Part shown: in pieces, positions 1-64,000 of the stretch | Layout: every line of letters starts with the position of its first letter | How positions within the stretch are numbered: the first letter of the stretch is position 1 | Origin: Patescibacteria group bacterium | GTDB lineage: Bacteria > Patescibacteriota > Gracilibacteria > Peribacterales > Peribacteraceae | DNA length: 64,000 bases | Direction: 5' to 3' | Assembly (NCBI GenBank): GCA_018814875.1 | Contig: JAHIYH010000036.1 | Location: 1-64,000 of the forward strand | Position numbers and translations under genes: made by a program | Notes under the pieces: model-generated | Told to the model about the DNA's origin: nothing | Databases searched by the model: none | Seen by the model: only the letters and a program-made list of their open reading frames with translations

Positions 1-94
1 CCCTTTCTAATAAATAAAAAAACAAATTTATTCCCCTTTTTAAAAAGCCTGTCAAAATTCCTTATTATAAAGAAAAATATTTTTTGAATTGCGG

Positions 95-186
95 ATAACG
101 TTAGGGATATGAGAAGTTGCGACCATCGGGAGCAATTTGGGTGGAGAAGTCTGCAAGACTTCGTAACTTCATATCCCTTGTTATAT
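95..186 (+). repeat. attC-like imperfect palindrome 1
   Basis: This begins ATAAC and ends GTTATAT. The arms (GGGATATGA..AGTTGCG and CGTAACT..TCATATCC) pair with a two-base bulge, as in integron attC sites that fold as single strands. Bases 1-94 before it are AT-rich and I see no gene there. The site lies just downstream of the symporter gene. No integron integrase is recognised nearby, so the attC identity is inference from architecture and from similarity to the sites at 1811 and 4203. Confidence 0.5.
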
Positions 187-304
187 TCCCCGTAGGGCTG
201 AAATTTAGTGCAACGTCCCGAAGGGAAATTTCAGAGTCGTCGTGTCTATCTAAATATTTTGAATTGCCGCCGCCTTTTTTGTTTCTTTTTTCTAAAAAAG
301 AAAA

Positions 305-1669
305 TTAGGGTGCGAGTTTTTTTGTTTTGAAAATTTTATCGTAAAAAATAATCATTAATATTCCTAAAGGAGAAGTTATGGCAAAGGTACTTTCTTTCAA
401 AAAAGGAAATAAAACTAATAGTAGGATTGTTGGTATTAGAATTGAATAAAAACTTGCGTTTGAAGTAGTTTTTCTAGAATAAATTCCTGCAATAATTGGC
501 GGAACAAAAATTAAAGCAAGATAAGTAACAAGTAATGATAAGGTAATAATATTTGGTATTAGAAAGGCAAATAAAAAACCAACTGTTCCAAATATTGCTG
601 TTATAAGTCTGGCATACAACATTTTCTTTTTTGAATCGTGTTTGCTTTTATCAAATAATCCTCTGTAAATAATCGCCGAACCACCAACTAATAAACTATC
701 AATTGAGGACATAATAACTGCCAAAATTGAAGCAAAACCAATCCCAACAAGAGAAGGAGGTAAAATTTTATCCATTAGTAAAAATATTGCAAATTCTTGC
801 TTAATTCCTGAGAGTAAAATTGATGAAACTAGACCTAAAAATAAAACAATAAATCCCAATAGAATTACAAATGGAATAGAAAGATAAAATGATTTTTTTG
901 CAATTTCTTCATTTTCTGCCGAAAAAATTCTTTGCCAATGGGTTGTATTTCCAAGATATATAAATCCACTCAAAACGATAACACCTATCATCCAACCAAT
1001 ACCACCAAAACCAAAAGGATTTAGGTGTCCTTGAGGAACATTAGATAATAAATTTGAAATTCCTCCAACTTCTGAATAACCAATAAAAGCTAATATTAAA
1101 AAAACTATTAAGATAATCCAAAATTGGATAAAATCTGTAATTATATCAATTTTTAAACCGCCAATTGTGGTATATAAAATAACAACAACAGCTGATAAAA
1201 TTAAAGCGAGTTCATATTCTAATCCAACTAAAACAGAAGCCAAAGAAGCAATAGCTATTGCTTGAACCCCTATCCAAATAGTAAGCAAGAAGATTTGTAG
1301 GATTCCTGTTAAGATTTTATTTTTTCTATCAAACCTCTTAGCGAAAAAATCTACAATTGTATGAGCATCATATTCATCTCCTATAGTTTTTATTTTTTTA
1401 GCCATGATACCCAGAATTAACATTCCTGCAACAAATGAGATAGGCAATGCCAAACCATAAGAAATTCCTGAATTATAAACTTCTGAAACTATGGCAACAA
1501 CTCCTCCAGCTCCAACAATTGTAGCAACAGTTGAAAAAGTCATAAACCATAAACTTGTTTTTTTGTTATTCAAAAAATAAGCATTTAACGATTCTTTTCT
1601 TGAGAAATACCAAGCGACTCCAAACATTAATGCAAGATAAACAAATAAGATTATTAGTGTTGTGTTCAT
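305..1669 (-). CDS. sodium:solute symporter (SSS family)
   Basis: A 454-residue, very hydrophobic protein with about 12-13 membrane segments over its whole length, the usual size for SSS transporters. Early helices carry the glycine-rich stretch VATIVGAGGVVAIVSEVYNSG and a later segment reads MSSIDSLLVGGSAII, both typical of SSS proteins. It probably imports a small organic solute with Na+; the substrate cannot be told. The gene is much more AT-rich than the chromosomal genes further right and lies between two attC-like sites, which suggests recent acquisition. A 15-bp inverted repeat (GGGTGCGAGTTTTT) brackets it: one copy forms the last codons (309-323), the other lies upstream (1710-1723). 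Confidence 0.85.
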   Translation of the reverse strand: MNTTLIILFVYLALMFGVAWYFSRKESLNAYFLNNKKTSLWFMTFSTVATIVGAGGVVAIVSEVYNSGISYGLALPISFVAGMLILGIMAKKIKTIGDEYDAHTIVDFFAKRFDRKNKILTGILQIFLLTIWIGVQAIAIASLASVLVGLEYELALILSAVVVILYTTIGGLKIDIITDFIQFWIILIVFLILAFIGYSEVGGISNLLSNVPQGHLNPFGFGGIGWMIGVIVLSGFIYLGNTTHWQRIFSAENEEIAKKSFYLSIPFVILLGFIVLFLGLVSSILLSGIKQEFAIFLLMDKILPPSLVGIGFASILAVIMSSIDSLLVGGSAIIYRGLFDKSKHDSKKKMLYARLITAIFGTVGFLFAFLIPNIITLSLLVTYLALIFVPPIIAGIYSRKTTSNASFYSILIPTILLLVLFPFLKESTFAITSPLGILMIIFYDKIFKTKKLAP

Positions 1670-1810
1670 GTTATAAATTTAAAGAATAAATGTATTTATT
1701 AAACTTTCTAAAAACTCGCACCCTTTTTATTATATCCTTTGCGATAGCAAAGACAAATTGTGCGAAGCACTAAGGCGGCAATTCAAAATATTAATTTTCA
1801 CGACGATTGA

Positions 1811-1997
1811 ATATAACGTTTGCGGTTTGTGCGATGTTTGCTGGCTGTATAATGGAGCGACTTGTCCACCGTAGACTCCGTAGCGAAGCGGAGGAGCGAA
1901 GGTGGAAGCGACACACAGCCGCAAAATATGGGAGAGGAGGCGTGCATCCATCCTATTCTTAAAGCACCGCCGACGAACCGCACAACCGCTGTTATGT
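1811..1997 (+). repeat. attC-like imperfect palindrome 2
   Basis: This runs from ATATAAC to GTTATGT. The terminal arms TGCGGTTTGTGCG and CGCACAACCGC pair with one extra base. A second inner pair (GGCTGT / ACAGCC) and a GC-rich hairpin near 1867-1903 fill the centre. It shares the start AACGTTTGCG, GGCTGTATAAT and TGGGAGAG with the site at 4203, so the two are related copies. It separates the symporter from the exosortase pair. Confidence 0.55.
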
Positions 1998-2106
1998 AAC
2001 GTCAATTTTTTACCGTATTTCAAGGCACCTGTAGCTTACGTTCTTTTTGGGGCGGGGAAACAAAAACAGCAACACAGGCATTTTTTTTAAATCTCCAGAT
2101 CATATT

Positions 2107-3060
2107 ATGGTAGACTGCTTTGCAATGATCTCAGATCGATTTACCATTGGGCGCACGACAGTGTCCGCTTTACTCGTTACTGTGGTGAGCCTTCTCATAC
2201 CTTCGCTCTTTTCAGTGATTCTCGAGGTCGCCACTCCCCGCTTCTTTCCCGAGCAATTAAGCCTTCCTTCGACTGCACAGGAAGTGGTGAGCAAGCGCTC
2301 GGAGAAGACGGCAACGTTTGAAATTGAGCCGGGAGAGTTCGCGCAGGTGTCGGGGATTGAGTGGGGAATTTCACCGAAGTGTCAGTCGAAGCTCTGCTCG
2401 GCGATTGAGCCGATTCGCAGTCTTTTGCCAAGTGTTTTTGCAACGACTACGGGACCGAATAGTCCGGGGACGATGACGAATGTTGTGCTCGATGGCAGCA
2501 ATGATAATTGGGATACTGTAGACGGAGCAACTGCAGAAGGTGGGTCGGAGTCACACTCTATCCCTGGGCAAGGCGTTGGCCTATATAGCGATTATTTACA
2601 GGCAACGAATTTTGGCTTCTCAATACCAGCTAATTCAACTATTAATGGGATTGCGGTCGAAATAAAACGCTCAGCTGCAAGCTGGGCCGGTATACATGAT
2701 TTGCACGTTAGGATTGTGAAAAGCGGAATAATACAATCGTCTGTTAACAGAGCCAAACTTGATGCGTGGCCAGATACCTCTGCGTACGCTACCTATGGAG
2801 GTGTAGATGATGTATGGGGGGAAAGTTGGACAAATGAAGATATTGATTCGGGATTCGGAGCAGCCGTTGCGGCAATAGACGATTCAGCTTTTGGTGTAGA
2901 CATCTATGTCGACCACGTCCGTATCATTGTCTATTACACTGAAGCCGTCGCAGAAGAGGTCCCCTTCTTCTCATGGTGGTCGATACCGTTTCTCATTGCT
3001 GGACTCTTCCTGATTCTTTGGAAGGAAGACATGTTTACGAATCATCTGACCTCTATATGA
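2107..3060 (+). CDS. secreted protein with C-terminal TM; likely exosortase substrate
   Basis: About 317 residues from ATG 2107; ATG 2125 or an upstream start at 2047 are also possible. An N-terminal hydrophobic segment (ALLVTVVSLLIPSLFSVILEV) is a signal/TM sequence. The central 150 residues look beta-rich and extracellular (SIPANSTINGIAVEIKR, then VDIYVDHVRIIVYYTEA). The C-terminus reads EEVPFFSWWSIPFLIAGLF and then LILWKEDMF: a short VP motif, one TM helix and a charged tail, the layout of PEP-CTERM-like sorting signals. Its stop overlaps the exosortase start (ATGA, 3057-3060), so the two are co-translated. I infer it is the dedicated substrate; the exact signal motif is atypical. Confidence 0.6.
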   Translation: MVDCFAMISDRFTIGRTTVSALLVTVVSLLIPSLFSVILEVATPRFFPEQLSLPSTAQEVVSKRSEKTATFEIEPGEFAQVSGIEWGISPKCQSKLCSAIEPIRSLLPSVFATTTGPNSPGTMTNVVLDGSNDNWDTVDGATAEGGSESHSIPGQGVGLYSDYLQATNFGFSIPANSTINGIAVEIKRSAASWAGIHDLHVRIVKSGIIQSSVNRAKLDAWPDTSAYATYGGVDDVWGESWTNEDIDSGFGAAVAAIDDSAFGVDIYVDHVRIIVYYTEAVAEEVPFFSWWSIPFLIAGLFLILWKEDMFTNHLTSI

Positions 3061-4034
3061 ACAAAGCGACCACAGTTCAGAAGCGACTCCGTATGTGGTA
3101 TTGCTGCCATGTCATGTTCGTGCGGCTGGCCTGCGCTTTCGGGTTTGTACTCATCTCCATCGCTGTCTTGCGCTCGAATATGCTGGAGCAAATGACAGGT
3201 AGTTCATTCGTGGGTCCGAAGGGGATGACTCCCACGCCGTTGATCGTGCTGGCGACACTCCTTACGCTACTTGGTATACGCATGCGCACTACCGACAATC
3301 AGTTTCCGTCAGCAATGGGGCGGCAGCAGATCGGCATCGGCATTGTGCTTCTTGTCTGTGCCATTGGACTATCGTACTGGGCGACGCACCCGTCACTGGA
3401 ACGGTTCATGGCGATGCATGCGATGATCGCGCAAGATCTTGCAACGAACGGCCCGCTCGTTGCCTCGCTTATTTGGCTGGCACTTATCGCACCGCTCTTC
3501 CCGCTGCTAATACTCGCAATCCCGGCGACACTGTGGATGTGTAATTGGAAATTAATTACAGTCGTAATGCTTGTGTATCTGCTCTATCTCGCATCGGGCA
3601 TAGCGGAAGCGCGGTATTACGCATTCACTGGGCCATGGCTCGTACAGAGTGTCATGCATGTACTTTCAGTGCTCCCGGGATCAACAGAGCTGAATTCCCG
3701 ATGGGACGTCGCATTCGGCGAGTTTCGCGCGACGCTCGGTCCACAGTGCTCGGAGTTTTCCGCAGTACTTCTCTTCCTTGCGCTCTTCATGTGGATTTGG
3801 CACCGCATATCACATGGTAAGCTGCATTCGCTTCTCATGGGCGTCACGCTTGCGATCGTGGGAATGGTGGTTCTCTGGTGCGTGAACGTGCTGCGCATTG
3901 CGGCGGTAGTCGTCCTAGGATCATTTGCGCCAACGCTCGCCGTCTTCCTCTTTCACGGGTCGGTTGGTGTTGTTTTTTTCCTGCTCTTCTTTGCTATCTA
4001 TGCGAGAGTGATGCTGTGGGTTGTGAGAAGATGA
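3057..4034 (+). CDS. exosortase/archaeosortase-family protein
   Basis: 325 residues from the ATG overlapping the previous stop. About eight membrane helices carry the three exosortase active-site elements in order: Cys231 in LGPQCSEF, Arg280 in WCVNVLRIAA, and His300 in FLFHGSVG. Exosortases are thought to cleave PEP-CTERM-type C-terminal signals at the membrane and pass the protein on to an anchor. The residue after Cys-Ser is Glu where a Gly is common. Pairing with one upstream secreted protein resembles dedicated, single-substrate systems. The gene lies between two attC-like sites and is less AT-rich than its neighbours, in line with transfer as a cassette. The family call is by motif only. 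Confidence 0.75.
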   Translation: MNKATTVQKRLRMWYCCHVMFVRLACAFGFVLISIAVLRSNMLEQMTGSSFVGPKGMTPTPLIVLATLLTLLGIRMRTTDNQFPSAMGRQQIGIGIVLLVCAIGLSYWATHPSLERFMAMHAMIAQDLATNGPLVASLIWLALIAPLFPLLILAIPATLWMCNWKLITVVMLVYLLYLASGIAEARYYAFTGPWLVQSVMHVLSVLPGSTELNSRWDVAFGEFRATLGPQCSEFSAVLLFLALFMWIWHRISHGKLHSLLMGVTLAIVGMVVLWCVNVLRIAAVVVLGSFAPTLAVFLFHGSVGVVFFLLFFAIYARVMLWVVRR

Positions 4035-4087
4035 CGGTTTCATGTAAAGGAATGCTAGATCTTCCTTAGTCATATCGGAGGATGATG

Positions 4088-4165
4088 ATGACAGATGCGA
4101 TTTGCACGCCTAAAAAAACATCACACAGAAACACAAATATGGCGGGACGAAAAACAAAAGCGTAG
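4088..4165 (+). CDS. possible small basic peptide
   Basis: A 25-residue ORF (27 from the first of three tandem ATGs, 4082/4085/4088) with a good Shine-Dalgarno GGAGG at 4077-4081. The third ATG has the best spacing. The product is basic (TPKKTSHRNTNMAGRKTKA). It follows the exosortase and precedes an attC-like site, so it would belong to the same cassette. No family is recognised and chance is a real possibility. Confidence 0.25.
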   Translation: MTDAICTPKKTSHRNTNMAGRKTKA

Positions 4166-4202
4166 TTGGTGCCGCAGGAAGAAGGTAAAAAATTTATGTT
4201 AC

Positions 4203-4352
4203 ATAACGTTTGCGCTTAGCCGAAGTTGGCAGGCTGTATAATTTGCGCTGAAAGCGCTCACAGCCTGACAATTTGGGAGAGCTGCGCCCGACAGTCCATA
4301 ATCTAAAAATTCAAAAAGGAGGGCGTAGCGAACCGGCTAAGCGCTGTTGTAC
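4203..4352 (+). repeat. attC-like imperfect palindrome 3
   Basis: This begins ATAACGTTTGCGCTTAGCCG and ends CGGCTAAGCGCTGTTGTAC. The 11-12-nt terminal arms (GCGCTTAGCCG / CGGCTAAGCGC) match perfectly, with an inner pair AGGCTGT / ACAGCCT. It shares several blocks with the site at 1811. Its last seven bases (GTTGTAC) are also the first bases of the inverted repeat that opens the restriction unit. Confidence 0.6.
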
Positions 4353-4564
4353 GATGTAAAACACCATCCTCCTTATTACTTGCCAGTACACGGTTGGGAA
4401 TGACATATACGCCACCAGCGTATGTGTTGTTTGGGTTGGATCGTAACCGTCCGCGGGAGGGGAAAACAACAAACAAAACAATTACAACACATTTTACTGA
4501 AATGCGCTGCACAGACATACTCGAAGGTCTATGCAAATATGGCTTTTTTTGACAAACTGGTAAC

Positions 4565-6412
4565 ATGCCTACAACCGATTCAGAAGTACACGCTTACAGG
4601 TTCATACTAGATGAGTTAACAAAGAAGAAGGGATGGAAGAAATCTCAGGTTTTGACGCAACAGGAGTGTCATAGAATAAAGGCAATAAAAGATGCAATTG
4701 GTGGGAAGAAGCCAGAGAATGTTGTGATGATTAGCGATAAGGTTTGTTATGTCATTGAAGCAAAAAATGAACGCAAAAAGTTGAACGTTGCTGTTAAGGA
4801 GGCAAAAGAAGATTATGCCGATAGAATAAATGAGCAACAGCACCTTGAGGCTGTATTTATTACTGGCATTGCAGGGAATGAAGAAGAGGGATTTGTTGGA
4901 AGGAGTGAATATTACAGAAATGGAAAATGGGAAACGATTGAAGAAAATGGAGTTGAGGTGACAAGCCTTCTTTCTGTAGCGCAAGTTGATCACATTCAGA
5001 GAACAAAGAATGGAAAGATTGAAGATATTGAGATAACCGAAAAAGAGTTCCATGAAGCAGCAAAAGAAATTAATGGAATATTGCATGAAAATGCAATTAA
5101 CAAGGACTACAGAGCGAGATTTATTTCTGCTCTTTTGCTGGCACTTACAGAGGGTTCATCGGAAATTGATTTGAACGAAATGGATACCAGCGTTTTAATT
5201 GCTGCGATAAACAAGAAGGTGGAAACCATATTGAATAGGCATAAGAAGCATGAGTTTGCCAGATTCATAAAAATAGATGAGCCTTCCAATCAGGATAATC
5301 ATGTGAAGGTTAGAGCTGCAATTGTTAATACGATAGAAAAGCTGCTTTCACTCAATATAAGATCAGCAATGAAATCGGGAAGGGACGTACTTGGTGAGTT
5401 TTATGAGGCTTTTCTTAAGTATGGAAATGGCGCAAAAGAGATTGGAGTGGTACTGACACCACGTCATATAACGCGGTTTGCAGCTGAGGTATTAGACGTG
5501 CAAACGAATGACATTGTTCTCGACCCAGCTTGTGGGACAGGGGGATTTCTTGTTGCAGCTCTTGATGCAGCCAGAAAGAGATCGAAGTCTGATAAAGAAT
5601 TAGAAGTATTCAAAGAAGAAGGGATTTATGGAGTTGAAGAACAAGACCCGATCATTGCTCTTGCAATCGTAAACATGATTTTTAGGGGAGACGGTAAAAA
5701 TAATATGATAGAGGGAAATTGTTTTAATAAGTGGCTTACGGTAGACGACTCGAAAAAGAGATTTTCTGCTTGTTATGTAAAAAATGATTTTGATGGACGT
5801 ATTCCGCCAGTCACCAAAGTATTGATGAATCCTCCTTTTTCGCAAAAATCGAGTAAGAGCAAGGAATACCACTTCGTTGAACATGCTGTTGCTCAAATGC
5901 AGGATGAAGGCTTGTTGTTTGCTGTTCTTCCTATTTCAGTTTTGATTGAAAGGGCAACATTGGAATGGAGAAAAGAGTTTTTGAAGAGGAATACTTTGAT
6001 TTCAGTTGTGACATTTCCAGTAGACTTATTCTATCCGACTGGCACTAATACACTCGGTATGTTTGTTAGGAAAGGCGTTCCGCACAAAAAAAACGAACCA
6101 GTGTTATGGCTGAGAACTTTGCACGATGGATTTGTGAAGAAAAAAGGGAAGAGGGTAAGAAGTAAAAAAGAAAAGGATGACATTCAAGATTCACAAGAAC
6201 TTCTTTTTGATTTTGTGAAGGACTCTGATACGAAAGTAAAAAACATTCCTCAATTTCAAAAGAAAGCTCCGATTGACTTCTCAGACGAAAACTTGGAACT
6301 TGTACCAGAAGCATATTTAGATGACAAAGAGTTGACACAGGAAGAGATTGAACAATCAATGGACATGCTTGTGCGTGAAACAGCTTGTTACTTAATACGA
6401 ACAAAACAATGA
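4565..6412 (+). CDS. fused restriction endonuclease/N6-adenine methyltransferase (BcgI-like)
   Basis: 615 residues. The N-terminus holds a PD-(D/E)xK-like nuclease signature (SDKVCYVIEAKNE, about residues 57-70), as in the HsdR N-terminal domain. The centre is a type I/IIG N6-adenine methylase: VVLTPRHITRFAAEVLD, SAM-binding DPACGTGGFLVA near residue 320, and catalytic NPPF near 420. Cutting and methylation in one chain plus a separate specificity subunit match the BcgI-type IIB/IIG layout. It would methylate the host's sites and cut unmodified foreign DNA. The stop overlaps the next start (ATGA). Base composition is AT-rich compared with the pyr or pil genes. Confidence 0.8.
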   Translation: MPTTDSEVHAYRFILDELTKKKGWKKSQVLTQQECHRIKAIKDAIGGKKPENVVMISDKVCYVIEAKNERKKLNVAVKEAKEDYADRINEQQHLEAVFITGIAGNEEEGFVGRSEYYRNGKWETIEENGVEVTSLLSVAQVDHIQRTKNGKIEDIEITEKEFHEAAKEINGILHENAINKDYRARFISALLLALTEGSSEIDLNEMDTSVLIAAINKKVETILNRHKKHEFARFIKIDEPSNQDNHVKVRAAIVNTIEKLLSLNIRSAMKSGRDVLGEFYEAFLKYGNGAKEIGVVLTPRHITRFAAEVLDVQTNDIVLDPACGTGGFLVAALDAARKRSKSDKELEVFKEEGIYGVEEQDPIIALAIVNMIFRGDGKNNMIEGNCFNKWLTVDDSKKRFSACYVKNDFDGRIPPVTKVLMNPPFSQKSSKSKEYHFVEHAVAQMQDEGLLFAVLPISVLIERATLEWRKEFLKRNTLISVVTFPVDLFYPTGTNTLGMFVRKGVPHKKNEPVLWLRTLHDGFVKKKGKRVRSKKEKDDIQDSQELLFDFVKDSDTKVKNIPQFQKKAPIDFSDENLELVPEAYLDDKELTQEEIEQSMDMLVRETACYLIRTKQ

Positions 6413-7356
6413 CAGTAGAATCACTATTTACCATTGGCAATGCAAAATCAAAAGGCTTTGAACAGCACGAAAAAGGCGAAATACCATTTGTTACCAATGG
6501 ATTCAAAAACAATGGGATAGTTGGTTTTGTCGAACCACTGCCACGAGAACGTGTTTTTAAGAAACCTGCTATATGTGTCTCAACATTTTGCGAGGCTACA
6601 GTACATGAGCCACCCTTTTTACCGCGTGGAAACGGTGGTAGCGGCTTAATAGTATTAGTGCCAAAAATAGAAATGACACAGGAAGAACTGTACTACTACG
6701 CTGCTCAGATCAATAAACAGGCTTGGCGGTTTTCTTTTGGGAGAATGGTGATAAATGAGCGTATGGCGAATATTGAACTCAAGCCATTTCACGGTTTGCC
6801 AAAATCTCTATCAATCGAGAATCTTGTTCCAGAATTACCAAAGCGGAAGCCTGTATCAATTACAAAAATGAAAAAGGTAAAAATTACGGATTTGTGCAAT
6901 GTGGATAGAAAATATGCGCCATACATGAATCAGGTTGATGAAGTAAAAGTTGGCACACCGTATGTTACTACAACAGAAGAAGACAATGGTGTTTCAATCC
7001 ATTGCAGTACAAAGCCAAATTTTAAGAAGGATTCCATCACTGTCTCACTTGATGGAATTTGTGGAACGACTTTTTATCAATTTTCTGATTTTGTTTCCGG
7101 TGAAAAAACAGCTGTAATAACGTTGAAAGAAGGACATAATGCATATCTACTTTTTTTAATCGCTGCGCTCATTAGAACTATGGCATGGAGGTATCACTAT
7201 GGTAGAAAGTTGTCTATGGGAAGATTGGAAGAGTTTATTTTGCAACTTCCAGTGAAAGACAATGGAGAGATTGACTTGGTAGCAATCGAAAAGGTGGTAA
7301 AGAACAGTTACGGATGGGAAATTGTTGATGCTCATTTATCAAAAACAAACAGCTAA
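6409..7356 (+). CDS. restriction-modification specificity (S) subunit
   Basis: 315 residues from the ATG overlapping the upstream TGA; an in-frame start at 6385 is less likely. Two target-recognition-like halves are visible, each ending in similar motifs (WRFSFGRMVINERMANIELK near residue 115 and WRYHYGRKLSMGRLEEFILQ near 265), the internal repeat expected of an S subunit that reads a bipartite target. It partners the upstream nuclease/methylase. The inverted repeat closing the unit starts about 25-40 bp after the stop. Confidence 0.75.
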   Translation: MTVESLFTIGNAKSKGFEQHEKGEIPFVTNGFKNNGIVGFVEPLPRERVFKKPAICVSTFCEATVHEPPFLPRGNGGSGLIVLVPKIEMTQEELYYYAAQINKQAWRFSFGRMVINERMANIELKPFHGLPKSLSIENLVPELPKRKPVSITKMKKVKITDLCNVDRKYAPYMNQVDEVKVGTPYVTTTEEDNGVSIHCSTKPNFKKDSITVSLDGICGTTFYQFSDFVSGEKTAVITLKEGHNAYLLFLIAALIRTMAWRYHYGRKLSMGRLEEFILQLPVKDNGEIDLVAIEKVVKNSYGWEIVDAHLSKTNS

Positions 7357-7458
7357 AATATACAACAAACAAGGGAGGGCGCGGACGGTTACTCGTAGTG
7401 TACTGGCAAGATAGATAATGATGGTGTTTTATTTCGTACAACTCCTCCTTATACGAAG

Positions 7459-7492
7459 TATTAGCCAAATAACACCAAAATTCAGAATCTTA
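7459..7492 (+). repeat. direct repeat, left copy (recombinase unit)
   Basis: TATTAGCCAAATAACACC followed by AAAATTCAGAATCTTA. It matches 8918-8952 with few changes. The two copies lie upstream of the convergent recombinase and ParB-like genes and bracket about 1.4 kb. They may be recombination boundaries or shared promoter-region sequence. Confidence 0.55.
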
Positions 7493-7540
7493 TACGAAAT
7501 ATTTGCGCTTGCTGTTAAGTTAACTTAGCATTCCCCTCCT

Positions 7541-8362
7541 ATGTCTAAAGCAGAAGAGTTCCTTGAGAGGCTGGAAAAAGATTTACGCGTCCGTGGGATG
7601 AGCCCGAGGACAGTGAAGAGCTATCAAAGCGCGGTTAAAGAATACTTCAAATGGAGGAAGGAAAATTTGGAGAAATTGGATGAAGAAAGCATCCGCAATT
7701 TCTTGTTGCACAAAGAGGAGTGCGGTTCGGGTGCGGCTACCAGAAACTTGTCACTCAATGCTATTAAATATTTTTATCGGGAAGTTCTTAATAAAGATAA
7801 TCCCATTCAGATTCGTTCGGCAAAAGAGCCCAAGAGTCTTCCGGTTGTCTTATCTCGCAGAGAGATTGAGAGCATGTTGCATGAAACAGAAAATCTGAAA
7901 CATCGTGTCCTTCTTGCGTTGGCATATGGCGCAGGCTTGCGTGTAAGTGAAGTAATTAGTTTACGCATAAGAGATATCGATCTTGATGAGCGTGTTATTC
8001 ATGTGAAGCAGGCGAAAGGCAACAAAGATCGAATTACGATTCTTTCAGAGAAGGTTATTCCCGATCTTCGTACGCTGATATCTGGAAGAAATTCAAATGA
8101 GTTCATATTTATAAGTGAACGTGGCGGGCAACTTACACAAAGGACTGCTCAGAAAGTATTTGAATCTGCTCTGCAAAAAGCTGGTGTTCAAAAGAAGGCA
8201 ACATTCCACTCATTGCGGCATAGCTTTGCCACACATCTTCTCGAAAATGGAGTTGATGTGAGATATGTTCAGGAGCTTCTTGGGCATGCGAATATCCGGA
8301 CAACACAGCGATATACACAGGTTACAAATCCATGTCTGAAGCGGATTATAAGTCCTTTGTGA
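7541..8362 (+). CDS. tyrosine recombinase, XerA/XerC-like
   Basis: 273 residues. An N-terminal SAM-like DNA-binding domain (residues 1-90: LRVRGMSPRTVKSYQSAVKE) is followed by a catalytic domain with the full set: Arg134 in YGAGLRVSEV, Lys159 or 162 in KGNKD, His223 and Arg226 in HSLRHSFATHL, His249 in LLGHANIRTT, and Tyr258. The insert that marks integron integrases between patches II and III is absent, so it is a Xer/phage-type recombinase and not IntI. It sits between the RM unit and a duplicated gene end, so it may act on these boundaries or on the attC-like sites, but it could also be a general Xer protein. Confidence 0.85.
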   Translation: MSKAEEFLERLEKDLRVRGMSPRTVKSYQSAVKEYFKWRKENLEKLDEESIRNFLLHKEECGSGAATRNLSLNAIKYFYREVLNKDNPIQIRSAKEPKSLPVVLSRREIESMLHETENLKHRVLLALAYGAGLRVSEVISLRIRDIDLDERVIHVKQAKGNKDRITILSEKVIPDLRTLISGRNSNEFIFISERGGQLTQRTAQKVFESALQKAGVQKKATFHSLRHSFATHLLENGVDVRYVQELLGHANIRTTQRYTQVTNPCLKRIISPL

Positions 8363-8411
8363 AACAAAGCAGCCCATTCGAATCTTCGATATTAGGAGTT
8401 CTTAAATTGCA

Positions 8412-8489
8412 TTACACCAAAAGTTTCCTTCGCACCCTTCTCCGCCCCATAACTCCACCAACAATCACAATGGATGCAACCGCTACCAT
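8412..8489 (-). pseudogene. duplicated 3' end of the adjacent surface-protein gene
   Basis: Minus-strand reading gives MVAVASIVIVGGVMGRRRVRRK, LLV and stop. This matches the C-terminal anchor of the gene at 8988-10412 (VAASMIIVGSVMGWRRMRRK). At DNA level the block TTTCCTTCGCAYCCTTCTCC is shared. It is a detached gene end in the same orientation as the intact gene, and the ParB-like gene lies between the two copies. It overlaps the end of that gene by a few bases. Confidence 0.65.
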
Positions 8490-8872
8490 TCCTTATCGTC
8501 TTTTTTGCATGCTTGAGCAATCTCATGACTAACTTTTCTGACTTTTATGGTTTTATCTCCAAGGCGAACAGCTTTTGTAAACCTATGAACACCATCAAGA
8601 ATAATCCATTTATCTTGGTGAAAATAAAGTTCAATCGGGTATTTCAAATCTACTTTCTCTGTTTGTTCAGCATGACGCTTTTCTTTATCGAAATTCTTGA
8701 TAAGCATTCTTGGAGATAAATTCCAATCGTCAGTTCCCATCTGTTCAAGATAAGGAATATCTAAATTATAATCAATTTCAGAAATATTGATTTCCTCGGC
8801 AGGAATATCTACAGCCCAAAGCTTCGGCTCGTCTATTCTGAATCCAATGTTTAAGATTTCTGGTAATGCCAT
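8483..8872 (-). CDS. ParB/sulfiredoxin-fold-like small protein
   Basis: 129 residues. The segment YPIELYFHQDKWIILDGVHR (about residues 78-97) resembles the ParB N-terminal domain motif that places a D-G-x-H-R loop after a beta strand, and KTIKVRKVS follows as in that fold. Such small proteins occur as partition, nuclease-like or toxin-antitoxin accessory proteins; no specific function can be assigned. It is convergent with the recombinase and lies between two copies of a neighbouring gene's 3' end, which suggests insertion. Confidence 0.5.
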   Translation of the reverse strand: MALPEILNIGFRIDEPKLWAVDIPAEEINISEIDYNLDIPYLEQMGTDDWNLSPRMLIKNFDKEKRHAEQTEKVDLKYPIELYFHQDKWIILDGVHRFTKAVRLGDKTIKVRKVSHEIAQACKKDDKEW

Positions 8873-8917
8873 ATTTTATAATTTGAATTGTTTCATATAA
8901 CTCCCTCTCATGCCTAA

Positions 8918-8952
8918 TATTAGGCAAATAATAACCAAATTCAGAATCTTTA
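8918..8952 (+). repeat. direct repeat, right copy (recombinase unit)
   Basis: TATTAGGCAAATAATAACC followed by AAATTCAGAATCTTTA, the partner of 7459-7492. It lies in the upstream region of the ParB-like gene. Confidence 0.55.
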
Positions 8953-8987
8953 TAACAGAGAAAGTATGTGGATAGTCCACATAGATC

Positions 8988-10412
8988 TTATTGGAATATG
9001 ATTTTCCTTCGCATCCTTCTCCACCCCATCACAGATCCTACGATGATCATGGAGGCTGCTACAGTTATTGGGCCAGAGTCACTCAAGTCGTCTGCATGAG
9101 GGGGGCTGGTTACTTGAGATGAAGGTGTGTAAGTCGGTGTGGGCTGCATAGTTGATGGAGCAACAACTTGCTGAGTTGCTTCGGGTGGAGGCGGAACTCC
9201 GGGGCCGAGATTTATATTTTCGAATACAACAGGTGAGAATGTTCCATTGATGTGCGCAAAAGAGAGCGCGATTCCAAACGGTCCGGGTGTTACATTAGTA
9301 AGCTCAACACCACCAATATCAGATGTGATAGTTTGTGGATCTCCAAAACTTTTTCCGCCATCACGTGTTTGATTAATGATGTAATAAGCGATCTCGTTAC
9401 GATTCCCCGCTATATCCCATCGGGCAGAAACATCAAAGTATCCATTCGCGAGAACAGTTGCTCCTATCCTAAAGTTCTGGATTCCTTGTAATGGTCCTGT
9501 GTTTTGTGTTGGTTGTGATTGAGAAGGCGAGGTCTTTGCATATGGACTGTTCACATGCGCAACAAAGAAAGCACTGCGATCCATTGGATCAAGCGGTAGA
9601 CCCTCGGGGCTGAATGCCGGCTCACTTATGCTAAATTTATAAATGCGTTCGCGAGTTTGTTCCACTGTTGTTACAACTGCATTATTGCCTTCTACGGCCA
9701 TGTAGGTAATTGCTAACGGATTACCGTTAGCATCAACTATCGAAAACGCTTTTGGTGCGAGGTCTGGCTCTACACTAATAGGTCCAGAGAGCTCTAGAAG
9801 CACTTCGGTTGGCGAGCTTGCAGTTGCCGAGAGAAGGCGAAGTGTTTCAGGTTCCTGAGTAGAGGGTTCTTCATTGGCAGGAATTTCTCGTGGAGGTTCT
9901 TGCCCAGGGATGAGGAGCTTCTCTTCTTTGATGCTCAATATCTCATCTTCTAGAGGCATTGTAGGAAGGGGCTCTCCAGTGATCTCATCTTCAAAAAAGT
10001 CCATGTTAAAATCTTCTTCACCCCAATCATTTTCCGGCAAGTTATCGCCATCAAGAATCACTGATACTTCTTCCACGAACATGTTGATGTCTTCCCCTTT
10101 CGAACTCACTCCAATAACGGCTATGTAGAGCTTTTCTACAGGAGGAGGATCCTTGATAACGTATGCATTGATAGGACCATCTGTTTCTTCGGAACCATCA
10201 AAGAGCCCTTCGTTTTCCAGAATTGATTCAAAGCTATAGAAAACACGGTAGTACGCAACATCGGCATCCGGCTGGCTTGTCCATCCTACGTGGATCTCAC
10301 CATTGATCTCTTCGGCAAGTAAACCAGTTACATAAGGAGGAGGTTCGGCAAGAACGGGGAATGCTGTGATTAGCATTGCAAGGACGGTGCTTATACCAAG
10401 TCTTAATCGCAT
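8988..10412 (-). CDS. secreted Fn3-like surface protein with C-terminal anchor
   Basis: 474 residues from the ATG at 10412, chosen because a signal peptide starts there (MRLRLGISTVLAMLITAFPV then LAEPPP). A fibronectin-III-like domain follows (INGEIHVGWTSQPDADVAYY), then an acidic Pro/Glu linker, a second beta domain (TASSPTEVLLELSGPISVEP) and a third Fn3-like region (GYFDVSARWDIAGNRNEIAY). The C-terminus is a Pro/Thr-rich stalk, DDLSDSGPITVAASMIIVG, a TM helix and RRMRRK: an LPxTG-like wall or membrane sorting signal with Ser for Leu/Pro. It faces outward, probably as an adhesin or sheath protein. Its last codons are duplicated at 8412-8489. The flippase lies directly upstream on the same strand. 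Confidence 0.7.
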   Translation of the reverse strand: MRLRLGISTVLAMLITAFPVLAEPPPYVTGLLAEEINGEIHVGWTSQPDADVAYYRVFYSFESILENEGLFDGSEETDGPINAYVIKDPPPVEKLYIAVIGVSSKGEDINMFVEEVSVILDGDNLPENDWGEEDFNMDFFEDEITGEPLPTMPLEDEILSIKEEKLLIPGQEPPREIPANEEPSTQEPETLRLLSATASSPTEVLLELSGPISVEPDLAPKAFSIVDANGNPLAITYMAVEGNNAVVTTVEQTRERIYKFSISEPAFSPEGLPLDPMDRSAFFVAHVNSPYAKTSPSQSQPTQNTGPLQGIQNFRIGATVLANGYFDVSARWDIAGNRNEIAYYIINQTRDGGKSFGDPQTITSDIGGVELTNVTPGPFGIALSFAHINGTFSPVVFENINLGPGVPPPPEATQQVVAPSTMQPTPTYTPSSQVTSPPHADDLSDSGPITVAASMIIVGSVMGWRRMRRKIIFQ

Positions 10413-10469
10413 ATGTATGTTTGTGTGAGAATTCCTCTCTATTGTACCAAAAAAGGCGGTTTTTATCAA

Positions 10470-11918
10470 CTATAACAAAGAGCGCTTTAACCCCGTAATC
10501 CACACCAAAATTCCCATAAACAAGATGCTGCAGACAAGTGCGATCACAGTAGCAAGCTCATTTGTGAGGAACGGAGTTACTATCCACAATCCTGCTGCCA
10601 AAAACAGAGAGAATGCTGCCCATTGTAGATAGTTCTTCATAGAGATTGTGAATGGCATTGTCCGTGCGCCTTCTATGAGGAGGGCAATCGCAAGTAATAC
10701 ATGAACCACAATTGATGTGGATGCTGCTCCAACAAAACCATATATTGGAATCAGCCATATGTTCATACTCAATGAGATCAAAACGCCAACAAGGAGAATG
10801 GCGACAAGTCGTTTCCATTTTAGCTTGGTGAGAAGCACATAGAATCCAAACATGACGATTCCATTTAAGAACATCGGGAGTCCAAGAAGTCTGAGTGCTG
10901 TATCCGAACCCGGTCGAGCTGCCGTGCTCAAGTATGAATCAGTTGTGAGGAGTTGAATAAGTGGACGTGACCAGAGAACAGAGAAGAGAAGTGAGATCGA
11001 TCCAAGAATTAAAATGATCAATAAGGTTTTTCCAAGTAGCGATCGTGTATCTTCTCCTTTTGCGTCGCGCTCACTAAGGATTGGGAGTGTCGAATTAAGC
11101 AAAAATGTTGGGATCAGAAATCCCATGTCTGCCATGCGGATTACAAAACCGTAATAAGCATTCTGCAGCTCAAAATCAGGACGAAGTAATGCAATCAGCG
11201 TCACATCAAATTGCCGGTAAAGCGCCATACAAAGGAAGGCAAAGCCAAACGGGGCTGCGGATTTCGCAAGTTGTTTTAAGAGGTCTGTATCCCAGTGTGG
11301 GCGAATCCTCATCAGACGATTTCCGTACGTTAGCGAAAGGAAGAAGAGCAAAAATGCACCAACACCACCAATAAAAAGAAGTAGATGCAGAATGTGCAGG
11401 TCATGGCTTCCGCGAACACCAAGTAGAATAAAAAGTCCTATAAAGATAACGGTAAAAATGCGCTGTGCGACTTCTGCAATAAATATGAAGTGCATTTTGT
11501 AATTAATTTGGAACACCGTTCGGATGATTCCTGCGAGTAAGGTGAAGAATGGAACAAGTGATGCGATTGTCACGCTCAATGGAAGTGGTGTCCCCTTCCA
11601 CATAGGCATGAACCATACAAAGAATAGAGCAACGCTCAAAGAAAGTACGAGCATCAAAGATCGCAATATAATAAGTGCTCCAAGAACTTCTTCTTTCCTG
11701 TCACTTCTACTCACTTCTCGTACTGCAACTGCATACAAACCAAAGTCCGCAAGAATTCCAAATAGTTGTAAGAAGCCGTACGCAGAGTTGTAGTTTCCGG
11801 CTAACTCTTTACTCAGTCCTACTGCTACAAATTTCACCGTGAGAATACTCAGTGCTGCCATAGTCACTTGGCTTCCTAGTTGCCAGAATGTTGAGGTAGC
11901 AATTTTGCGTGTAGACAT
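10470..11918 (-). CDS. polysaccharide flippase, Wzx/MATE-like (MOP superfamily)
   Basis: 482 residues from ATG 11918 (alternative 11927). Twelve to fourteen membrane helices span the length. The start KIATSTFWQLGSQVTMAALS and the motif GFLQLFGILADFGLYAVAVR are typical of O-antigen/teichoic acid Wzx exporters. It would flip lipid-linked glycans across the membrane for surface polymer assembly, in keeping with the polyprenyl sugar-phosphate transferase at 49.7 kb. It is probably co-transcribed with the surface-protein gene downstream (57 bp gap). Confidence 0.85.
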   Translation of the reverse strand: MSTRKIATSTFWQLGSQVTMAALSILTVKFVAVGLSKELAGNYNSAYGFLQLFGILADFGLYAVAVREVSRSDRKEEVLGALIILRSLMLVLSLSVALFFVWFMPMWKGTPLPLSVTIASLVPFFTLLAGIIRTVFQINYKMHFIFIAEVAQRIFTVIFIGLFILLGVRGSHDLHILHLLLFIGGVGAFLLFFLSLTYGNRLMRIRPHWDTDLLKQLAKSAAPFGFAFLCMALYRQFDVTLIALLRPDFELQNAYYGFVIRMADMGFLIPTFLLNSTLPILSERDAKGEDTRSLLGKTLLIILILGSISLLFSVLWSRPLIQLLTTDSYLSTAARPGSDTALRLLGLPMFLNGIVMFGFYVLLTKLKWKRLVAILLVGVLISLSMNIWLIPIYGFVGAASTSIVVHVLLAIALLIEGARTMPFTISMKNYLQWAAFSLFLAAGLWIVTPFLTNELATVIALVCSILFMGILVWITGLKRSLL

Positions 11919-11954
11919 TGGACGCATCTTACCGTTTGCATTCTGTCTGAACCA

Positions 11955-12016
11955 TGATTAAAAGGATTAAAGGATTAACATGATTAATCTTGTTAATACT
12001 TTTAATCATGTGAATC
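11955..12016. repeat. AT-rich repeat/palindrome array
   Basis: Short units GATTAAAAGGATTAAAGGAT run into CATGATTAATCTTG and then the near-complement TTAATACTTTTAATCATGTG. This is one of many degenerate inverted arrays in intergenic DNA here. It lies between the flippase start and the terminator at 12028. Confidence 0.5.
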
Positions 12017-12027
12017 CTAGTTCCAGA

Positions 12028-12059
12028 CAAAAAAAGTCCCCCCTGAGTCTAGGGGGGAC
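12028..12059 (-). terminator. Rho-independent terminator of a minus-strand RNA
   Basis: Read on the minus strand, GTCCCCCCTAGACTCAGGGG closes a perfect GC-rich stem (12036-12059) and is followed by TTTTTTTGT. It ends the candidate RNA of 12036-12217. Confidence 0.75.
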
Positions 12060-12217
12060 GCGCTCTCATGCGCATGTGGGACGATTAAGGGTAGGTTCGG
12101 GCATCAGCTCCTTCGGATTGCTCCGTGGTGTATCAGACACTCTCGCACTACTTCTTGAAAATTCGTCCCAAACTGGCTTGTTAGGGCGCGCCCATCTTAG
12201 AATGACTCAAGAGGGAC
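12036..12217 (-). ncRNA. candidate 182-nt structured small RNA (6S-like layout)
   Basis: A promoter places the start near 12217 and a strong terminator sits at 12036. The first 14 nt (12204-12217) can pair fully, with G-U, to the terminator's 3' arm (12036-12049), so the RNA ends can close on each other. Inside, GGGCGCGC can pair with GCGCG(T)CCC, and GGGACGA (near 12157) with TCGTCCC (near 12082), leaving large internal loops. Length and closed ends recall 6S RNA, but no 6S, SRP or riboswitch consensus is recognised. It could also be a regulated leader of the flippase gene. Confidence 0.45.
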
Positions 12218-12222
12218 TGGGG

Positions 12223-12251
12223 CATTAAACTCTAGAATTTTTAGATGTCAA
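12223..12251 (-). promoter_or_regulatory. sigma70-type promoter for the minus-strand RNA
   Basis: A perfect -35 TTGACA (12246-12251), a 17-nt spacer and a -10-like TTAATG (12223-12228). The predicted start is about 12217, which is exactly the first base of the 14-bp closing arm. Confidence 0.6.
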
Positions 12252-12274
12252 TTATTTTGAAACATAAAATCCCC

Positions 12275-12440
12275 CTCCAGCAGGGGAAACGGAGCAGTGT
12301 TGCCGCTAGGCACTGCTATTCCGAGTGGAGTGAAATACTCGGCAATCCACGTCTGCTGGAGAGGTGTCCTGACTAGAACAGGAGGAGTGATGGCAGTTAC
12401 TCCTGTTGCTTTGTCAGGAAAACGATCTAAAAAAAGATCG
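12275..12440 (+). ncRNA. structured RNA element upstream of pyrB
   Basis: At least five stems can be drawn. P1 is CTCCAGCAG/CTGCTGGAG (12275-12283 with 12353-12361). P2 is AGCAGTG/CACTGCT (12293-12317). P3 is CCGAGT/ACTCGG (12321-12342). P4 is TCCTGAC/GTCAGGA (12367-12419) and encloses P5, AACAGGAG/CTCCTGTT (12377-12407). A last hairpin CGATC/GATCG (12423-12440) follows. The P2 loop TTGCC can also pair with GGCAA (12341-12345), a possible pseudoknot. It could be a riboswitch-like leader of pyrBC or an independent RNA; I recognise no known class. Confidence 0.5.
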
Positions 12441-12534
12441 ATAAAATCACCATAGTTGAAGAATATTGAGCGTCAACAAAACCAAAGGGATTATTGGACA
12501 AATGGCTCATATTTCAATAATCTTCCTCCATAGA

Positions 12535-13452
12535 ATGTCGCTTTCGTTCCAACATCTGACATCAACCAAACAACTCTCACGAGAAGATACGGACGCGATT
12601 TTGAAAATATCAGGAGAAATGGAGGATGTACTCGAAAAAGGAGGGAGTGATCTTTTGGCAGACAAAGTTCTGGCAGCGCTTTTTTACGAGCCAAGTACTC
12701 GTACAAGATTAAGTTTCGAAACTGCGATGCACAGGCTTGGTGGAAAAGTGGTTACGGCAGTCGGAATGCAATTTAGCTCTTTATATAAAGGTGAGACGAT
12801 CGAAGACACAATGAATGTTGTTGGGCGATACGCAGATATCATTGTAATGAGGCACCCCGAACAAGGCAGTGCAGACACTGCAGCTTCTGTGAGTCCGGTT
12901 CCATTTATAAATGGAGGTGACGGTCCTGGGCAGCATCCCACGCAGGCACTTCTTGATTTGTATACAATTCAGAAGGAGCGAAAAAAGATTGATGATATTC
13001 ACATTACTATGGTTGGAGATTTAAAATTCGGACGCACTGTCCACTCGCTCAGTTTCCTACTTGGCTTATACAACAACCTAAGATTTACACTGGTTTCTCC
13101 AAAGGAACTTACAATGCCAGAGAAGGTTACAAGCTTCTTTAAAGAAAAAGGAATTGAATTCACAGAAACGCAGGACTTGGAACAAGGGCTTGATGCAGAT
13201 GTTATTTACATGACGCGTGTGCAGGAGGAGCGGTTTGAGGATAAGAGTGAATTTGAACGCCTAAAGCTAAAATATGTTCTAGAAGCCAAGCATGTGAAGG
13301 GTAAAGACATTACGGTGATGCATCCGCTTCCACGAATTGGTGAGATTTCTGAGGATGTAGACCCCCTTCCTAATGCTGCATACTTCCGCCAAGCGCGTAA
13401 TGGAGTTCCACTGCGTATGGCGCTTCTTGCGATGTTACTAGGTAAAGCATGA
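12535..13452 (+). CDS. pyrB: aspartate carbamoyltransferase catalytic subunit
   Basis: 305 residues from ATG 12535, where alignment in mind with E. coli PyrB starts (MSLSFQHLTSTKQLS); an in-frame upstream TTG at 12466 gives an unlikely extension. The carbamoyl-phosphate motif YEPSTRTRLSFETAMHRLGG is intact. Also present are the HPTQALLDLYTI motif, VGDLKFGRTVHSL and MHPLPRIGEI. It makes N-carbamoyl-aspartate in UMP synthesis. No pyrI regulatory subunit is nearby. pyrC follows 50 bp downstream in the same direction. The structured RNA at 12275-12440 lies in its leader and may regulate it. Confidence 0.95.
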   Translation: MSLSFQHLTSTKQLSREDTDAILKISGEMEDVLEKGGSDLLADKVLAALFYEPSTRTRLSFETAMHRLGGKVVTAVGMQFSSLYKGETIEDTMNVVGRYADIIVMRHPEQGSADTAASVSPVPFINGGDGPGQHPTQALLDLYTIQKERKKIDDIHITMVGDLKFGRTVHSLSFLLGLYNNLRFTLVSPKELTMPEKVTSFFKEKGIEFTETQDLEQGLDADVIYMTRVQEERFEDKSEFERLKLKYVLEAKHVKGKDITVMHPLPRIGEISEDVDPLPNAAYFRQARNGVPLRMALLAMLLGKA

Positions 13453-13505
13453 TTAGGGTTGGGGCTAGGACTAGGGCTAGGTCTAGGATCAGGTATCATT
13501 AGAAC

Positions 13506-14675
13506 ATGTCCAACAAGATTTCATTACCGGCATTAATAGATTGCCACGTGCATTTCCGCGAGCCAGGGCTTGAGTACAAAGGTGATATGCAATCAGAGTC
13601 TACCGCTGCAAATGCCGGCGGGGTCTTCACGGTGTGCGACATGCCCAATACAAATCCTCCAACTTCTTCAGTAGAAACTTTCAGAGATAAAGTTGCACGA
13701 GCGTCAAAAATTAAAAACTGCGACATTAGATTCTTCTTTGGGATTACGGAGAGTAGTCATTTAGAAGAACTAAAAAAACTTTGGGAAGATGAGGAGCTTA
13801 AGAAGAGATGCTGTGGAGTGAAGGTCTTTTTCGATCATTCAACAGGAGATCAAAAAGCTTCCAAAGATGTAATAGAAGAAGCGTTTAAAGTATGTGCTGA
13901 ACTTCGGATTCCAATTGTTGCGCATTGTGAGGATGCTCAGATTAACGAAGATGCACGCCACATGATTCTAGCAAAAGCAGGCGACAGTAATGCGCTTGAT
14001 GTTTCCTTCCATTCGCTCATGCGCCCATGCGCATCGGAAGCTAAAGCAATCGAAGACGCCATTAATTTGGCTACTAGATACTCTGCACAGCTACATATTG
14101 CACATCTTTCCACTGCCCTAGGAATCAATTTGGTTCGCGAAGCAAAAGAGAAAAATGTGAATGTGACATGCGAAGTTTCTACTCATCATTTGTTCCTAAC
14201 AACGGACGATTACAAAACACTTGGAACATTGGCAAAAATGAATCCCCCGCTCCGCACACCTTCGGAACAACAAGCACTTTGGGACGGTATTGCGGATGGT
14301 ACAGTCGATTGCATTGCTACTGATCATGCGCCGCACACTCTAGAAGAGAAGCAAGTTGATGATCAGCTAAGTGCGCCAAGTGGAGTTACGGGAGTGGAAA
14401 CTATGTTGCCACTTCTTCTGACTGTTGCGTCAGGGGGCTGGCCGCATCCAACATCTTCGCGCCCAAATATTCCAATATTCCAATATTCCAATATTCGAAA
14501 ACTTTGTTTCGAAAATCCAAACAAGATCTTCCAGCTCGGCAAGCCAGACGAGCCACGTATTACAATTGATCCGCAAAAAGAGTGGGTTATATCTGGAGAT
14601 AAGCTTCATTCAAAATGTGGATGGACTCCTTACGAGGGGTGGAAGGTGGTGGGAAAAATAGATGATGTTTTGTAG
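13506..14675 (+). CDS. pyrC: dihydroorotase
   Basis: 389 residues, class I amidohydrolase. The metal-binding motif DCHVHFREPG is near residue 13, the carboxylatable lysine is in GVKVFFDHSTG, later metal histidines are in VAHCEDAQ and IAHLST, and the catalytic Asp is in CIATDHAPHT. It closes the dihydroorotate ring after PyrB. A short tandem repeat (about four units of CCAATATT, 14466-14495) has been absorbed in frame and codes NIPIFQYSNI near residue 325, close to where the family carries a conserved loop. A CTAGG-rich array (13455-13495) separates it from pyrB. Confidence 0.93.
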   Translation: MSNKISLPALIDCHVHFREPGLEYKGDMQSESTAANAGGVFTVCDMPNTNPPTSSVETFRDKVARASKIKNCDIRFFFGITESSHLEELKKLWEDEELKKRCCGVKVFFDHSTGDQKASKDVIEEAFKVCAELRIPIVAHCEDAQINEDARHMILAKAGDSNALDVSFHSLMRPCASEAKAIEDAINLATRYSAQLHIAHLSTALGINLVREAKEKNVNVTCEVSTHHLFLTTDDYKTLGTLAKMNPPLRTPSEQQALWDGIADGTVDCIATDHAPHTLEEKQVDDQLSAPSGVTGVETMLPLLLTVASGGWPHPTSSRPNIPIFQYSNIRKLCFENPNKIFQLGKPDEPRITIDPQKEWVISGDKLHSKCGWTPYEGWKVVGKIDDVL

Positions 14676-14751
14676 TGATATGTAACGTTGCATATATGAA
14701 ATACAGAGCATCGCGTAAGCAATACTCTGTATATTCTCTGACGGCTGACGG

Positions 14752-15033
14752 CTACCGCAACCACATTAGTCGCTTAAATAAATGTGTGAATGTAACTACA
14801 AGCAGAAGAACGATCATCCCCATCAGCTCGTAAGGAACTGACGATTCGACGCTCTCTGCAAGAAAACGTGTGAATGCAATTGCGAATGCAGCCGTAATCG
14901 CACCACATATCGCGTAGTCGCCTGACGGGGAAGCACTCTTCGTACTATGAGTAAGGGCGAAGAGCACAAAAAGAACTAAACTACCAAGCCACAGTAGTGC
15001 TGTGACTACCCACAACAAGATGATGGTAAACAT
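14752..15033 (-). CDS. small integral membrane protein
   Basis: 93 residues from ATG 15033, chosen because an AGGAGAA Shine-Dalgarno lies seven bases upstream; the in-frame start at 15063 lacks one. Three hydrophobic segments are clear (FTIILLWVVTALLWLGSLVL; AICGAITAAFAIAFTRFLA; LMGMIVLLLVVTFTHLF). No family is recognised. A palindrome (ATACAGAG..CTCTGTAT, 14700-14733) lies past its stop and may end transcription. Confidence 0.5.
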   Translation of the reverse strand: MFTIILLWVVTALLWLGSLVLFVLFALTHSTKSASPSGDYAICGAITAAFAIAFTRFLAESVESSVPYELMGMIVLLLVVTFTHLFKRLMWLR

Positions 15034-15212
15034 GGTTCTTCTCCTAGTTTGAGTAGCTGCCACTAAATGTCAGAGATCGATGAGCGTTCTAAGAAACGTT
15101 CGTGATAAGTAGAGTTCAAAATCTGCTCTAAATCAATGAAAAACAGAGTCTTTTGGATAGAACAAGTAAGACGTTCTGTAGAGAGATAGAACGGTTTTTT
15201 TGGCTTATTAAA

Positions 15213-15257
15213 GGGCAATAGAAGCAATAGAGGAAATAAAAGAAATAGAAGATATTT
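15213..15257 (+). repeat. left arm of inverted repeat array around four-helix-bundle gene A
   Basis: Purine-rich units such as GCAATAGAGGAAATAAAAG and AAATAGAAGATATTT. The reverse complement of 15657-15700 matches about 27 of 30 bases. It ends about 30 bp before the gene. Confidence 0.65.
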
Positions 15258-15286
15258 CGTTTAATAATTTTCTCAGTTATTGTTGA

Positions 15287-15655
15287 ATGCTAATGAATCG
15301 CACTTATGAAAAATTAGTGGCATGGAAAGAGGCACATGATCTGTGTCTCTGGGTATATCGTGCCTCAAGAAAATTTCCTTCCGAAGAAAAGTATGGTTTG
15401 ACATCTCAGATGCGTCGTGCTGCCTATAGTGTTCCTATGAATATTGCTGAGGGCAATGCGCGCAGGTCTAGCAAGGAAAAAGCGCGTTTCTTCGAAATAT
15501 CACTGGCTTCGCTAGAGGAGTTGCATTATCAATGCAGACTTGCATGTGATCTTGATTATATTAATAAGGAACAATTCCAGAATGCTCACGATAGAATAAG
15601 CCGCACGAATTATCTAATAACAAAATTGCGCACGGTTTTTCTAAAACATTCATAA
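15287..15655 (+). CDS. four-helix-bundle protein A (23S rRNA IVP / Avd-like family)
   Basis: 122 residues, ATG 15287 or 15293. The family signature is clear: YEKLVAWKEAHDLCLWVYRA, then YGLTSQMRRAAYSVPMNIAEG and RFFEISLASLEELHYQCRLA. Relatives are encoded by intervening sequences in 23S rRNA genes of Leptospira and Coxiella, and Avd of diversity-generating retroelements is a structural relative. No rRNA or reverse transcriptase is in this window. The gene sits alone between inverted repeat arms, the architecture of an rRNA IVS but placed in an intergenic region. A second member lies at 41270. Confidence 0.88.
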   Translation: MLMNRTYEKLVAWKEAHDLCLWVYRASRKFPSEEKYGLTSQMRRAAYSVPMNIAEGNARRSSKEKARFFEISLASLEELHYQCRLACDLDYINKEQFQNAHDRISRTNYLITKLRTVFLKHS

Positions 15656-15656
15656 T

Positions 15657-15700
15657 CCTATATTTCCTCTATTTCTTTTATTCCCTCTATTTCCTTTTTC
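15657..15700 (-). repeat. right arm of inverted repeat array around four-helix-bundle gene A
   Basis: CCTATATTTCCTCTATTTC followed by TTTTATTCCCTCTATTTCC, the complement of the left arm at 15213-15257. It starts two bases after the gene's stop. A REP-like GC palindrome (CTTCGACTCGCCCTTCGGGG) follows at 15732-15767. Confidence 0.65.
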
Positions 15701-15791
15701 TAAACCTCCACAATAATCGGCACCACCATCCTTCGACTCGCCCTTCGGGGGTTCGCTCAGGACGAGAAGTGCAAGTTGTTCTTTAACCGAA

Positions 15792-17657
15792 TTATACCTC
15801 CACAATCAATGGAACAACCATCGGTTTCCTATTCAACTTCCGATCAAAGTATCTAAATAGTGCACCGTTTACTGCGCGCTTTAGTTCTTTAATATCTTTG
15901 TCGCCACGATTTAGTGCTTCGTTATACGCCTTCTTTGCAAGCTGTACGGCTTCCTTTGTAATCTCAGTTTGTTCAGATCCATAGATCAGTCCGCGTGAGA
16001 TAATGTCGGGATCGCCGACAAGTCTTTTGCTGTCTGCATAAGCACGAAGCGAAATAATTATCATGCCATTTGTGCTCATGATTTTCCTATCATCCATTAT
16101 GCGTTGACCTTCACCTGCGCTGCCGTATCCGTCAATAATGACATCTTGCAACGTGAGCTTTTGTTTACTGCGTCTGGCATTTCCCTTCGCATCGAACTCA
16201 AGTATCTCACCATTGGTGAGCTGATGAATTCGGTTATCTGGATATCCCATTTGTTTTGCGAGAGCTGCATGTGCTGCGCGCATGTAAGGTTCGCCGTGTT
16301 CAGGGATAATGTGTTTTGCACGGACTAGACGATGCATCAAAAGCAAGTCGCCTTGATGTCCGTGTCCTGTTGTGTGCAGAGCAAGCTCTGCATTTGTTTT
16401 TACGTAGGCACCCTGAAGGTGGAGATTATTTATTACATTAGAGATTGCTCGCTGATTTCCAACAATAGGATTAGAGCTTAGGATTACAGTGTCCCCCTTC
16501 TTCACACTAATGTGCCGATGAGTTCCCAGCCCGATACGGGCAAGGCCTGCCATCGATTCACCTTGGCTACCTGTTGTTACAATAATAACTTCCTTATCCG
16601 GTAGCTTATCCATCGCAGGACTCGCTTTGCGAATCAGTCCACGAGGAGCTTTTAAATAACCCAAGTTTTGTGCAATTTCTGTATTGGTTTCCATGCTACG
16701 CCCAGAGATAAACACCTTGCGATTGAATTTTTGCGCATGGTCTACAACTTGCTGAATACGATTCAGCAGCGAGCTAAAAGTGGAAATGATCACGCGTCCC
16801 TTCGCATCGCGAATGAGGCCATATAGTGTTTGCGAAATCTCCACTTCACTTTTACTGAACCCGGGCTTTGTAGCATTTGTAGAGTCCGCAATAATTGCGA
16901 GAACTCCATCCTTATGCTGTGCGAGTCTTTGAAAGTCTGCAGGGTCTTCTGTAGTTGGAGTCAAATCAAACTTAAAGTCTCCTGTGTGCAGAATAGTTCC
17001 GTAAGGAGTATGTACAGCAATTGCTGCAGCATCTGGGATGCTATGTGTTACTTTAATAAACTCTACTTCCACTTTCCCAAGCCGAATTCGCTGACCATAA
17101 GTCGCAACATTAAGATTTGCTTTTGCTGTGAGCTTCTCTTCATCAAGGCGCTTTTTTACAAAGGCCATTGTGAGCTTCGTCCCGTAACAGGGAGGAAAAT
17201 GAAGTTTTGGAAGCAAGTGTTGTACTGCTCCGATATGGTCTAAGTGACCATGGGTAAAGAGAATACCTTTAATTCGTTTTTCTTTTCCTCGCAGACACGA
17301 AATGTCTGGGAGCAAGTAGTCGATTCCGAGCATTCCATCTTCTGGGAATTGTAATCCCAAATCAATCAGGTAAATGTCCTGATCAACTTCTATAACAAAG
17401 CAGTTTCGACCAATCTGTTCAAACCCTCCAAGAGGATAAATCCTCAGAGGAAAACCTCCGCCTTGTGGCCTTGGTTGATTTTGTGCTTGCGGCTGCCTTC
17501 GCACCTGATTATTTCCACCTCGAATATGGTTGGTATTTTGAGGCTTACCAGAAGAACGATTCTGAGGTTGCCTCTGCTCCGCGGGCTTTTGCGACGATGT
17601 GTTTCCTTGTCCTTTTTTGGCTCCTTCGTCATTGAGCCACTTCTTCACCGATTTCAT
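15792..17657 (-). CDS. rnj: ribonuclease J
   Basis: 621 residues from ATG 17657 (MKSVKKWLNDEGAKK); the in-frame upstream extension looks non-coding. A Gln/Asn/Pro-rich disordered N-terminus of about 80 residues precedes the metallo-beta-lactamase domain with FTHGHLDHIGA (HxHxDH), then the beta-CASP domain (STFSSLLNRIQQVVDHA, SGRSMETN, HTTGHGHQGD, IPEHGEP) and a C-terminal RNase J domain. It is a 5'-3' exo/endoribonuclease for mRNA turnover and RNA maturation. The stop is about 90 bp from the right array of the four-helix-bundle element. Confidence 0.93.
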   Translation of the reverse strand: MKSVKKWLNDEGAKKGQGNTSSQKPAEQRQPQNRSSGKPQNTNHIRGGNNQVRRQPQAQNQPRPQGGGFPLRIYPLGGFEQIGRNCFVIEVDQDIYLIDLGLQFPEDGMLGIDYLLPDISCLRGKEKRIKGILFTHGHLDHIGAVQHLLPKLHFPPCYGTKLTMAFVKKRLDEEKLTAKANLNVATYGQRIRLGKVEVEFIKVTHSIPDAAAIAVHTPYGTILHTGDFKFDLTPTTEDPADFQRLAQHKDGVLAIIADSTNATKPGFSKSEVEISQTLYGLIRDAKGRVIISTFSSLLNRIQQVVDHAQKFNRKVFISGRSMETNTEIAQNLGYLKAPRGLIRKASPAMDKLPDKEVIIVTTGSQGESMAGLARIGLGTHRHISVKKGDTVILSSNPIVGNQRAISNVINNLHLQGAYVKTNAELALHTTGHGHQGDLLLMHRLVRAKHIIPEHGEPYMRAAHAALAKQMGYPDNRIHQLTNGEILEFDAKGNARRSKQKLTLQDVIIDGYGSAGEGQRIMDDRKIMSTNGMIIISLRAYADSKRLVGDPDIISRGLIYGSEQTEITKEAVQLAKKAYNEALNRGDKDIKELKRAVNGALFRYFDRKLNRKPMVVPLIVEV

Positions 17658-17917
17658 ACGTTTCTTTGTAAATAAATTAATTAAAACTGACCTTAGTTTA
17701 TAGGAGAGGGAACGGATATGCAAGCAGAATGTGTTAGCGGTATCGAGATTTTGGCTTAAGATAAACAAAAAATATCTAAGAAAAAATGTATTGATCAGAA
17801 TTATCTCTGAAAATCTTCCCCTGTATCGCCAGTCCATTCTTCGTCCCAAGCATCTGGCGGTCCTCCAGATTCTTCAACGAGATCATCAGTTATGCTTTGG
17901 GGGTATTATTATAGTGT

Positions 17918-17938
17918 TCAATGAACACCTAATTAGTG
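17918..17938 (-). promoter_or_regulatory. -10 box with adjacent operator-like palindrome
   Basis: On the minus strand TATAAT (17918-17923) directly abuts a perfect 15-bp palindrome, GTGTTCATTGAACAC (17924-17938), in the -10/-35 spacer. A repressor dimer bound there would block the promoter reading toward rnj, and it also lies about 60 bp before the gene at 17995. The rest of 17658-17994 shows only a short acidic minus-strand frame (DDLVEESGGPPDAWDEEW) without a clear start. Confidence 0.45.
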
Positions 17939-17994
17939 CATAACAGCAGAAAATCTTGCTCTTGCCCCTTCCTCACTGTAGCCTTTTCACCTGT

Positions 17995-19950
17995 ATGGGC
18001 ATATCAGTCCAAACGGGGCACACGAAAACTGCCAGCGGGCTTACGCTGGTTTCAAAAAGCTATAAGTCAAATCAGAAAGAACAGGTGATATTACTTTTGC
18101 ATATTAGTGCCTCTGCGCAGGAAGCAAAGACCCTAGAGAAGGAATGCGAAATGATTATTCAACATTCTTTATTAGAGACAGAGGGTGGTGCGAGCGAACG
18201 TTTGGACGGTACACTCAAAGAAATTAACGGGCTTCTTAAGGGGCTCATCATTTCCAAAACGATTGATGATATTCATGCAATAATTGCTATTGCTGGTAAT
18301 GATGATTCGTTCCATGTTTCACATGCAGGTCGTGCGGAGGCATATGTTATTCGTGGTGGGCAAACAAGCCAGATAACGGAATACTCAAGAGGAAAAGCGA
18401 CTCCGGCATTTGTGCACATTGCGAGTGGCCCTATAGAACCACGGGATGTACTCGTCTTGAGTTCGCAGAGACTTCTTAGAGCTCTCACTCCGGCGCAACT
18501 TGCCAAACATGCACAGCGTGGAGATCAACTTATTGATGAGATCAGTATGGGATTGGAAGCAGAGAAGGAGAAGGCAGCGCTTGCAGTTATTCGTGTAGAT
18601 GGTCGTGGTGTAACTGCACAAAAAAAAGTAAAATCTCTAATACCACGTTCCCAGCGTAGAAAGAAATTTAGTGGACGGATTCCTATGCCGGATCTTTCGA
18701 GAGTTACGGGGCTGTTTACATCAGGATTTGGAAAAGGATTATCGGCGGTGTCTTCTTCCAGATGGGTCACAAAAGCCAAGAGTATTCCCGGCACACTTAT
18801 TTCTGACTTGCGGAATCCTAAAAGGAAGAAGAAGGCGCACCTCTTGATCATCGCGAGCTTTGTAACATTGTTCCTTGTGATCTGGGCGATTGGAAATCTG
18901 ACAACTACCACACAACGCAGTCAGAATCGCGCAGAGCTCGAGTTACTTGTTCAGCAGATAGATGAAGATATTCGCACGGCAGAGAATCGGTATCTAACAG
19001 GTGATGTGGATGCTGCAAACGCAATTCTTGAACGAGCGAGAGATCGCACAATGCAGGTGATGGACAATGAGAGCGGGCTCTTCCGTATAGAGGCATTGGA
19101 TCTCCTAGACCGTATTCGTCTGAAGAATGAAGAGATCAATAACATCATTCGCCAGTCACCGCGTGTGGCAGTAAATCTTGCTGCGAAGAATCAGAACATA
19201 GAAGCCATCGGTATGATTGGATTGTCTGATGGTGAGCTGGTTGTTTACGATCGTCAGGATCTCTACCGTGTCATTCTTAATGCAGTTGATGAACCAGATC
19301 GTCTTGTAGAAGAAGATCTGATTATAGATGGTTCGAATTTTGAACGAATGCAAACGCTACTATTCCAAACCTCGGGCAATAGCATTATCGAAATTATCTC
19401 GGGTCAGGCGACGTCTATGAAAACAGAAGATCCTGCAGGCTGGATTTCGGGTAAAGCAGTGACAACGTATTTGCGATTCCTCTACGTACTCTCCCCCGAG
19501 AATAATAAGATTTATAAGTATGAGCGTTTGAGTAATCGGTATGGCGCTCCTGCTGAATACAATGTGAACGGGGAACTTGCAGGCGGAATAGATATCACTA
19601 TTGATGGCAATGTATATGTTCTAAAAGAAGGAGGGGAAATCGTAAAGCTATTCCGCGGAGAAGTGCGTCCATTTACCATTCGCCATCTTCCAGAAGGCGG
19701 GCTAGAGAATGTATCTAAGATATTCAAAGCACCGGAGGATGGTAACTTCTATCTACTTGATCCTGTTGGCTCTCGTGTGATTGTGGCAACAGACGGAGGA
19801 GGCACGGGTGAGTCGGCTTATGTTCGACAGTATATTCTGGAAGGCGAACAAATTGGGGATTTGGTAGATCTTTATGTTGATCCGGATCAGTTGAGATTGT
19901 ATGTGTTGGATGAGAAGAGGGTGTATGTTGTTGATCTCGTTACTCGCTAG
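17995..19950 (+). CDS. membrane protein: PP2C-like N-domain, TM, beta-propeller
   Basis: 651 residues from ATG 17995 (MGISVQTGHTKTASGLTLVS). Residues 1-210 look like a PPM/PP2C-type phosphatase fold (VSHAGRAEAYVIRGGQTSQI; DVLVLSSQRL) but I cannot see the metal-binding aspartates, so it may be inactive. A single TM helix (HLLIIASFVTLFLVIWAIGN) lies near residue 290, a coiled coil (residues 310-390) follows, and then a C-terminal six-blade-like propeller with NHL-type strands (IDITIDGNVYVLKEGGEIVK). The layout suggests a cytoplasmic regulatory domain linked to an outside propeller. The function is unknown. Confidence 0.6.
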   Translation: MGISVQTGHTKTASGLTLVSKSYKSNQKEQVILLLHISASAQEAKTLEKECEMIIQHSLLETEGGASERLDGTLKEINGLLKGLIISKTIDDIHAIIAIAGNDDSFHVSHAGRAEAYVIRGGQTSQITEYSRGKATPAFVHIASGPIEPRDVLVLSSQRLLRALTPAQLAKHAQRGDQLIDEISMGLEAEKEKAALAVIRVDGRGVTAQKKVKSLIPRSQRRKKFSGRIPMPDLSRVTGLFTSGFGKGLSAVSSSRWVTKAKSIPGTLISDLRNPKRKKKAHLLIIASFVTLFLVIWAIGNLTTTTQRSQNRAELELLVQQIDEDIRTAENRYLTGDVDAANAILERARDRTMQVMDNESGLFRIEALDLLDRIRLKNEEINNIIRQSPRVAVNLAAKNQNIEAIGMIGLSDGELVVYDRQDLYRVILNAVDEPDRLVEEDLIIDGSNFERMQTLLFQTSGNSIIEIISGQATSMKTEDPAGWISGKAVTTYLRFLYVLSPENNKIYKYERLSNRYGAPAEYNVNGELAGGIDITIDGNVYVLKEGGEIVKLFRGEVRPFTIRHLPEGGLENVSKIFKAPEDGNFYLLDPVGSRVIVATDGGGTGESAYVRQYILEGEQIGDLVDLYVDPDQLRLYVLDEKRVYVVDLVTR

Positions 19951-19982
19951 GTTAGGGAGTTTGTGATTGTGCAGAGGGCTTG

Positions 19983-20030
19983 CGGCTTATTGGCTATTGG
20001 CCAAAAGCTAATAGCCAACTTGCCTTAAGC
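19983..20030. repeat. short inverted repeat after the propeller gene
   Basis: TTATTGGCTATTGGCCAAAA and GCTAATAGCCAA form complementary arms just after the stop at 19950. It may act as a terminator or be a remnant of the inverted arrays. Confidence 0.45.
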
Positions 20031-20059
20031 CCCCTGATGCGAGTATTACTGGTACTACC

Positions 20060-20476
20060 ATGCGAGTCTTAGTATTCGGAACATTCGATAATCTCCACCT
20101 AGGTCATAAATATCTCCTTAACGAAGCGCAGCAGCGTGGAGATCTTTGGATTGTGGTAGGGCTCGACGAAACAGTGAAGCGTTTAAAAGGATTTTATCCT
20201 GTTCAAAGTCAGAACGAACGCAAACAGGCAGTAGAAAAATCTTTTCCACAAACGCATGTTCTTCTTGGCGATAGCGAAGATTATTTTCAGCCTATCAAGA
20301 ATATCAGGCCAGGATTGATTCTTCTTGGATATGATCAGAAACTTCCCCCCGGAGTCACATCCGACAATTTCCCCTGTGCAGTAGAACGTCTAAAGGCCTA
20401 TAAACCAGATGTGCACAAGAGTAGTAGAAACAGGCAAAAACAAGTCGCACAAAAAATTGACATATTAGGAAATTAA
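20060..20476 (+). CDS. cytidylyltransferase-fold nucleotidyltransferase (FAD synthase-like)
   Basis: 138 residues with the HIGH-type motif GTFDNLHLGHKYLLNEA at the N-terminus, VVGLDETVKRLKG, and the partner motif KSSRNRQ close to the end, the layout of TagD/RibL-like enzymes. It would transfer AMP or CMP to a phosphorylated substrate such as FMN or glycerol-3-phosphate; the substrate cannot be decided. The gene downstream starts 14 bp later. Confidence 0.8.
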   Translation: MRVLVFGTFDNLHLGHKYLLNEAQQRGDLWIVVGLDETVKRLKGFYPVQSQNERKQAVEKSFPQTHVLLGDSEDYFQPIKNIRPGLILLGYDQKLPPGVTSDNFPCAVERLKAYKPDVHKSSRNRQKQVAQKIDILGN

Positions 20477-20490
20477 GCCATCATGACTTT

Positions 20491-20943
20491 ATGAATAAAA
20501 TAGTTAATAGACCCATTGATTTACGAATCTCTCAGTATCTTGATGAGAATTTTAAGAATTCAGATCCAGATTCAGATTTAGGCCCAGATCCAGATTCAGA
20601 CGGCACCGTTATTGTAGAGGGAGGAGAAGGATTCATTAGCTATTTGTTTCAGGCATCGGATGGGAAACTGAATATAAGTCATTATTTTGATCTTTTGGGA
20701 TCTGATACACCCGAGGAAGTAATTGCCATTATGAAACAGGCAATCGTTTTTCGAGGGAAGATAGAGGCATTTGGATTTGATGTGCAAACCGTACAAGAGT
20801 GTGAATCTATGGCAGTAATGGGCGAAAAAGAAGTGGTATTTGAAGATTTAGAAAAATTGATAGCACAGTTAAGAGAAAGATGGTCATCTATTGTAAGCGA
20901 GGCAAAGGAACAGTGTCTTTGCATGGAGGAGCCGGAGAATTAA
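20491..20943 (+). CDS. hypothetical protein with DPDSD repeat
   Basis: 150 residues, no family recognised. Residues 22-37 (NSDPDSDLGPDPDSD) come from a short tandem repeat of GATCCAGATTCA type (20560-20600), like the low-complexity arrays seen between genes but kept in frame. The rest looks globular, with a helix-rich C-terminus (VVFEDLEKLIAQLRERWSSI). It follows the nucleotidyltransferase closely and is probably co-transcribed. Confidence 0.5.
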   Translation: MNKIVNRPIDLRISQYLDENFKNSDPDSDLGPDPDSDGTVIVEGGEGFISYLFQASDGKLNISHYFDLLGSDTPEEVIAIMKQAIVFRGKIEAFGFDVQTVQECESMAVMGEKEVVFEDLEKLIAQLRERWSSIVSEAKEQCLCMEEPEN

Positions 20944-21029
20944 GGCTCTGATTGCTATTGAGCGAATTTAAGACCTTTAAAAAAGAGGTCAATTCTGCTA
21001 TACTAATACGAAACATTGACATCAATCTT

Positions 21030-21596
21030 ATGAAAAACTTCCTTCGTTCATCTTTCTTCAAGCAACTTGCTGGTGCTGCCATAGGTGCAACATTGGCGTA
21101 CGGACTTTATCTCGGATACCAAGAGACAGCTCCTCGTCTTGGTGCATACATTGATGTATTCTGGGACGATACGCAGACAGGTGCGCGTTTTGCCACTAAG
21201 GAACCAGATGAATTTGATAGACAGGAGGAGCGTCAAGTTTCACGAAACAAAGAAATCAGAGATCGTTTTGCAGCCCCAACAGATCAGCCCGGGCTCAATG
21301 TACAACCCAGTGTATTTGATGATATAGCAGAGCGTGCAAAACAGTTCGAAGAACAGCTTACCGAGGAAGACATTGCCAATCTTGTTGTAGAGCAGGAAGT
21401 ATTGCCTGTCGAAGTAGATGTAGTCCCCCCTGTGCCAGACCCCAATGTGCAATGGGAACAGGAGTGGGAGCAGATGAATCGTGAAACAGTCGAGAGTGGT
21501 GAGGACTTACCAGACTCCGGAGTAGGTATATGGTTGGCAGTGGTTGCCGCTTTGGGCGGTGCAGCTGTATTAAGGAAGAAGAAGGCTGTCGCGTAA
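21030..21596 (+). CDS. surface protein with LPDSG sorting signal
   Basis: 188 residues from ATG 21030 (MKNFLRSSFFKQLAGAAIGA); a -10-like TATACT at 20999-21004 lies just upstream. An N-terminal hydrophobic segment is followed by an acidic, Gln/Glu-rich region. The C-terminus is EDLPDSGVGIWLAVVAALGG then AAVLRKKK: an LPxTG-like pentapeptide, a TM helix and a positive tail, the classic sortase signal with Ser for Thr. No sortase is encoded in this window. Function unknown. Confidence 0.65.
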   Translation: MKNFLRSSFFKQLAGAAIGATLAYGLYLGYQETAPRLGAYIDVFWDDTQTGARFATKEPDEFDRQEERQVSRNKEIRDRFAAPTDQPGLNVQPSVFDDIAERAKQFEEQLTEEDIANLVVEQEVLPVEVDVVPPVPDPNVQWEQEWEQMNRETVESGEDLPDSGVGIWLAVVAALGGAAVLRKKKAVA

Positions 21597-21748
21597 GGCA
21601 GTATGATTTTTCTTGGAGGCTTGCTCGCTTGTTAGTGCGCCTAACCTATTGGTCATATAGTCTGCTTGTTTGTTTTACAATGCACAAACAAAAGCGAACC
21701 AGCGAACCAGCGAGCAAGCACGAGTAGTTTCATGCTAAAATCCATCCG

Positions 21749-22495
21749 ATGCAACTCACCGATCCACTAGTAATCTTCTTTTTTGTACTCGGGCTAACAT
21801 TTGGAAGCTTTGGGAATGTTTTAATTCTCCGTCTGCCTAAAGGTAAAAAAATTGTTGGGCGATCTCAGTGTCCCAAATGTAAGAATCAGATTTCAACAAT
21901 CGATTTGATTCCGGTCATAAGTTATATACTTCTCCGTGGGCAGTGCAGGTTCTGTAAAAAGAAAATCTCGATTCAGTATCCTATTGTTGAATTTGTTACG
22001 GGTGTTCTTTTTGTGATTGCAGTTATGCAGACTCCAGAAAGTTCACTAGCGGCCTTGTTACTTGCCGGGCTTTTGTGGCTTCTGTTTCTGATGGCGTTTA
22101 TTGATGCACAGATTCAGGGAATTCCGGATCTTCTTAATATCCCATTCGTACTACTCGCACTCATCTTCGCGTGGTTTACTGGCACATTTACTATTCTGGC
22201 ACCCGTTACAGTTGCAGGGCTCTTTTTAGTACAGTGGTTGGTGAGTTCTGGTGCATGGGTAGGAAGTGGCGACATCATCTTGGCTGCCGGTATAGGGTTG
22301 ATGATGGGAGACTGGGAACGTGCTTTAGTTGCTATCGTTGCAGCCTATATTGTGGGAGCACTAGTTGCTCTGGTCGGTCTTCTTACAGGACAAATATCAC
22401 GCAAAGATCACATCGCCTTTGGGCCATTCTTAGCAATTGGAGCTTTGATAACAATTCTCTGGGGAGAACAACTACTAGGTTTGTTTTTCTTTTAA
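21749..22495 (+). CDS. pilD: type IV prepilin peptidase/methylase
   Basis: 248 residues, polytopic membrane protein. The zinc-binding loop with two CxxC pairs (CPKCKNQ near residue 41, CRFCKKK near 69), the first catalytic Asp region (LMAFIDAQIQGIPD) and the second in GSGDIILAAG fit the GxGD aspartyl protease family. It cleaves prepilin leaders on the cytoplasmic face and N-methylates the new N-terminus. The likely substrates are the prepilins at 38-45 kb. Confidence 0.92.
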   Translation: MQLTDPLVIFFFVLGLTFGSFGNVLILRLPKGKKIVGRSQCPKCKNQISTIDLIPVISYILLRGQCRFCKKKISIQYPIVEFVTGVLFVIAVMQTPESSLAALLLAGLLWLLFLMAFIDAQIQGIPDLLNIPFVLLALIFAWFTGTFTILAPVTVAGLFLVQWLVSSGAWVGSGDIILAAGIGLMMGDWERALVAIVAAYIVGALVALVGLLTGQISRKDHIAFGPFLAIGALITILWGEQLLGLFFF

Positions 22496-22535
22496 CAACA
22501 CAACCTAGCCCCTAGCCCCTAGAACCTAGCCACAC

Positions 22536-22657
22536 ACAAACAGGGCTCTTGCCCGAAATAAAAATGGACTAAAACCCTGATTTGCTAGTGCTGTTCTATT
22601 GCTATATTCATCAGGATTACCTGGTTCCACTCCTTGCGGAAGGAAAGCTAGAACAGC
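22536..22657 (-). ncRNA. candidate about 120-nt small RNA
   Basis: The minus strand between pilD and smpB has a promoter (22664-22691), then a foldable region. GCTGTTCTA pairs with TAGAACAGC and encloses two hairpins (CCTTCCGCAAGG and CAGGTAATCCTG). A later arm CAGGG..CCCTG holds GGGCAAGAGCCC, followed by TGTTTGTG as a weak terminator. It resembles no RNA class I can name; the size would suit a 4.5S-like RNA but the SRP tip consensus is missing. Confidence 0.4.
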
Positions 22658-22663
22658 CGCAAT

Positions 22664-22691
22664 ATAATACCTTAATAATATCATAAGTCAA
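22664..22691 (-). promoter_or_regulatory. promoter of the candidate small RNA
   Basis: -35 TTGACT (22686-22691), 16-nt spacer, -10 TATTAT (22664-22669). No protein gene lies in that direction before pilD, which runs the other way. Confidence 0.55.
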
Positions 22692-22761
22692 TGTTAGATT
22701 TCCGCTTTAATAAGCCAAGAATATAAGCCCTAAATGTGGTTTCTGAGTATAATTATACAAA

Positions 22762-22822
22762 TTTGGTCGGAAGGTCGGAAGGTCGAAAAGTCAAAAGGTC
22801 GAGAGGTCGAGAGGTCGGTAGT
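22762..22822 (+). repeat. GGTCG(A/G)A tandem array
   Basis: About six degenerate direct units (GGTCGGAAGGTCGGAAGGTC, then AGAGGTCGAGAGGTCGG) upstream of smpB. No inverted partner is seen nearby. A CCTAGCCCCTAG array also follows pilD (22502-22531). Confidence 0.6.
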
Positions 22823-22894
22823 CTGACATTATGACAAAATAGATAACCTCATTAGCAGTGGATCAACATCATCTCATGTACTATTCTCAATACT

Positions 22895-23335
22895 ATGAAA
22901 GTAGTAGCCAAGAATCGGCGCGCTAGGTACGATTATGAGATCACAGATACTGTCGAGGCCGGTATTATGCTCACTGGTCAGGAGGTGAAGTCTTGCCGTG
23001 CGAATCATGTGCATCTTGCAGGTGCGTATGTTTCATTTTTGGGAGGCAAAGCGACACTAAAGAGCATGAAAATTTCTCCTTACTCATACGCTTCCGGTTT
23101 GGAAGACTATGATCCGGGGCAGGATAGAAAGTTACTTCTCAAAAAAAAGGATATACAAAGATTGCAATCAGCTTTGAACGAAAAAGGCATCACTCTTATT
23201 CCGTTGGAAGTACATGCAGGAAAATATATAAAAGTTATTTTAGGTCTTGGAAAAGGTAAAAAGCGTCACGACAAAAGGCAGAGTATTAAAGAGCGTGATC
23301 AGGAGCGTAGGATCAAGCGAGGAGATGATATTTAA
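22895..23335 (+). CDS. smpB: SsrA-binding protein SmpB
   Basis: 146 residues, normal length. Family motifs: KNRRARYDYEI at the N-terminus, EAGIMLTGQEVKSCR, the conserved HLAGAYV, and a basic C-terminal tail (KGKKRHDKRQSIKERDQERR) that enters the ribosomal A site. It partners tmRNA in rescuing stalled ribosomes; I do not see ssrA in the window. Its stop overlaps by a few bases the stop of the convergent gene at 23332. Confidence 0.95.
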   Translation: MKVVAKNRRARYDYEITDTVEAGIMLTGQEVKSCRANHVHLAGAYVSFLGGKATLKSMKISPYSYASGLEDYDPGQDRKLLLKKKDIQRLQSALNEKGITLIPLEVHAGKYIKVILGLGKGKKRHDKRQSIKERDQERRIKRGDDI

Positions 23336-24462
23336 ATGTTATTACGGAAAGATCCACGGTTGTTTGTGCAGGCATCAGCAGCAAGAAAAGCTAGACCCAA
23401 TGTTGGGTAATCAGATAAGCAGAGCTTGTGTTTGATCATTGCTTTTTCCCATACAGAAAATATCTGGTAGATTTCCGCTATCTTTGAAGAGGCATCGCCA
23501 TTTGCTTCTAGTACTGTCAAAATTGTGGTTTGCTCAAGAACGAATCTTTTTTCTTCGAAGGCTGCGAGGTCAGAGATTACCTCTGGAGGAAAGTGCTTTT
23601 GCAATATTTCCGATACTGGCATATCCCAGTCTTCCATGTGAGCCCCTGTTTGTTCAGTCGCCTTTTTTGGAAGTGATTTTAACCACTGGTCTGCAATTAA
23701 TTCTATGCACTCATGCCTAGTCTCATTATCAAAGACAGGCTTCGCGTCAACAATTCTCTTTATGTCCCTTCTCAAATCAGTTGCGTAGTGAATCATCATT
23801 CCAGAATCTAGTTCCAAAAGGAAAGGATGAGTGGATCTAAGGATATCGGCAATACGTCCGTCGGGTCCTTTAATGTTTGTATTAGGACCAGCCAGCCAGC
23901 CAGCCAAATTTTTTTCAGGAACAGTAGGTTTTTTGCTCGTTACAAAACGAGCAATAGAACCACCTGATTGAGTGACATTCTCTCCACGGTATTTCCCCCA
24001 AAATGGATGTGCAGGTGTTTCTATTACGTATGAACCTTGTCTCTGTTGCATAACTTGTTGCAAATCTCGTCGAACAATAGTGAGCATTTGTTCTAGTGAA
24101 ATATTTCCTGTATGCAGCGCACATGCATGCTGAACTATTGCATGAGAAATATGTCGCATTAAAATTGTGGTATTGTTCATATTAATTTTTTTAAGAGCGG
24201 ATGTATCTTTCCGAAGCAGTTCAGGAATTGTCCGAAGTAAACTATTACGAACGTCATCAACAAAATCTTCGATTACAAATGGGGAGGAATCAATTTTCGG
24301 TCGTGTATGCCACTGGAGAATCCATGGATTGATATATTTGGTTTGTCGGTCCGCAACTTGCATTGCGGCAACTTGTTGATGTGGTCCATGATTACTAGCA
24401 TGGAGCAAATGTGCATCGTATTCGCTGTGCTTTTCTGGCAGAGGCGGCTTGATTTGTTCCAT
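23332..24462 (-). CDS. hypothetical protein, 376 residues
   Basis: No family recognised. The protein is soluble, with no signal peptide or TM segment, and looks mostly helical in the N- and C-terminal thirds (LEQMLTIVRRDLQQVMQQRQ; AAFEEKRFVLEQTTILTVLE). A His-rich N-terminus (HLLHASNHGPHQQ) is notable. It is convergent with smpB and divergent from recR (74-bp gap), so the intergenic stretch before recR may hold both promoters. Confidence 0.55.
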   Translation of the reverse strand: MEQIKPPLPEKHSEYDAHLLHASNHGPHQQVAAMQVADRQTKYINPWILQWHTRPKIDSSPFVIEDFVDDVRNSLLRTIPELLRKDTSALKKINMNNTTILMRHISHAIVQHACALHTGNISLEQMLTIVRRDLQQVMQQRQGSYVIETPAHPFWGKYRGENVTQSGGSIARFVTSKKPTVPEKNLAGWLAGPNTNIKGPDGRIADILRSTHPFLLELDSGMMIHYATDLRRDIKRIVDAKPVFDNETRHECIELIADQWLKSLPKKATEQTGAHMEDWDMPVSEILQKHFPPEVISDLAAFEEKRFVLEQTTILTVLEANGDASSKIAEIYQIFSVWEKAMIKHKLCLSDYPTLGLAFLAADACTNNRGSFRNNI

Positions 24463-24536
24463 GGAAAGAAGACCTTACTCATCTCTGCCACTATCTTCAA
24501 CTCAAAAGGTGCAGGTTCTGGTATCCTCTATTTCCC

Positions 24537-25193
24537 ATGTCGCTATTACCTCCACAAATCACCAAAGTTATAGAAGAGTTCAGCAAACTCCCGGGCATTG
24601 GCCCTAAGTCTGCTGAGCGCCTCACATTCCATTTGCTGCGCAGTTCTAAGGCATCTCCCGAAGCGCTTGGAAAATCTTTGCACGAGTTAAAGATAGAACT
24701 TAAGTACTGCCTTAATTGTCAGATGGTGAGTCTTCAAGAAGAATGTTCTATTTGCGCAGACTCAACTCGGGATCGTACAACAATTTTGGTGGTAGAGAAT
24801 CCTTTAGATGTGGTCGCGTTCGAAAAAACTTCTTACAAAGGTTTGTATCATGTTCTCCACGGTGTGCTCTCTCCTATTGATGGAATGGGTCCGGAGCAGC
24901 TCAAGTTAAAAGAGCTAATTGATCGGTGTTCGTCGGGTGAGGGTTCGGGTGCGGGAACGGATTCGGGTTCCCTTCGGCTGCCCTCAGGACAGGCGGGTTC
25001 GATCAAGGAGGTGATTGTCGCAACTAATCCTGATGTGGAAGGAGAAGCAACGGCGAGCTACATTCACGATCAACTTAAAGACAAAGTGGAAGCTGTTACA
25101 CGGCTTGCACATGGGCTCCCTATGGGTGCAGATATAGAATTCGCGGATCAAGTCACACTGAGAGAGGCGGTGGCGGGGCGGCGAGCGTTATAA
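24537..25193 (+). CDS. recR: recombination protein RecR, with an in-frame repeat insert
   Basis: 218 residues against about 195-200 in most RecR proteins. It has the HhH start (FSKLPGIGPKSAERLTFHLL), the zinc finger CLNCQ..CSIC, and a TOPRIM domain (TILVVENPLDVVAFE; VIVATNPDVEGEATASYI). It works with RecO/RecF in gap repair. About 24 residues inside the TOPRIM domain (SSGEGSGAGTDSGSLRLPSG, about 24924-25001) are extra and are coded by GGGTTCGGGT units plus a REP-like palindrome that shares 18 bp with one in nusA. The last codons are duplicated at 31996. Confidence 0.93.
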   Translation: MSLLPPQITKVIEEFSKLPGIGPKSAERLTFHLLRSSKASPEALGKSLHELKIELKYCLNCQMVSLQEECSICADSTRDRTTILVVENPLDVVAFEKTSYKGLYHVLHGVLSPIDGMGPEQLKLKELIDRCSSGEGSGAGTDSGSLRLPSGQAGSIKEVIVATNPDVEGEATASYIHDQLKDKVEAVTRLAHGLPMGADIEFADQVTLREAVAGRRAL

Positions 25194-25373
25194 AGTTTTT
25201 AGTTGGCTAGTTTTTAGTTTCTGGTTTTTCAGGTTTTTAAAGTCATCAATATATTCATATAATGAATATATTGATATATCTTTTTAATCAATTAAATCTG
25301 TGATTCAGACAATGGAAGAAGTAAGTCAACAAACTAGCAAACCAGTAACTAAAAACCAGTAAACTATTAATGT
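25159..25373 (+). repeat. long direct repeat, left copy (island boundary)
   Basis: It starts in the recR 3' end (TGAGAGAGGCGGTGGCGGGG), covers the intergenic region with its own inverted array (TTTTTAGTTGGCTAG.. and ..CTAGCAAACCAGTAAC), and ends AAACTATTAATGT. The right copy is 31996-32192, where the last bases contain the purH stop. The arrangement recR-repeat-purH is therefore likely ancestral. Confidence 0.85.
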
Positions 25374-25398
25374 TTAAACTCCCTAACCCCCGTAAACA

Positions 25399-26160
25399 GT
25401 GACTGAATTACCAATAACTGATAAATGGGTTCAAGTACCATTTGTCATCCTTTTTACTCCAAGAAGCGGATCCACACATCTTGCACTTTTGCTTAATAGC
25501 CACCCATCAATCAAATGTGAATTGGAAGTATTTGCTACCATGGATGACAATGTCGGCCCATTTAGTCGTATGGATCAATTTAGAGAGATCGGAAGCGCTA
25601 AAAACAAATTACAAGATATATATATCGCGGGTGATACTCCAGAGATTTTGGCTGCAGGAGTTAAATTCCAATTCCCAAGGCAATTCTGTTCTTACTTTGA
25701 TATTTTGCATTATTTAAGGAAGAACTCTGATCGAATCCATGTAATATGCCAAACTCGTGAAAATCTTCTGAAGCAGGTTATTTCTTATATGAACCTTGAG
25801 CGTATATGGGGAAATCCTGTTCATTGCAGCGTGCAAACAAAAGCTCAACTAATAAAATTGTATGTAGATACTGATGTGCTGATTTCAAGAATAGAAAAAT
25901 TGGAACGTGAAACAGAGGATCTGCTTTCGTGTGCCAGGAGTTTCCCGAATTTGATCAATATTACATATGAACAACTTATTTATGATAAAACCGCCACTAT
26001 TCAAAAAGTTTTAGCATTTCTAAATGCTGATACTTTTGCTGAACTTTCATCTTCCACTTTTAAGAAAACGCCTGACAATCTGAAAAATGCGATTGCGAAT
26101 TATGATGAGGTTCATAGCGCTCTATGTCCAACCAAATGGAGCCGCTTTCTTATAGATTAG
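25399..26160 (+). CDS. PAPS-dependent sulfotransferase-like protein
   Basis: 253 residues with a GTG start. The 5'-phosphosulfate loop is near the N-terminus (FTPRSGSTHLALLLNSHP) and the 3'-phosphate motif follows (CQTRENLLKQVISYMNLERI); INITYEQLIYDKTATIQKVL is the usual later helix. It would move sulfate from PAPS to a carbohydrate or similar acceptor; I see no PAPS synthesis genes here. It is the first gene of the island, and a broken copy of its first 20 codons lies at 30692-30758. Confidence 0.8.
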   Translation: MTELPITDKWVQVPFVILFTPRSGSTHLALLLNSHPSIKCELEVFATMDDNVGPFSRMDQFREIGSAKNKLQDIYIAGDTPEILAAGVKFQFPRQFCSYFDILHYLRKNSDRIHVICQTRENLLKQVISYMNLERIWGNPVHCSVQTKAQLIKLYVDTDVLISRIEKLERETEDLLSCARSFPNLINITYEQLIYDKTATIQKVLAFLNADTFAELSSSTFKKTPDNLKNAIANYDEVHSALCPTKWSRFLID

Positions 26161-26201
26161 TTAGATAGTAACATCCTAAACAGCAACTTTCTTTACCTCA
26201 T

Positions 26202-26873
26202 ATGCAGTACCGCTTCACCGCCGATTGGTTCAGCAACCAAATTCCCATTTGGGAGGAGCATTTAAGCGAACTAAAAGGAAAGCCCTTCATCCATTTTCTG
26301 GAAATCGGCAGTTTTGAAGGCCGAAGTGCCTGTTGGTTGCTTGATAACATACTCACACATCCGGACAGTTTAATTATATGCATAGATATATTTTCGGAGC
26401 TTAAAAAAGAGCAACTGGAAAAGCACGGAGAGTTTTGGGGAATTAAACCTCCGTACCCACAAAGCGTAAACGTGGAAGAAATATTTGATTACAACATACA
26501 GGCAACCGGAAGCCCTCAAAAAGTAAATAAATTAAAAGGAGAGTCTCAGAGGCTACTTAGAGATCTCCCCTTTAAGCACTTCGATGGGGTTTACATAGAT
26601 GGTTCGCATCTGGCCGCAGATGTTCTTTCTGATGCGATTCTAGCTTGGCCGCTGCTTAAGGTAGATGGAATTTTATTATTCGATGATTGGGGTTTAGATA
26701 TGTATCGTGATCCTAAGAATAATCCGCGCACCGCGATTGAATCATTTATGAAAGTGTTTGATGGAAGTTTTGAAGTTTTGCACAAAGATTGGCAGGTGAT
26801 AATCAGAAAAACCTCCCAACGCCCAGTTGCAGAGTTGGCTGATATTGCATTTGGTTTATCGGCTTCAAATTAA
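26202..26873 (+). CDS. class I SAM-dependent methyltransferase
   Basis: 223 residues. Motif I is FLEIGSFEGRSACWLLDNIL, the acidic end of beta 2 is IICIDIFSE, and GVYIDGSHLAADVLSDAILA then GILLFDDWGLDMYR are typical of the Methyltransf_24-like group found in glycan and natural-product clusters. The acceptor is unknown. Its 3' end overlaps the stop of the convergent glycosyltransferase by nine bases. Confidence 0.8.
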   Translation: MQYRFTADWFSNQIPIWEEHLSELKGKPFIHFLEIGSFEGRSACWLLDNILTHPDSLIICIDIFSELKKEQLEKHGEFWGIKPPYPQSVNVEEIFDYNIQATGSPQKVNKLKGESQRLLRDLPFKHFDGVYIDGSHLAADVLSDAILAWPLLKVDGILLFDDWGLDMYRDPKNNPRTAIESFMKVFDGSFEVLHKDWQVIIRKTSQRPVAELADIAFGLSASN

Positions 26874-27692
26874 TTTCTTCGAGACCAAAAGTTCTTTATA
26901 AAAACTTTCACGGAATTCAAAAAAGCCTTCTTGAGTCCATGCTGCAGATCTTCCTCCTTGCGAAGGGCAATCCAGATATTCTCCGATATTTAGGCACATC
27001 GGTTTGCCGTTTCCGGATAAGCTGATGGTCATATCGTCCCAAAGGCTCTTGCTCCACATTTCGGAATTATCATCTATGCCCATCAACTTGGTCATCTTAA
27101 AGAAATTATCCAAATGATCTTTTGTGAAAGCGTAAATACGGTTGAGTCCGTCCACCTCTCGGTTAGTCCCATGAATGTTGTAATTAAAACCTCCGTATTC
27201 ATTCAGAACTTGCCCACATATTCCGTGTGGTACATTTGGGTTCTTTATCAGCGCATCACAGATTTTCTGATATTGGTCAGGGAGCAGAAACAAATCATCA
27301 TCAACTGCCAAAAAAAACTCCGAATCAATTCCCTTTGCGGTTCTAAAACGCTCGGCAGTGCTTCTTTCCTTTGGTTGTCGGATTAATTCCACTTGTTCAT
27401 CCTTGAGCTTAAACCATTTGCTCAAATCACATACAGGGTTGTTGTTGGATATGATTACTTTTCCTACCAACGGAGTTGCGAGCAGAGCCTTTACGATTGG
27501 CTCTGTGTTCCACGGGCGCTTGTAGTTCTGGATGATTGCTGTGAAGGGTCCTTCGGCAGAAGATCTTTGGTTGTATTCCCGCTCAACAAGACTCTTCCAT
27601 TTTCTGTATTGCATAAGCCATTTGGTATGACTGCGCCATGTGTCGGAAGGTGTCTTTGTGGCTATTAGATGGGCTATTGCGTTTAATTTCAT
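26865..27692 (-). CDS. glycosyltransferase-like protein
   Basis: 275 residues from ATG 27692 (MKLNAIAHLIATKTPSDTWR). FTAIIQNYKRPWNTEPIVKA starts a GT-A fold, the nucleotide-sugar DxD motif is FLAVDDDLFLLP, and later residues (WSKSLWDDMTISLSGNGKPM) resemble exostosin/GT64-like or GT2-like enzymes. The donor and acceptor are unknown. It is divergent from the next gene with only 18 bp between starts, so at least one promoter must lie within the other gene or a start is misplaced. Confidence 0.65.
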   Translation of the reverse strand: MKLNAIAHLIATKTPSDTWRSHTKWLMQYRKWKSLVEREYNQRSSAEGPFTAIIQNYKRPWNTEPIVKALLATPLVGKVIISNNNPVCDLSKWFKLKDEQVELIRQPKERSTAERFRTAKGIDSEFFLAVDDDLFLLPDQYQKICDALIKNPNVPHGICGQVLNEYGGFNYNIHGTNREVDGLNRIYAFTKDHLDNFFKMTKLMGIDDNSEMWSKSLWDDMTISLSGNGKPMCLNIGEYLDCPSQGGRSAAWTQEGFFEFRESFYKELLVSKKLI

Positions 27693-27710
27693 GGATTGTA
27701 GTATGGGCTC

Positions 27711-28556
27711 ATGTGTGATGAATGCAACATTGTGGCTATTACTTGGGCAAGGAATGAAGAAGATATAATTGAGTCGTTTGTAAGGCATAATGCTCCGTTT
27801 GTAAGCCGCATGATAATTATTTTGCATAGAACAGAAGATTCATCGCTTTCAATTCTAAACAGGTTAAAAGAAGAAGGTTTGAATATAGAAATTCGCCAAG
27901 ATCAGTCGGTTGCACACAGACAATCAGGTGCACTCACGGATTTGATGAGGGGGCTGATGGTGGAGGAAAAGCCGGACTGGATTTTGCCTTTGGACGCGGA
28001 TGAGTTTCTTTGTGGTGACTTGGTAGGAGAATTAAAGAAAGTGCCAGCGGGTCAGGTTGTCTTACTGCCATGGAGAACTTATATCCCCACTCCCGATGAT
28101 GATTCTTGTGAGATCAGTGTACTTAATCGTATTGCCCATTGCAGAGCAGAAGAGATTCCACAGTATTACAAGATTTTGATTCCACAAAGCTTAGCTTCCG
28201 ATCCAAATGCGGTGATCCCGCTAGGAAGCCACAGACTATGTGGAGTTGATGCAGATGAATACAAAGAGCATGGATTATCATTGGCGCATTTTCCAGTTAG
28301 GTCAGAAAAACAATTAAGAAATAAAATTCTTAAAGGTTGGGAGAGCCATCTTGCGAATCCAGACAGGAATCCGGGGGAAATTTACCAATGGGAGGAGCTT
28401 GTTGGTAGGTGCAGGGATCCAAAGTCAATTAACAAAGAAGAATTAAGAGATATTGCTTTGAATTATGCTTACAATGGCGAAACGACTAATCTAAAACTTA
28501 ATCCGATATGTGTTGGAAAGCCGTGTTATACGCCTTCGCTTTCAAAATATCATTAA
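27711..28556 (+). CDS. family 2-like glycosyltransferase
   Basis: 281 residues. ITWARNEEDIIESFVRHNAP is the start of a GT2/GT92-type fold and DWILPLDADEFLCGDLVGEL carries the DxD. HRLCGVDADEYKEHGLSLAH and FPVRSEKQLRNKI are typical of Glyco_tranf_2_4 proteins. It probably adds a sugar to a surface glycan. It belongs to the island. Confidence 0.8.
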   Translation: MCDECNIVAITWARNEEDIIESFVRHNAPFVSRMIIILHRTEDSSLSILNRLKEEGLNIEIRQDQSVAHRQSGALTDLMRGLMVEEKPDWILPLDADEFLCGDLVGELKKVPAGQVVLLPWRTYIPTPDDDSCEISVLNRIAHCRAEEIPQYYKILIPQSLASDPNAVIPLGSHRLCGVDADEYKEHGLSLAHFPVRSEKQLRNKILKGWESHLANPDRNPGEIYQWEELVGRCRDPKSINKEELRDIALNYAYNGETTNLKLNPICVGKPCYTPSLSKYH

Positions 28557-28678
28557 CCACACAGCAGTAGCAATTTCCAATTTTTGGCTTGCATGAAAGC
28601 TTTGGCGCATTAATCGCAGATATGAATTGATCGGACATTTATGCTACCTTGGAATGTAATTGGTATTAGAATCGTCTT

Positions 28679-29881
28679 ATGAAGACATTTAGCATATGTT
28701 CATTGGCTTGCCTTAGAAGAAGAACAGAAAACCAAAGATTATACGATTACATGGTTGCTAATGAGTATGAGCATACAAGTGACTACTCCAAGGCGGATCT
28801 GATATTCATAGATACCTGTGCATATTGCAAGACGGAGGAAGACAACAGTGTAAGGACGATAAAAAGATGTTTTGAGAATAAAAAAAGGGAAGCGAAAATC
28901 GTTGCAATAGGATGCCTGCCAACAATTAATCCTATAGCACTAAGAGAATCGGGAGCTGACCATTGTATTTCGTCAGGGGAATTATTCGAGTTGGATAAAC
29001 TGGTACAACCAGAAAGAAAATATAAATCTATTCCTTGGGGAACAAATGTAATGAATTTTTTCTCGACATTCGAGGAGCGCAAACTTCCGGAGAAAAATAA
29101 AAAAACAGCTGGGGAACAGTCGCTGCATAAATTGCCAGGCAAATACGGTTATGCTGGTGACAATGTATACCATGTAAGGGTGGCAACAGGATGTCTGGGA
29201 GGTTGTAGCTATTGTGCGATTAGATTTGTTTGGGGCTCTCTTAAAAGTAGATCCACAGAAGACATACTAAAAGATGTTGAGAGTGCCGTGCATGACGGTG
29301 CAGACGAAATAAATCTGGAGGCGCAGGATCTGGGAGCTTACGGGCTGGATATAGGAACGAATATAGTGAATTTATTAAGTGGGCTTTTTAAGGTAGCTGG
29401 GAATTGCCAATTGGCTTTAAATGATTTTAACCCGCAATGGCTGATAAAATTTTATCCGGAACTAAAAAGTATTTTTGCGTATAACCAGAACAAGATCAGC
29501 TTTATAAACATACCGATACAATCGGCTAGCAATAGGGTTCTAAAGCTAATGAACAGACCATATCGTATTGAAGAACTTAGGGATGTGCTTATTGATCTTA
29601 AAAAGGCAGCTCCTTCATTGTGGATAGTGAGCGATATTATGGTTGGGTTTCCTGGCGAGACAGAAGAGGATTTTAGAGAGACAAAAGAGTTTGTTAGGTA
29701 CATGAAAGAGCAGAACATTTTGAATTATTGGTTTACTCCATATTCAGACAGACCAAACACGGCTGCTTCTAGGATGGACAATAAAATTGGTGAAAGGATA
29801 ATTGAACAAAGGACATCTGAACTGGTGGAGATTGTTGGTCAAATACCAACAAAGAAACAATCTAAGGTACTTAAGGTTTAA
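28679..29881 (+). CDS. radical-SAM methylthiotransferase-like protein (MiaB/RimO superfamily)
   Basis: 400 residues. An N-terminal UPF0004-like domain with cysteines (CSLACLRRRTENQ, IDTCAYC, IGCLPTINP) precedes the radical-SAM motif ATGCLGGCSYCAIR (CX3CX2C) near residue 170 and GFPGETEEDFRET near 320. The normal C-terminal TRAM RNA-binding domain is missing. With a sulfotransferase and two methyltransferases as neighbours, it may modify a metabolite or peptide instead of tRNA; this is inference. Its 3' end overlaps the convergent TylF-like gene by about 11 bp. Confidence 0.75.
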   Translation: MKTFSICSLACLRRRTENQRLYDYMVANEYEHTSDYSKADLIFIDTCAYCKTEEDNSVRTIKRCFENKKREAKIVAIGCLPTINPIALRESGADHCISSGELFELDKLVQPERKYKSIPWGTNVMNFFSTFEERKLPEKNKKTAGEQSLHKLPGKYGYAGDNVYHVRVATGCLGGCSYCAIRFVWGSLKSRSTEDILKDVESAVHDGADEINLEAQDLGAYGLDIGTNIVNLLSGLFKVAGNCQLALNDFNPQWLIKFYPELKSIFAYNQNKISFINIPIQSASNRVLKLMNRPYRIEELRDVLIDLKKAAPSLWIVSDIMVGFPGETEEDFRETKEFVRYMKEQNILNYWFTPYSDRPNTAASRMDNKIGERIIEQRTSELVEIVGQIPTKKQSKVLKV

Positions 29882-30566
29882 TTGCAATTATTCCCGTATC
29901 ATCAATTCTATTAAACACTATTTTAAATTTACCAAAGTATTCATCAGTTGCCTTCTTAGCTCCTGCCCAATATCCATAATCATCTATTATCAGAACTCCA
30001 TTTTGGGGGAGCAAATGATAAAGATGAGTAAGTTCATGCAGTGTGGATTCATACCAGTCAGTGTCCAGTCTGAGGATTGCAATCTTCTCAGGCATTCTTT
30101 TTGGGATAGTTTCTTCAACTTTGCCTTTTACATAAATAATATTTTCCTCGGGATAACCGGTCGAGGTCATATTACTTTTTACTTCATTCATAGGAGCGTA
30201 ACACCAACCGTTATGATTTATTTTTTGATTATTGCTCCATTCATCCCAAGCTTTTGCATTGTCCAATGCGCGGAAATCGCATTCCTTTGGCTCAGTCATC
30301 CCCTCAAATGTATCGTAAAGATAAATTTTTCTGTTGGTAGCGTTTAATTCGATCAAAGTATAAGCCATTATCATAGCGCTACCGCCTTTCCATACTCCGC
30401 ATTCAACAAAGTCACCGGGGACTGAATATTCAATAACTTGTCTTGTAGCCTTATATAAGGCATACATTCTTTCTTTAGATGTCATCGTGAAATTTTTACA
30501 AGATTCGAAGATTTCTAAAAATATTTTGTCTTGGTCAATGGTCTGAATTAATTCACAGGTTTTCAT
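29871..30566 (-). CDS. TylF/MycF-family O-methyltransferase
   Basis: 231 residues. VIEYSVPGDFVECGVWKGGS is the family's motif I, YLYDTFEGMTEPKECDF follows, and LRLDTDWYESTLHELTHLYH and GVLIIDDYGYWAGAKKATDE give the metal-binding Asp pairs. Relatives methylate sugar hydroxyls in macrolides and surface glycans. It is convergent with the MTTase-like gene. Confidence 0.85.
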   Translation of the reverse strand: MKTCELIQTIDQDKIFLEIFESCKNFTMTSKERMYALYKATRQVIEYSVPGDFVECGVWKGGSAMIMAYTLIELNATNRKIYLYDTFEGMTEPKECDFRALDNAKAWDEWSNNQKINHNGWCYAPMNEVKSNMTSTGYPEENIIYVKGKVEETIPKRMPEKIAILRLDTDWYESTLHELTHLYHLLPQNGVLIIDDYGYWAGAKKATDEYFGKFKIVFNRIDDTGIIAIKP

Positions 30567-30691
30567 AGCTTGATAAATAGATTAAATAACATGAGATGAT
30601 TAAATTATAATTCGTATTTCTTATGTCACAACAACATTCCCGAAATACTAAATACGAAATACGATTTCTCAATGCCTAAACTATCTCATTC

Positions 30692-30758
30692 CAGTAAATA
30701 GCGACTGAATTATCAATAACTGATAAATAGGCTCAAGTACCATTCATCATCCTTTACC
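30692..30758 (+). pseudogene. fragment of the sulfotransferase gene start
   Basis: It matches 25390-25450 at about 85%. The GTG start has become GCG (30701) and the Trp codon TGG has become TAG, so it reads TELSITDK-stop-AQVPFIIL. It lies 5.3 kb from the intact gene and inside the island, evidence of an older duplication. The rest of 30567-30932 holds no gene. Confidence 0.7.
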
Positions 30759-30782
30759 AACTAGTGGAATTTATTTTCATTT

Positions 30783-30807
30783 AAAACCAGCACCCCTTTC
30801 GGGGTGC
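30783..30807 (-). terminator. Rho-independent terminator after the caspase-like gene
   Basis: On the minus strand GCACCCCGAAAGGGGTGC is a perfect seven-bp stem with a GAAA loop, followed by TGGTTTT. It lies about 125 bp beyond the stop at 30933. Confidence 0.7.
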
Positions 30808-30932
30808 CGGATTGGTCATTTTATTCGCTACGATGTCTGATGGCAGCGTGGCTTGCGGTTAGTTATGAGCGCTTTATGTGGAATATTTCTACGAGGTTGT
30901 AGATATAGCTCCACTAGCAGAATCTCAAAGTT

Positions 30933-31727
30933 TCAATTGTGGCTTGGGAGGTTCCAAGTGATTGGTCTTGCATGAGTTTGCCCTGGAGCAGGAGTCCTGA
31001 TCCCTCTTTTTACTAAATCATGAAATCTTTCATCGAGTTCTCCATCTAACCATTTGTCAATTGAACACCAACAAGTTCTGGTATTCGGGCTGAGGCACAT
31101 GAAGCTGAACAATATGTCGAATATTTCCGATCCATTGTTACAGCACCAAGCATAGTGTCCTGGCCAAGAATCATTCATATGCAAGAATCCAGAATGATTA
31201 AAGAAAAGATTCTCCATAACCGGAGCAATTCCATCTCTTTTTACATTCCATTCCTCTTTGCCGCAGGCTGCTCGCCCCCAGTTAACATAAGCATTACAAC
31301 TAGATGAAATGATTGCCCTGAAGTTACATCTTTTGCTATTGACCACATCGTCTAGTTGGTAGCTCCATAGACTGCTTCTATTTGGCAATTGCATAAAGTG
31401 ATGGTTGTTACTGTTCCCACCATGCCCTGTGAACAGGAACACAAACGCGTCATTTCTGTTCACATTATGCTCTCGGATTGCCGCAAATATCGTAGACTGC
31501 GTTGCTCCCTTGTCCTGAATAACTGTGAAGCAGTATTGCTCACTGGGGACAAGATAGGCGAAAACGAACCTCGCATTATCTACATCCCTCTGACAGTACG
31601 TGGCAATGTTGTTGTCTTTGCTGGTGTTTGCAACCATCAAAACGTGGATCTTCTGAGCAAGTATCGCTTCCTGCGTACAGAAAACGACCAACAGTCCAAC
31701 AACCAAACTCAATGCGAAACTTTTCAT
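30933..31727 (-). CDS. secreted caspase-like (C14 family) cysteine protease
   Basis: 264 residues. A signal peptide (MKSFALSLVVGLLVVFCTQE, AILAQ) is followed by a p20-like domain: KIHVLMVANTS, NDAFVFLFTGHGGN with His102, and FRAIISSSCNAYVNW with Cys144, the caspase/metacaspase dyad. The C-terminal part is Trp- and Cys-rich and may form disulfides outside the cell. A strong Shine-Dalgarno (AAAGGAG) precedes the start, unlike most genes here. It sits at the right edge of the island. Substrates are unknown; processing of surface proteins or attack on neighbours are both possible. Confidence 0.78.
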   Translation of the reverse strand: MKSFALSLVVGLLVVFCTQEAILAQKIHVLMVANTSKDNNIATYCQRDVDNARFVFAYLVPSEQYCFTVIQDKGATQSTIFAAIREHNVNRNDAFVFLFTGHGGNSNNHHFMQLPNRSSLWSYQLDDVVNSKRCNFRAIISSSCNAYVNWGRAACGKEEWNVKRDGIAPVMENLFFNHSGFLHMNDSWPGHYAWCCNNGSEIFDILFSFMCLSPNTRTCWCSIDKWLDGELDERFHDLVKRGIRTPAPGQTHARPITWNLPSHN

Positions 31728-31995
31728 CGAACTCTCCTTTAAAACAATGTTTACTAAAAACCAAACCTTAAGCTACACAGCTAAGGCTACAACCTCATTA
31801 CACCAAAAACTTCTTTGATTTTCCTCTTACTAACCACTGTTGTAAATGACCGATTCCCTCTGCATGTGGTTGAGTGTATTAAGCACGTCTACACATTACT
31901 TAGAGATATTCAACTCTAGTGCGGGATTAGGTAATGTCAACGAGTTACAGAAGATATCACAGATCAAAACCACGTCTTCGCGGATTAGGTTGCGT

Positions 31996-32192
31996 TGAGA
32001 GAGGCGGTGGCGGGGAGACGAGCGTTATAAAGTTTTTAGTTGGCTAGTTCCTAGTTTATAGTTTTTCAAGTTTCGAAGTTCTGAATATATTGATATATCT
32101 TTTTAATCAATTAAATCCGTGATTCAGACAATGGATGAAGTAAGTCAACAAACTAGCAAACCAGTAACTAGAAACCAGTAAACTATTAATGT
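31996..32192 (+). repeat. long direct repeat, right copy (island boundary)
   Basis: The partner of 25159-25373, with an internal deletion of about 18 bp. It begins with the recR 3' sequence out of context and ends inside the purH 3' end. The 31728-31995 stretch before it is caspase leader DNA in which I see no gene. Confidence 0.85.
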
Positions 32193-33697
32193 CTGAATCC
32201 GCGGACACCAGTGAAGACCATCGGTATCTTCAATTCATTCGCCTTCGCAATCACTTCTTCATCTCTTATAGATCCCCCTGGCTGAATGATCGCGGCAATC
32301 CCATGCTTTGCGGCTTCTTCTATGGAGTCTGGAAATGGGAAGAAGGCATCACTTGCCATCACTGCACCTTTTGCGCGTTCCCCTGCTCTGCGTGCAGCAA
32401 TAATTGTTGAATCCACACGGCTGGTTTGTCCACATCCAATACCAACGGTTGCTTGATCTTTGGAAAATACAATGGCATTTGATTTTGCATGCTTCACAAT
32501 CTTCCAACAAAAGAGTAGGTCGGCAATTTGTTCTTTGGTCGGTTTCACCTCTGTGGCTACGGTCAAATCTTCTTCGGTTACTATGCGCTTATCTAGATTT
32601 TGAACTAGCATTCCACCAAGCATTGAGCGGAAACTTGGAATGTCAGCTTCTTCCGAGCAATGATGCTCTATCACACGGATCTTTGGGCGCTTTTTGAGTG
32701 CTTCTATAGCATCAGGTTCGTAACTTGGGGCAATGATTATCTCTACAAAGATTTTCTGTTCAACAATCTTCTCTATTATCCCTTTTGTGCATGGCCTATT
32801 AAGCGCAATGATCACACCAAATGCAGAAAGACGATCAGCGTCGTAACTTCTCTGAAAAGCTTCGGTAATATCATCATGACATGCCACGCCAGAAGGGTTT
32901 GCATGTTTGATACATGCGGCACACGGCTCCTCAAATTCACATACAAGGTTCCATGCACCATCAGCGTCCAGAATATTGAGGTAACTCATTTTCTTTTCTT
33001 CTTGTAGCACTGTCCACCCTGGAGGCCGACCGTAAAATTCGTAGAATGCTCCCCACTGGTGTGGGTTTTCTCCGTAACGCATATCCATTTTATTCGTTAG
33101 CAACATTCCATTATGGAATCCGCCGGAAAGTTTTTGTGCAATGCATGTGTCGTACGCCGCAGTGCGCAAATAAACTTTGGTAGCGAGTTCAGTTCTTAGT
33201 TCGGTGGATGTGTCACCATCTTTTTTGAGTTGTTCAATTACACGATCGTAATCTGTGGTGTCACAAATAACGGTAACGTGATCTGCGTTCTTCGCGGCTG
33301 CCCTAAGCAAGCTAGGTCCGCCAATATCTATCTGTTCTATTAGCTCTGTACGTCCATTTTTTTCGTTCTTTGCGGCTTCCTCGAATGGGTAGAGGTTGAC
33401 AACTACAATATCTATGGGCTGGATGCCAAGTTTCTCAGCTTGCTCAACATGCTCAGTATCCCCTCGTTTAAAAAGGAGCCCTCCGAAGATTAGGGGGTGC
33501 AAAGTCTTCACTCTTCCAGAAAAACATTCTGGAAACCCAGTCACTTCTTCTACAGGAATTACGCTTATATTAGCCTTTTCTAGGACTTTTTGGGTACCTC
33601 CTGTGGAGAGTATTTCGTACCCTAAATCTATTAGTGAACTGGCAAATTCAGTGACGCCAGATTTATCGGAGACAGAGATGAGAGCGCGTTTTTTCAT
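32186..33697 (-). CDS. purH: bifunctional AICAR transformylase/IMP cyclohydrolase
   Basis: 503 residues, normal length. The N-terminal MGS-like cyclohydrolase domain has RALISVSDKSGV, STGGTQKVL and SGRVKTLHPLIFGGLL. The C-terminal transformylase domain has KHANPSGVACHDDITEAFQR and VLVFSKDQA-like text (SNAIVFSKDQATVGIGCGQT) with DAFFPFPDSIEEAAKHGIAA and QPGGSIRDEEVI. It performs the last two steps of IMP synthesis. No other pur genes are adjacent. Its stop codon lies inside the right island repeat. Confidence 0.96.
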   Translation of the reverse strand: MKKRALISVSDKSGVTEFASSLIDLGYEILSTGGTQKVLEKANISVIPVEEVTGFPECFSGRVKTLHPLIFGGLLFKRGDTEHVEQAEKLGIQPIDIVVVNLYPFEEAAKNEKNGRTELIEQIDIGGPSLLRAAAKNADHVTVICDTTDYDRVIEQLKKDGDTSTELRTELATKVYLRTAAYDTCIAQKLSGGFHNGMLLTNKMDMRYGENPHQWGAFYEFYGRPPGWTVLQEEKKMSYLNILDADGAWNLVCEFEEPCAACIKHANPSGVACHDDITEAFQRSYDADRLSAFGVIIALNRPCTKGIIEKIVEQKIFVEIIIAPSYEPDAIEALKKRPKIRVIEHHCSEEADIPSFRSMLGGMLVQNLDKRIVTEEDLTVATEVKPTKEQIADLLFCWKIVKHAKSNAIVFSKDQATVGIGCGQTSRVDSTIIAARRAGERAKGAVMASDAFFPFPDSIEEAAKHGIAAIIQPGGSIRDEEVIAKANELKIPMVFTGVRGFRH

Positions 33698-33745
33698 AAA
33701 AAATGATTTAAGTGGATGCTGAACGAGTGTAGCTGCTTAAGCGCA

Positions 33746-33774
33746 TTGCCTCAATGCATGTTTTCTGCTAAAAT
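33746..33774 (+). promoter_or_regulatory. promoter of the REC protein gene
   Basis: -35 TTGCCT (33746-33751), 17-nt spacer, -10 TAAAAT (33769-33774), 24 bp before the ATG at 33798. Confidence 0.6.
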
Positions 33775-33797
33775 TAGAGGATTAATTTGGGTCAATC

Positions 33798-34370
33798 ATG
33801 CCAAAAAGCCAAACATCCAAAGACGTGCCGGCAGAGGAAGAGAAGAAGCCCGAAAAGGTTTCCAAAGAAGTAAAAGAATCCAAAGAAAAGGTTCCTAAAG
33901 AGGAAAAGAAACCTTCTGTCTCTGCTGACGAGGCTACGGGAGACAAGGAGAAAAAAGTTCCTAAGGAGGAAGCCTCTACTAAAGAAGTCCCAAAGGAAAA
34001 GCCTCCCAGTACCAAGGGATGCCTTTTAATTGCAGAAGATGAGCGACCATTAGCACATGCATTGGAACTTAAGTTTTCTCACGAAGGATACGAGACGCAC
34101 ATAGTTCAGGATGGAGTTGAAGCATTTGAGATGATAAAAAAGTGCAATCCCAGAGCAATTCTTCTCGATCTCATTATGCCTAGGATGGATGGTTTTGCAC
34201 TTTTGGAGAAGCTCAAGGAAGAAGGAATAAATATTCCAGTCATTGTTCTATCGAATCTTGGTCAAGACGAAGATCAGGAACGAGCTAAGGCTCTTGGGGC
34301 TAAGGGCTACTTTGTTAAATCCAATACTCCCATTGTGGAAATTGTTAAATACGTTAAGTCTGTACTTTAA
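33798..34370 (+). CDS. response-regulator receiver protein with Lys/Glu-rich N-terminus
   Basis: 190 residues. About 72 charged residues (KEVKESKEKVPKEEKKP) precede a CheY-like receiver domain: LIAEDERPLAHALE, phosphoacceptor Asp in ILLDLIMPRMDG (about residue 124), Ser in VIVLSNLG and Lys in GYFVKSNTP. There is no output domain, so it acts by protein contact. Position just before pilB, and the same kind of KE-rich segment as PilB, PilC and NusA, suggest it controls the pilus machine; the kinase at 45.8 kb is a possible partner. Confidence 0.85.
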   Translation: MPKSQTSKDVPAEEEKKPEKVSKEVKESKEKVPKEEKKPSVSADEATGDKEKKVPKEEASTKEVPKEKPPSTKGCLLIAEDERPLAHALELKFSHEGYETHIVQDGVEAFEMIKKCNPRAILLDLIMPRMDGFALLEKLKEEGINIPVIVLSNLGQDEDQERAKALGAKGYFVKSNTPIVEIVKYVKSVL

Positions 34371-34408
34371 TCTTGCACATGATTACTTCAATTCAATCGT
34401 TGGCCCTA

Positions 34409-34490
34409 AGAAGAAATAAAAGAAATAGAAAAAATAAAGGATGTATATCCTCTATTTCTTTTATTTCTTCTATTACATCTATTTCTTTTT
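34409..34490. repeat. orphan inverted repeat array (no gene inside)
   Basis: A perfect 21-nt stem (34409-34429 with 34451-34471) with about 20 nt between. It contains GAAATAAAAGAAATAG, the same unit found in both arms around four-helix-bundle gene A. It lies between the REC gene and pilB. Confidence 0.7.
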
Positions 34491-34515
34491 TCTTGTGCAA
34501 TAACAACACAAAACT

Positions 34516-36606
34516 ATGGCTCTAACTGACGCAGACATTGGCAAATTACTCCTCGATCAGAATTATCTCTCTGAGGAAGAATTACAGAAGATTGGTGAAC
34601 AGGCTAAGGAACTTAAGGTTTCGCTTCTTAATCTTTTGATCGATCAGGGTCTGTTCACACGTCAGCTATACGAAAGTGCGCTCGCTGAGCACTATAAGCT
34701 CGATTTTTATGATCTAGCATCCAATCCTCCATCTTCAGAAGTTGTATCGCTCATTCCAGAAGAGGTTGCCCGTTCGTACTCTGCCCTTGTTGTGAAACAG
34801 GAAGGAGACACTGTAACTGTCGCGACATCTGATCCTAGCAATGAAAAGTTAGAGGAAGCAATTCGTATGAACTTTGGGCAGGGGATAGCGGTTATGCCGA
34901 AGACTTCCGAGAAGGAGGAATCCATCTCCGCCTCAGCCGCCGCTAAAGCTATGGCCGACAAGAAGGCTACGGCGGACAAGAAGGAGGAAAAAGATGGAAA
35001 GGAAGAAAAGGAGGAAAAAGAAACAAAAGAGGAAAAGGATTCAAAAGATTCTAAGGATGAGGGTGCGGAGGCGAACAAGGGTGCCGAAGGCGACGACAAA
35101 ACTCAGGAAAAAGAAAAGTTATCCACTCAGGAGCACCCGTCCACGGGTGCGGATGAGAAACTAAAGAAAGATGAAAAAGAGGAAAAAGAAGAGAAGAAAG
35201 TAAAAAAGAAGTCTACATTCTCATTTAGTTTTAGGAAGAAGAAGACAGAGGAAGTACGCAAGGAATTTAAGGGGAAGGTCGTCTTCGTCTTTGCACCTAA
35301 ATCTAGTATCGAGGCAGCCTTTTTCCACTATCAGAAGCCTTTGGCCACGCGCTTCCAAAAGATTATCGAAGCACAGAAGAAAGTAGCACCGGAAATTTTG
35401 GAAGAGATCCTAGATGATGCCATTCAGCTTCGCGCATCCGATATCCACTTTGAGCCACAAGAAAAGATTGTTGTTGTGCGCTTCCGTGTGGATGGCGTGA
35501 TGCACGAGGCAGGACGAATTCCTAAAGAGCATTACGAAGGAGTACTCAACCGTATCAAAATTGATGCAAATATGCGTATTGATGAACACTTCGCTCCGCA
35601 AGATGGAGCAATCCGTCATAAGACTAATTCCGGAGGAATCGACATTCGTGTATCAGTTGTTCCAGTGGTAGACGGAGAAAAAGTAGTGATGCGTTTGCTC
35701 TCCGAATACGTGCGCCATCTTACACTTGGCGATCTGGGATTCTGCCAAGAATATCAGGAAACTTTGAAGAGAGCTGCACACAAGCCGTTTGGTATGATTT
35801 TAACAACTGGTCCTACAGGATCTGGTAAATCAACAACACTCTATGCACTTCTTAAGATGCGCAATTCACCAGATGTGAATATTTCCACGATTGAGGATCC
35901 TGTCGAATATAAAATCGCTGGTATCAATCACATTCAAGTAAACAACAAAGCAGAACTTACATTTGCGACTGGTCTGCGTGCTCTCGTTCGACAAGATCCA
36001 GATATCCTTCTGGTAGGAGAAATACGCGACGGAGAGACGGCAGACATTTCGGTTAATGCAGCACTTACTGGTCACCTACTCTTCTCGACACTACATGCGA
36101 ATGATGCAGCCACTGCAGTTCCGCGTCTTTTAGAGATGGGAGTGGAGCCTTTCTTGCTTGCATCAACACTAGAAGTGATTATTGGTCAGCGCCTTGTGCG
36201 ACGTATTTGTCCTCAGTGTCGGCGCAGTTATTCGGTAGAAAAAGGAGAAGCAATTGCACTATTCCCTGGGGCGGATAAATTCTTCACAAACGAAGGTCCT
36301 GTTACACTATATCGTGGGAAAGGATGCGAGGGATGTGGCAATACGGGCTATCGTGGACGAGTAGGAATATATGAACTTCTGGAAATCACATCAGAAATTG
36401 AGGAGCTAATAATTGCACGTTCAACGAGTGCGGCAATTAACAAGGCCGCATGTAAAGGTGGTATGAGATTGATGTTTGAAGATGGATTTGAAAAAGTACG
36501 AACCGGTATGACAACGATCGAAGAGCTTCTTCGCGTTGCAGCACCGCCAGAAGTTGTTTCCCCTCCTCCTGATGCCAAATCCAAACCAGAACAATCCGGA
36601 GAATGA
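34516..36606 (+). CDS. pilB: type IV pilus assembly ATPase PilB
   Basis: 696 residues. The N-terminal MshEN-type domain spans residues 1-140, a Lys/Glu-rich insert about 145-245, then the secretion ATPase: Walker A GPTGSGKSTTLY (about 432), Asp box STIEDPVEYKI, Walker B DPDILLVGEIRD, His box LTGHLLFSTLHAND, and the tetracysteine zinc site CPQCRRSY..CEGCGNTGY. It powers pilus extension. The insert contains a REP-like stretch (34948-34975, coding AAAKAMADKKATADKK) and an in-frame hairpin (35131-35148). pilC overlaps its end. Confidence 0.95.
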   Translation: MALTDADIGKLLLDQNYLSEEELQKIGEQAKELKVSLLNLLIDQGLFTRQLYESALAEHYKLDFYDLASNPPSSEVVSLIPEEVARSYSALVVKQEGDTVTVATSDPSNEKLEEAIRMNFGQGIAVMPKTSEKEESISASAAAKAMADKKATADKKEEKDGKEEKEEKETKEEKDSKDSKDEGAEANKGAEGDDKTQEKEKLSTQEHPSTGADEKLKKDEKEEKEEKKVKKKSTFSFSFRKKKTEEVRKEFKGKVVFVFAPKSSIEAAFFHYQKPLATRFQKIIEAQKKVAPEILEEILDDAIQLRASDIHFEPQEKIVVVRFRVDGVMHEAGRIPKEHYEGVLNRIKIDANMRIDEHFAPQDGAIRHKTNSGGIDIRVSVVPVVDGEKVVMRLLSEYVRHLTLGDLGFCQEYQETLKRAAHKPFGMILTTGPTGSGKSTTLYALLKMRNSPDVNISTIEDPVEYKIAGINHIQVNNKAELTFATGLRALVRQDPDILLVGEIRDGETADISVNAALTGHLLFSTLHANDAATAVPRLLEMGVEPFLLASTLEVIIGQRLVRRICPQCRRSYSVEKGEAIALFPGADKFFTNEGPVTLYRGKGCEGCGNTGYRGRVGIYELLEITSEIEELIIARSTSAAINKAACKGGMRLMFEDGFEKVRTGMTTIEELLRVAAPPEVVSPPPDAKSKPEQSGE

Positions 36607-38089
36607 AGTTCCAAAAGAGAAGGCAGAGCAGACACCTGTGGAAGGTGAGGGGGGTTTGGGAAAGGAGATAAAAGATGAAAAAGATGAAAAACAGGACAAA
36701 CAAGAAAAGGAGAAAAAGGAGGTAAATGATGAAAAGGAAGGTGATAACAAAGTTCAGGAAATAGAAAAGCAATCCACTCAGGAGCAGGTGTCCCCACCTG
36801 CGGAGTCAGAGGTAAATGTTCCAAAAGAGGTAAAGGAGGCAAAAGAAGTAAAAGAGGCAAAGGAAGGTGAAGTGGCTTTGGAAAAGGAAATCAAAGAAAT
36901 CAAGGAAGACGAAAAGGAGAAAGAAGAAAAAGTTCCTTTCTGGAAAAAGCTTGGTAAAAGAAAAAAGAAAGAAGCACTAGGGGCAGTAAAGCCAGGAAAA
37001 GAATCTCCAATGCGTGCATTTTTATCTGGGGTTAATAATCTCGGCATGGGTAAGCAGGTGAATCTTTTTGTTCAGAGTACTGCGACTATGCTTACAGCAG
37101 GGCTTCCTCTTTTGGATGTTATGCGTGTTTTTCAGATGGAAACAAGAAGCAAGCCTATGAAGAAAATGGTTGGGCGCATCATTTATGAGGTAGAGAATGG
37201 AACGCCATTCTGGCGTGCTATGGATCAGCAACACTTGTTCACACCCTATGATATTGCAATGGTTCATATCGGAGAGGAGGCAGGGAACTTAGCACGTAAT
37301 ATTCAGTACTTAGCGGAGCAGCGCGAGAAAGATCGTGCTCTTAAGCAGCAAGTGAAGATGGCTATGATCTATCCGGCGATTGTCACAGTCATGATGTTTG
37401 TAATTGTGATGGGGTTGGGGCTCTTTGTATTGCCAAATCTTGTTCAGGTTCTCTTCTCGCTCAATGTTGATTTGCCACTTGCTACACGCATTGTGATTTA
37501 CGTGACAAAAGTATTCAGCGAACACGGGAAAACATTTGTTCCATTGCTTCTTGTAGGAATGATTATGTTTTTCCTTCTCGCTAAGTTTACTCGATTCAGA
37601 GTGGTATCGCAGTGGATAACATTTCATATCCCTGGCATTGGTCGTCTTGCAAGGGAAGCAACCATCGCTCGTTTTGGTGTGATCCTTGGAGGGCTCTTAC
37701 AAGCAGGAGTTCCTTTTATAGAAGCACTGGAATCACTAGTGGAGGTCACACAAGTTGCCTCATACAAAAATTTCTATGGCCAGATTCTGGAGCATATAAA
37801 AGTAGGAGACACATTTAGTAAGGGATTTAATCAAATCAAAGGTAGCGAAAAAATCCTTCCGGTTTCTGTCCAGCAATTGATTGTGGCTGGAGAACGCTCG
37901 GGGTCACTTTCGAAGAGTTTGCTCCAAATCTCTACTATCTATGAAAAGAAGGCATCAGAGACTGCTCAGGCATTGCCTGTTATTCTGGAGCCAATCCTCC
38001 TTCTAGTCATTGGTGCACTGGTAGGAGCTATTGCATTTGCTATCATTGTTCCAATTTATAGTGTCGTCGGTAACGTGGGTAACGCGTAA
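36572..38089 (+). CDS. pilC: type IV pilus inner-membrane platform protein PilC
   Basis: 505 residues from ATG 36572 (MPNPNQNNPENE), overlapping the pilB end by 35 bp. The first 130 residues are Lys/Glu-rich and disordered (VKEAKEVKEAKEGEVALEKE). The rest is a GspF/PilC protein with two T2SSF domains and three TM helices (FVQSTATMLTAGLPLLDVMR; AIVTVMMFVIVMGLGLFVLP; FGVILGGLLQAGVPFIEALE; ILEPILLLVIGALVGAIAFA). The tail contains a hairpin-forming block (36784-36802) homologous in position to one in pilB but with compensating base changes. Confidence 0.95.
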   Translation: MPNPNQNNPENEVPKEKAEQTPVEGEGGLGKEIKDEKDEKQDKQEKEKKEVNDEKEGDNKVQEIEKQSTQEQVSPPAESEVNVPKEVKEAKEVKEAKEGEVALEKEIKEIKEDEKEKEEKVPFWKKLGKRKKKEALGAVKPGKESPMRAFLSGVNNLGMGKQVNLFVQSTATMLTAGLPLLDVMRVFQMETRSKPMKKMVGRIIYEVENGTPFWRAMDQQHLFTPYDIAMVHIGEEAGNLARNIQYLAEQREKDRALKQQVKMAMIYPAIVTVMMFVIVMGLGLFVLPNLVQVLFSLNVDLPLATRIVIYVTKVFSEHGKTFVPLLLVGMIMFFLLAKFTRFRVVSQWITFHIPGIGRLAREATIARFGVILGGLLQAGVPFIEALESLVEVTQVASYKNFYGQILEHIKVGDTFSKGFNQIKGSEKILPVSVQQLIVAGERSGSLSKSLLQISTIYEKKASETAQALPVILEPILLLVIGALVGAIAFAIIVPIYSVVGNVGNA

Positions 38090-38128
38090 TGCGATTCTGT
38101 ATAACCCAACCCTTTCCCCATTTTCATC

Positions 38129-41080
38129 ATGGCGCGCAAATCATTTACTGCTATTGAGACTCTAATTACGATCGGCATCATTGGCGTAACTGCAGGAATT
38201 TCTGTTCCTATGTTCCGCGACTTCCAGATCCGAAATGATTTGGATCTTGCAACGGAGCAAACTATTCAGGCATTGCGTAGTGCACAGATTAGATCGCAAG
38301 CCGGACAGAATGATGAGGAGTGGGGAATCTTTATTCAAGAAGGAATCCTCTTTCAAGGTGAAACATATATGTTGCGTGATCCTGATCAGGATGAGGTCTA
38401 CCCAATTCCTTCTACAATAAATACATCTGGCTTGGAGGAAGTCGTTTTTTCTCGTGTTGATGGTGACCCATATCAGACGGGGGATATTAGATTAGAAGCA
38501 CTCAACGGAGATTATCGAATCATAACAATTAGTGGTGAAGGAGTTCTGTCTTCAACTGACATAGAAGAATCGCAAGGAGGTCAAAGTGGCGATGGAGATG
38601 GGGATGACGATGAAGATGATGATAGCGATAGTGATAGTGATGGTGATGGTATTTCAGATGGTGATGAAGGAACTGGAGACAGTGATGGCGATGGGGTCCC
38701 TAATTACCTTGATGATGATAGTGATGGTGATGGAATTCCTGATGAAGAAGAAGGTGATGATGATACGGATGGTGATGGTGTTCCAGATTACCTTGATGAT
38801 GATAGTGATGGTGATGGAATTCCTGATTCAGATGACCCTAGTCCCGATCCAGATGGTGACGATGGATCAGGAGGAGATCAGGGACAGGGAGAAGAATGCG
38901 AAAATCGTTTTGCTGTTTCTGGAGACGGGACTATCGAGACTACTGGTTCTGTTGATGTAACTTTCAAAGCTTTAGGAGCTTCTATTACTTATGGTGCAGG
39001 TGGCCCTGAGATTGCGGTTACAGTAAGAGCAAGTACAAATGGTGGTCAGACATGGATTGATCTCTTTGGTGGCGAAGATATTGATGGAGGAGAGCAGCAG
39101 ACAATTTCAAATCTTCCATCGGGATCCAATATTCTCCTTGAGATTAATGGTCGATATCGTTGGTTCTTCAACAAGAATTACATGTCCAACGATCAAAGTG
39201 GTCACATTGAAGTCTTGCGCAATGGTGATGATCCGCCAGCTTACGCACCATTTAGTGATCAAGCTGGCTTAGAGTCGTTCCTTCGGGAGATTCTAGATGG
39301 CCAAGGGAAGATCAGTATTGGAGAATACGATGCAATCATTCTGGGCGAGCTTGGAACGCTTAGTAGCGCATCTTCTGATTTTCAGGATGCGGTTATTTTA
39401 GTTCAATTTGCACAACAGCCAGGAAGTTGTGCGGGAACAACTGATCCACGTTTCAAGGTAGTCTTTGATCGTCTAGAAAACACACAAGCAGGAGACAGTG
39501 AGCGTGCGGTATATGTAGGGAGTAATAGCATTCGCTTTGCTGAGTCTCAGTGGATTCCATTGGCAGTTAATGGTGTTGAGATCACAGATACAGGACTCAT
39601 AGAAGCGGTACCAGGCCTTGCAGCCGAAAGACTTGGTGGGAATGCTGTACGCATTCTCTTGCACGGTTCACACAGCATCAATAATTCTAAGGAAATAGTA
39701 GATGCGCGTATTATTTTTGATAATGTTACTGTTCTTGGAATTGACAATGATACAGGAGATAACGTAACGGAAAATCCGTTTGATGGAATTTTGAATGATG
39801 GATCTGGTGGAGATGAAGTGAGTATGACGAGTACGGAAGTACTTTTCCAAACACGTGTTACAGTCAAAGACGATGCGATTCTAATAAACTGGCAGTCGGG
39901 AGCTCCTTCTAACCCCGATGCCGGCGAGGATGATGATACGACCTATGAAGATGATACAACGGATGAAGATGATACAACGGATAATGATGAGTCTGACGGA
40001 GAAGAAGTGGATCCGTGTATGGCAGCATTTACTCTCGAGAATGGTCGTATCACTCTTGGGGAACTTGCGAATGTTACTTTCAAAGTCCTTGGGTCTCATG
40101 CACAGCATGGTGGAGAAGGTGGAGCAGAAGTACAGGTACGGCTCTCTGCCAGTTTAGATGGAGGTGTTCTGTGGAAAACGCTATACAACTTCCGAGATGT
40201 GGATGGTGGGGAGAGTGAATCATTTACAGATGTCCCCGCAGGAAGCCAAATTCTTCTTAAGGCAGAAGGTCGTTATGGGTGGGTCTTCAAACAGGACAGT
40301 CACTCTGGTGATGGTGCTGGTCGTGTGAAGATTCTACGTTCTGGTGATGTTCTTCCATCTACTTCGACTCTATTAGATCCTACTCGTCTTAAATCATTTA
40401 TGCGCAATGCAATTCGCAACGGTAAGGCATATCCAGGAGGACGAAGAGTTCTGGCACTTGTGGAAACACAAGAGTTGGATGACAACTCGGACTTCCAAGA
40501 TGCAGTGGTAGCCATTTATCTGGAGCGTCCAGCTTGTGGATCTTCAGTTGATGAAGACGACGAACTTGATTATGAAGATATTGAAGAAGGAGAGGGCGAA
40601 GAAGAAAGCAAAGTGACTATTTGCCATTATCCTCCAGGGAATAGTGGGAATGCTCAAACACTTCAAATTAGTACATCAGCTTGGCCAGCACATAGATTGC
40701 GAGGTGATCGAGTTGGCTCTTGTGAAGATGATAAAGACGGCGATGGTGTTCCAAATTCAATGGACCTTTGTCCGAATACATATATGCCAGAATCAGTTCC
40801 TCTCGAGCAAATGCTATTCAATAGATATGCTCTTACATCCGATGGTGATGCTTTCCGAAATGGGCCACGCAAGAAAATAGGCGAGTATAGTATTAGTGAT
40901 ACAAAAGGATGTAGTTGTGAACAGCTTATTGATGTTGCAGAAGGTGAGAGGTCATATTACTTCGAACAATATCCAATTTTGTATCGCAATATGCGTTCCC
41001 TCTTTCCGCACTATACAGAGGGTGCGCGCAACAATGGATGTCCGAAGGCTGTGCTTAGGATGGTGGAAAGAGGAACGTGA
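38129..41080 (+). CDS. giant pilin-like adhesin (983 residues)
   Basis: The N-terminus is a type IV prepilin signal and helix (ARKSFTAIETLITIGIIGVT; Glu at +5). A DSDGDG-rich calcium-binding segment follows (about residues 155-250, thrombospondin-3-like). Then two copies of a 190-residue beta domain appear (VTFKALGASITYGAGGPEIA.. and VTFKVLGSHAQHGGEGGAEV..), each with GGQTWIDL/GGVLWKTL and the SSDFQDAV/NSDFQDAV motif. Another DxDxDG motif (DDKDGDGVPNSMDLCPN) lies near 870. It is probably a pilus-tip adhesin or minor pilin processed by PilD. The DNA coding the Asp repeats is itself a tandem array. Confidence 0.8.
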   Translation: MARKSFTAIETLITIGIIGVTAGISVPMFRDFQIRNDLDLATEQTIQALRSAQIRSQAGQNDEEWGIFIQEGILFQGETYMLRDPDQDEVYPIPSTINTSGLEEVVFSRVDGDPYQTGDIRLEALNGDYRIITISGEGVLSSTDIEESQGGQSGDGDGDDDEDDDSDSDSDGDGISDGDEGTGDSDGDGVPNYLDDDSDGDGIPDEEEGDDDTDGDGVPDYLDDDSDGDGIPDSDDPSPDPDGDDGSGGDQGQGEECENRFAVSGDGTIETTGSVDVTFKALGASITYGAGGPEIAVTVRASTNGGQTWIDLFGGEDIDGGEQQTISNLPSGSNILLEINGRYRWFFNKNYMSNDQSGHIEVLRNGDDPPAYAPFSDQAGLESFLREILDGQGKISIGEYDAIILGELGTLSSASSDFQDAVILVQFAQQPGSCAGTTDPRFKVVFDRLENTQAGDSERAVYVGSNSIRFAESQWIPLAVNGVEITDTGLIEAVPGLAAERLGGNAVRILLHGSHSINNSKEIVDARIIFDNVTVLGIDNDTGDNVTENPFDGILNDGSGGDEVSMTSTEVLFQTRVTVKDDAILINWQSGAPSNPDAGEDDDTTYEDDTTDEDDTTDNDESDGEEVDPCMAAFTLENGRITLGELANVTFKVLGSHAQHGGEGGAEVQVRLSASLDGGVLWKTLYNFRDVDGGESESFTDVPAGSQILLKAEGRYGWVFKQDSHSGDGAGRVKILRSGDVLPSTSTLLDPTRLKSFMRNAIRNGKAYPGGRRVLALVETQELDDNSDFQDAVVAIYLERPACGSSVDEDDELDYEDIEEGEGEEESKVTICHYPPGNSGNAQTLQISTSAWPAHRLRGDRVGSCEDDKDGDGVPNSMDLCPNTYMPESVPLEQMLFNRYALTSDGDAFRNGPRKKIGEYSISDTKGCSCEQLIDVAEGERSYYFEQYPILYRNMRSLFPHYTEGARNNGCPKAVLRMVERGT

Positions 41081-41086
41081 ACCCTT

Positions 41087-41148
41087 ATTAGCTGATTGGC
41101 TGATTAGCTGATTAGCTGGTTGGCTGATTAGCTGGTTGGCTGATTAGG
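41087..41148 (+). repeat. left arm of inverted repeat array around four-helix-bundle gene B
   Basis: Repeats of TTAGCTGATTGGCTGA and GATTAGCTGGTTGGCTG, about seven units. The complement lies at 41641-41690. It starts seven bases after the giant pilin's stop. Confidence 0.75.
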
Positions 41149-41269
41149 GGCGTTCTATTGCGCGATGGAACGTATTTATTGGCTTTTATATGCTAAAAAC
41201 TGACGATGTAGAAAATGAATTTTTCAAAAGACTCTTGATCCTTAGTAAGAGGCACATATAGTAGAAATC

Positions 41270-41656
41270 ATGATGATTCATTCTTATTGTGATCTCATTG
41301 TATGGCAAAAGTCATCAGATCTTGTTGAGGCAGTGTACGAACTGGTCTCCCATTTTCCACAGTCGGAGCTCTATGAGTTATCGGCTCAAATGAGAAGATC
41401 TGCAGTGTCGATTCCATCCAATATTGCAGAAGGAAGGAGAAAGAAGACAAGAAAAGATTATTGTAACTTTCTTCAGATTGCCTATGGTTCGGGTGGAGAA
41501 TTGGAGGCACAAATTATCTTGGCCAAGCGCCTCCCGTTTGGAAGGAATTTAGACTATTCAAAAGTTGATGATCTATTGAATCAGGTTATGCGCATGCTTA
41601 ACAAGATGCTATGTAGTTTAAGGCAGCCAGCGAAATCTAATAAGCCAATCAGTTAA
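41270..41656 (+). CDS. four-helix-bundle protein B (23S rRNA IVP / Avd-like family)
   Basis: 128 residues. DLIVWQKSSDLVEAVYELVS, LYELSAQMRRSAVSIPSNIA and EGRRKKTRKDYCNFLQIAYG then SGGELEAQIILAKRL are the family signature. It is only moderately similar to protein A at 15287. It interrupts the pilin cluster and lies between inverted repeat arms whose sequence is unrelated to those around gene A. The right arm overlaps its last codons (KPIS). Confidence 0.88.
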   Translation: MMIHSYCDLIVWQKSSDLVEAVYELVSHFPQSELYELSAQMRRSAVSIPSNIAEGRRKKTRKDYCNFLQIAYGSGGELEAQIILAKRLPFGRNLDYSKVDDLLNQVMRMLNKMLCSLRQPAKSNKPIS

Positions 41657-41690
41657 TCAGCTAATCAGTTAATCAGCTAATCAGCTGGTA
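41641..41690 (-). repeat. right arm of inverted repeat array around four-helix-bundle gene B
   Basis: AGCCAATCAGTTAATCAGCT followed by AATCAGTTAATCAGCTAATC, complementary to 41087-41148. It begins inside the gene's last codons and ends about 50 bp before the next pilin gene. Confidence 0.75.
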
Positions 41691-41741
41691 AGTGCATTAA
41701 TGGGTTAACGTCTCTAGCTCAAAGCACTAGTCATTGCTACG

Positions 41742-43208
41742 ATGAAGCACATAGTGTCCCCTTTTTGTCTCCATCAACGTGCTCGTCCCGGCTTCTTTCT
41801 TCTTGATGTTCTCTTGGGAGTGACAATATTTTCAATCTTTGTAGGATTTGCAGGATCTTCGCTTTTATTCAGTCAACAAACAGTCATCAAGAGTGGAGAT
41901 CGCATTCGAGGGTCATCACTTTCTCAAAAAGCCATCGAAGCAACGCGTAGTATTAGTTACGAGGATTTTGATTCTGTGCAAGCGGGGACTTTCGGAATCC
42001 AAATAGGGGCAGACGGCAAGTGGGAATTTGCCGGAATTGAAACAGTCTCAAGTGATGGTTTTACTACATGGGTGGATATCACATTGCCAGGAGATGATCG
42101 TATCGAAGTTGTAGCAACTACGAGTTGGTCTTTTGGACAGCAGCGCTTTGGTATGTCTTCGATTGCTACAACTCTTGCGAACTGGCATCAGGTAAAAGAG
42201 ACGGGCAACTGGTCTATGATTTCCGAAGAGGGTAGCTTTGTGGACGAAACAGTTCCTCTTTTTAATGATATTGCTACCGATGGCAATTATGCTTTTGTTA
42301 CCAGTGAAGATTCAACTGGTGGAGCAGGACTTTATGTATTCGATATGTCGAATCTTTCCTTCCCAACGCGCATAGCAGATGGCTTTGCGCTTGGAGCTGC
42401 TGGCTATCAATTGGTTGTAAGTGGAAATGTTCTTTACATTCTCACATCTATGCCAGGGAGCGAGCTAATGGCATATGACATCACATCACCAGATACATTC
42501 TCCGCTGCAAATCTACTAGGCACCTTCAATCTTCCGGGATCTGCGCGTGGTCAGTCGCTTGCGATCTTTGGTGATACTCTCTTTGTAGGAGCTGTTTTTG
42601 ATGGAGTAGAGGATGAACTCTATGCACTCGATGTATATGACCTTTCAGACATTCAACTTCTAGATTCTATTGGGGGTGATGGGAACTTCTTAGGATTAAG
42701 TTTGCATGATGGATATGCTTACATTGCGAGTAGTGAAGATGTATCTGAATTGACGGTGATGGATGTTTTTGACCCAAACGATTTACAAGTTGCTCCAGGT
42801 GCAGGATATAATTTAACCGATGTTTTGGATGGAACTGCTGTAACGACATTTGGATCGTTTGTTCTTCTTGGTCGTGATGTAGGCGACGTCACTCAGGAGC
42901 TAGTACTATTCGAAATTGAAGAGAGTCCTATTCCTACTCCCCCTCCCGGTCCGTGGTATCACACGATGGGGGCTAAAGTGAATGCTCTAGATCGCGATCC
43001 AACAGGATCATATGCCTTTGTTGCGTCGGAATATGAGGGTGGAGAGTTCCAAGTGATGGACATGACTCTCTTTCAAGCAGGACAACTACCACGTGTTGCC
43101 ATTGGAGATACGGAAACAGGAAATGGACGAGGTGTTTATTACGACCCTCAGATCGATCGTGTCTTTTTTACAACTAATACAGCTTTGATTATTTATAAGC
43201 CATCATGA
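41742..43208 (+). CDS. prepilin-like protein with beta-propeller domain
   Basis: 488 residues. The N-terminal RPGFFLLDVLLGVTIFSIFV is a class III prepilin segment after Gly, but position +5 is Asp instead of Glu. After a PilV-like stem, residues about 150-488 form LVIVD-type propeller blades (YAFVTSEDSTGGAGLYVFDM; NVLYILTSMPGSELMAYDI; DGYAYIASSEDVSELTVMDV). It is probably a minor pilin exposing a propeller at the pilus tip. The next frame starts at its stop (ATGATAATG). Confidence 0.72.
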   Translation: MKHIVSPFCLHQRARPGFFLLDVLLGVTIFSIFVGFAGSSLLFSQQTVIKSGDRIRGSSLSQKAIEATRSISYEDFDSVQAGTFGIQIGADGKWEFAGIETVSSDGFTTWVDITLPGDDRIEVVATTSWSFGQQRFGMSSIATTLANWHQVKETGNWSMISEEGSFVDETVPLFNDIATDGNYAFVTSEDSTGGAGLYVFDMSNLSFPTRIADGFALGAAGYQLVVSGNVLYILTSMPGSELMAYDITSPDTFSAANLLGTFNLPGSARGQSLAIFGDTLFVGAVFDGVEDELYALDVYDLSDIQLLDSIGGDGNFLGLSLHDGYAYIASSEDVSELTVMDVFDPNDLQVAPGAGYNLTDVLDGTAVTTFGSFVLLGRDVGDVTQELVLFEIEESPIPTPPPGPWYHTMGAKVNALDRDPTGSYAFVASEYEGGEFQVMDMTLFQAGQLPRVAIGDTETGNGRGVYYDPQIDRVFFTTNTALIIYKPS

Positions 43209-43263
43209 TAATGCAATTATTTAGAAATCGGCGGGGAAGGACTTCGGGGTTCCCTCCTTCGCC

Positions 43264-43369
43264 AAGGCTTCGGTGGGCAGGCGGGGTTAGGACTTCCCTC
43301 CTTCGCCCAGCCGTCGCTAAAGCTATGGCCGGCAAGCAAGGCTTCGGTGGGCAGGCGGGGTTAGGACTT
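43264..43369 (+). repeat. tandem GC-rich REP-like element
   Basis: Two identical 32-bp blocks (43264-43295 and 43338-43369; core GGCTTCGGTGGGCAGGCGGG) around CGTCGCTAAAGCTATGGCCG, then an inverted array TTAGGACTTAGGACTTCGG..CCTAAGTCCTATGTCC (to about 43425). It fills the space between two pilin genes and leaves an open frame fused to the next gene. Confidence 0.7.
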
Positions 43370-43441
43370 AGGACTTCGGACTTCGGGTTATCCTATGTCC
43401 TAAGTCCTATGTCCTATGTCCTTTCTGATAAAAAGAACTTC

Positions 43442-43855
43442 ATGAACAAGGTTCGAAGCGGTTATACCTTCCTCCTCAGTGTTCTCTTTGTTGGGGCAAT
43501 TGCTATTGCTGTAACTGGAACCATGCTCCTTTTGGGATGGCTTACACTTAGAAATGCGCAAATTGTTGAGCAATCAGGAAGATCGTTTGAACTTGCGATG
43601 ACTTGTGCAGAGCATGGGCTTATTGAACTCTTTGAAGATGGGAACTATATGGGTGGCGAAGAACTAACAGCGTCTGATGGGGCTTGCAACATACTTCGTA
43701 CAGGAGGTTCGGGTAACGAAAATCGTACACTTTGCACAGAAGGGATGAGTGGTGGGTCAACGCGCCGTTTTGAAATTATTATTGAACGCATCCTTCCATC
43801 AATAAGCATCTTTGCATGGCAGGAAGTTGAACTCTTTACCTCTTGTGAATACTGA
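43442..43855 (+). CDS. PilX-like minor pilus component
   Basis: 137 residues from ATG 43442 (MNKVRSGYTFLLSVLFVGAI). The frame is open back to 43205, but those 79 residues come from repeat DNA. One N-terminal hydrophobic helix lacks Glu at +5 (SGYTFLLSVLF), as in PilX/GspK-like proteins. Paired Cys residues (MTCAEHG, GACNIL, RTLCTEG, FTSCEY) suggest disulfides. It overlaps the next gene's start by one base (TGATG). Confidence 0.6.
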   Translation: MNKVRSGYTFLLSVLFVGAIAIAVTGTMLLLGWLTLRNAQIVEQSGRSFELAMTCAEHGLIELFEDGNYMGGEELTASDGACNILRTGGSGNENRTLCTEGMSGGSTRRFEIIIERILPSISIFAWQEVELFTSCEY

Positions 43856-44490
43856 TGATTTTCAAACTCCATTCACGTCGGCTAGGTACAAGTCTCGTGG
43901 AACTCATTATGTTTCTGGCCTTTTTTGCGCTGTGCTCAGGAGTTCTGATTGGTGTTTTGTCTTCCTCCAGTGAACAGCGCGTGCGACAACAGACGATTGC
44001 TACAGTTGAACAAGAGGGAATGCAATTATTGCAAATGCTAACGCGACGTATACGTCGTGCAGAGCAAATCACTTATCCTTTAGCTGGAGCTTCCGGTTCT
44101 GCATTGGTATTACAATTAGCAGATGAGGGGCAAGATCCTACAATCATTGCATTGGAAACAGGATCTATCAAAGTAGCGGAAGGTAACACAATCAGAATCT
44201 TAAGTTCAGAAGGTCTTTCCATTTCTAACCTGCAGTTCCAAAACACATCTGTATCAGCAGATGCACAGAGCACAACAATCTCATTTGATATCATCAAGGT
44301 AATCCCACTTCCTACTGCTGGTACATACAGTCGATCGTTTGAATCGATTGTGCTTCTTTTTCCAGATCATCAACGAACAGGGAATGGATGCGGATGCAGT
44401 ACGCCAAGTTGTACAGATGATGTTTTGAGTTGGGGTGTGTGTGATGGGGAGACGTGTGGAGATGCAGTAGGGTCGTTGCCGTGTGGGTGA
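43855..44490 (+). CDS. PilW/PilJ-like prepilin
   Basis: 211 residues. RRLGTSLVELIMFLAFFALC is a prepilin signal with Gly at -1 and Glu at +5. A stem helix (EQEGMQLLQMLTRRIRRAEQ) and beta strands follow. The C-terminus is Cys-rich (GNGCGCSTPSCTDD, WGVCDGETCGD), perhaps a disulfide-held tip. It is the last gene of the minor pilin group; a terminator lies at 44661. Confidence 0.75.
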   Translation: MIFKLHSRRLGTSLVELIMFLAFFALCSGVLIGVLSSSSEQRVRQQTIATVEQEGMQLLQMLTRRIRRAEQITYPLAGASGSALVLQLADEGQDPTIIALETGSIKVAEGNTIRILSSEGLSISNLQFQNTSVSADAQSTTISFDIIKVIPLPTAGTYSRSFESIVLLFPDHQRTGNGCGCSTPSCTDDVLSWGVCDGETCGDAVGSLPCG

Positions 44491-44505
44491 TGTTCCTTTA
44501 TATAA

Positions 44506-44800
44506 AGGAAACCAAGGAATCCAAGGAAACCTAAGAATGGTGATGTTTTTATCGACATGAAGCTCCGCTAGCTTACGCAGGCGGCGTCTTTCCACTCGCC
44601 TTCGGCGTCGCACGCGAAATCCGCCGTAGCAGTATCGCCACCAACAAAGAACGCATTCATCCTCCAGTTTACGCTGGAGGTTTTATGCGAAGGCGGATAA
44701 ATCTTGATAGATGTTTAACAGCAGCCCTTTGGTTTCCTTGGTTTCTTTGGTTTCCTTGGATTCCTTGGTTTCTTTGGATTCCTCGATTTCCTTGCCACCA
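44506..44800. repeat. inverted array pair with REP-like core, 44491-44820
   Basis: The left arm (44506-44536, AAAGGAAACCAAGGAATCC) is complementary to units in 44727-44800 (TTTGGTTTCCTTGGTTTC). Between them are GC-rich palindromes (CTTACGCAGGCGGCG; GCCTTCGGCGTCGC) and the hairpin at 44661. No gene is seen between 44491 and 44950. Confidence 0.6.
44661..44684 (+). terminator. hairpin terminator after the minor pilin genes
   Basis: CCTCCAG, loop TTTAC, GCTGGAGG and TTTT, flanked by further complementary bases (CGCAT/ATGCG). Confidence 0.5.
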
Positions 44801-44950
44801 TCAAGAAGCGCAAGCAGGCAATAAGCATTTATGAAAGGATAAACAATAAGGTCAATTCGAAGATTTTTATTGAACTTTTTTTTTGTTATACTTCTCGGAA
44901 AGACCGCGCATTAATGCGGCTTTTGTCTACTTTCTTTCCCCTTTCTTCTT

Positions 44951-45418
44951 ATGAAACGCAGAGCCTTTACGCTCATCGAGCTTCTGTTGGTCATTGGTAT
45001 CATTGCTATCTTGGCGTCTATCGTCATTGTGGCTATCAATCCAACCAAGCAGCTTGGTGACGCACGTAATGCACAGCGCCGCAGCGACGTTAATACCGTC
45101 CTAAATGCGGTGTATCAGTATGCCATTGACACCAATGGCACGCTCCCAGGTAATATCCCAACAGGGACTGCCAAACTTATTTGTGAGTCCACTGTTACGG
45201 GTACGGCTTGTACCAATGCCCCAACAGATACACCTGTTGGAGTAGAAGGTGTAGATCTTTCTGCCCTTGTTGGTACGTATGTCGTCGATGTTCCAGAAGA
45301 TCCACAAGATGAAGTAACTGGTACTGTTGGATACACCATCATTCAGGATGCGAATGGTCGTGTAACAACTGCGGCACCAGGCGCAGAGCAGAGTGCAGTA
45401 ATTACTGTTACTCGATAA
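44951..45418 (+). CDS. pilA: major type IV pilin
   Basis: 155 residues. MKRRAFTLIELLLVIGIIAI is a textbook class III prepilin signal (cleavage after Ala, Phe+1, Glu+5). The stem (RNAQRRSDVNTVLNAVYQYA) and a Thr/Val-rich globular part with one Cys pair (ICESTVTGTACTN) follow. It is probably the pilus fibre subunit. Upstream is a -10-like TATACT (44887-44892) and a short leader hairpin (CCGCGCATTAATGCGG plus CTTTT), and it has its own terminator, so it is transcribed alone. Confidence 0.93.
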   Translation: MKRRAFTLIELLLVIGIIAILASIVIVAINPTKQLGDARNAQRRSDVNTVLNAVYQYAIDTNGTLPGNIPTGTAKLICESTVTGTACTNAPTDTPVGVEGVDLSALVGTYVVDVPEDPQDEVTGTVGYTIIQDANGRVTTAAPGAEQSAVITVTR

Positions 45419-45438
45419 GTGTAAATTTATAGAAAATA

Positions 45439-45462
45439 CCCTGGCGGAAGCTGGGGTTTTTT
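45439..45462 (+). terminator. terminator of the major pilin gene
   Basis: CCCTGGC, loop GGAA, GCTGGGG, then six T, 20 bp after the stop. Confidence 0.7.
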
Positions 45463-45631
45463 CTTGTGCCTCCATCCCCCGACCCCTTCCTCCACCAGCC
45501 TTCGCCAAGGCTACGGCGCGGCAGGCAGGAGGAAGGGGAGCTTCGTTATTGAAGTGAAAATCATTGCCCTCTTTTAATAAAGGCTCCCCTCATTATCGTG
45601 TCGTAGCTTTGCAAAGGCTGGTGTAGGAGGG

Positions 45632-45711
45632 GCTAGGGGCTAGGATTCTCTTAGATTCATTGTATGTTTAAGCTAATCCCTAGCTGCCTAGCCCCTAGAC
45701 CCTTATAGAGA
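45632..45711. repeat. orphan inverted array of CTAGGGGCTAGG units
   Basis: GGAGGGGCTAGGGGCTAGGA is complementary to TCCCTAGCTGCCTAGCCCCT with about 30 nt between. A GC-rich palindrome (CCTTCGCCAAGGCTACGGCG, 45496-45530) precedes it. No gene is seen in 45419-45767. Confidence 0.65.
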
Positions 45712-45714
45712 GAA

Positions 45715-45743
45715 TAGACAAATATGTAAATTACTGGTATAAT
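45715..45743 (+). promoter_or_regulatory. promoter of the sensor kinase gene
   Basis: -35 TAGACA (45715-45720), 17-nt spacer, perfect -10 TATAAT (45738-45743), 24 bp before the ATG. Confidence 0.65.
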
Positions 45744-45767
45744 TAGACAAAAGACAAACCACATCTT

Positions 45768-48014
45768 ATGGCTCTAAGAAAGGCAAAAACGGCACTTACG
45801 CCACGCACGTCAATCCTCGCTCGTGCCGTTCGTCAGTATGTGCTCTTCGCAACATTCATTGTTCTAACTCTCTCTATCATCTCTTTCATTATTGCGCGCG
45901 GCTTTTTGGAACAACGTGTTCTTGCGCAACTCTCTTCTATTGTCGCAGCGAAAGAGGATTTGGTCGAACAGGCATTGCAGAATGATCGTGTGAGAGTTGC
46001 ATTGCTGGCAACACGGGAAGAGTTGCGAGAAGTGATTGCAGGGAAAAGAGACGATGAGATTATGGATGATCTACTTGCACATATGCGTTTAGAACATATC
46101 CCTGTTTTGGGGATGGCAGTGTTCACGCTTGATGGAGAGAAGATTGCGGAAACTAAGCTTCCATTGAACACGCTTCCCTCTTTATCACAGGGCACAACAC
46201 TTAATACCATAGTGAACGAATTCGGATGGCAGGAACATGAAATCTTTTCTCCGATCAAATCTCTGGGCGGTGAGAGTTTGGGGATCTTGGGTGTGCGATA
46301 CGACTCACACCCGTTACTAGACACTCTTATCTCTGTTGCATCTATCGGAGAAACAGGAGAAGTTTTGCTTGGTGCAGAACAAGATGGAGAACTTGTTCTT
46401 CTTCATCACCGCTATCAGCCTGAGGGGCGCGTCCTAGTTCTTGGTAATCTAGAAGAACAATATCAGTATGGGTCTCCGCTTGCGCAGGCAGTTTCTGGTG
46501 AAGAAGATTTGCGTAGAGCAGAAGACTATGCGGGGCATGATGTATATGCGGCGTATCGCTCTCTTCCTAGTTTGGGTTGGGGGCTAGTTGTAAAAATGGC
46601 AAGAAACGAAGCGTTGTATGGAACACTTAGGCTTGCAATATTCTTGGGTATTTCAGGAATAGCTCTCATCGTAGGTGCAGGGCTTATAGCCTTTATGTTA
46701 GCTAAAAGATTAACACAGCCGATTGTTGGTTTAAGTAAGAGAATGACCAATCTTGGCCCAGGGCATTGGAGTTTTGATAAGTCGGTTCATAGTGGAGATG
46801 AAGTAGAAGTTCTGGAGCAGGTGGTGGCAGATATGGCAGCGCGCTTGAAGCAAATCTATGATCATCTGGAAGAGGAAGTTACCAAGCGTACCGAAGAATT
46901 AAGAGATCAATATGCAAAGGATCGCGCGGTTCTGGAGAACATTCAGCACGGTGTCATCATGACGAATCCTGAGGGTGTGATTGTAGATGCAAATAAGTCT
47001 GCATCTTTACTTCTTGGACGTACTATCGGAGAGCTAAAAGGAACGAATGTTCAAGATAGTGTTGTGTTTGGAGAGCGTAAGAAGCTCTTTGAGGGGGAAT
47101 ATCATCCAGTTACGCTGGCACTAACTACCAAGAAGATTCAACATGCGAACACCAACGAGCATATGAATATTGTTTGCAAAGATGACACGCTCGTTCCGGT
47201 TAATTATGTGATTACTCCTTTATTGGAAGATGACAAGATTCTGGGGGCAGTTATTGTTATGCAAGATGTAACTGAAGAACGCAGAGTGGATTACATCAAG
47301 TCTGAATTCATCTCACTGGCATCGCACCAACTACGTACTCCCCTATCCACATTCCAGTGGTACTTGGAACTCTTCGCAACCGATGATGGCGCCAAAGACT
47401 TCACGATGGTACAAAATGAATCTATCAAGGAGATGGAACGTGCTTCTAAACGTATGACTAATCTGATCGAGACATTGCTACATGCCGCCAAGCTGGAAGG
47501 CGGATCTATCAGCCCTAAGATTGAGAAGCTAGAGGTCGCAATCTATTTGAATGACATTGCGTCAGAGTTACGGTCCTTGGCTAAGGATTCCAAGATCCCG
47601 TGCAAAATTAACATTCCTCAGGAGCCTTTAGAAATCATGACAGACCCCATTCTTCTTCATGTGGTACTTCAGAATCTCTTTTCCAATGCGGTGAAATATA
47701 CCAAAGAGGGTGGGGAAGTTTCTATTTCGCTTAAGAAGAATAAAGACACGGTTGATATTGTGGTCGAGGATTCAGGAATTGGTATTCCTAAAGATGAGCA
47801 ACCTCGCATCTTTGAGCGTCTCTTCCGTGCTCGTAATGTACAAATAGTGGATACCGATGGAAGTGGATTGGGACTCTATATTTCCAAGATGGTTGCCGAA
47901 AATATGGGAGGAAAACTCAGTTTTGAGAGTGAAGAAGGAAAGGGAACGAAGTTTGTGTTGTCGCTTCCTATGGGGAATAGTGACGAGGGGGAGAAGAGGG
48001 AATCGGTAATATGA
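45768..48014 (+). CDS. membrane sensor histidine kinase (Cache-like, HAMP, PAS, HisKA)
   Basis: 748 residues. TM1 (VLFATFIVLTLSIISFIIA) and TM2 (LAIFLGISGIALIVGAGLIA, about 290) enclose a double-Cache-like extracellular sensor. HAMP (LTQPIVGLSKRM), a coiled coil, PAS (VLENIQHGVIMTNPEGVIVD, about 390-500), HisKA with His in SLASHQLRTPLS (about 520) and HATPase_c (NLFSNAVKYT, DSGIGIP, GSGLGLYI) follow. No response regulator is adjacent; the REC protein near pilB is a candidate partner. It has its own promoter. Confidence 0.92.
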   Translation: MALRKAKTALTPRTSILARAVRQYVLFATFIVLTLSIISFIIARGFLEQRVLAQLSSIVAAKEDLVEQALQNDRVRVALLATREELREVIAGKRDDEIMDDLLAHMRLEHIPVLGMAVFTLDGEKIAETKLPLNTLPSLSQGTTLNTIVNEFGWQEHEIFSPIKSLGGESLGILGVRYDSHPLLDTLISVASIGETGEVLLGAEQDGELVLLHHRYQPEGRVLVLGNLEEQYQYGSPLAQAVSGEEDLRRAEDYAGHDVYAAYRSLPSLGWGLVVKMARNEALYGTLRLAIFLGISGIALIVGAGLIAFMLAKRLTQPIVGLSKRMTNLGPGHWSFDKSVHSGDEVEVLEQVVADMAARLKQIYDHLEEEVTKRTEELRDQYAKDRAVLENIQHGVIMTNPEGVIVDANKSASLLLGRTIGELKGTNVQDSVVFGERKKLFEGEYHPVTLALTTKKIQHANTNEHMNIVCKDDTLVPVNYVITPLLEDDKILGAVIVMQDVTEERRVDYIKSEFISLASHQLRTPLSTFQWYLELFATDDGAKDFTMVQNESIKEMERASKRMTNLIETLLHAAKLEGGSISPKIEKLEVAIYLNDIASELRSLAKDSKIPCKINIPQEPLEIMTDPILLHVVLQNLFSNAVKYTKEGGEVSISLKKNKDTVDIVVEDSGIGIPKDEQPRIFERLFRARNVQIVDTDGSGLGLYISKMVAENMGGKLSFESEEGKGTKFVLSLPMGNSDEGEKRESVI

Positions 48015-48050
48015 GGAATCTACATTTTAGGCATTAAACAAGGTTTTCTG

Positions 48051-48080
48051 TTTACAAACTTGACTAATTCATGATATTAT
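48051..48080 (+). promoter_or_regulatory. promoter of the leader-peptide transcript
   Basis: -35 TTTACA (48051-48056), 18-nt spacer, -10 TATTAT (48075-48080). Transcription would start near 48087, just before the eight-residue ORF. Confidence 0.55.
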
Positions 48081-48091
48081 ATCCGTATATC

Positions 48092-48118
48092 ATGAAAAAA
48101 GATTCACGTCTTTTTTAG
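48092..48118 (+). CDS. possible leader peptide MKKDSRLF
   Basis: ATG to TAG, eight codons, embedded in an A6..T6 hairpin and directly followed by a strong terminator, then the NYN gene. The arrangement is that of a transcription attenuator. A simple small RNA or chance ORF cannot be excluded. Confidence 0.3.
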   Translation: MKKDSRLF

Positions 48119-48120
48119 AA

Positions 48121-48145
48121 CCCGAGTCATCACTCGGGTTTTTTT
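48121..48145 (+). terminator. terminator before the NYN gene
   Basis: CCCGAGT, loop CATC, ACTCGGG, then seven T. It stands between the promoter at 48051 and the gene at 48160, and so can regulate it. Confidence 0.8.
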
Positions 48146-48159
48146 GATACTATCAATAT

Positions 48160-48831
48160 ATGAAAAGTGTGTTTTTTATAGACGGTTTCAATATGTACCA
48201 CGCACTGGATAATTGCGACGATTATCATAAATACAAATGGCTTGATTTGAAGCTGTTAGCTGAGAACATCATTTCAAATGATGAAAGCATAGAAGAGGTA
48301 TTATATTTCACTGCCTATTGTACGTGGGACAGAGGAAAGAAAATGAGACACAAGCAATATGTGGAGGCGCTTACGGCGAGGGGTGTTCAAACTGTTATGG
48401 GCAAGTTCTCACCTGTAACCAAAAAATTTAATAAGAATGTAATGCCGATTATTGATATGGCACCTGTGGTCACTGATTTTTCTATAATTCCGGATGAGAT
48501 TGTATATAAAACTAACGAAGAAAAGCGGACTGATGTAAATATGGCAACAAAGATTGTCGATTATGCATATCAAAATAAATATGATCATGCTTACATAGTT
48601 ACAGCAGATGGTGATATCGCTCCTGCGATAGAAACTGCCAGAAAACGATTTCCTGAGAAGAAATTTACTGCTGTGCTTCCGATTGGTCTTTCGGGGCAAT
48701 ATATGTGCAAGATTTGTGACTTTAATGTTGTGAAGATAGACGAAGATCATTTGAAAAAATCGCAATTACCAGATCTGGTGGTTATAAGTACAAATAGGAA
48801 GTTAAGTAGGCCGCCCTCATGGAGTAGCTAG
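48160..48831 (+). CDS. NYN-domain (LabA/DUF88-like) putative ribonuclease
   Basis: 223 residues. FFIDGFNMYHALDNC carries the first acidic residue and Asn of the PIN-like NYN fold. EKRTDVNMATKIVDYAY and YIVTADGDIAPAIETARKRF supply the other acidic residues. It probably cleaves RNA with Mg2+. It is preceded by an attenuator-like leader. Such proteins often travel between genomes, and some serve in defence. Confidence 0.82.
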   Translation: MKSVFFIDGFNMYHALDNCDDYHKYKWLDLKLLAENIISNDESIEEVLYFTAYCTWDRGKKMRHKQYVEALTARGVQTVMGKFSPVTKKFNKNVMPIIDMAPVVTDFSIIPDEIVYKTNEEKRTDVNMATKIVDYAYQNKYDHAYIVTADGDIAPAIETARKRFPEKKFTAVLPIGLSGQYMCKICDFNVVKIDEDHLKKSQLPDLVVISTNRKLSRPPSWSS

Positions 48832-48850
48832 GTGTTGTCTTTTTATTACC

Positions 48851-48873
48851 AAAAAACCAGAATCTAATTCTGG
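48851..48873 (-). terminator. terminator of RNase P RNA
   Basis: On the minus strand CCAGAAT, loop TAG, ATTCTGG, then six T, just past the 3' end of rnpB. Confidence 0.75.
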
Positions 48874-48880
48874 TCTCTTG

Positions 48881-49333
48881 GTCCTGCTCTTCTGTAAGCC
48901 GGGTCTTGTCGAGCCCTTCGCAAAGCTCAGGGCAAGAGCGATCATCTATCTAGGACAACGGTTACCCGAAGTCTCAAGCGGAGGAGTAGTCAGTATGACG
49001 GAACCATCACAGATTCTGACCACCCAAATCCTCCTTACATCACCTAGAGTTTACCAGCATCGCTAATTGGTAGCGGGGCCCTCGGTACTCCGAGGCGTTT
49101 CACACCCCACCAAAGGGGCTCGTCTCTGTGGCACTGGTCCTTACCTATCTTTACCGAATATATGATAGGCAGATGGATGTTATCCACTAGGCGTTCCGGT
49201 GACCTGTCGACCGTAGCGCGGAGCTATGATCTAAGATCACCCTTCGCAAGCGCGAAGGTTGATGCCCGGACTTTCCTCCCACCTTCGTCCGCCTCAGGCG
49301 GACTACGGCGGGCGATCACTTAAAGAGCAGGAC
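48881..49333 (-). rRNA. rnpB: RNase P RNA (catalytic RNA; listed as rRNA in error-prone type sets, read as ncRNA)
   Basis: This is the RNase P RNA, not a ribosomal RNA. On the minus strand it has GAGGAAAGTCCGGGC (CR I), ACCAGTGCCACAGAGACGAG, GGTAAACTC and the 3' GATGATCG..GACAAGACCCGGCTTA (CR V). P1 pairs 49324-49333 with 48881-48890 over ten bases. It forms the catalytic RNA that trims tRNA 5' leaders. Two helices are built from REP-like palindromes: GTCCGCCTGAGGCGGAC near the 5' end and CCCTGAGCTTTGCGAAGGG near the 3' end. Confidence 0.9.
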
Positions 49334-49451
49334 TATTATTATCTCGCAGAAGCGGTCTTGAATCAAGGCACTAACCCTTATCTTGCTTAAAAATTGCAGC
49401 TTATTGACTTTTAGCTAAAAGCTAAAAGCTATAAGCTAGAAGCTAGCAGAT

Positions 49452-49528
49452 GCCACCTTAGCTCAGTTGGTCAGAGCAGCTCACTTGTAATGAGCAGGTC
49501 CGGGGTTCGAATCCCCGAGGTGGCTCCA
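49452..49528 (+). tRNA. trnT: tRNA-Thr (TGT)
   Basis: Acceptor stem GCCACCT/AGGTGGC, D arm TAGCTCAGTTGGTCAGAGCA, anticodon stem GCTCA/TGAGC with loop CTTGTAA (anticodon TGT), T arm GGGGTTCGAATCCCC, and an encoded CCA. It lies 120 bp from rnpB and on the other strand. A GC palindrome (CCAGCCGCTTCGCTACGGCT) starts at the CCA and may be the terminator. Confidence 0.95.
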
Positions 49529-49701
49529 GCCGCTTCGCTACGGCTGGCAGATCCGCTTCGGCAAAAACATACCTGACGATACCGCTACACCGCAACGTCG
49601 CGTTATGTCCTATGGATCGTATATTTATCATTCAGTAAAACCACACTTTTATTCGGCATCTGGCAGTTGATTGTTGAAGGTTGATGATAGATAGTTAACA
49701 A

Positions 49702-51093
49702 GTGAAACGCTCAGAAATCTTCTTCGGCGTCCTGCGCCTCCCTATGGATGCGTTTGGCGTCCTTGCGGCACTTCTCTTGAGTTACAGACTACGAGAGGCA
49801 AATATTGACCTGATTCCGCGCATACAATTACTAGATCCGTCGCCCACACTTCCTCCCCTTGATGCATACTTAACTACATTTGTACTTCCGGGGATATTCG
49901 TCTTCCTGTTGGCAGCAGCAGCTCTTGGGCTCTATGCGCTTTATACTACTGCAAGTAGTTGGAATGAGATGGGGAAGATTATCGTGGCAGGGTTACTTTG
50001 GGTTGTGGTAATCATGGCGTGGTACTTTCTTGTGATGAAGCAGCTTTTCTATTCGCGCGTGCTTCTTGTCCATTCTACATTCTTCATTATTTTCTTTGTG
50101 GCAATGGGCAGGACTGCAGTAGTAATTTTGCAGCGTGCATTTTTGAGGATGGGAGTAGGCGTTCGTTTGGTTGCTTCTATGGGGAGACATCCTATTGCAC
50201 GAAATGCGCGGGATACGCTGGCACGAGACATGCACTATGAGTATTTGGGGCACATGACAGATTTGCATTCGCTTAAAATGCTCGAAAACAAATGCCATCC
50301 TGATTTGGTACTACAAACTGATCCTGATCCAACAAGTAAAGAGACTGTTGCACTCATTGATTTTTGCAGAAGCCATCACATCGGTTATGCATTCCTCCCG
50401 CCAGTATTTGCAGACGTTCCACATCAACTTTTGGTCGGTCATTTAGGGCTTATACCGATGCTTCAGTTCCAACCAACACCTCTGGATGGTTGGGGAAGAG
50501 TCTTCAAGCGCATTTTTGATCTGATTGGAAGTATTATTTTGATAGTTCTACTGTCCCCTGTTTTGATTGCTATATCAATTGCTATCCTCATCGATTCAGG
50601 AATGCCTTTGCTCTACACATCGCGTCGTATCGGGGAACACGGGAGGAATGATATACATGTCCTAAAATTCCGTTCAATGATCAAAGATGCTGATAAGAAA
50701 AAGAAAGATCTGGCTACTCAAAACGTCAGACAGGATGGTCCGCTCTTCAAAATGCAGAATGATCCTCGTGTTACCGCGGTCGGGAAGGTTTTACGTCGCT
50801 TCGATCTTGATGAATTTCCGCAGCTATTTAATGTTCTTTGGGGTGATATGTCTTTGGTCGGACCACGTCCACATTTGCCTGAAGAGGTAAGTAAGTACAC
50901 GTCGTTTCAGCGTCGTGTATTTGCCGTTAAGCCGGGGATGACGGGGCTTGCTCAGGTTTCTGGGAGGTCAGCACTTAAATTTGACGAAGAAGTACGATTG
51001 GATTTGAAGTATGTGGAAGAGTGGTCGCTGCGGATGGATCTTTGGATATTGTGGAGAACTATTTCTGTAGTTCTTAGCGGAGGAGGGAGCTAA
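49702..51093 (+). CDS. polyprenyl-phosphate sugar phosphotransferase (WbaP/PglC-like)
   Basis: 463 residues from a GTG. Four N-terminal TM helices and a CoA-binding-like domain precede the C-terminal phosphoglycosyltransferase: KRIFDLIGSIILIVLLSPVL, LKFRSMIKDADKK, RRFDLDEFPQLFNVLWGDMS and LVGPRPHLPEEV. It starts surface polysaccharide synthesis by loading a sugar phosphate onto undecaprenyl phosphate, and fits the Wzx flippase at 10.5 kb. The 49529-49701 stretch shows nothing beyond the palindrome. Confidence 0.92.
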   Translation: MKRSEIFFGVLRLPMDAFGVLAALLLSYRLREANIDLIPRIQLLDPSPTLPPLDAYLTTFVLPGIFVFLLAAAALGLYALYTTASSWNEMGKIIVAGLLWVVVIMAWYFLVMKQLFYSRVLLVHSTFFIIFFVAMGRTAVVILQRAFLRMGVGVRLVASMGRHPIARNARDTLARDMHYEYLGHMTDLHSLKMLENKCHPDLVLQTDPDPTSKETVALIDFCRSHHIGYAFLPPVFADVPHQLLVGHLGLIPMLQFQPTPLDGWGRVFKRIFDLIGSIILIVLLSPVLIAISIAILIDSGMPLLYTSRRIGEHGRNDIHVLKFRSMIKDADKKKKDLATQNVRQDGPLFKMQNDPRVTAVGKVLRRFDLDEFPQLFNVLWGDMSLVGPRPHLPEEVSKYTSFQRRVFAVKPGMTGLAQVSGRSALKFDEEVRLDLKYVEEWSLRMDLWILWRTISVVLSGGGS

Positions 51094-51164
51094 TTAATGA
51101 CAGCAAGCAGTGTAAAAAGTAATCAACTAGTTGCGCAAATAGTTGTATATGGAAAAAGTCTGAA

Positions 51165-51280
51165 TCGCGGATGAAATGGATTAGACGGATTTCACGGATT
51201 ACATAAAATTGGTAATGTCTTCATTAATGAGCATCCGTGTAATCCGCTTAATCAGCGTAATCTGTGATTCAGACAACATT
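51165..51280. repeat. orphan inverted array of GGATTA/TAATCC units
   Basis: GTCTGAATCGCGGAT.. is complementary to ..GTGATTCAGAC at the ends. Inside, GGATTAGACGGATTTCACGG and CCGTGTAATCCGCTTAATC pair. It lies between two convergent genes and may end both transcripts. Confidence 0.6.
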
Positions 51281-51286
51281 CAAAAC

Positions 51287-53611
51287 TTAAAACAACGTCA
51301 GCTGATCCTCCGAAATCACCTTGGTAGTCTTCTTTGGTTTTGTATTTCTCTTTTTTGGAGCTGGCATCTCATTTTTCTTCTGGGCGAAGTTTTCTAGATA
51401 GCTTTTTACACGTTCACCATATCTCTTTTCCGTGAGACGTTTGTCGAGCACAGTTACTCCACCGTCCGAAGTGCGATGGCGACAGTAGGTGCGTAACAAT
51501 CGGAAGAGCCGATGCTCCAAGCGGGGAAGTCCGTAATCAATAAATCCGTTTTTGTAGTGATTAGATCGTTTCGCGAATGTCATATTATGTGGGTGATCAA
51601 ATGGAAGACTCTGCAAGACCAAATGATCGACCATTTCCGGATTCAGGCTCACGCCTTCGTATGTCCATGGAGTTAGTATCCATACACATGGAGCAGGAGC
51701 TGCAGCGAATTCCGCCTGCATACGTTCCAATCCTCCACTGAGGCTTTGGCAGATCAGGGTGATACCTTTCTGTTCCAATTCTTCGGTGTATTTAACAAAG
51801 CTCTCTTCTATCAGTCGGCGGCTTGGAAGTAGAATAACAGTCTTGTCTCCAAGCGGTTTTCTCAGGAATGATTCGATAGACTTCTCTTCGAATGTAATAG
51901 GGATGTGATCGAGCTCAGTTTCACTCGATTCCAATACGGTAGTTTCCTGAGATTTGGGGAGAATTTCTGTTAGTGTAGATTCGGATTTATGTGGAATGAG
52001 CAGGGTGGTTGCAAATTTGCTGTACAGATTCTCTTTGAGAATTTCGCTGATTCTCTCGGGCACTGAATGCATGTATTGCGTGCCATCTTGGCGTTCTTCG
52101 ATCCAGACAATGCGTCCTCCACATTTCTCACTGTCCAATATTTTTTGAAGGTCTAGTAATTGTTCCAATAGTGGAGCAGACAAGTCGCCGCTTTCCAGTA
52201 CGGTAGATAGACGTTCCTGAAGTCCTTTGGCCTCGGGTTTGGATAGATCTTCTTTATGTAGTTCATAGATGTCTTTCTCCTGGCGAGTTTTCTCTATCCA
52301 TATCTGTAACGTATCCGTAAAGCTCATTAGTGAATCGTTACCCTCCGATCCAGCACGAATGTAATCAATGGAACTAAACCAGCCATAGGCTTTGGTTGCA
52401 GTATCCTCCAGCATAGAAGCATCATCGATTATAATGTGCGAACGTTCGTCAAGTGCACATTGTGCACTGTGGTTGGGATTGGCAAGGAATCCAAGAAATT
52501 GTTTGTGATCAAGGAGAATGACTGTAGGAAGATTTTTAAATTGATTTGTGTAGTTTTCAGATGCGTTTGTGCAGGCAAGTTTTCCGTTCCAAACGGAATA
52601 CTCTTCTCCGTGCGCGCGAATTTCGCGTAGATTCTCTGGCTCGAACCACGCAAGTTTAAGTGCGAGAGTTGCTTCATCTGATGTAAAAATTTCTTGTGTT
52701 GCAAAAAGTGTAGCCGCTTCTATATCTATCAGAAGATTTGGTGGATAAAGTACACGTACGCCTTGTGGAACAGTTAATCGCCGCAACGTTGCTTCCAGAT
52801 TCTTAACTACAATCCAATGCACAGTACTTTCGTCATTTGCTGCAGCATCCAAGAGTTGTTGAAGAGTTGTGGGGGCGAGTGGTTCTTCTACTAATGTGAC
52901 AGATCCTTCTGCTGGTTTTTTAAAAATGGATTCCGCAAGAGGAGACACGTGTACTTTGGCAGAAACTTTTGGTGAAGATATTTTCATCCACTTGGGTTGG
53001 TTCTTTTTCTTGGCTTCCCCAAGGGCTTCGAAGAGCATCTGATATCCGGGCGCACTCTTACTCATGATGAGTTTAGAGATATCTTGAAGTTCCTCAGGCA
53101 ACTCCAGCATTCTGTTCCAGCACTTACTCAAGAGTTCCAGTGTTGCATTCACATCGCCCATCGCTCGGTGAACCGGTTCATGTTTCAGTTTGAGTACAGT
53201 ACTCACATAGCCCAAAGAAAAACTTGCAAGTTCTGGGTATACAAGTGAGGCGATCATCGATGTGTCGATCCATGGATGATTGCTCAGATCGATCCCCTCT
53301 CCTTTGAGCATGCGTATATCAAAGCCCACGTTCTGTCCGATGATGAGAGTATCAGGTCCGATAAAGTTCTCGATTGTTTCTTGTACATCTTCAAATGTAG
53401 GTTTATTTGCTAAGGCATCTTGTTTGATTCGTGTAAGAACTTGAATAGTTTGAGGGATCTCTGTGGGGATGGAAAACAACTGCTCATATTCCGAAACGAT
53501 CTTGCCGTTTTCTATGCGTACGCCGGCAAATTCGATCACGCGGTTTGCCTTCGGGACAAATCCCGTGGTTTCTGTGTCTAGGACTACGAAGGAGAGCGGA
53601 GGGAGTTTCAC
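51287..53611 (-). CDS. DEDDh exonuclease fused to a degenerate DinG-like helicase
   Basis: 774 residues. Residues 1-170 are a DnaQ-like 3'-5' exonuclease: VVLDTETTGF (ExoI), IGQNVGFDIRML (ExoII) and HRAMGDVNATLEL (ExoIII). The remainder resembles the DinG/XPD-like helicase partner: HIIIDDASMLEDTA in a DEAH-box position, then VILLPSRRLIEESFVKYTEE and LTPWTYEGVSLNPEMVDHLV with LRTYCRHRTSDGGVTVLDKR. I find no Walker A, so helicase activity is doubtful. It probably acts in DNA repair. Confidence 0.78.
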   Translation of the reverse strand: MKLPPLSFVVLDTETTGFVPKANRVIEFAGVRIENGKIVSEYEQLFSIPTEIPQTIQVLTRIKQDALANKPTFEDVQETIENFIGPDTLIIGQNVGFDIRMLKGEGIDLSNHPWIDTSMIASLVYPELASFSLGYVSTVLKLKHEPVHRAMGDVNATLELLSKCWNRMLELPEELQDISKLIMSKSAPGYQMLFEALGEAKKKNQPKWMKISSPKVSAKVHVSPLAESIFKKPAEGSVTLVEEPLAPTTLQQLLDAAANDESTVHWIVVKNLEATLRRLTVPQGVRVLYPPNLLIDIEAATLFATQEIFTSDEATLALKLAWFEPENLREIRAHGEEYSVWNGKLACTNASENYTNQFKNLPTVILLDHKQFLGFLANPNHSAQCALDERSHIIIDDASMLEDTATKAYGWFSSIDYIRAGSEGNDSLMSFTDTLQIWIEKTRQEKDIYELHKEDLSKPEAKGLQERLSTVLESGDLSAPLLEQLLDLQKILDSEKCGGRIVWIEERQDGTQYMHSVPERISEILKENLYSKFATTLLIPHKSESTLTEILPKSQETTVLESSETELDHIPITFEEKSIESFLRKPLGDKTVILLPSRRLIEESFVKYTEELEQKGITLICQSLSGGLERMQAEFAAAPAPCVWILTPWTYEGVSLNPEMVDHLVLQSLPFDHPHNMTFAKRSNHYKNGFIDYGLPRLEHRLFRLLRTYCRHRTSDGGVTVLDKRLTEKRYGERVKSYLENFAQKKNEMPAPKKRNTKPKKTTKVISEDQLTLF

Positions 53612-53640
53612 TTCTATAGCTTATAGCTTTTGAGAAGATT

Positions 53641-53761
53641 ATTCAGCTTCCTTTTCCTTTTCTTTTTCTTCTTTTGCAGTTTCGGGTTCGGGCTGGGGTT
53701 CGGGTTCGGGTTCGGTAGGAGCTGGAGCTTTTTCTTTTGGAGCATCCTCTTTTACCTCTGG
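53641..53761 (-). pseudogene. detached in-frame remainder of the NusA C-terminal tail
   Basis: In the nusA frame this reads PEVKEDAPKEKAPAPTEPEP.. to ..KEEKEKEKEAE and TAA. It is the same Lys/Glu/Pro-rich style as the end of NusA but lies beyond two in-frame TAG codons (53807-53809 and 53762-53764). It would be translated only by read-through. Confidence 0.65.
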
Positions 53762-53762
53762 C

Positions 53763-53807
53763 TACGCACCCGAAGACCCTTCGATTCGACTCAGGACAGG
53801 CGGGTTC
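53763..53807. repeat. REP-like palindrome interrupting the nusA tail
   Basis: ACGCACCCGAAGACCCTTCG then ATTCGACTCAGGACAGGCGG and GTTC. The 18 bases CTCAGGACAGGCGGGTTC (53790-53807) are identical to 24984-25001 in recR. The first stop codon of nusA is formed at its edge. Confidence 0.7.
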
Positions 53808-55111
53808 TACTGAGCGGATGGATTTTCTTCCTCCTTGGCTTCTTTGATTTCCTTGGCTTCTTTGGTTTCTTTTTTCTCCTTTTTCTCTTTTATATCCTCT
53901 TTTTCCTTAAGCACCTTCTTCGTAGCACCACCACCATCAGCTTTAGGTGCTTCTTCCTGAGTTTCTTCGGCAATCATTTCCTCTCCTGTTTCGATCTCCT
54001 CTTCGGTCTGGCCGCGCAGCTCCGCAAGTTTTGCTTTAAAGGCAGGGAGTTCCTCATAGTTGTACATGTCCAGTTCGTATCCTGTGAGTTCTGTAGCCAA
54101 GCGAATGTTCTGACCTTTCTTCCCAATTGCCATTGGGCGCTGTGCTTCTTCTACGAAGACGGCAGCGCGTTTTTTCACTTTGCGACCTTCCTCATCCACA
54201 GACTCCAAGTCATTTACAATAATAACTGCGGAGATCGATGCTGGTTGCAGTGCAGTCGAAATCAATTTGATTGGATCTTCGGACCATTCGATCATATCTA
54301 CGCGCTCACCATTGATCTCTTCCATTACAGCTTGAATACGTACTCCCTTCTGGCCAACACAAGCTCCGATAGGATCAATACGTGGGTCAGAACTACTAAC
54401 TGCCACCTTGCTGCGGAATCCTGCGTCACGTGCGATGCCTTTAATTTCTACATCCTCGTTACGTACTTCAGGAATTTCCAGTTCCAGAAGCTTCTTGACG
54501 AGATTTGAGTGTGTGCGAGAGATCCTAAGTTGAGGTCCCTTGCCGGTCAACTCTACTTTGTCTAGGTACACACGAAGACGCTTGCCGGTGTAGTAGTGCT
54601 CTCCAGGGATTTGTTCTCTCCATGGAAGCGACACAGTCATACCTTCGATTTCCAATGTTACCCAGTTGGGTTCAACTTTTGTGACAGTTGCAGTCAAAAG
54701 TTCTGCCTCACGATCTTTGAACATGTCATACAAGCTCTGCTTTTCTGCTTCCTGAAGTTTTTGTAAGATCACTTGCTTAGCAGATTGTGCTGCAATGCGT
54801 CCGTATTCCATCGGAGTAACATCGATCGTAATCTCATCACCCGAATCCGCATCGGACTTGATCTTCTTGGCATCAGCAATACTGATCTCGAAGTTATCGT
54901 TCTCCACATCATCTACCACTTCTTTTACGAGCAGAATCGTAGGCATATCACGTCCCTCTTCCAATTCCACGCGAATTTCCTGCTCTTTATTCCCGTAGTC
55001 TTTGCGATAAGCCGTGGCAATTGCTTGCTTCACAGCGTCCAGAACCTGTGCAGGGTTCACGTTTTTCTCCGAACAAATCTGGTTGATGGCGGCGATAAAT
55101 GAGGCTCTCAT
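53807..55111 (-). CDS. nusA: transcription factor NusA with truncated charged tail
   Basis: 434 residues from ATG 55111 (MRASFIAAINQICSEKNVNP). The N-terminal RNA-polymerase-binding domain is followed by S1 (LLTATVTKVEPNWVTLEIEG), KH1 (SSSDPRIDPIGACVGQKGVR) and KH2 (RPMAIGKKGQNIRLATELTG), then a Lys/Glu-rich tail (KEKEDIKEKKEKKETKEAKE). It controls pausing, termination and antitermination. The tail stops at a TAG created by a REP-like insertion, yet continues in frame for about 40 codons beyond it. Confidence 0.95.
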   Translation of the reverse strand: MRASFIAAINQICSEKNVNPAQVLDAVKQAIATAYRKDYGNKEQEIRVELEEGRDMPTILLVKEVVDDVENDNFEISIADAKKIKSDADSGDEITIDVTPMEYGRIAAQSAKQVILQKLQEAEKQSLYDMFKDREAELLTATVTKVEPNWVTLEIEGMTVSLPWREQIPGEHYYTGKRLRVYLDKVELTGKGPQLRISRTHSNLVKKLLELEIPEVRNEDVEIKGIARDAGFRSKVAVSSSDPRIDPIGACVGQKGVRIQAVMEEINGERVDMIEWSEDPIKLISTALQPASISAVIIVNDLESVDEEGRKVKKRAAVFVEEAQRPMAIGKKGQNIRLATELTGYELDMYNYEELPAFKAKLAELRGQTEEEIETGEEMIAEETQEEAPKADGGGATKKVLKEKEDIKEKKEKKETKEAKEIKEAKEEENPSAQ

Positions 55112-55270
55112 GTCAGGAAAAGGGAAAGTGGAAAGTGGAAATTTAAAATTCAAAATGTAGAATTAAGTAGTAAGGGTTGAGAAAAACCACCGTTCTTCCA
55201 TATAAGAACAGTGTCAACTAATCATTCATACTTCGACCTCATTGTACACTTTATTTGGCGTGGGGCAAGC

Positions 55271-55582
55271 TCAATCATCTGATTGTTGATCTTTGAGCTC
55301 CTGCCGTGCTTCGTCCCTTTCTCGTCTGGTAGCCTCTAAGTCAAACATAAGATATTTCATATCGAGTCTCAATTGGGTTAGGGCATCTTGGACAAGACTC
55401 AATATTCTTCTGCGACGTTTTGTCGCATCAATGACAGAATCCACGGCAATTTCGAATATACTTAGATTATCAGCAGAAGGATCTTTTTTGACTAATTTAA
55501 AAGCTTCGATCAGGCGTTGGATTTCTAATGGCATTTCAGGATCTTTTCTAGCCCCTTCGGTTGGTGTCGGCGTTTCATCCAT
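55271..55582 (-). CDS. small coiled-coil hypothetical protein
   Basis: 103 residues. A Pro/Thr-rich N-terminus (MDETPTPTEGARKDPEMP) is followed by helices; the C-terminal half is a likely coiled coil (LDMKYLMFDLEATRRERDEA). No family recognised. It lies between nusA and lspA and is divergent from lspA. Confidence 0.5.
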   Translation of the reverse strand: MDETPTPTEGARKDPEMPLEIQRLIEAFKLVKKDPSADNLSIFEIAVDSVIDATKRRRRILSLVQDALTQLRLDMKYLMFDLEATRRERDEARQELKDQQSDD

Positions 55583-55652
55583 ATATTACAAGGATACATC
55601 AATATATTTTGGTCAAGAAACGAAAAACAATCTTTTTTGCTACTATACTTTT

Positions 55653-56084
55653 ATGAAAACTATGTGGATCACGGTGGGGCTGGGTATTTTAGCTGGTGTT
55701 GGAACATCGTTCCTCGCGGATATATTCTTAGTCGAGCGTTTTGTAATTGTTGGATCTTTTGTCGGTTTGGAATATTCACTTAACGAAGGCATCGCATTTG
55801 GCGTGCGCATTCCAGGGGCATTTCAATTTATTCTTATTTTGGCCGCACTCTTTTTTGTAGCGTGCTACGCACGGAAAGAAGCAGATACAAAACTTTCTCA
55901 AGTTGGATTTGGGCTTATTCTTGGTGGGGGGATAGCGAACATTATCGATCGACTCATTGATGGATTTGTAACAGATATGATTCAGGTGGGATCATTCCCA
56001 GTTTTTAATGTGGCAGATAGCTGCATTACTGTTGGCATAGCGATTTTGTTTTTTGAGATGGTGGTACGTGCAAGAGAGGCATAA
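55653..56084 (+). CDS. lspA: lipoprotein signal peptidase (signal peptidase II)
   Basis: 143 residues from ATG 55653. Four TM helices. Conserved motifs: YSLNEGIAFGV, GGGIANIIDRLIDGFVTDMI with the first catalytic Asp region, and FPVFNVADSCITVG with the second. It removes signal peptides from prolipoproteins. A TATACT box lies about five bp before the start, suggesting a very short or absent leader. Confidence 0.92.
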   Translation: MKTMWITVGLGILAGVGTSFLADIFLVERFVIVGSFVGLEYSLNEGIAFGVRIPGAFQFILILAALFFVACYARKEADTKLSQVGFGLILGGGIANIIDRLIDGFVTDMIQVGSFPVFNVADSCITVGIAILFFEMVVRAREA

Positions 56085-56300
56085 ATCCCAAAACCCAAAA
56101 CCCAAATCCCAAATCCCATGTACGAAATCTATGTCTGACTGGCAGGTAGGCCAAAACCCAACAGCCTTCGCCTCCCCACTTCACCTCTTGGTTACGAGGG
56201 GGCAGGCTGGGCTACGGCCGTCAAGAAACCCAAAACGGCACCATTTGAGGCGTAGGGCCTGTGATTTGGGTTTTGTGATTTGGGTTTTTTGCCCCAATTC
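56083..56300. repeat. inverted array pair of CCCAAA / TTTGGG units around a GC palindrome
   Basis: AAATCCCAAAACCCAAAACC at the left is complementary to GATTTGGGTTTTGTGATTTG at the right, with a GC-rich palindromic core between (CTTCGCCTCC..GGCTACGGCC). It fills the lspA-murA gap and has no gene. Confidence 0.65.
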
Positions 56301-56327
56301 CTTTAGCATTCAACAAAATCAGCTACA

Positions 56328-57629
56328 ATGCCCTCCTCATGCTTCATATTCTCAGCACAAGTGGATATTAGATATCGAATCGAAGGCGGAGTAGCACTGC
56401 GCGGTGACGTTACCGTTAGTGGCTCCAAGAACGCAGCACTCCCGCTGATTGCGAGCAGCCTGCTTTGCAGTGGAGAGACGGTGCTTAATAATGTTCCATT
56501 TCTAAGAGATGTAAAAGCGTTGCTGGAGATCTTGGAATTCTTGGGGGCGGAAACTTCTTTTCAGGATGGTACAGTTCGTATCCGTACAAATAATGTTCAA
56601 AGCAAACCAATTCCTGCTGAATATGTTGGGAAGCTACGTGGTTCAATTGTTCTCTTGGGTCCACTTCTTGCACGCTTTGGCGTGGTCGAGATGGCGTACC
56701 CTGGGGGATGTGTACTTGGCAAGCGTCCGATAGAAGCGCACAGAGCAGCTTTGCGTCAGCTTGGGGCAGAAGATATGAGTCATGATGAGGTGTTGCACTT
56801 TCAGGGCAAGTTAAGAGCGGGGCGTGTGGTGCTTCCGGAGTTTTCGGTCACTGCGACAGAGAATGCAGTTATGGCAGCAGCACTTTTACCAGGTGAAACT
56901 CAAATTGATCTGGCTGCAGCCGAGCCACACGTACAGGAAGTGTGCAAAATGATGCAGGCAATGGGTGCACAGGTAGAAGGTATTGGAACACACACTATAA
57001 AAGTTTGTGGTCGACCAGATTTAAAGTGTCCAATTCACAGAGTTCCTTCTGATTATCTAGAAATTGGAGCGCTTGCGGTGGCAGCAATGGTAACCGGAGG
57101 TAAAGTTCGACTTCATGATGTGGATTATGATCACATGATTTCCTTCTTGAATGCGCTTACACGTATGGGAGTAGTTTGGAAGTACGAGGAGGGAGAAAAA
57201 GTCCTCTTTATAGATGGAGAACTCACCTCTTTGCGTCCAACTCATATTCAAACGAACATTTTTCCAGGATTTCCTACAGACTTACTTCCGCCTCTTGGAG
57301 TTGCGATGACGCAAGCCAACGGTGTTAGCCGAATTTTCGAGATGCTATTCGAAGGGCGCATGGCTTACCTCTATGAATTGGAAAAAATGGGAGCCCACAT
57401 CGAAATCCTCAACTCGCATCAGGCTCTTGTTATAGGACCTACAAAATTGAGAGGCCATACAGTTGCCAGTAACGATATTCGTGCAGGAGTAGCGATGGTA
57501 ATTGCAGGGCTTTGTGCAGAAGGCGAGACCACGGTGACAGATGTACGTTACATTGAGCGTGGGTATGATCATCTGGATACTAAGTTAAGAAACCTCGGAG
57601 CGAGGATAGAAAAAATTGAATCTGAGTAG
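56328..57629 (+). CDS. murA: UDP-N-acetylglucosamine 1-carboxyvinyltransferase
   Basis: 433 residues. The substrate-binding SGSKNAALPLIASSLL (Lys-Asn pair), the active-site Cys in YPGGCVLGKRPIEAH (about residue 126), and the C-terminal NDIRAGVAMVIAGLCAEGET and ERGYDHLDTKLRNLGA are all present. The Cys form is the fosfomycin-sensitive type. It commits UDP-GlcNAc to peptidoglycan synthesis, so this cell makes or remodels a wall. Confidence 0.95.
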   Translation: MPSSCFIFSAQVDIRYRIEGGVALRGDVTVSGSKNAALPLIASSLLCSGETVLNNVPFLRDVKALLEILEFLGAETSFQDGTVRIRTNNVQSKPIPAEYVGKLRGSIVLLGPLLARFGVVEMAYPGGCVLGKRPIEAHRAALRQLGAEDMSHDEVLHFQGKLRAGRVVLPEFSVTATENAVMAAALLPGETQIDLAAAEPHVQEVCKMMQAMGAQVEGIGTHTIKVCGRPDLKCPIHRVPSDYLEIGALAVAAMVTGGKVRLHDVDYDHMISFLNALTRMGVVWKYEEGEKVLFIDGELTSLRPTHIQTNIFPGFPTDLLPPLGVAMTQANGVSRIFEMLFEGRMAYLYELEKMGAHIEILNSHQALVIGPTKLRGHTVASNDIRAGVAMVIAGLCAEGETTVTDVRYIERGYDHLDTKLRNLGARIEKIESE

Positions 57630-57760
57630 CTTATAGCTTTTAGCTGCTAGCTTCTAGAATAAGTAGAACAGGTATTTAGAGAGCTCAGAATGATTTCATA
57701 GGTCTTAGATTTTACAAATAACAACTCATCTAGAAGCTAGAAGCTAAAAGCTAGCAAGGA
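57627..57760. repeat. orphan inverted array of AGCTTCTAG / CTAGAAGCT units
   Basis: TAGCTTATAGCTTTTAGCTG at the murA stop is complementary to AGAAGCTAGAAGCTAAAAGC, with about 65 nt between. The same unit appears once before tRNA-Thr (49410-49447) without a partner. Confidence 0.65.
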
Positions 57761-57797
57761 GTTGTGTCTAAGCCAAATATTCACTATCATCACCGCA

Positions 57798-58343
57798 ATG
57801 CTCACATTTACCTCACTCGGCGGAAAAACTATCCATTGCGTCAATGGAGGTAAGGCACTCGTTGTATTTCCAGATAAGCCAGAAGGCAAAGATGTTATTT
57901 CTCTTTTGTCTAATCCCGAAAAAGAGCCAACGGAAGGAGTTATTTCTTGGCCTGGTGAGTATGACTACGATGGAGTCGCGGTGCGTGGTATTTGGCACGA
58001 TGAAAGTGAAAAAGTTTCCTATGCTATCGAAATCAACGAAATCCGTGTCGCGTTTCTCTCTTCTCCGCTAAAAGAATGGACAGACTATGAACTGGAACTG
58101 CTTGGTGATATAGACATTCTATTCATGCCAGCTGATGATGTGAAAATTGCGCAGAAGCTGATCGACCTAATTGACCCGCGCACACTAATTCCACTTCTTA
58201 CGAAAGATGAAGAAACATTCGAGGAGTTGCTTGATAAATGTGGAGCCAAAGGCAAGGAGCCAGAGAATGAATACAAGGTTAAGGGGAAGTCATCTTTGCC
58301 TGCCGAAGGGCGGGAGGTTGTGATTTTGAAGGCAAAGAAGTAA
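57798..58343 (+). CDS. metallo-beta-lactamase-fold-like protein, metal site degenerate
   Basis: 181 residues from ATG 57798 (MLTFTSLGGKTIHCVNGGKA). GVISWPGEYDYDGVAVRGIW resembles the UPF0173/Lactamase_B_3 group, and IDILFMPADDVKIAQKLIDL the strand before the last metal ligand, but the HxHxDH motif is absent. It is probably not an active hydrolase. The end (SSLPAEGREVV) is coded by a REP-like stretch. Confidence 0.55.
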   Translation: MLTFTSLGGKTIHCVNGGKALVVFPDKPEGKDVISLLSNPEKEPTEGVISWPGEYDYDGVAVRGIWHDESEKVSYAIEINEIRVAFLSSPLKEWTDYELELLGDIDILFMPADDVKIAQKLIDLIDPRTLIPLLTKDEETFEELLDKCGAKGKEPENEYKVKGKSSLPAEGREVVILKAKK

Positions 58344-58416
58344 TGAAAAATGAATAATGAAAAATGCTCCTCTTTTCCCTGGTTGCCTAAATTATTCATT
58401 ATTCATTCTCAATTTT
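58342..58416. repeat. orphan inverted array of AATGAATAATGA units
   Basis: TAATGAAAAATGAATAATGA is complementary to ATTATTCATTATTCATTC, with about 25 nt between, directly at the stop of the preceding gene. Confidence 0.65.
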
Positions 58417-58467
58417 TGTAATAAAGAAGTATGGCGAACATCGTATATATTCTAAGATATTCTCGTT

Positions 58468-59004
58468 ATGAAGCTAGTTGAACCAGATTTGTGTTACGAA
58501 GAGAGTCTTATGAGTTCTTTGAAAGAGAAGGACGTGTCAGGTGCTGGAGGATTTGGAATGATCGGGCAAAATTATAAGGATCTTGGTTCACCCAAGGCTC
58601 TAAAAGATTATATACAAATTAGGAAGGATCATTCACAAGGTCTGAATCTTAGAAAAGATTGGGTGCCAGCTTCAACGTTTTGGTTGATCGATAATAATCA
58701 ATTCATTGGAGAAGTTACAATTCGTCATGAGCTTACAGAATACTTGCGCAATGTTGGTGGTCACATTGGCTACTGGATTCGTCCTTCGGAAAGGAAAAAG
58801 GGTTATGGGACTGTGATTTTGAAGTTAGCACTCGAGAAGGCTAAGGAGATTGGGCTCAAGAAAATTCTAGTTACATGTGATGAAACTAATATTGGTTCCA
58901 AGAAAATTATTGAGGCAAATGGTGGTGCGTTAGATAGCACCCGAAAAATGGGTGACAGCAATCCAGATAAAATTCTATATTGGATTATTAATGCTGATTC
59001 TTAG
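58468..59004 (+). CDS. GNAT-family N-acetyltransferase
   Basis: 178 residues. FWLIDNNQFIGEVTIRHELT, GGHIGYWIRPSERKKGYGTV (acetyl-CoA pyrophosphate loop R-x-x-G-Y-G) and ILVTCDETNIGSKKIIEANG are GNAT motifs. It acetylates an unknown amine. No operon partner. Confidence 0.88.
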   Translation: MKLVEPDLCYEESLMSSLKEKDVSGAGGFGMIGQNYKDLGSPKALKDYIQIRKDHSQGLNLRKDWVPASTFWLIDNNQFIGEVTIRHELTEYLRNVGGHIGYWIRPSERKKGYGTVILKLALEKAKEIGLKKILVTCDETNIGSKKIIEANGGALDSTRKMGDSNPDKILYWIINADS

Positions 59005-59016
59005 TGGCTTGCCATG

Positions 59017-59045
59017 AGCGAGTCCTGCGAAGCGGGACGAGTCGA
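59017..59045. repeat. REP-like GC palindrome
   Basis: GAGTCCTGCGAAGCGGGACG then AGTC. It belongs to the TTCGACTC/GAGTCGAA family seen in recR, nusA and at 15732. The rest of 59005-59298 shows no gene; a TATAGATTAT-like -10 region lies just before 59299. Confidence 0.5.
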
Positions 59046-59298
59046 ATGGTCAGCTAAATGGTTCGTTTGAGTATATTCTGATGTTTTGGACTACGAGGGG
59101 CAAACCAGTTGATTCTCTTAAGTATTTTTACACTCCAGTACGACCAATTTCCTTAAAGAAAGCCTCTAGACTAATGGTTAGGCTGTGACCAGAGCGTTTC
59201 TATTTATTGGACGTTGGTTTTTGTCTTACCAAAGAGCAAAAACAACTAGTAGACCCTTTTGTGGTGTAAATATATAGATTATCATAGAATACACCTCT

Positions 59299-60660
59299 AT
59301 GGCAGATGCAAATCCAAAACAAGACTTTCCAGGAGGCATAGGTGTGCCACCTGATGCTGTTGATTACTTTGAGCATAAAAAATCAACACGAACGTATGTC
59401 AGCAAGCGCATTACAACAACTCCAAGAATTCCAGGTGAAGAACCAAAAAGACTGAGAATTGTCAGCAAAGTAATTGATAGTGATGAAAGTTGGGCAGAAG
59501 CGATTCAGAAAGGTGAATTAGTCTTAAGGATTACGTCAGGAGGTCGACAAGAGATTAAGGCAACGGTAAACGAGGACACACGTGGCATCTCAGTATTAAC
59601 AATACAGCGTTACAGTAAGCGCGAGGGGCAACCTGACAAGCCTATCAGGGAAAATTTTTCATTCATTGGAGGTGAAATAAAAAAGCTGAAGGATTTCATT
59701 GATTCTATTCAGTATGTCGATTTCCCTGATGGAAAGAAACGTGTAGAGGATTCAGAACTAAAACGTGTAAGGGAGTTTCTTTCAGAGAATCCAGATGTTG
59801 ATTTGCTTATAGAAATGGCACAACAAAATATTACCAAGGCAGATGTCGTTACAATTGCATACAGGAAGGAACAGTTGGAGATTTTTAGTAAACTACTGAA
59901 TGATGATGATTTCTTTAATAGAAAGAAGGTGGAATGGAAACAGGCTAGGGACGAAGATGTGTGGCAGTACTTCTTTGAACAGAATCACTGGATTTTTGGT
60001 TACGGACTTAGCTACATCTTCAATACACCCTTAGAAGGGAAGAAGCTTGAGCAAGTGGTGCGAGGTTCAGATGTTACACATGCAGGCAAAAGAGCTGATG
60101 GAGTTCTTAAAACACGAGGGATTATTAATTCTTTGTGTTTAGCAGAAATAAAAACACACAAAACCACACTACTAAAACAGATTTCAAAGGCTTATCGCAC
60201 AGAGTGTTGGCAGGTATCAGATGAGCTGAATGGAGGAATTATACAGTCCCATAAAACTGCTCAGAGCACCCTAGAGAATATTGGCTCAATGTTGCCAACA
60301 ACAACTGAGGATGGAACACCCACAGGAGAAACAGTATTTGCCTATCAGCCACGTTCCATTCTGATTGTCGGCTGCTTGGAAGAATTTATGTCAGACAATG
60401 GTGTGAACAAGGAGAAGTTTTCTTCATTTGAATTATTTAGGAAAAATATTACTAATCCTGAAATTATCACTTTCGATGAGTTATATGAGCGTGCAATATT
60501 TATTGTACAAAACAACGAAGAGAGTCAGATTATGGCAGCACATGAATCCGAAGAGGGTGACAGTGTCACACTAGATGTGACATCTAATTCACCTATTGAA
60601 AATGACATCGTAAAAGTTGCTTATGGTAGTGATGTAAAAGCTGAAGACCTACCATTCTAA
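59299..60660 (+). CDS. sduA: Shedu-type defence nuclease (SduA, DUF4263)
   Basis: 453 residues. An N-terminal sensing region (residues 1-200) precedes the C-terminal DUF4263-like nuclease: DVWQYFFEQNHWIFGYGLSY, then RADGVLKTRGIINSLCLAEI and KTH, giving the acidic D..EIK core of a PD-(D/E)xK site (about residues 270-295), and QVSDELNGGIIQSHKTAQST. Shedu is a single-gene anti-phage system. It starts the accessory region at the right end of the window. Confidence 0.82.
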   Translation: MADANPKQDFPGGIGVPPDAVDYFEHKKSTRTYVSKRITTTPRIPGEEPKRLRIVSKVIDSDESWAEAIQKGELVLRITSGGRQEIKATVNEDTRGISVLTIQRYSKREGQPDKPIRENFSFIGGEIKKLKDFIDSIQYVDFPDGKKRVEDSELKRVREFLSENPDVDLLIEMAQQNITKADVVTIAYRKEQLEIFSKLLNDDDFFNRKKVEWKQARDEDVWQYFFEQNHWIFGYGLSYIFNTPLEGKKLEQVVRGSDVTHAGKRADGVLKTRGIINSLCLAEIKTHKTTLLKQISKAYRTECWQVSDELNGGIIQSHKTAQSTLENIGSMLPTTTEDGTPTGETVFAYQPRSILIVGCLEEFMSDNGVNKEKFSSFELFRKNITNPEIITFDELYERAIFIVQNNEESQIMAAHESEEGDSVTLDVTSNSPIENDIVKVAYGSDVKAEDLPF

Positions 60661-60792
60661 GTTATCACTGCTAAAACGAAATCCTTTAATGGTCACAAAA
60701 GTTGAAATCATTCGTTCCAGTGAAGGGTTTTGCATTCCGAATCTCATAACACCTATCTTGCCCAATTACTGCTAATCAGACATGCTATTAAT

Positions 60793-61503
60793 ATGATGCA
60801 AATGACTGTTAATGCCGAGCTCCTGCGCTACTACAAAATTCTTAAATCCAGCAATTGCGTACAAATTGCACGAGAGATGATGAGACTGCAAAAAGATGAA
60901 TATCTACTTCGTTTTGAAGGTGGAAAAACTTGTACAACACGAACAAAAGATGCACTACGAAAACTGACTGACACGCCATCAGACGAGCAGTATTATTACA
61001 AAGAAGTTCAGGCGTATGTTCAAAAAAACATCATCGATTTTTACGACTTACCTTACGATGCAACATGGGTGCTTAGTTGCATATTCTACGGCTATCAATT
61101 CGTACCAGAACCCTTCACTGTACATCCGCCCCGAAAAAATGAAGAGGGCAATCTTACCATTTCAGTTGAAGTTGCCCAGAGACTCAGTGCCGACTCCAAG
61201 CGTGAATTATTAAAGCAAGTAGGGAAAGCGGTAGAAGAAGGAATAAATCTACTTGCTAAGCGCAAGCCAGATGTGGAGTACAACAAAATCAAACCCATTA
61301 AAAATCTTGATGAAAAATATGCTCTGGCAAAAGAGTACCCACGTCTACTGAAATTATCTTCAACAGAGCGTAAGTCAGAAGAAGATGATTTTGTAAAAAG
61401 GGCTTTCATTGCATTTAATAAAAAGGGTACATACACTTTTGCTGATGTCAGAATCGACTTAAAAGATTTTAAAAAAATGTTTGGAAAAGAGAATATTCGC
61501 TAA
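60793..61503 (+). CDS. hypothetical protein, accessory region
   Basis: 236 residues from ATG 60793; a TTG at 60730 would add 21. Mostly helical, basic, no TM. No family recognised. It starts an AT-rich run of small same-strand genes that look element- or phage-derived. Confidence 0.45.
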   Translation: MMQMTVNAELLRYYKILKSSNCVQIAREMMRLQKDEYLLRFEGGKTCTTRTKDALRKLTDTPSDEQYYYKEVQAYVQKNIIDFYDLPYDATWVLSCIFYGYQFVPEPFTVHPPRKNEEGNLTISVEVAQRLSADSKRELLKQVGKAVEEGINLLAKRKPDVEYNKIKPIKNLDEKYALAKEYPRLLKLSSTERKSEEDDFVKRAFIAFNKKGTYTFADVRIDLKDFKKMFGKENIR

Positions 61504-61589
61504 TCAAAGCCAAAATCACATGTGGAGAATACCGAAACGGTTAAGCCCCATCGAAAGAGTGAGTGTTTCGGGTTTCAATACCCTTTGCA

Positions 61590-61739
61590 ATGGGGCGCAA
61601 AGAGTATTCACCAAAACTTCGGCTGACAATTGAATTCTGCGACAACGATGAGGAATCGATGGATGCGTTTGTGAATGCAATTAAGACAGTCATTAACGCA
61701 GAAGAAAATGTTGTTTCTATTAACAATCAAACAACATGA
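61590..61739 (+). CDS. small protein, 49 residues
   Basis: ATG 61590 to TGA 61739: MGRKEYSPKLRLTIEFCDND then EESMDAFVNAIKTVINAEEN and VVSINNQTT. The stop overlaps the next ATG (ATGA), which argues that it is real and co-translated. No family recognised. It is too short for usual ORF cut-offs. Confidence 0.5.
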   Translation: MGRKEYSPKLRLTIEFCDNDEESMDAFVNAIKTVINAEENVVSINNQTT

Positions 61740-62374
61740 GAGAGGCTTCGCTGACACACAGGCATTCTGCTCCCGAATTGCTTACCAATAGCAACAGGTT
61801 TGGTCAGCAACATGCAAAGAATGTCCGTTACTTGAATGAAAATACATTGCGTAAATATTCACCTGTCATTCGTAACAAGATTCTTCAGGGAGTATTCATA
61901 GACAAGACAGTTGGTACATCAGATGACCCAGAAGAAAATTCTCTGACCAAAGAGGAGTTAGCAGTATTGCTGGAACTTAAAGCACTTAGAGGATTCAATA
62001 AAAACCTTGAGAAAATAAATGAGAGCAGGGTCAGTACAAAAGAACTTTTAGCAATGACTCAGAGTGCGAAGGTGTTGCATCTTATTTCTCAGTTAAGCAA
62101 TCAAAGCACTGACAAGAAGACCGAGATGCAGAGAGGAATCTACAAGTACAACAATGGCATGTACTTAGCCAGAAGCTATAAGCTAGTCGGCAACAATTAC
62201 TTTAAATTAGAGATTACCAAGGCACTCATTGGAAAGGCTACAAGCATGGACAGAAGGGCGACGGCACTAGGTTCTATGAAGCTAATGAAAGTCCTGTTAA
62301 ATGGAATAGAGGAGTTCGTTTTGCCTTACTGGTTGCATAACAAAGACTTCACTCCGCTCTACGCTAACCTTTAG
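61736..62374 (+). CDS. hypothetical protein, accessory region
   Basis: 212 residues. Helical; the middle reads KEELAVLLELKALRGFNKNL and the end KALIGKATSMDRRATALGSM. No family recognised. It is translationally coupled to the 49-residue gene. The 62375-62688 gap after it is AT-rich and I see no gene there; a CTCCG..CGGAG palindrome spans its stop. Confidence 0.5.
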   Translation: MREASLTHRHSAPELLTNSNRFGQQHAKNVRYLNENTLRKYSPVIRNKILQGVFIDKTVGTSDDPEENSLTKEELAVLLELKALRGFNKNLEKINESRVSTKELLAMTQSAKVLHLISQLSNQSTDKKTEMQRGIYKYNNGMYLARSYKLVGNNYFKLEITKALIGKATSMDRRATALGSMKLMKVLLNGIEEFVLPYWLHNKDFTPLYANL

Positions 62375-62688
62375 TCAGCCTCGGAGTGGTATTGCATATT
62401 ATTGGCTTAAATAAGCGAAATACTGCCTAACATCAGTATAGAAGTACCAACACAGAAATAAAAACTTATATGAGTTTTGATTCTTTTATTTCAACTTGGT
62501 CTCTTATGATTTTGAAACTTATTCATCACTGTCATTTATGATTTGCCTTGGTCAGAAACTAAATTGTACTTTTACAAGTTTTCAAACTTCTAAAAATTTT
62601 ATGAGGAAGTTAGCAAGACCAAGTTCATTCTTTTGTCATAAATCAAAAGTATACTGGGGTCTGTACTTGGCTTACTCTTAATATTTTC

Positions 62689-63261
62689 ATGTCAGAAACT
62701 GCTCTCCAATTGTCCAGAGGAAGAACTCCTGGAATTCAATTATCTAAGAACAAACAACGTAACGAATTTATAGTAGGAATGTTTGTTGCAGGCTACACAG
62801 CAACTACGATTCTAAAGAACGTGAACAGGCTTGCCCAAGATTCTGATTGGGGAGAGTTGGCTACAGAAAGAAGCGTGAAGCGGATTATTTCAGAACACTT
62901 TCAAGGGCATCCAATGTCAGCGGCCGAAGCTAAGGCTTACGATTTTGGTCGTCGTGAAGCCGCACTGGCACAACAACAAAAGCTCTATGAAGACCTCGCA
63001 CTACACTTACGCAAGAGAGAAAAGGCAGGCGACCTTTCGCCGTATGAATTTCAGTACACGAAACGCATCATGGCAAATATGCTTCAGAAAATTATAGAAA
63101 ACAACGGCTGGAATGCCAGTAAGAAAAATTGTGGCAAATATAATCAAGGCGAAACACAAATGGAAATCTTTGAACGCAATAGAGAAGAATTAATCCAGAA
63201 TGAAGAAGGCAGACAAAAGGTAATCGACTATATAGATTCTTTTTTGGGAGATGATGAATAG
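62689..63261 (+). CDS. HTH-containing protein, possibly terminase small-subunit-like
   Basis: 190 residues. An N-terminal helix-turn-helix-like region (RNEFIVGMFVAGYTATTILK..TERSVKRIISEHF) is followed by a helical region (REAALAQQQKLYEDLALHLR). The layout is that of small terminase or other phage packaging proteins, but the call is tentative; a plasmid or element regulator is also possible. Confidence 0.4.
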   Translation: MSETALQLSRGRTPGIQLSKNKQRNEFIVGMFVAGYTATTILKNVNRLAQDSDWGELATERSVKRIISEHFQGHPMSAAEAKAYDFGRREAALAQQQKLYEDLALHLRKREKAGDLSPYEFQYTKRIMANMLQKIIENNGWNASKKNCGKYNQGETQMEIFERNREELIQNEEGRQKVIDYIDSFLGDDE

Positions 63262-63386
63262 TGCGTAAGTGAGCCAAAATTTCCTTTATCAGTATTCAAA
63301 AAATCATTAAACTTATAAAAGTTACAAAAGTTTATTTAAGGCGCGTTCCCGAAATCAAGGGCTTAGCGTCTATTCGTCATAGGTAA

Positions 63387-63623
63387 ATGTCAGACACTCC
63401 TAAGCGCACCGAAAAAGAAAACCAACTGTTAGACCAGATGAGAAAATGCAAGGCAGAAATTGACAGGCTTGAATATGAGTCGGACTTATTAAGGATTCAG
63501 GACAAACAGGAAGCATCTTATAGAAAAGCCCACTCCGCCGAGCTTGGTAGACAGCACTTCAAAAAGCTTTCAGCGGAGTATAGAAGAATCTGGCTCAAGT
63601 GTAGAAGACTTTCAGACTTATAA
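63387..63623 (+). CDS. small coiled-coil protein
   Basis: 78 residues, highly charged: ENQLLDQMRKCKAEIDRLEY and LRIQDKQEASYRKAHSAELG form a predicted coiled coil. No family recognised. It lies in the small-gene run of the accessory region. Confidence 0.45.
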   Translation: MSDTPKRTEKENQLLDQMRKCKAEIDRLEYESDLLRIQDKQEASYRKAHSAELGRQHFKKLSAEYRRIWLKCRRLSDL

Positions 63624-63709
63624 CGCATTATAACTCCTAACCCCCTTTACCTCTATGACTGAATCCACATCACAGGCTCATTATTCTTATTTATTTACCC
63701 ATTCTTATA

Positions 63710-64000
63710 ATGTCTAATCCACATCCTATTTTCCAAAATAAAAATACACAGACCAAGCAACCGACACCTTTATTACAAGGTGGTCTAAGCAAAAATGCGG
63801 ACACCCCCTTCGCAAAAATGCGTATACCCCCTAGTCAATCAACTAACGACAGAGAGAAGTACGCCAAGAAGAAAGTCCAAGAGGCATTCAGAAAAGCACT
63901 TCTGGTCTGGCACAAAAATCCCAAGTTCCAAGGAAAAGATTTTCAGGTATGCAAAAAGGTCGTGTCAGAGATGTTTCCAAATCTTCCAGTTGAAGAGTTC
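63710..64000 (+). CDS. partial gene running off the window
   Basis: 97 codons without a stop: MSNPHPIFQNKNTQTKQPTP at the start, then a basic helical part (REKYAKKKVQEAFRKALLVW). Residues 27-45 come from two copies of a GCAAAAATGCG..ACCCCC direct repeat (63791-63831). The product is unknown. Confidence 0.5.
   Translation, partial: MSNPHPIFQNKNTQTKQPTPLLQGGLSKNADTPFAKMRIPPSQSTNDREKYAKKKVQEAFRKALLVWHKNPKFQGKDFQVCKKVVSEMFPNLPVEEF

Follow-up and report, generated by a model that had tools for sequence, protein, structure and literature searches.

Genes of the PF05635/TIGR02436 family are common, yet carry no annotation beyond "four helix bundle" or "23S rRNA-intervening sequence protein" (hereafter IVP). 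In Coxiella burnetii, the intervening sequence (IVS) of the 23S rRNA gene is ~430 nt long and combines an S23p/IVP ORF, a 28-bp terminal inverted stem and, upstream of the ORF, 2–3 tandem copies (the number varies) of the heptamer GACAGAT (PMC4990558). IVSs are sporadic, horizontally transferred and cut by RNase III, and an older idea holds them to be remnants of transposition (PMC4990558); rRNA genes of CPR bacteria also sometimes contain 23S_rRNA_IVP insertions (PMC11270868). A second system, RAYT/REPIN, is built from genes that are each present once and differ from one another; every such gene has a family of short inverted-repeat hairpins scattered through the genome, for which mobilisation in trans has been proposed (PMC3116915). 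Finally, scattered intergenic tandem heptamers (TAACTGA) have been reported from Beggiatoaceae, Cyanobacteria and Bacteroidetes (PMC4679880).

An IVP gene between inverted tandem arrays

We analysed a 64,000-nt stretch of DNA (the window) from contig C29 of a genome of 1.42 Mb (G000). Within it, an IVP gene that we call gene A occupies the interval between pyrC and the RNase J gene, where it is intergenic and outside any rRNA gene. In profile searches the gene A protein matched PF05635 (23S_rRNA_IVP) at E 2.5e-36 and TIGR02436 at E 2.3e-33; its Pfam and NCBIfam matches at E ≤1e-3 were all of IVP/Avd type, with none to a Y1 (HUH) transposase. Solved relatives are 2gsc and 2rld, each deposited as five chains, a state taken from those PDB entries.

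On either side of gene A lies an array of a 9-nt purine-rich unit (Table 1), and the right array, which is the reverse complement of the left, begins at the gene A stop codon. The best inverted alignment extends over 30 nt (15226-15255 with 15662-15691, 27/30 complementary), giving an arm score of 22.5, compared with a maximum of 14.0 and a 99% value of 11.5 at 400 random control places in the same genome. These results bear out the original prediction of an IVP/Avd-like gene between inverted purine-rich arms, and also amend it: the arms are indeed inverted, but instead of ~45-bp reverse complements they are imperfect tandem 9-nt repeats of ~30–42 nt. Folded as RNA, the arms pair around the ORF (z -2.9; 0/100 shuffles as stable), in line with the expectation that a transcript would carry the ORF in its loop.

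Element A, as we term the gene with its arms, follows the same plan as a 23S IVS, with a PF05635 protein, complementary ends that form a stem, and short tandem repeats; with the parts of the Coxiella IVS present between pyrC and RNase J, its description as an IVS-like element outside rRNA is supported. However, IVSs lie in rRNA helices and are excised by RNase III, whereas protein genes flank element A and its sisters. Unlike IVSs, they also reach 21 distinct copies per genome and are accompanied by gene-less cognate hairpin families; dispersed hairpin families are not mentioned in the IVS literature we examined. A link to the 23S rRNA gene of G000 itself was rejected: this gene (G000:C68:36511-39659, where the match spans model positions 15-2044 only) has a ~1-kb interruption holding a LAGLIDADG-like ORF of 197 aa, not an IVP. 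A scan of the fetched loci for rRNA motifs found them in three loci only, none shown at the IVP.

RAYT/REPIN is the system nearest in logic, in that the flanking repeats recur genome-wide as cognate inverted doublets. The two differ in their proteins, RAYT being a Y1 tyrosine transposase and IVP a four-helix-bundle protein without a known catalytic site, and in their repeats, REPs being short imperfect palindromes of ~20 bp and IVP arms being arrays of a 6–9-nt unit that differs between families. Because it lies outside rRNA and lacks a Y1 domain, we file element A under neither IVS nor RAYT/REPIN. Avd of diversity-generating retroelements (DGRs) belongs to the same fold family as gene A, which matched Avd models below threshold (NF033474, 44.7 bits, cut-off 80; PF22296, 33.4, cut-off 40); unlike DGR Avd, gene A has no adjoining reverse transcriptase, the sole RVT_1 match on its contig (C29:68223) being ~52 kb distant, and IVPs occur in genomes without an RVT_1 match. 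The TAACTGA heptamers resemble IVP arrays in being intergenic 7-mers from partly the same phyla, but their published description presents them as direct repeats apart from a single inverted case, and does not connect them with IVPs (PMC4679880). Foldback transposons and MITEs share with IVP elements the inverted ends and what look like non-autonomous internal-deletion copies. In foldback elements, the inverted ends may themselves consist of short tandem repeats. What sets the IVP master copy apart from these is that it has no DDE transposase, is bacterial and uses a 6–9-nt unit.

Table 1 IVP genes, arms and related arrays in the window
Feature	Position	Strand	Evidence
Element A, left arm: 4.0 copies of a AATAGAAGA-like, purine-rich 9-nt unit	15217..15252	+	TRF, inverted-repeat partner
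Gene A, IVP/four-helix-bundle ORF, 122 aa	15287..15655	+	ORF, PF05635, TIGR02436, PDB relatives
Right arm of element A, 9-nt array TCCTCTATT-like, 4.4 copies	15656..15697	+	TRF, inverted alignment
8-nt array AATATTCC x4, in frame within the pyrC coding sequence	14466..14496	+	TRF, congener comparison
Gene-less hairpin of the element A unit, two inverted 9-nt arrays, 13-nt loop	34411..34487	.	Array pairing, cognate match
Second IVP element, left arm: array of the 8-nt unit ATTAGCTG	41087..41147	+	TRF, arm scoring
Second IVP gene, 127 aa, stop codon inside the right arm	41273..41656	+	PF05635, arm scoring
Second IVP element, right arm: array of the 8-nt unit CTAATCAG, reverse-complementary to the left arm	41637..41686	+	TRF, arm scoring
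Pair of inverted 9-nt arrays, AAGGAAACC / TTGGTTTCC, separated by 198 nt and enclosing no IVP gene	44505..44794	.	TRF
Gene-less hairpin, 7-nt units TAGCTTC / CTAGAAG	57627..57754	.	Array pairing

Sister elements and gene-less hairpins in one genome

Our analysis revealed 21 IVP (PF05635) genes in G000, 20 of which have inverted arms scoring ≥15 (range 15–46); the exception, L023, has an arm score of 11, with weak mirrored arrays still visible. Each of these genes has an arm unit of its own, 6–9 nt long, such as the 9-nt AATAGAAGA of gene A, the 8-nt ATTAGCTG of the second IVP in the window, and, elsewhere in the genome, the 7-nt TTAGGAC, the 6-nt AGGGCT and the 8-nt TCGAAAGG; related units are common to three loci (L019, L021 and L022). 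The single, isolated unit that had originally been noticed is real, but that view missed the 20 other IVP loci as well as the gene-less hairpins of cognate units. Arms are mirrored as wholes, with an identity of 87% in register vs. 78% when shifted by one unit, and the in-register alignment was the better one in 60/64 cases. Often the start of the right arm coincides with, or falls in, the stop codon of the IVP gene (51 inside and 29 within 10 nt, of 135).

To survey arrays and hairpins we used 786 kb of G000, mostly contigs holding IVPs or array hits, in which TRF detected 512 arrays of period 6–9, compared with 3 in an order-1 Markov control. Inverted pairs of arrays outnumbered direct pairs (101 vs. 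28), the latter being spread in gap length. Among the inverted pairs we distinguished a long-gap class of 17 entries (gap 350–560 nt), nearly all of which enclose an IVP gene and not the unrelated genes around which the arms might equally have occurred, and a short-gap class of 69 (gap ≤75 nt) that enclose no gene, i.e., at least 69 gene-less hairpins of two inverted arrays. The gaps observed were 0–73 nt for pairs without a gene and ~370–530 nt for those with an IVP gene. The arms of G000's own 21 IVPs match 80% of these 69 hairpins, while control arms from other phyla match 9% (maximum 19%). Hairpin density was 8.8/100 kb in G000 and 5.3/100 kb in its congener G001 (first 20 kb of 40 contigs), and no inverted hairpin was found in 437 kb sampled from three genomes of the same family that have no PF05635 match (G009, G010 and G012); arrays of period 10–13 were similar across all five genomes. 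Many gene-less hairpins made of IVP arm units are thus scattered in the same genome as the IVPs, and among the genomes sampled hairpins were found only in those that bear IVPs.

Could arrays and IVP genes be independent, with slippage-prone arrays filling intergenic DNA and IVPs merely among them? The sheer number of period 6–9 arrays (>500 in 786 kb) would suit such a reading, which is nonetheless barely credible given that IVP-free genomes of the same family show no inverted hairpins, that hairpin units are cognate to the genome's own IVPs, and that, as described below, protein and unit diverge together in a fixed orientation and the same layout surrounds IVPs of many phyla.

Several hairpins point to how they may relate to IVP-bearing copies. 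Hairpins of the ATTGTTCC family at unrelated loci have a common loop, GCAAGCGATTA.CAGAT.TGCTGCCACTTTAGAACAATGG, and the IVP copy of this family at C59 carries, just inside its left arm, the sequence CCATTGTTCGCAAGCGATTATC in common with the hairpins, so that the two look related by an internal deletion. Another hairpin family of G000, of GTTTATTAAG type and assigned to none of this genome's own IVPs, resembles the arms of an IVP in G001. Within the window, the inverted pair of 9-nt arrays 198 nt apart has a unit resembling that of the IVP at C53:23222, and the array within pyrC, which is common to G001 and absent from the congener G002, has a unit that matches the arms of a G001 IVP element (L100).

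Turnover among congeners and breadth across phyla

Comparison with four congeners (G001–G004) revealed neither gene A nor its arms between the orthologous pyrC and RNase J genes of any of them. In their place, G001 has short palindromes (GCAGGCA..TGCCTGC) that enclose a RAYT-like Y1 transposase gene (L138/L244), G002 and G003 have a HAD-type gene with a 7-nt hairpin, and G004 has a HAD-type gene with an 8-nt hairpin; gene names in this interval were read by eye from the sequence, that of the RAYT-like gene being supported also by a Y1_Tnp match (G001:C20:4921-5130). Together with the recurrence of the module at unrelated sites, this supports the proposal of a self-contained mobile unit, and when we looked for the contrary pattern, in which gene and arms stay as fixed neighbours in related genomes, we found that neighbours vary across congeners.

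Hairpins turn over as well. For 26 G000 hairpins with both flanks present in G001, the orthologous site holds a hairpin of the same unit in 6 cases, a hairpin of another unit in 7, and none at threshold in 13. The window provides examples of both outcomes: the gene-less hairpin of the element A unit is missing in G001, where 5 bp separate the alignable flanks, and the hairpin of 7-nt units has a same-unit hairpin at the orthologous G001 site. Similarly, G002 has the IVP element of C37:57500 but G001 lacks it, its flanks there lying 39 bp apart; the C59 IVP element is a decayed remnant in G001, and IVP gene sets differ among congeners. At only 75–85% identity, the congeners do not resolve target-site duplications or exact insertion boundaries. 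The IVP protein itself is under purifying selection, with dN/dS of 0.06–0.14 in the more diverged congener pairs.

Such selection, together with the distinctness of every IVP with its own hairpin family, would also suit a domesticated regulatory network, in which hairpins are selected 3'-end elements (terminators or mRNA-stability elements) and every hairpin family is regulated by its cognate IVP, acting as an RNA- or DNA-binding protein. The 7/26 sites at which a hairpin is kept while its unit changes fit a selected hairpin function there, and to that extent count against a mobile reading. We nevertheless regard the regulatory reading as rather unlikely, since 13/26 hairpins have no detected counterpart in G001, the gene context of hairpins shows no clear bias and lies near the background of intergenic gaps, IVP sets vary among congeners with whole related genomes having no IVP at all, and the transfer of the module across phyla looks selfish.

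An unusual placement was seen in G003, where an IVP ORF (L111, G003:C1, 3917-4384) sits exactly at the ATGA stop/start overlap of two genes, which in G000 share 4 bp. The arms of this IVP, of a 7-nt GGGAAT-type unit, fall inside its ORF.

More broadly, inverted arms scoring ≥14 were present at 86% of 86 IVPs from 40 genomes of the class, vs. 0.8% of control places, and, in a set of 80 loci from across GTDB, at 72% of 86 IVPs, vs. 1.0% of control places, leaving ~28% of IVPs from other phyla without arms at threshold. The latter set includes Bacteroidota, cyanobacteria, Anaerolineae, Verrucomicrobia, Spirochaetes, CPR bacteria and a Heimdallarchaeota MAG, among others, and since several of its loci come from cultured strains, the layout is not a binning artefact. 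An IVP gene with two inverted short-unit arrays is therefore a module that occurs at unrelated sites and in unrelated phyla. One locus, L208 (JAIPIN010000013.1, titled Kiritimatiellales bacterium Tobar13.5m-G78), has exact sequence in common with G001:C26, so its title may be wrong.

Arm units follow the proteins they flank. For IVPs at different sites, mean arm similarity was 0.17–0.18 below 40% protein identity and 0.38 at ≥60%, and protein identity correlated with arm similarity (Mantel r 0.21; largest null value 0.09) when arms were compared in the same orientation, opposite-orientation similarity staying flat. Because this comparison used the left arm, which lies mostly upstream of the ORF, coding sequence in common does not explain the similarity. 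Relative to gene A, IVPs at least 50% identical have 9-nt arms in 73% of cases and arms of ≥75% purine in 82%, vs. 0% and 6%, respectively, for those less than 30% identical. Even distant hosts may have a unit in common, as seen at the cyanobacterial locus L191 and the Anaerolineales loci L200/L204; L155 and L158 also have one in common. Divergence of the IVP protein is thus matched by divergence of its arm unit, whose orientation with respect to the gene does not change.

How IVP elements may be copied

We think it probable that element A is one "master" copy of a two-component mobile system similar to RAYT/REPIN, in which a non-enzymatic IVP takes the role of the transposase. The protein would recognise the tandem units of its own arms, each subunit engaging one or more units, and would provide specificity by binding the repeated units with several of its subunits. 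The two arrays may fold into a hairpin or cruciform at the DNA level, and host replication or repair would then place further copies of the bound element at other sites, most of them intergenic. Gene-less hairpins would have arisen by internal deletion and would depend on the IVP gene in trans, as has been proposed for REPINs and their RAYT, and an element landing in 23S rRNA would be what is called an IVS.

The original prediction instead suggested possible mobility through RNA. Spelled out, the arms of an IVS-like element would pair in its transcript, RNase III would excise the arm–ORF–arm RNA, and the element would spread via a reverse-transcribed intermediate. Such a route can draw on the paired arms of element A as RNA, on true 23S IVSs with ORF, stem and tandem repeats that are cut by RNase III (PMC4990558), and on the relation of IVP to the retroelement protein Avd. 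It is decidedly unlikely on our data. Selection on the stem at the RNA level was rejected, as arm mismatches on the sense strand show no excess of G-U (120) over A-C (130). Dependence on reverse transcriptase was also rejected: by family models applied to draft genomes, no RVT_1 match was detected in three near-complete genomes that hold 7–11 IVPs (G011, G017 and G031). Moreover, the elements are intergenic, gene A lying between genes and not inside a transcript that would need repair, and gene-less hairpins multiply without an ORF.

RVT_1 matches do occur in G000 (C43:40129-40755 and C29:68223-68780), one of them ~1.2 kb from an IVP gene. In another genome of the same class, G032, RVT_1 matches contain 10, 6 and 5 in-frame TGA codons, as if TGA were recoded.

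Alternatively, the elements might be passive substrates moved in trans by an unrelated enzyme, such as the RAYT/IS200-type Y1 transposases of the genus. A RAYT-like gene with palindromes does stand at the gene A place in G001, and Y1_Tnp matches occur in 25/40 relatives, G000 included. This is highly improbable, however, and dependence on Y1/RAYT was rejected, because four genomes with 3–7 IVPs (G011, G017, G022 and G027) have neither a Y1_Tnp nor an RVT_1 match detected by the same family models in draft sequence, whereas G009, G010 and G012 have Y1_Tnp with no IVP and no hairpins in the sampled sequence; such an enzyme would also leave the protein-specific units unexplained.

The absence of G-U bias and the presence of IVPs without RVT_1 or Y1_Tnp lead us to favour DNA-level copying by host functions within the two-component system proposed above. 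We know of no catalytic activity or catalytic site in IVP, and the copying step is for this reason unexplained. In a bolder form of this proposal, which we advance tentatively and with some doubt, IVP proteins may define a prokaryote-wide class of mobile DNA without an enzyme of its own, in which the protein, shaped as a ring, contacts the short tandem units of both arms, one to each subunit, and directs host replication or repair towards copying the element, with many parallel protein/repeat pairs per genome and with rRNA IVSs, and perhaps Avd-assisted retroelements, as offshoots.

In the open-access full text that we searched (subscription journals and bioRxiv lying outside the search), we came across no account that associates IVP genes with inverted short-tandem arrays or with cognate hairpins. 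IVP elements are thus apparently an undescribed, widespread family of mobile DNA across many phyla, new in kind within the open-access literature, although a stricter reader could call them a variant of IVSs. PF05635/TIGR02436 genes gain a context, each being the gene of an element with its own tandem repeats and dispersed hairpins. The system also offers an explanation for much of the 7–9-nt tandem repetition in these genomes and a source for rRNA intervening sequences, whose origin has been in question since about 1990, and adds a new kind of protein–repeat partnership beside RAYT/REPIN. A 23S rRNA IVP is named in a figure legend of work on CRISPR association (PMC10910872), and our guess is that repeat-based screens, such as CRISPR-association pipelines, may be picking up IVP elements.

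Tandem repetition of another kind was observed at 38587-38859 of the window, where long tandem repeats encode a DxDxDG-rich sequence.
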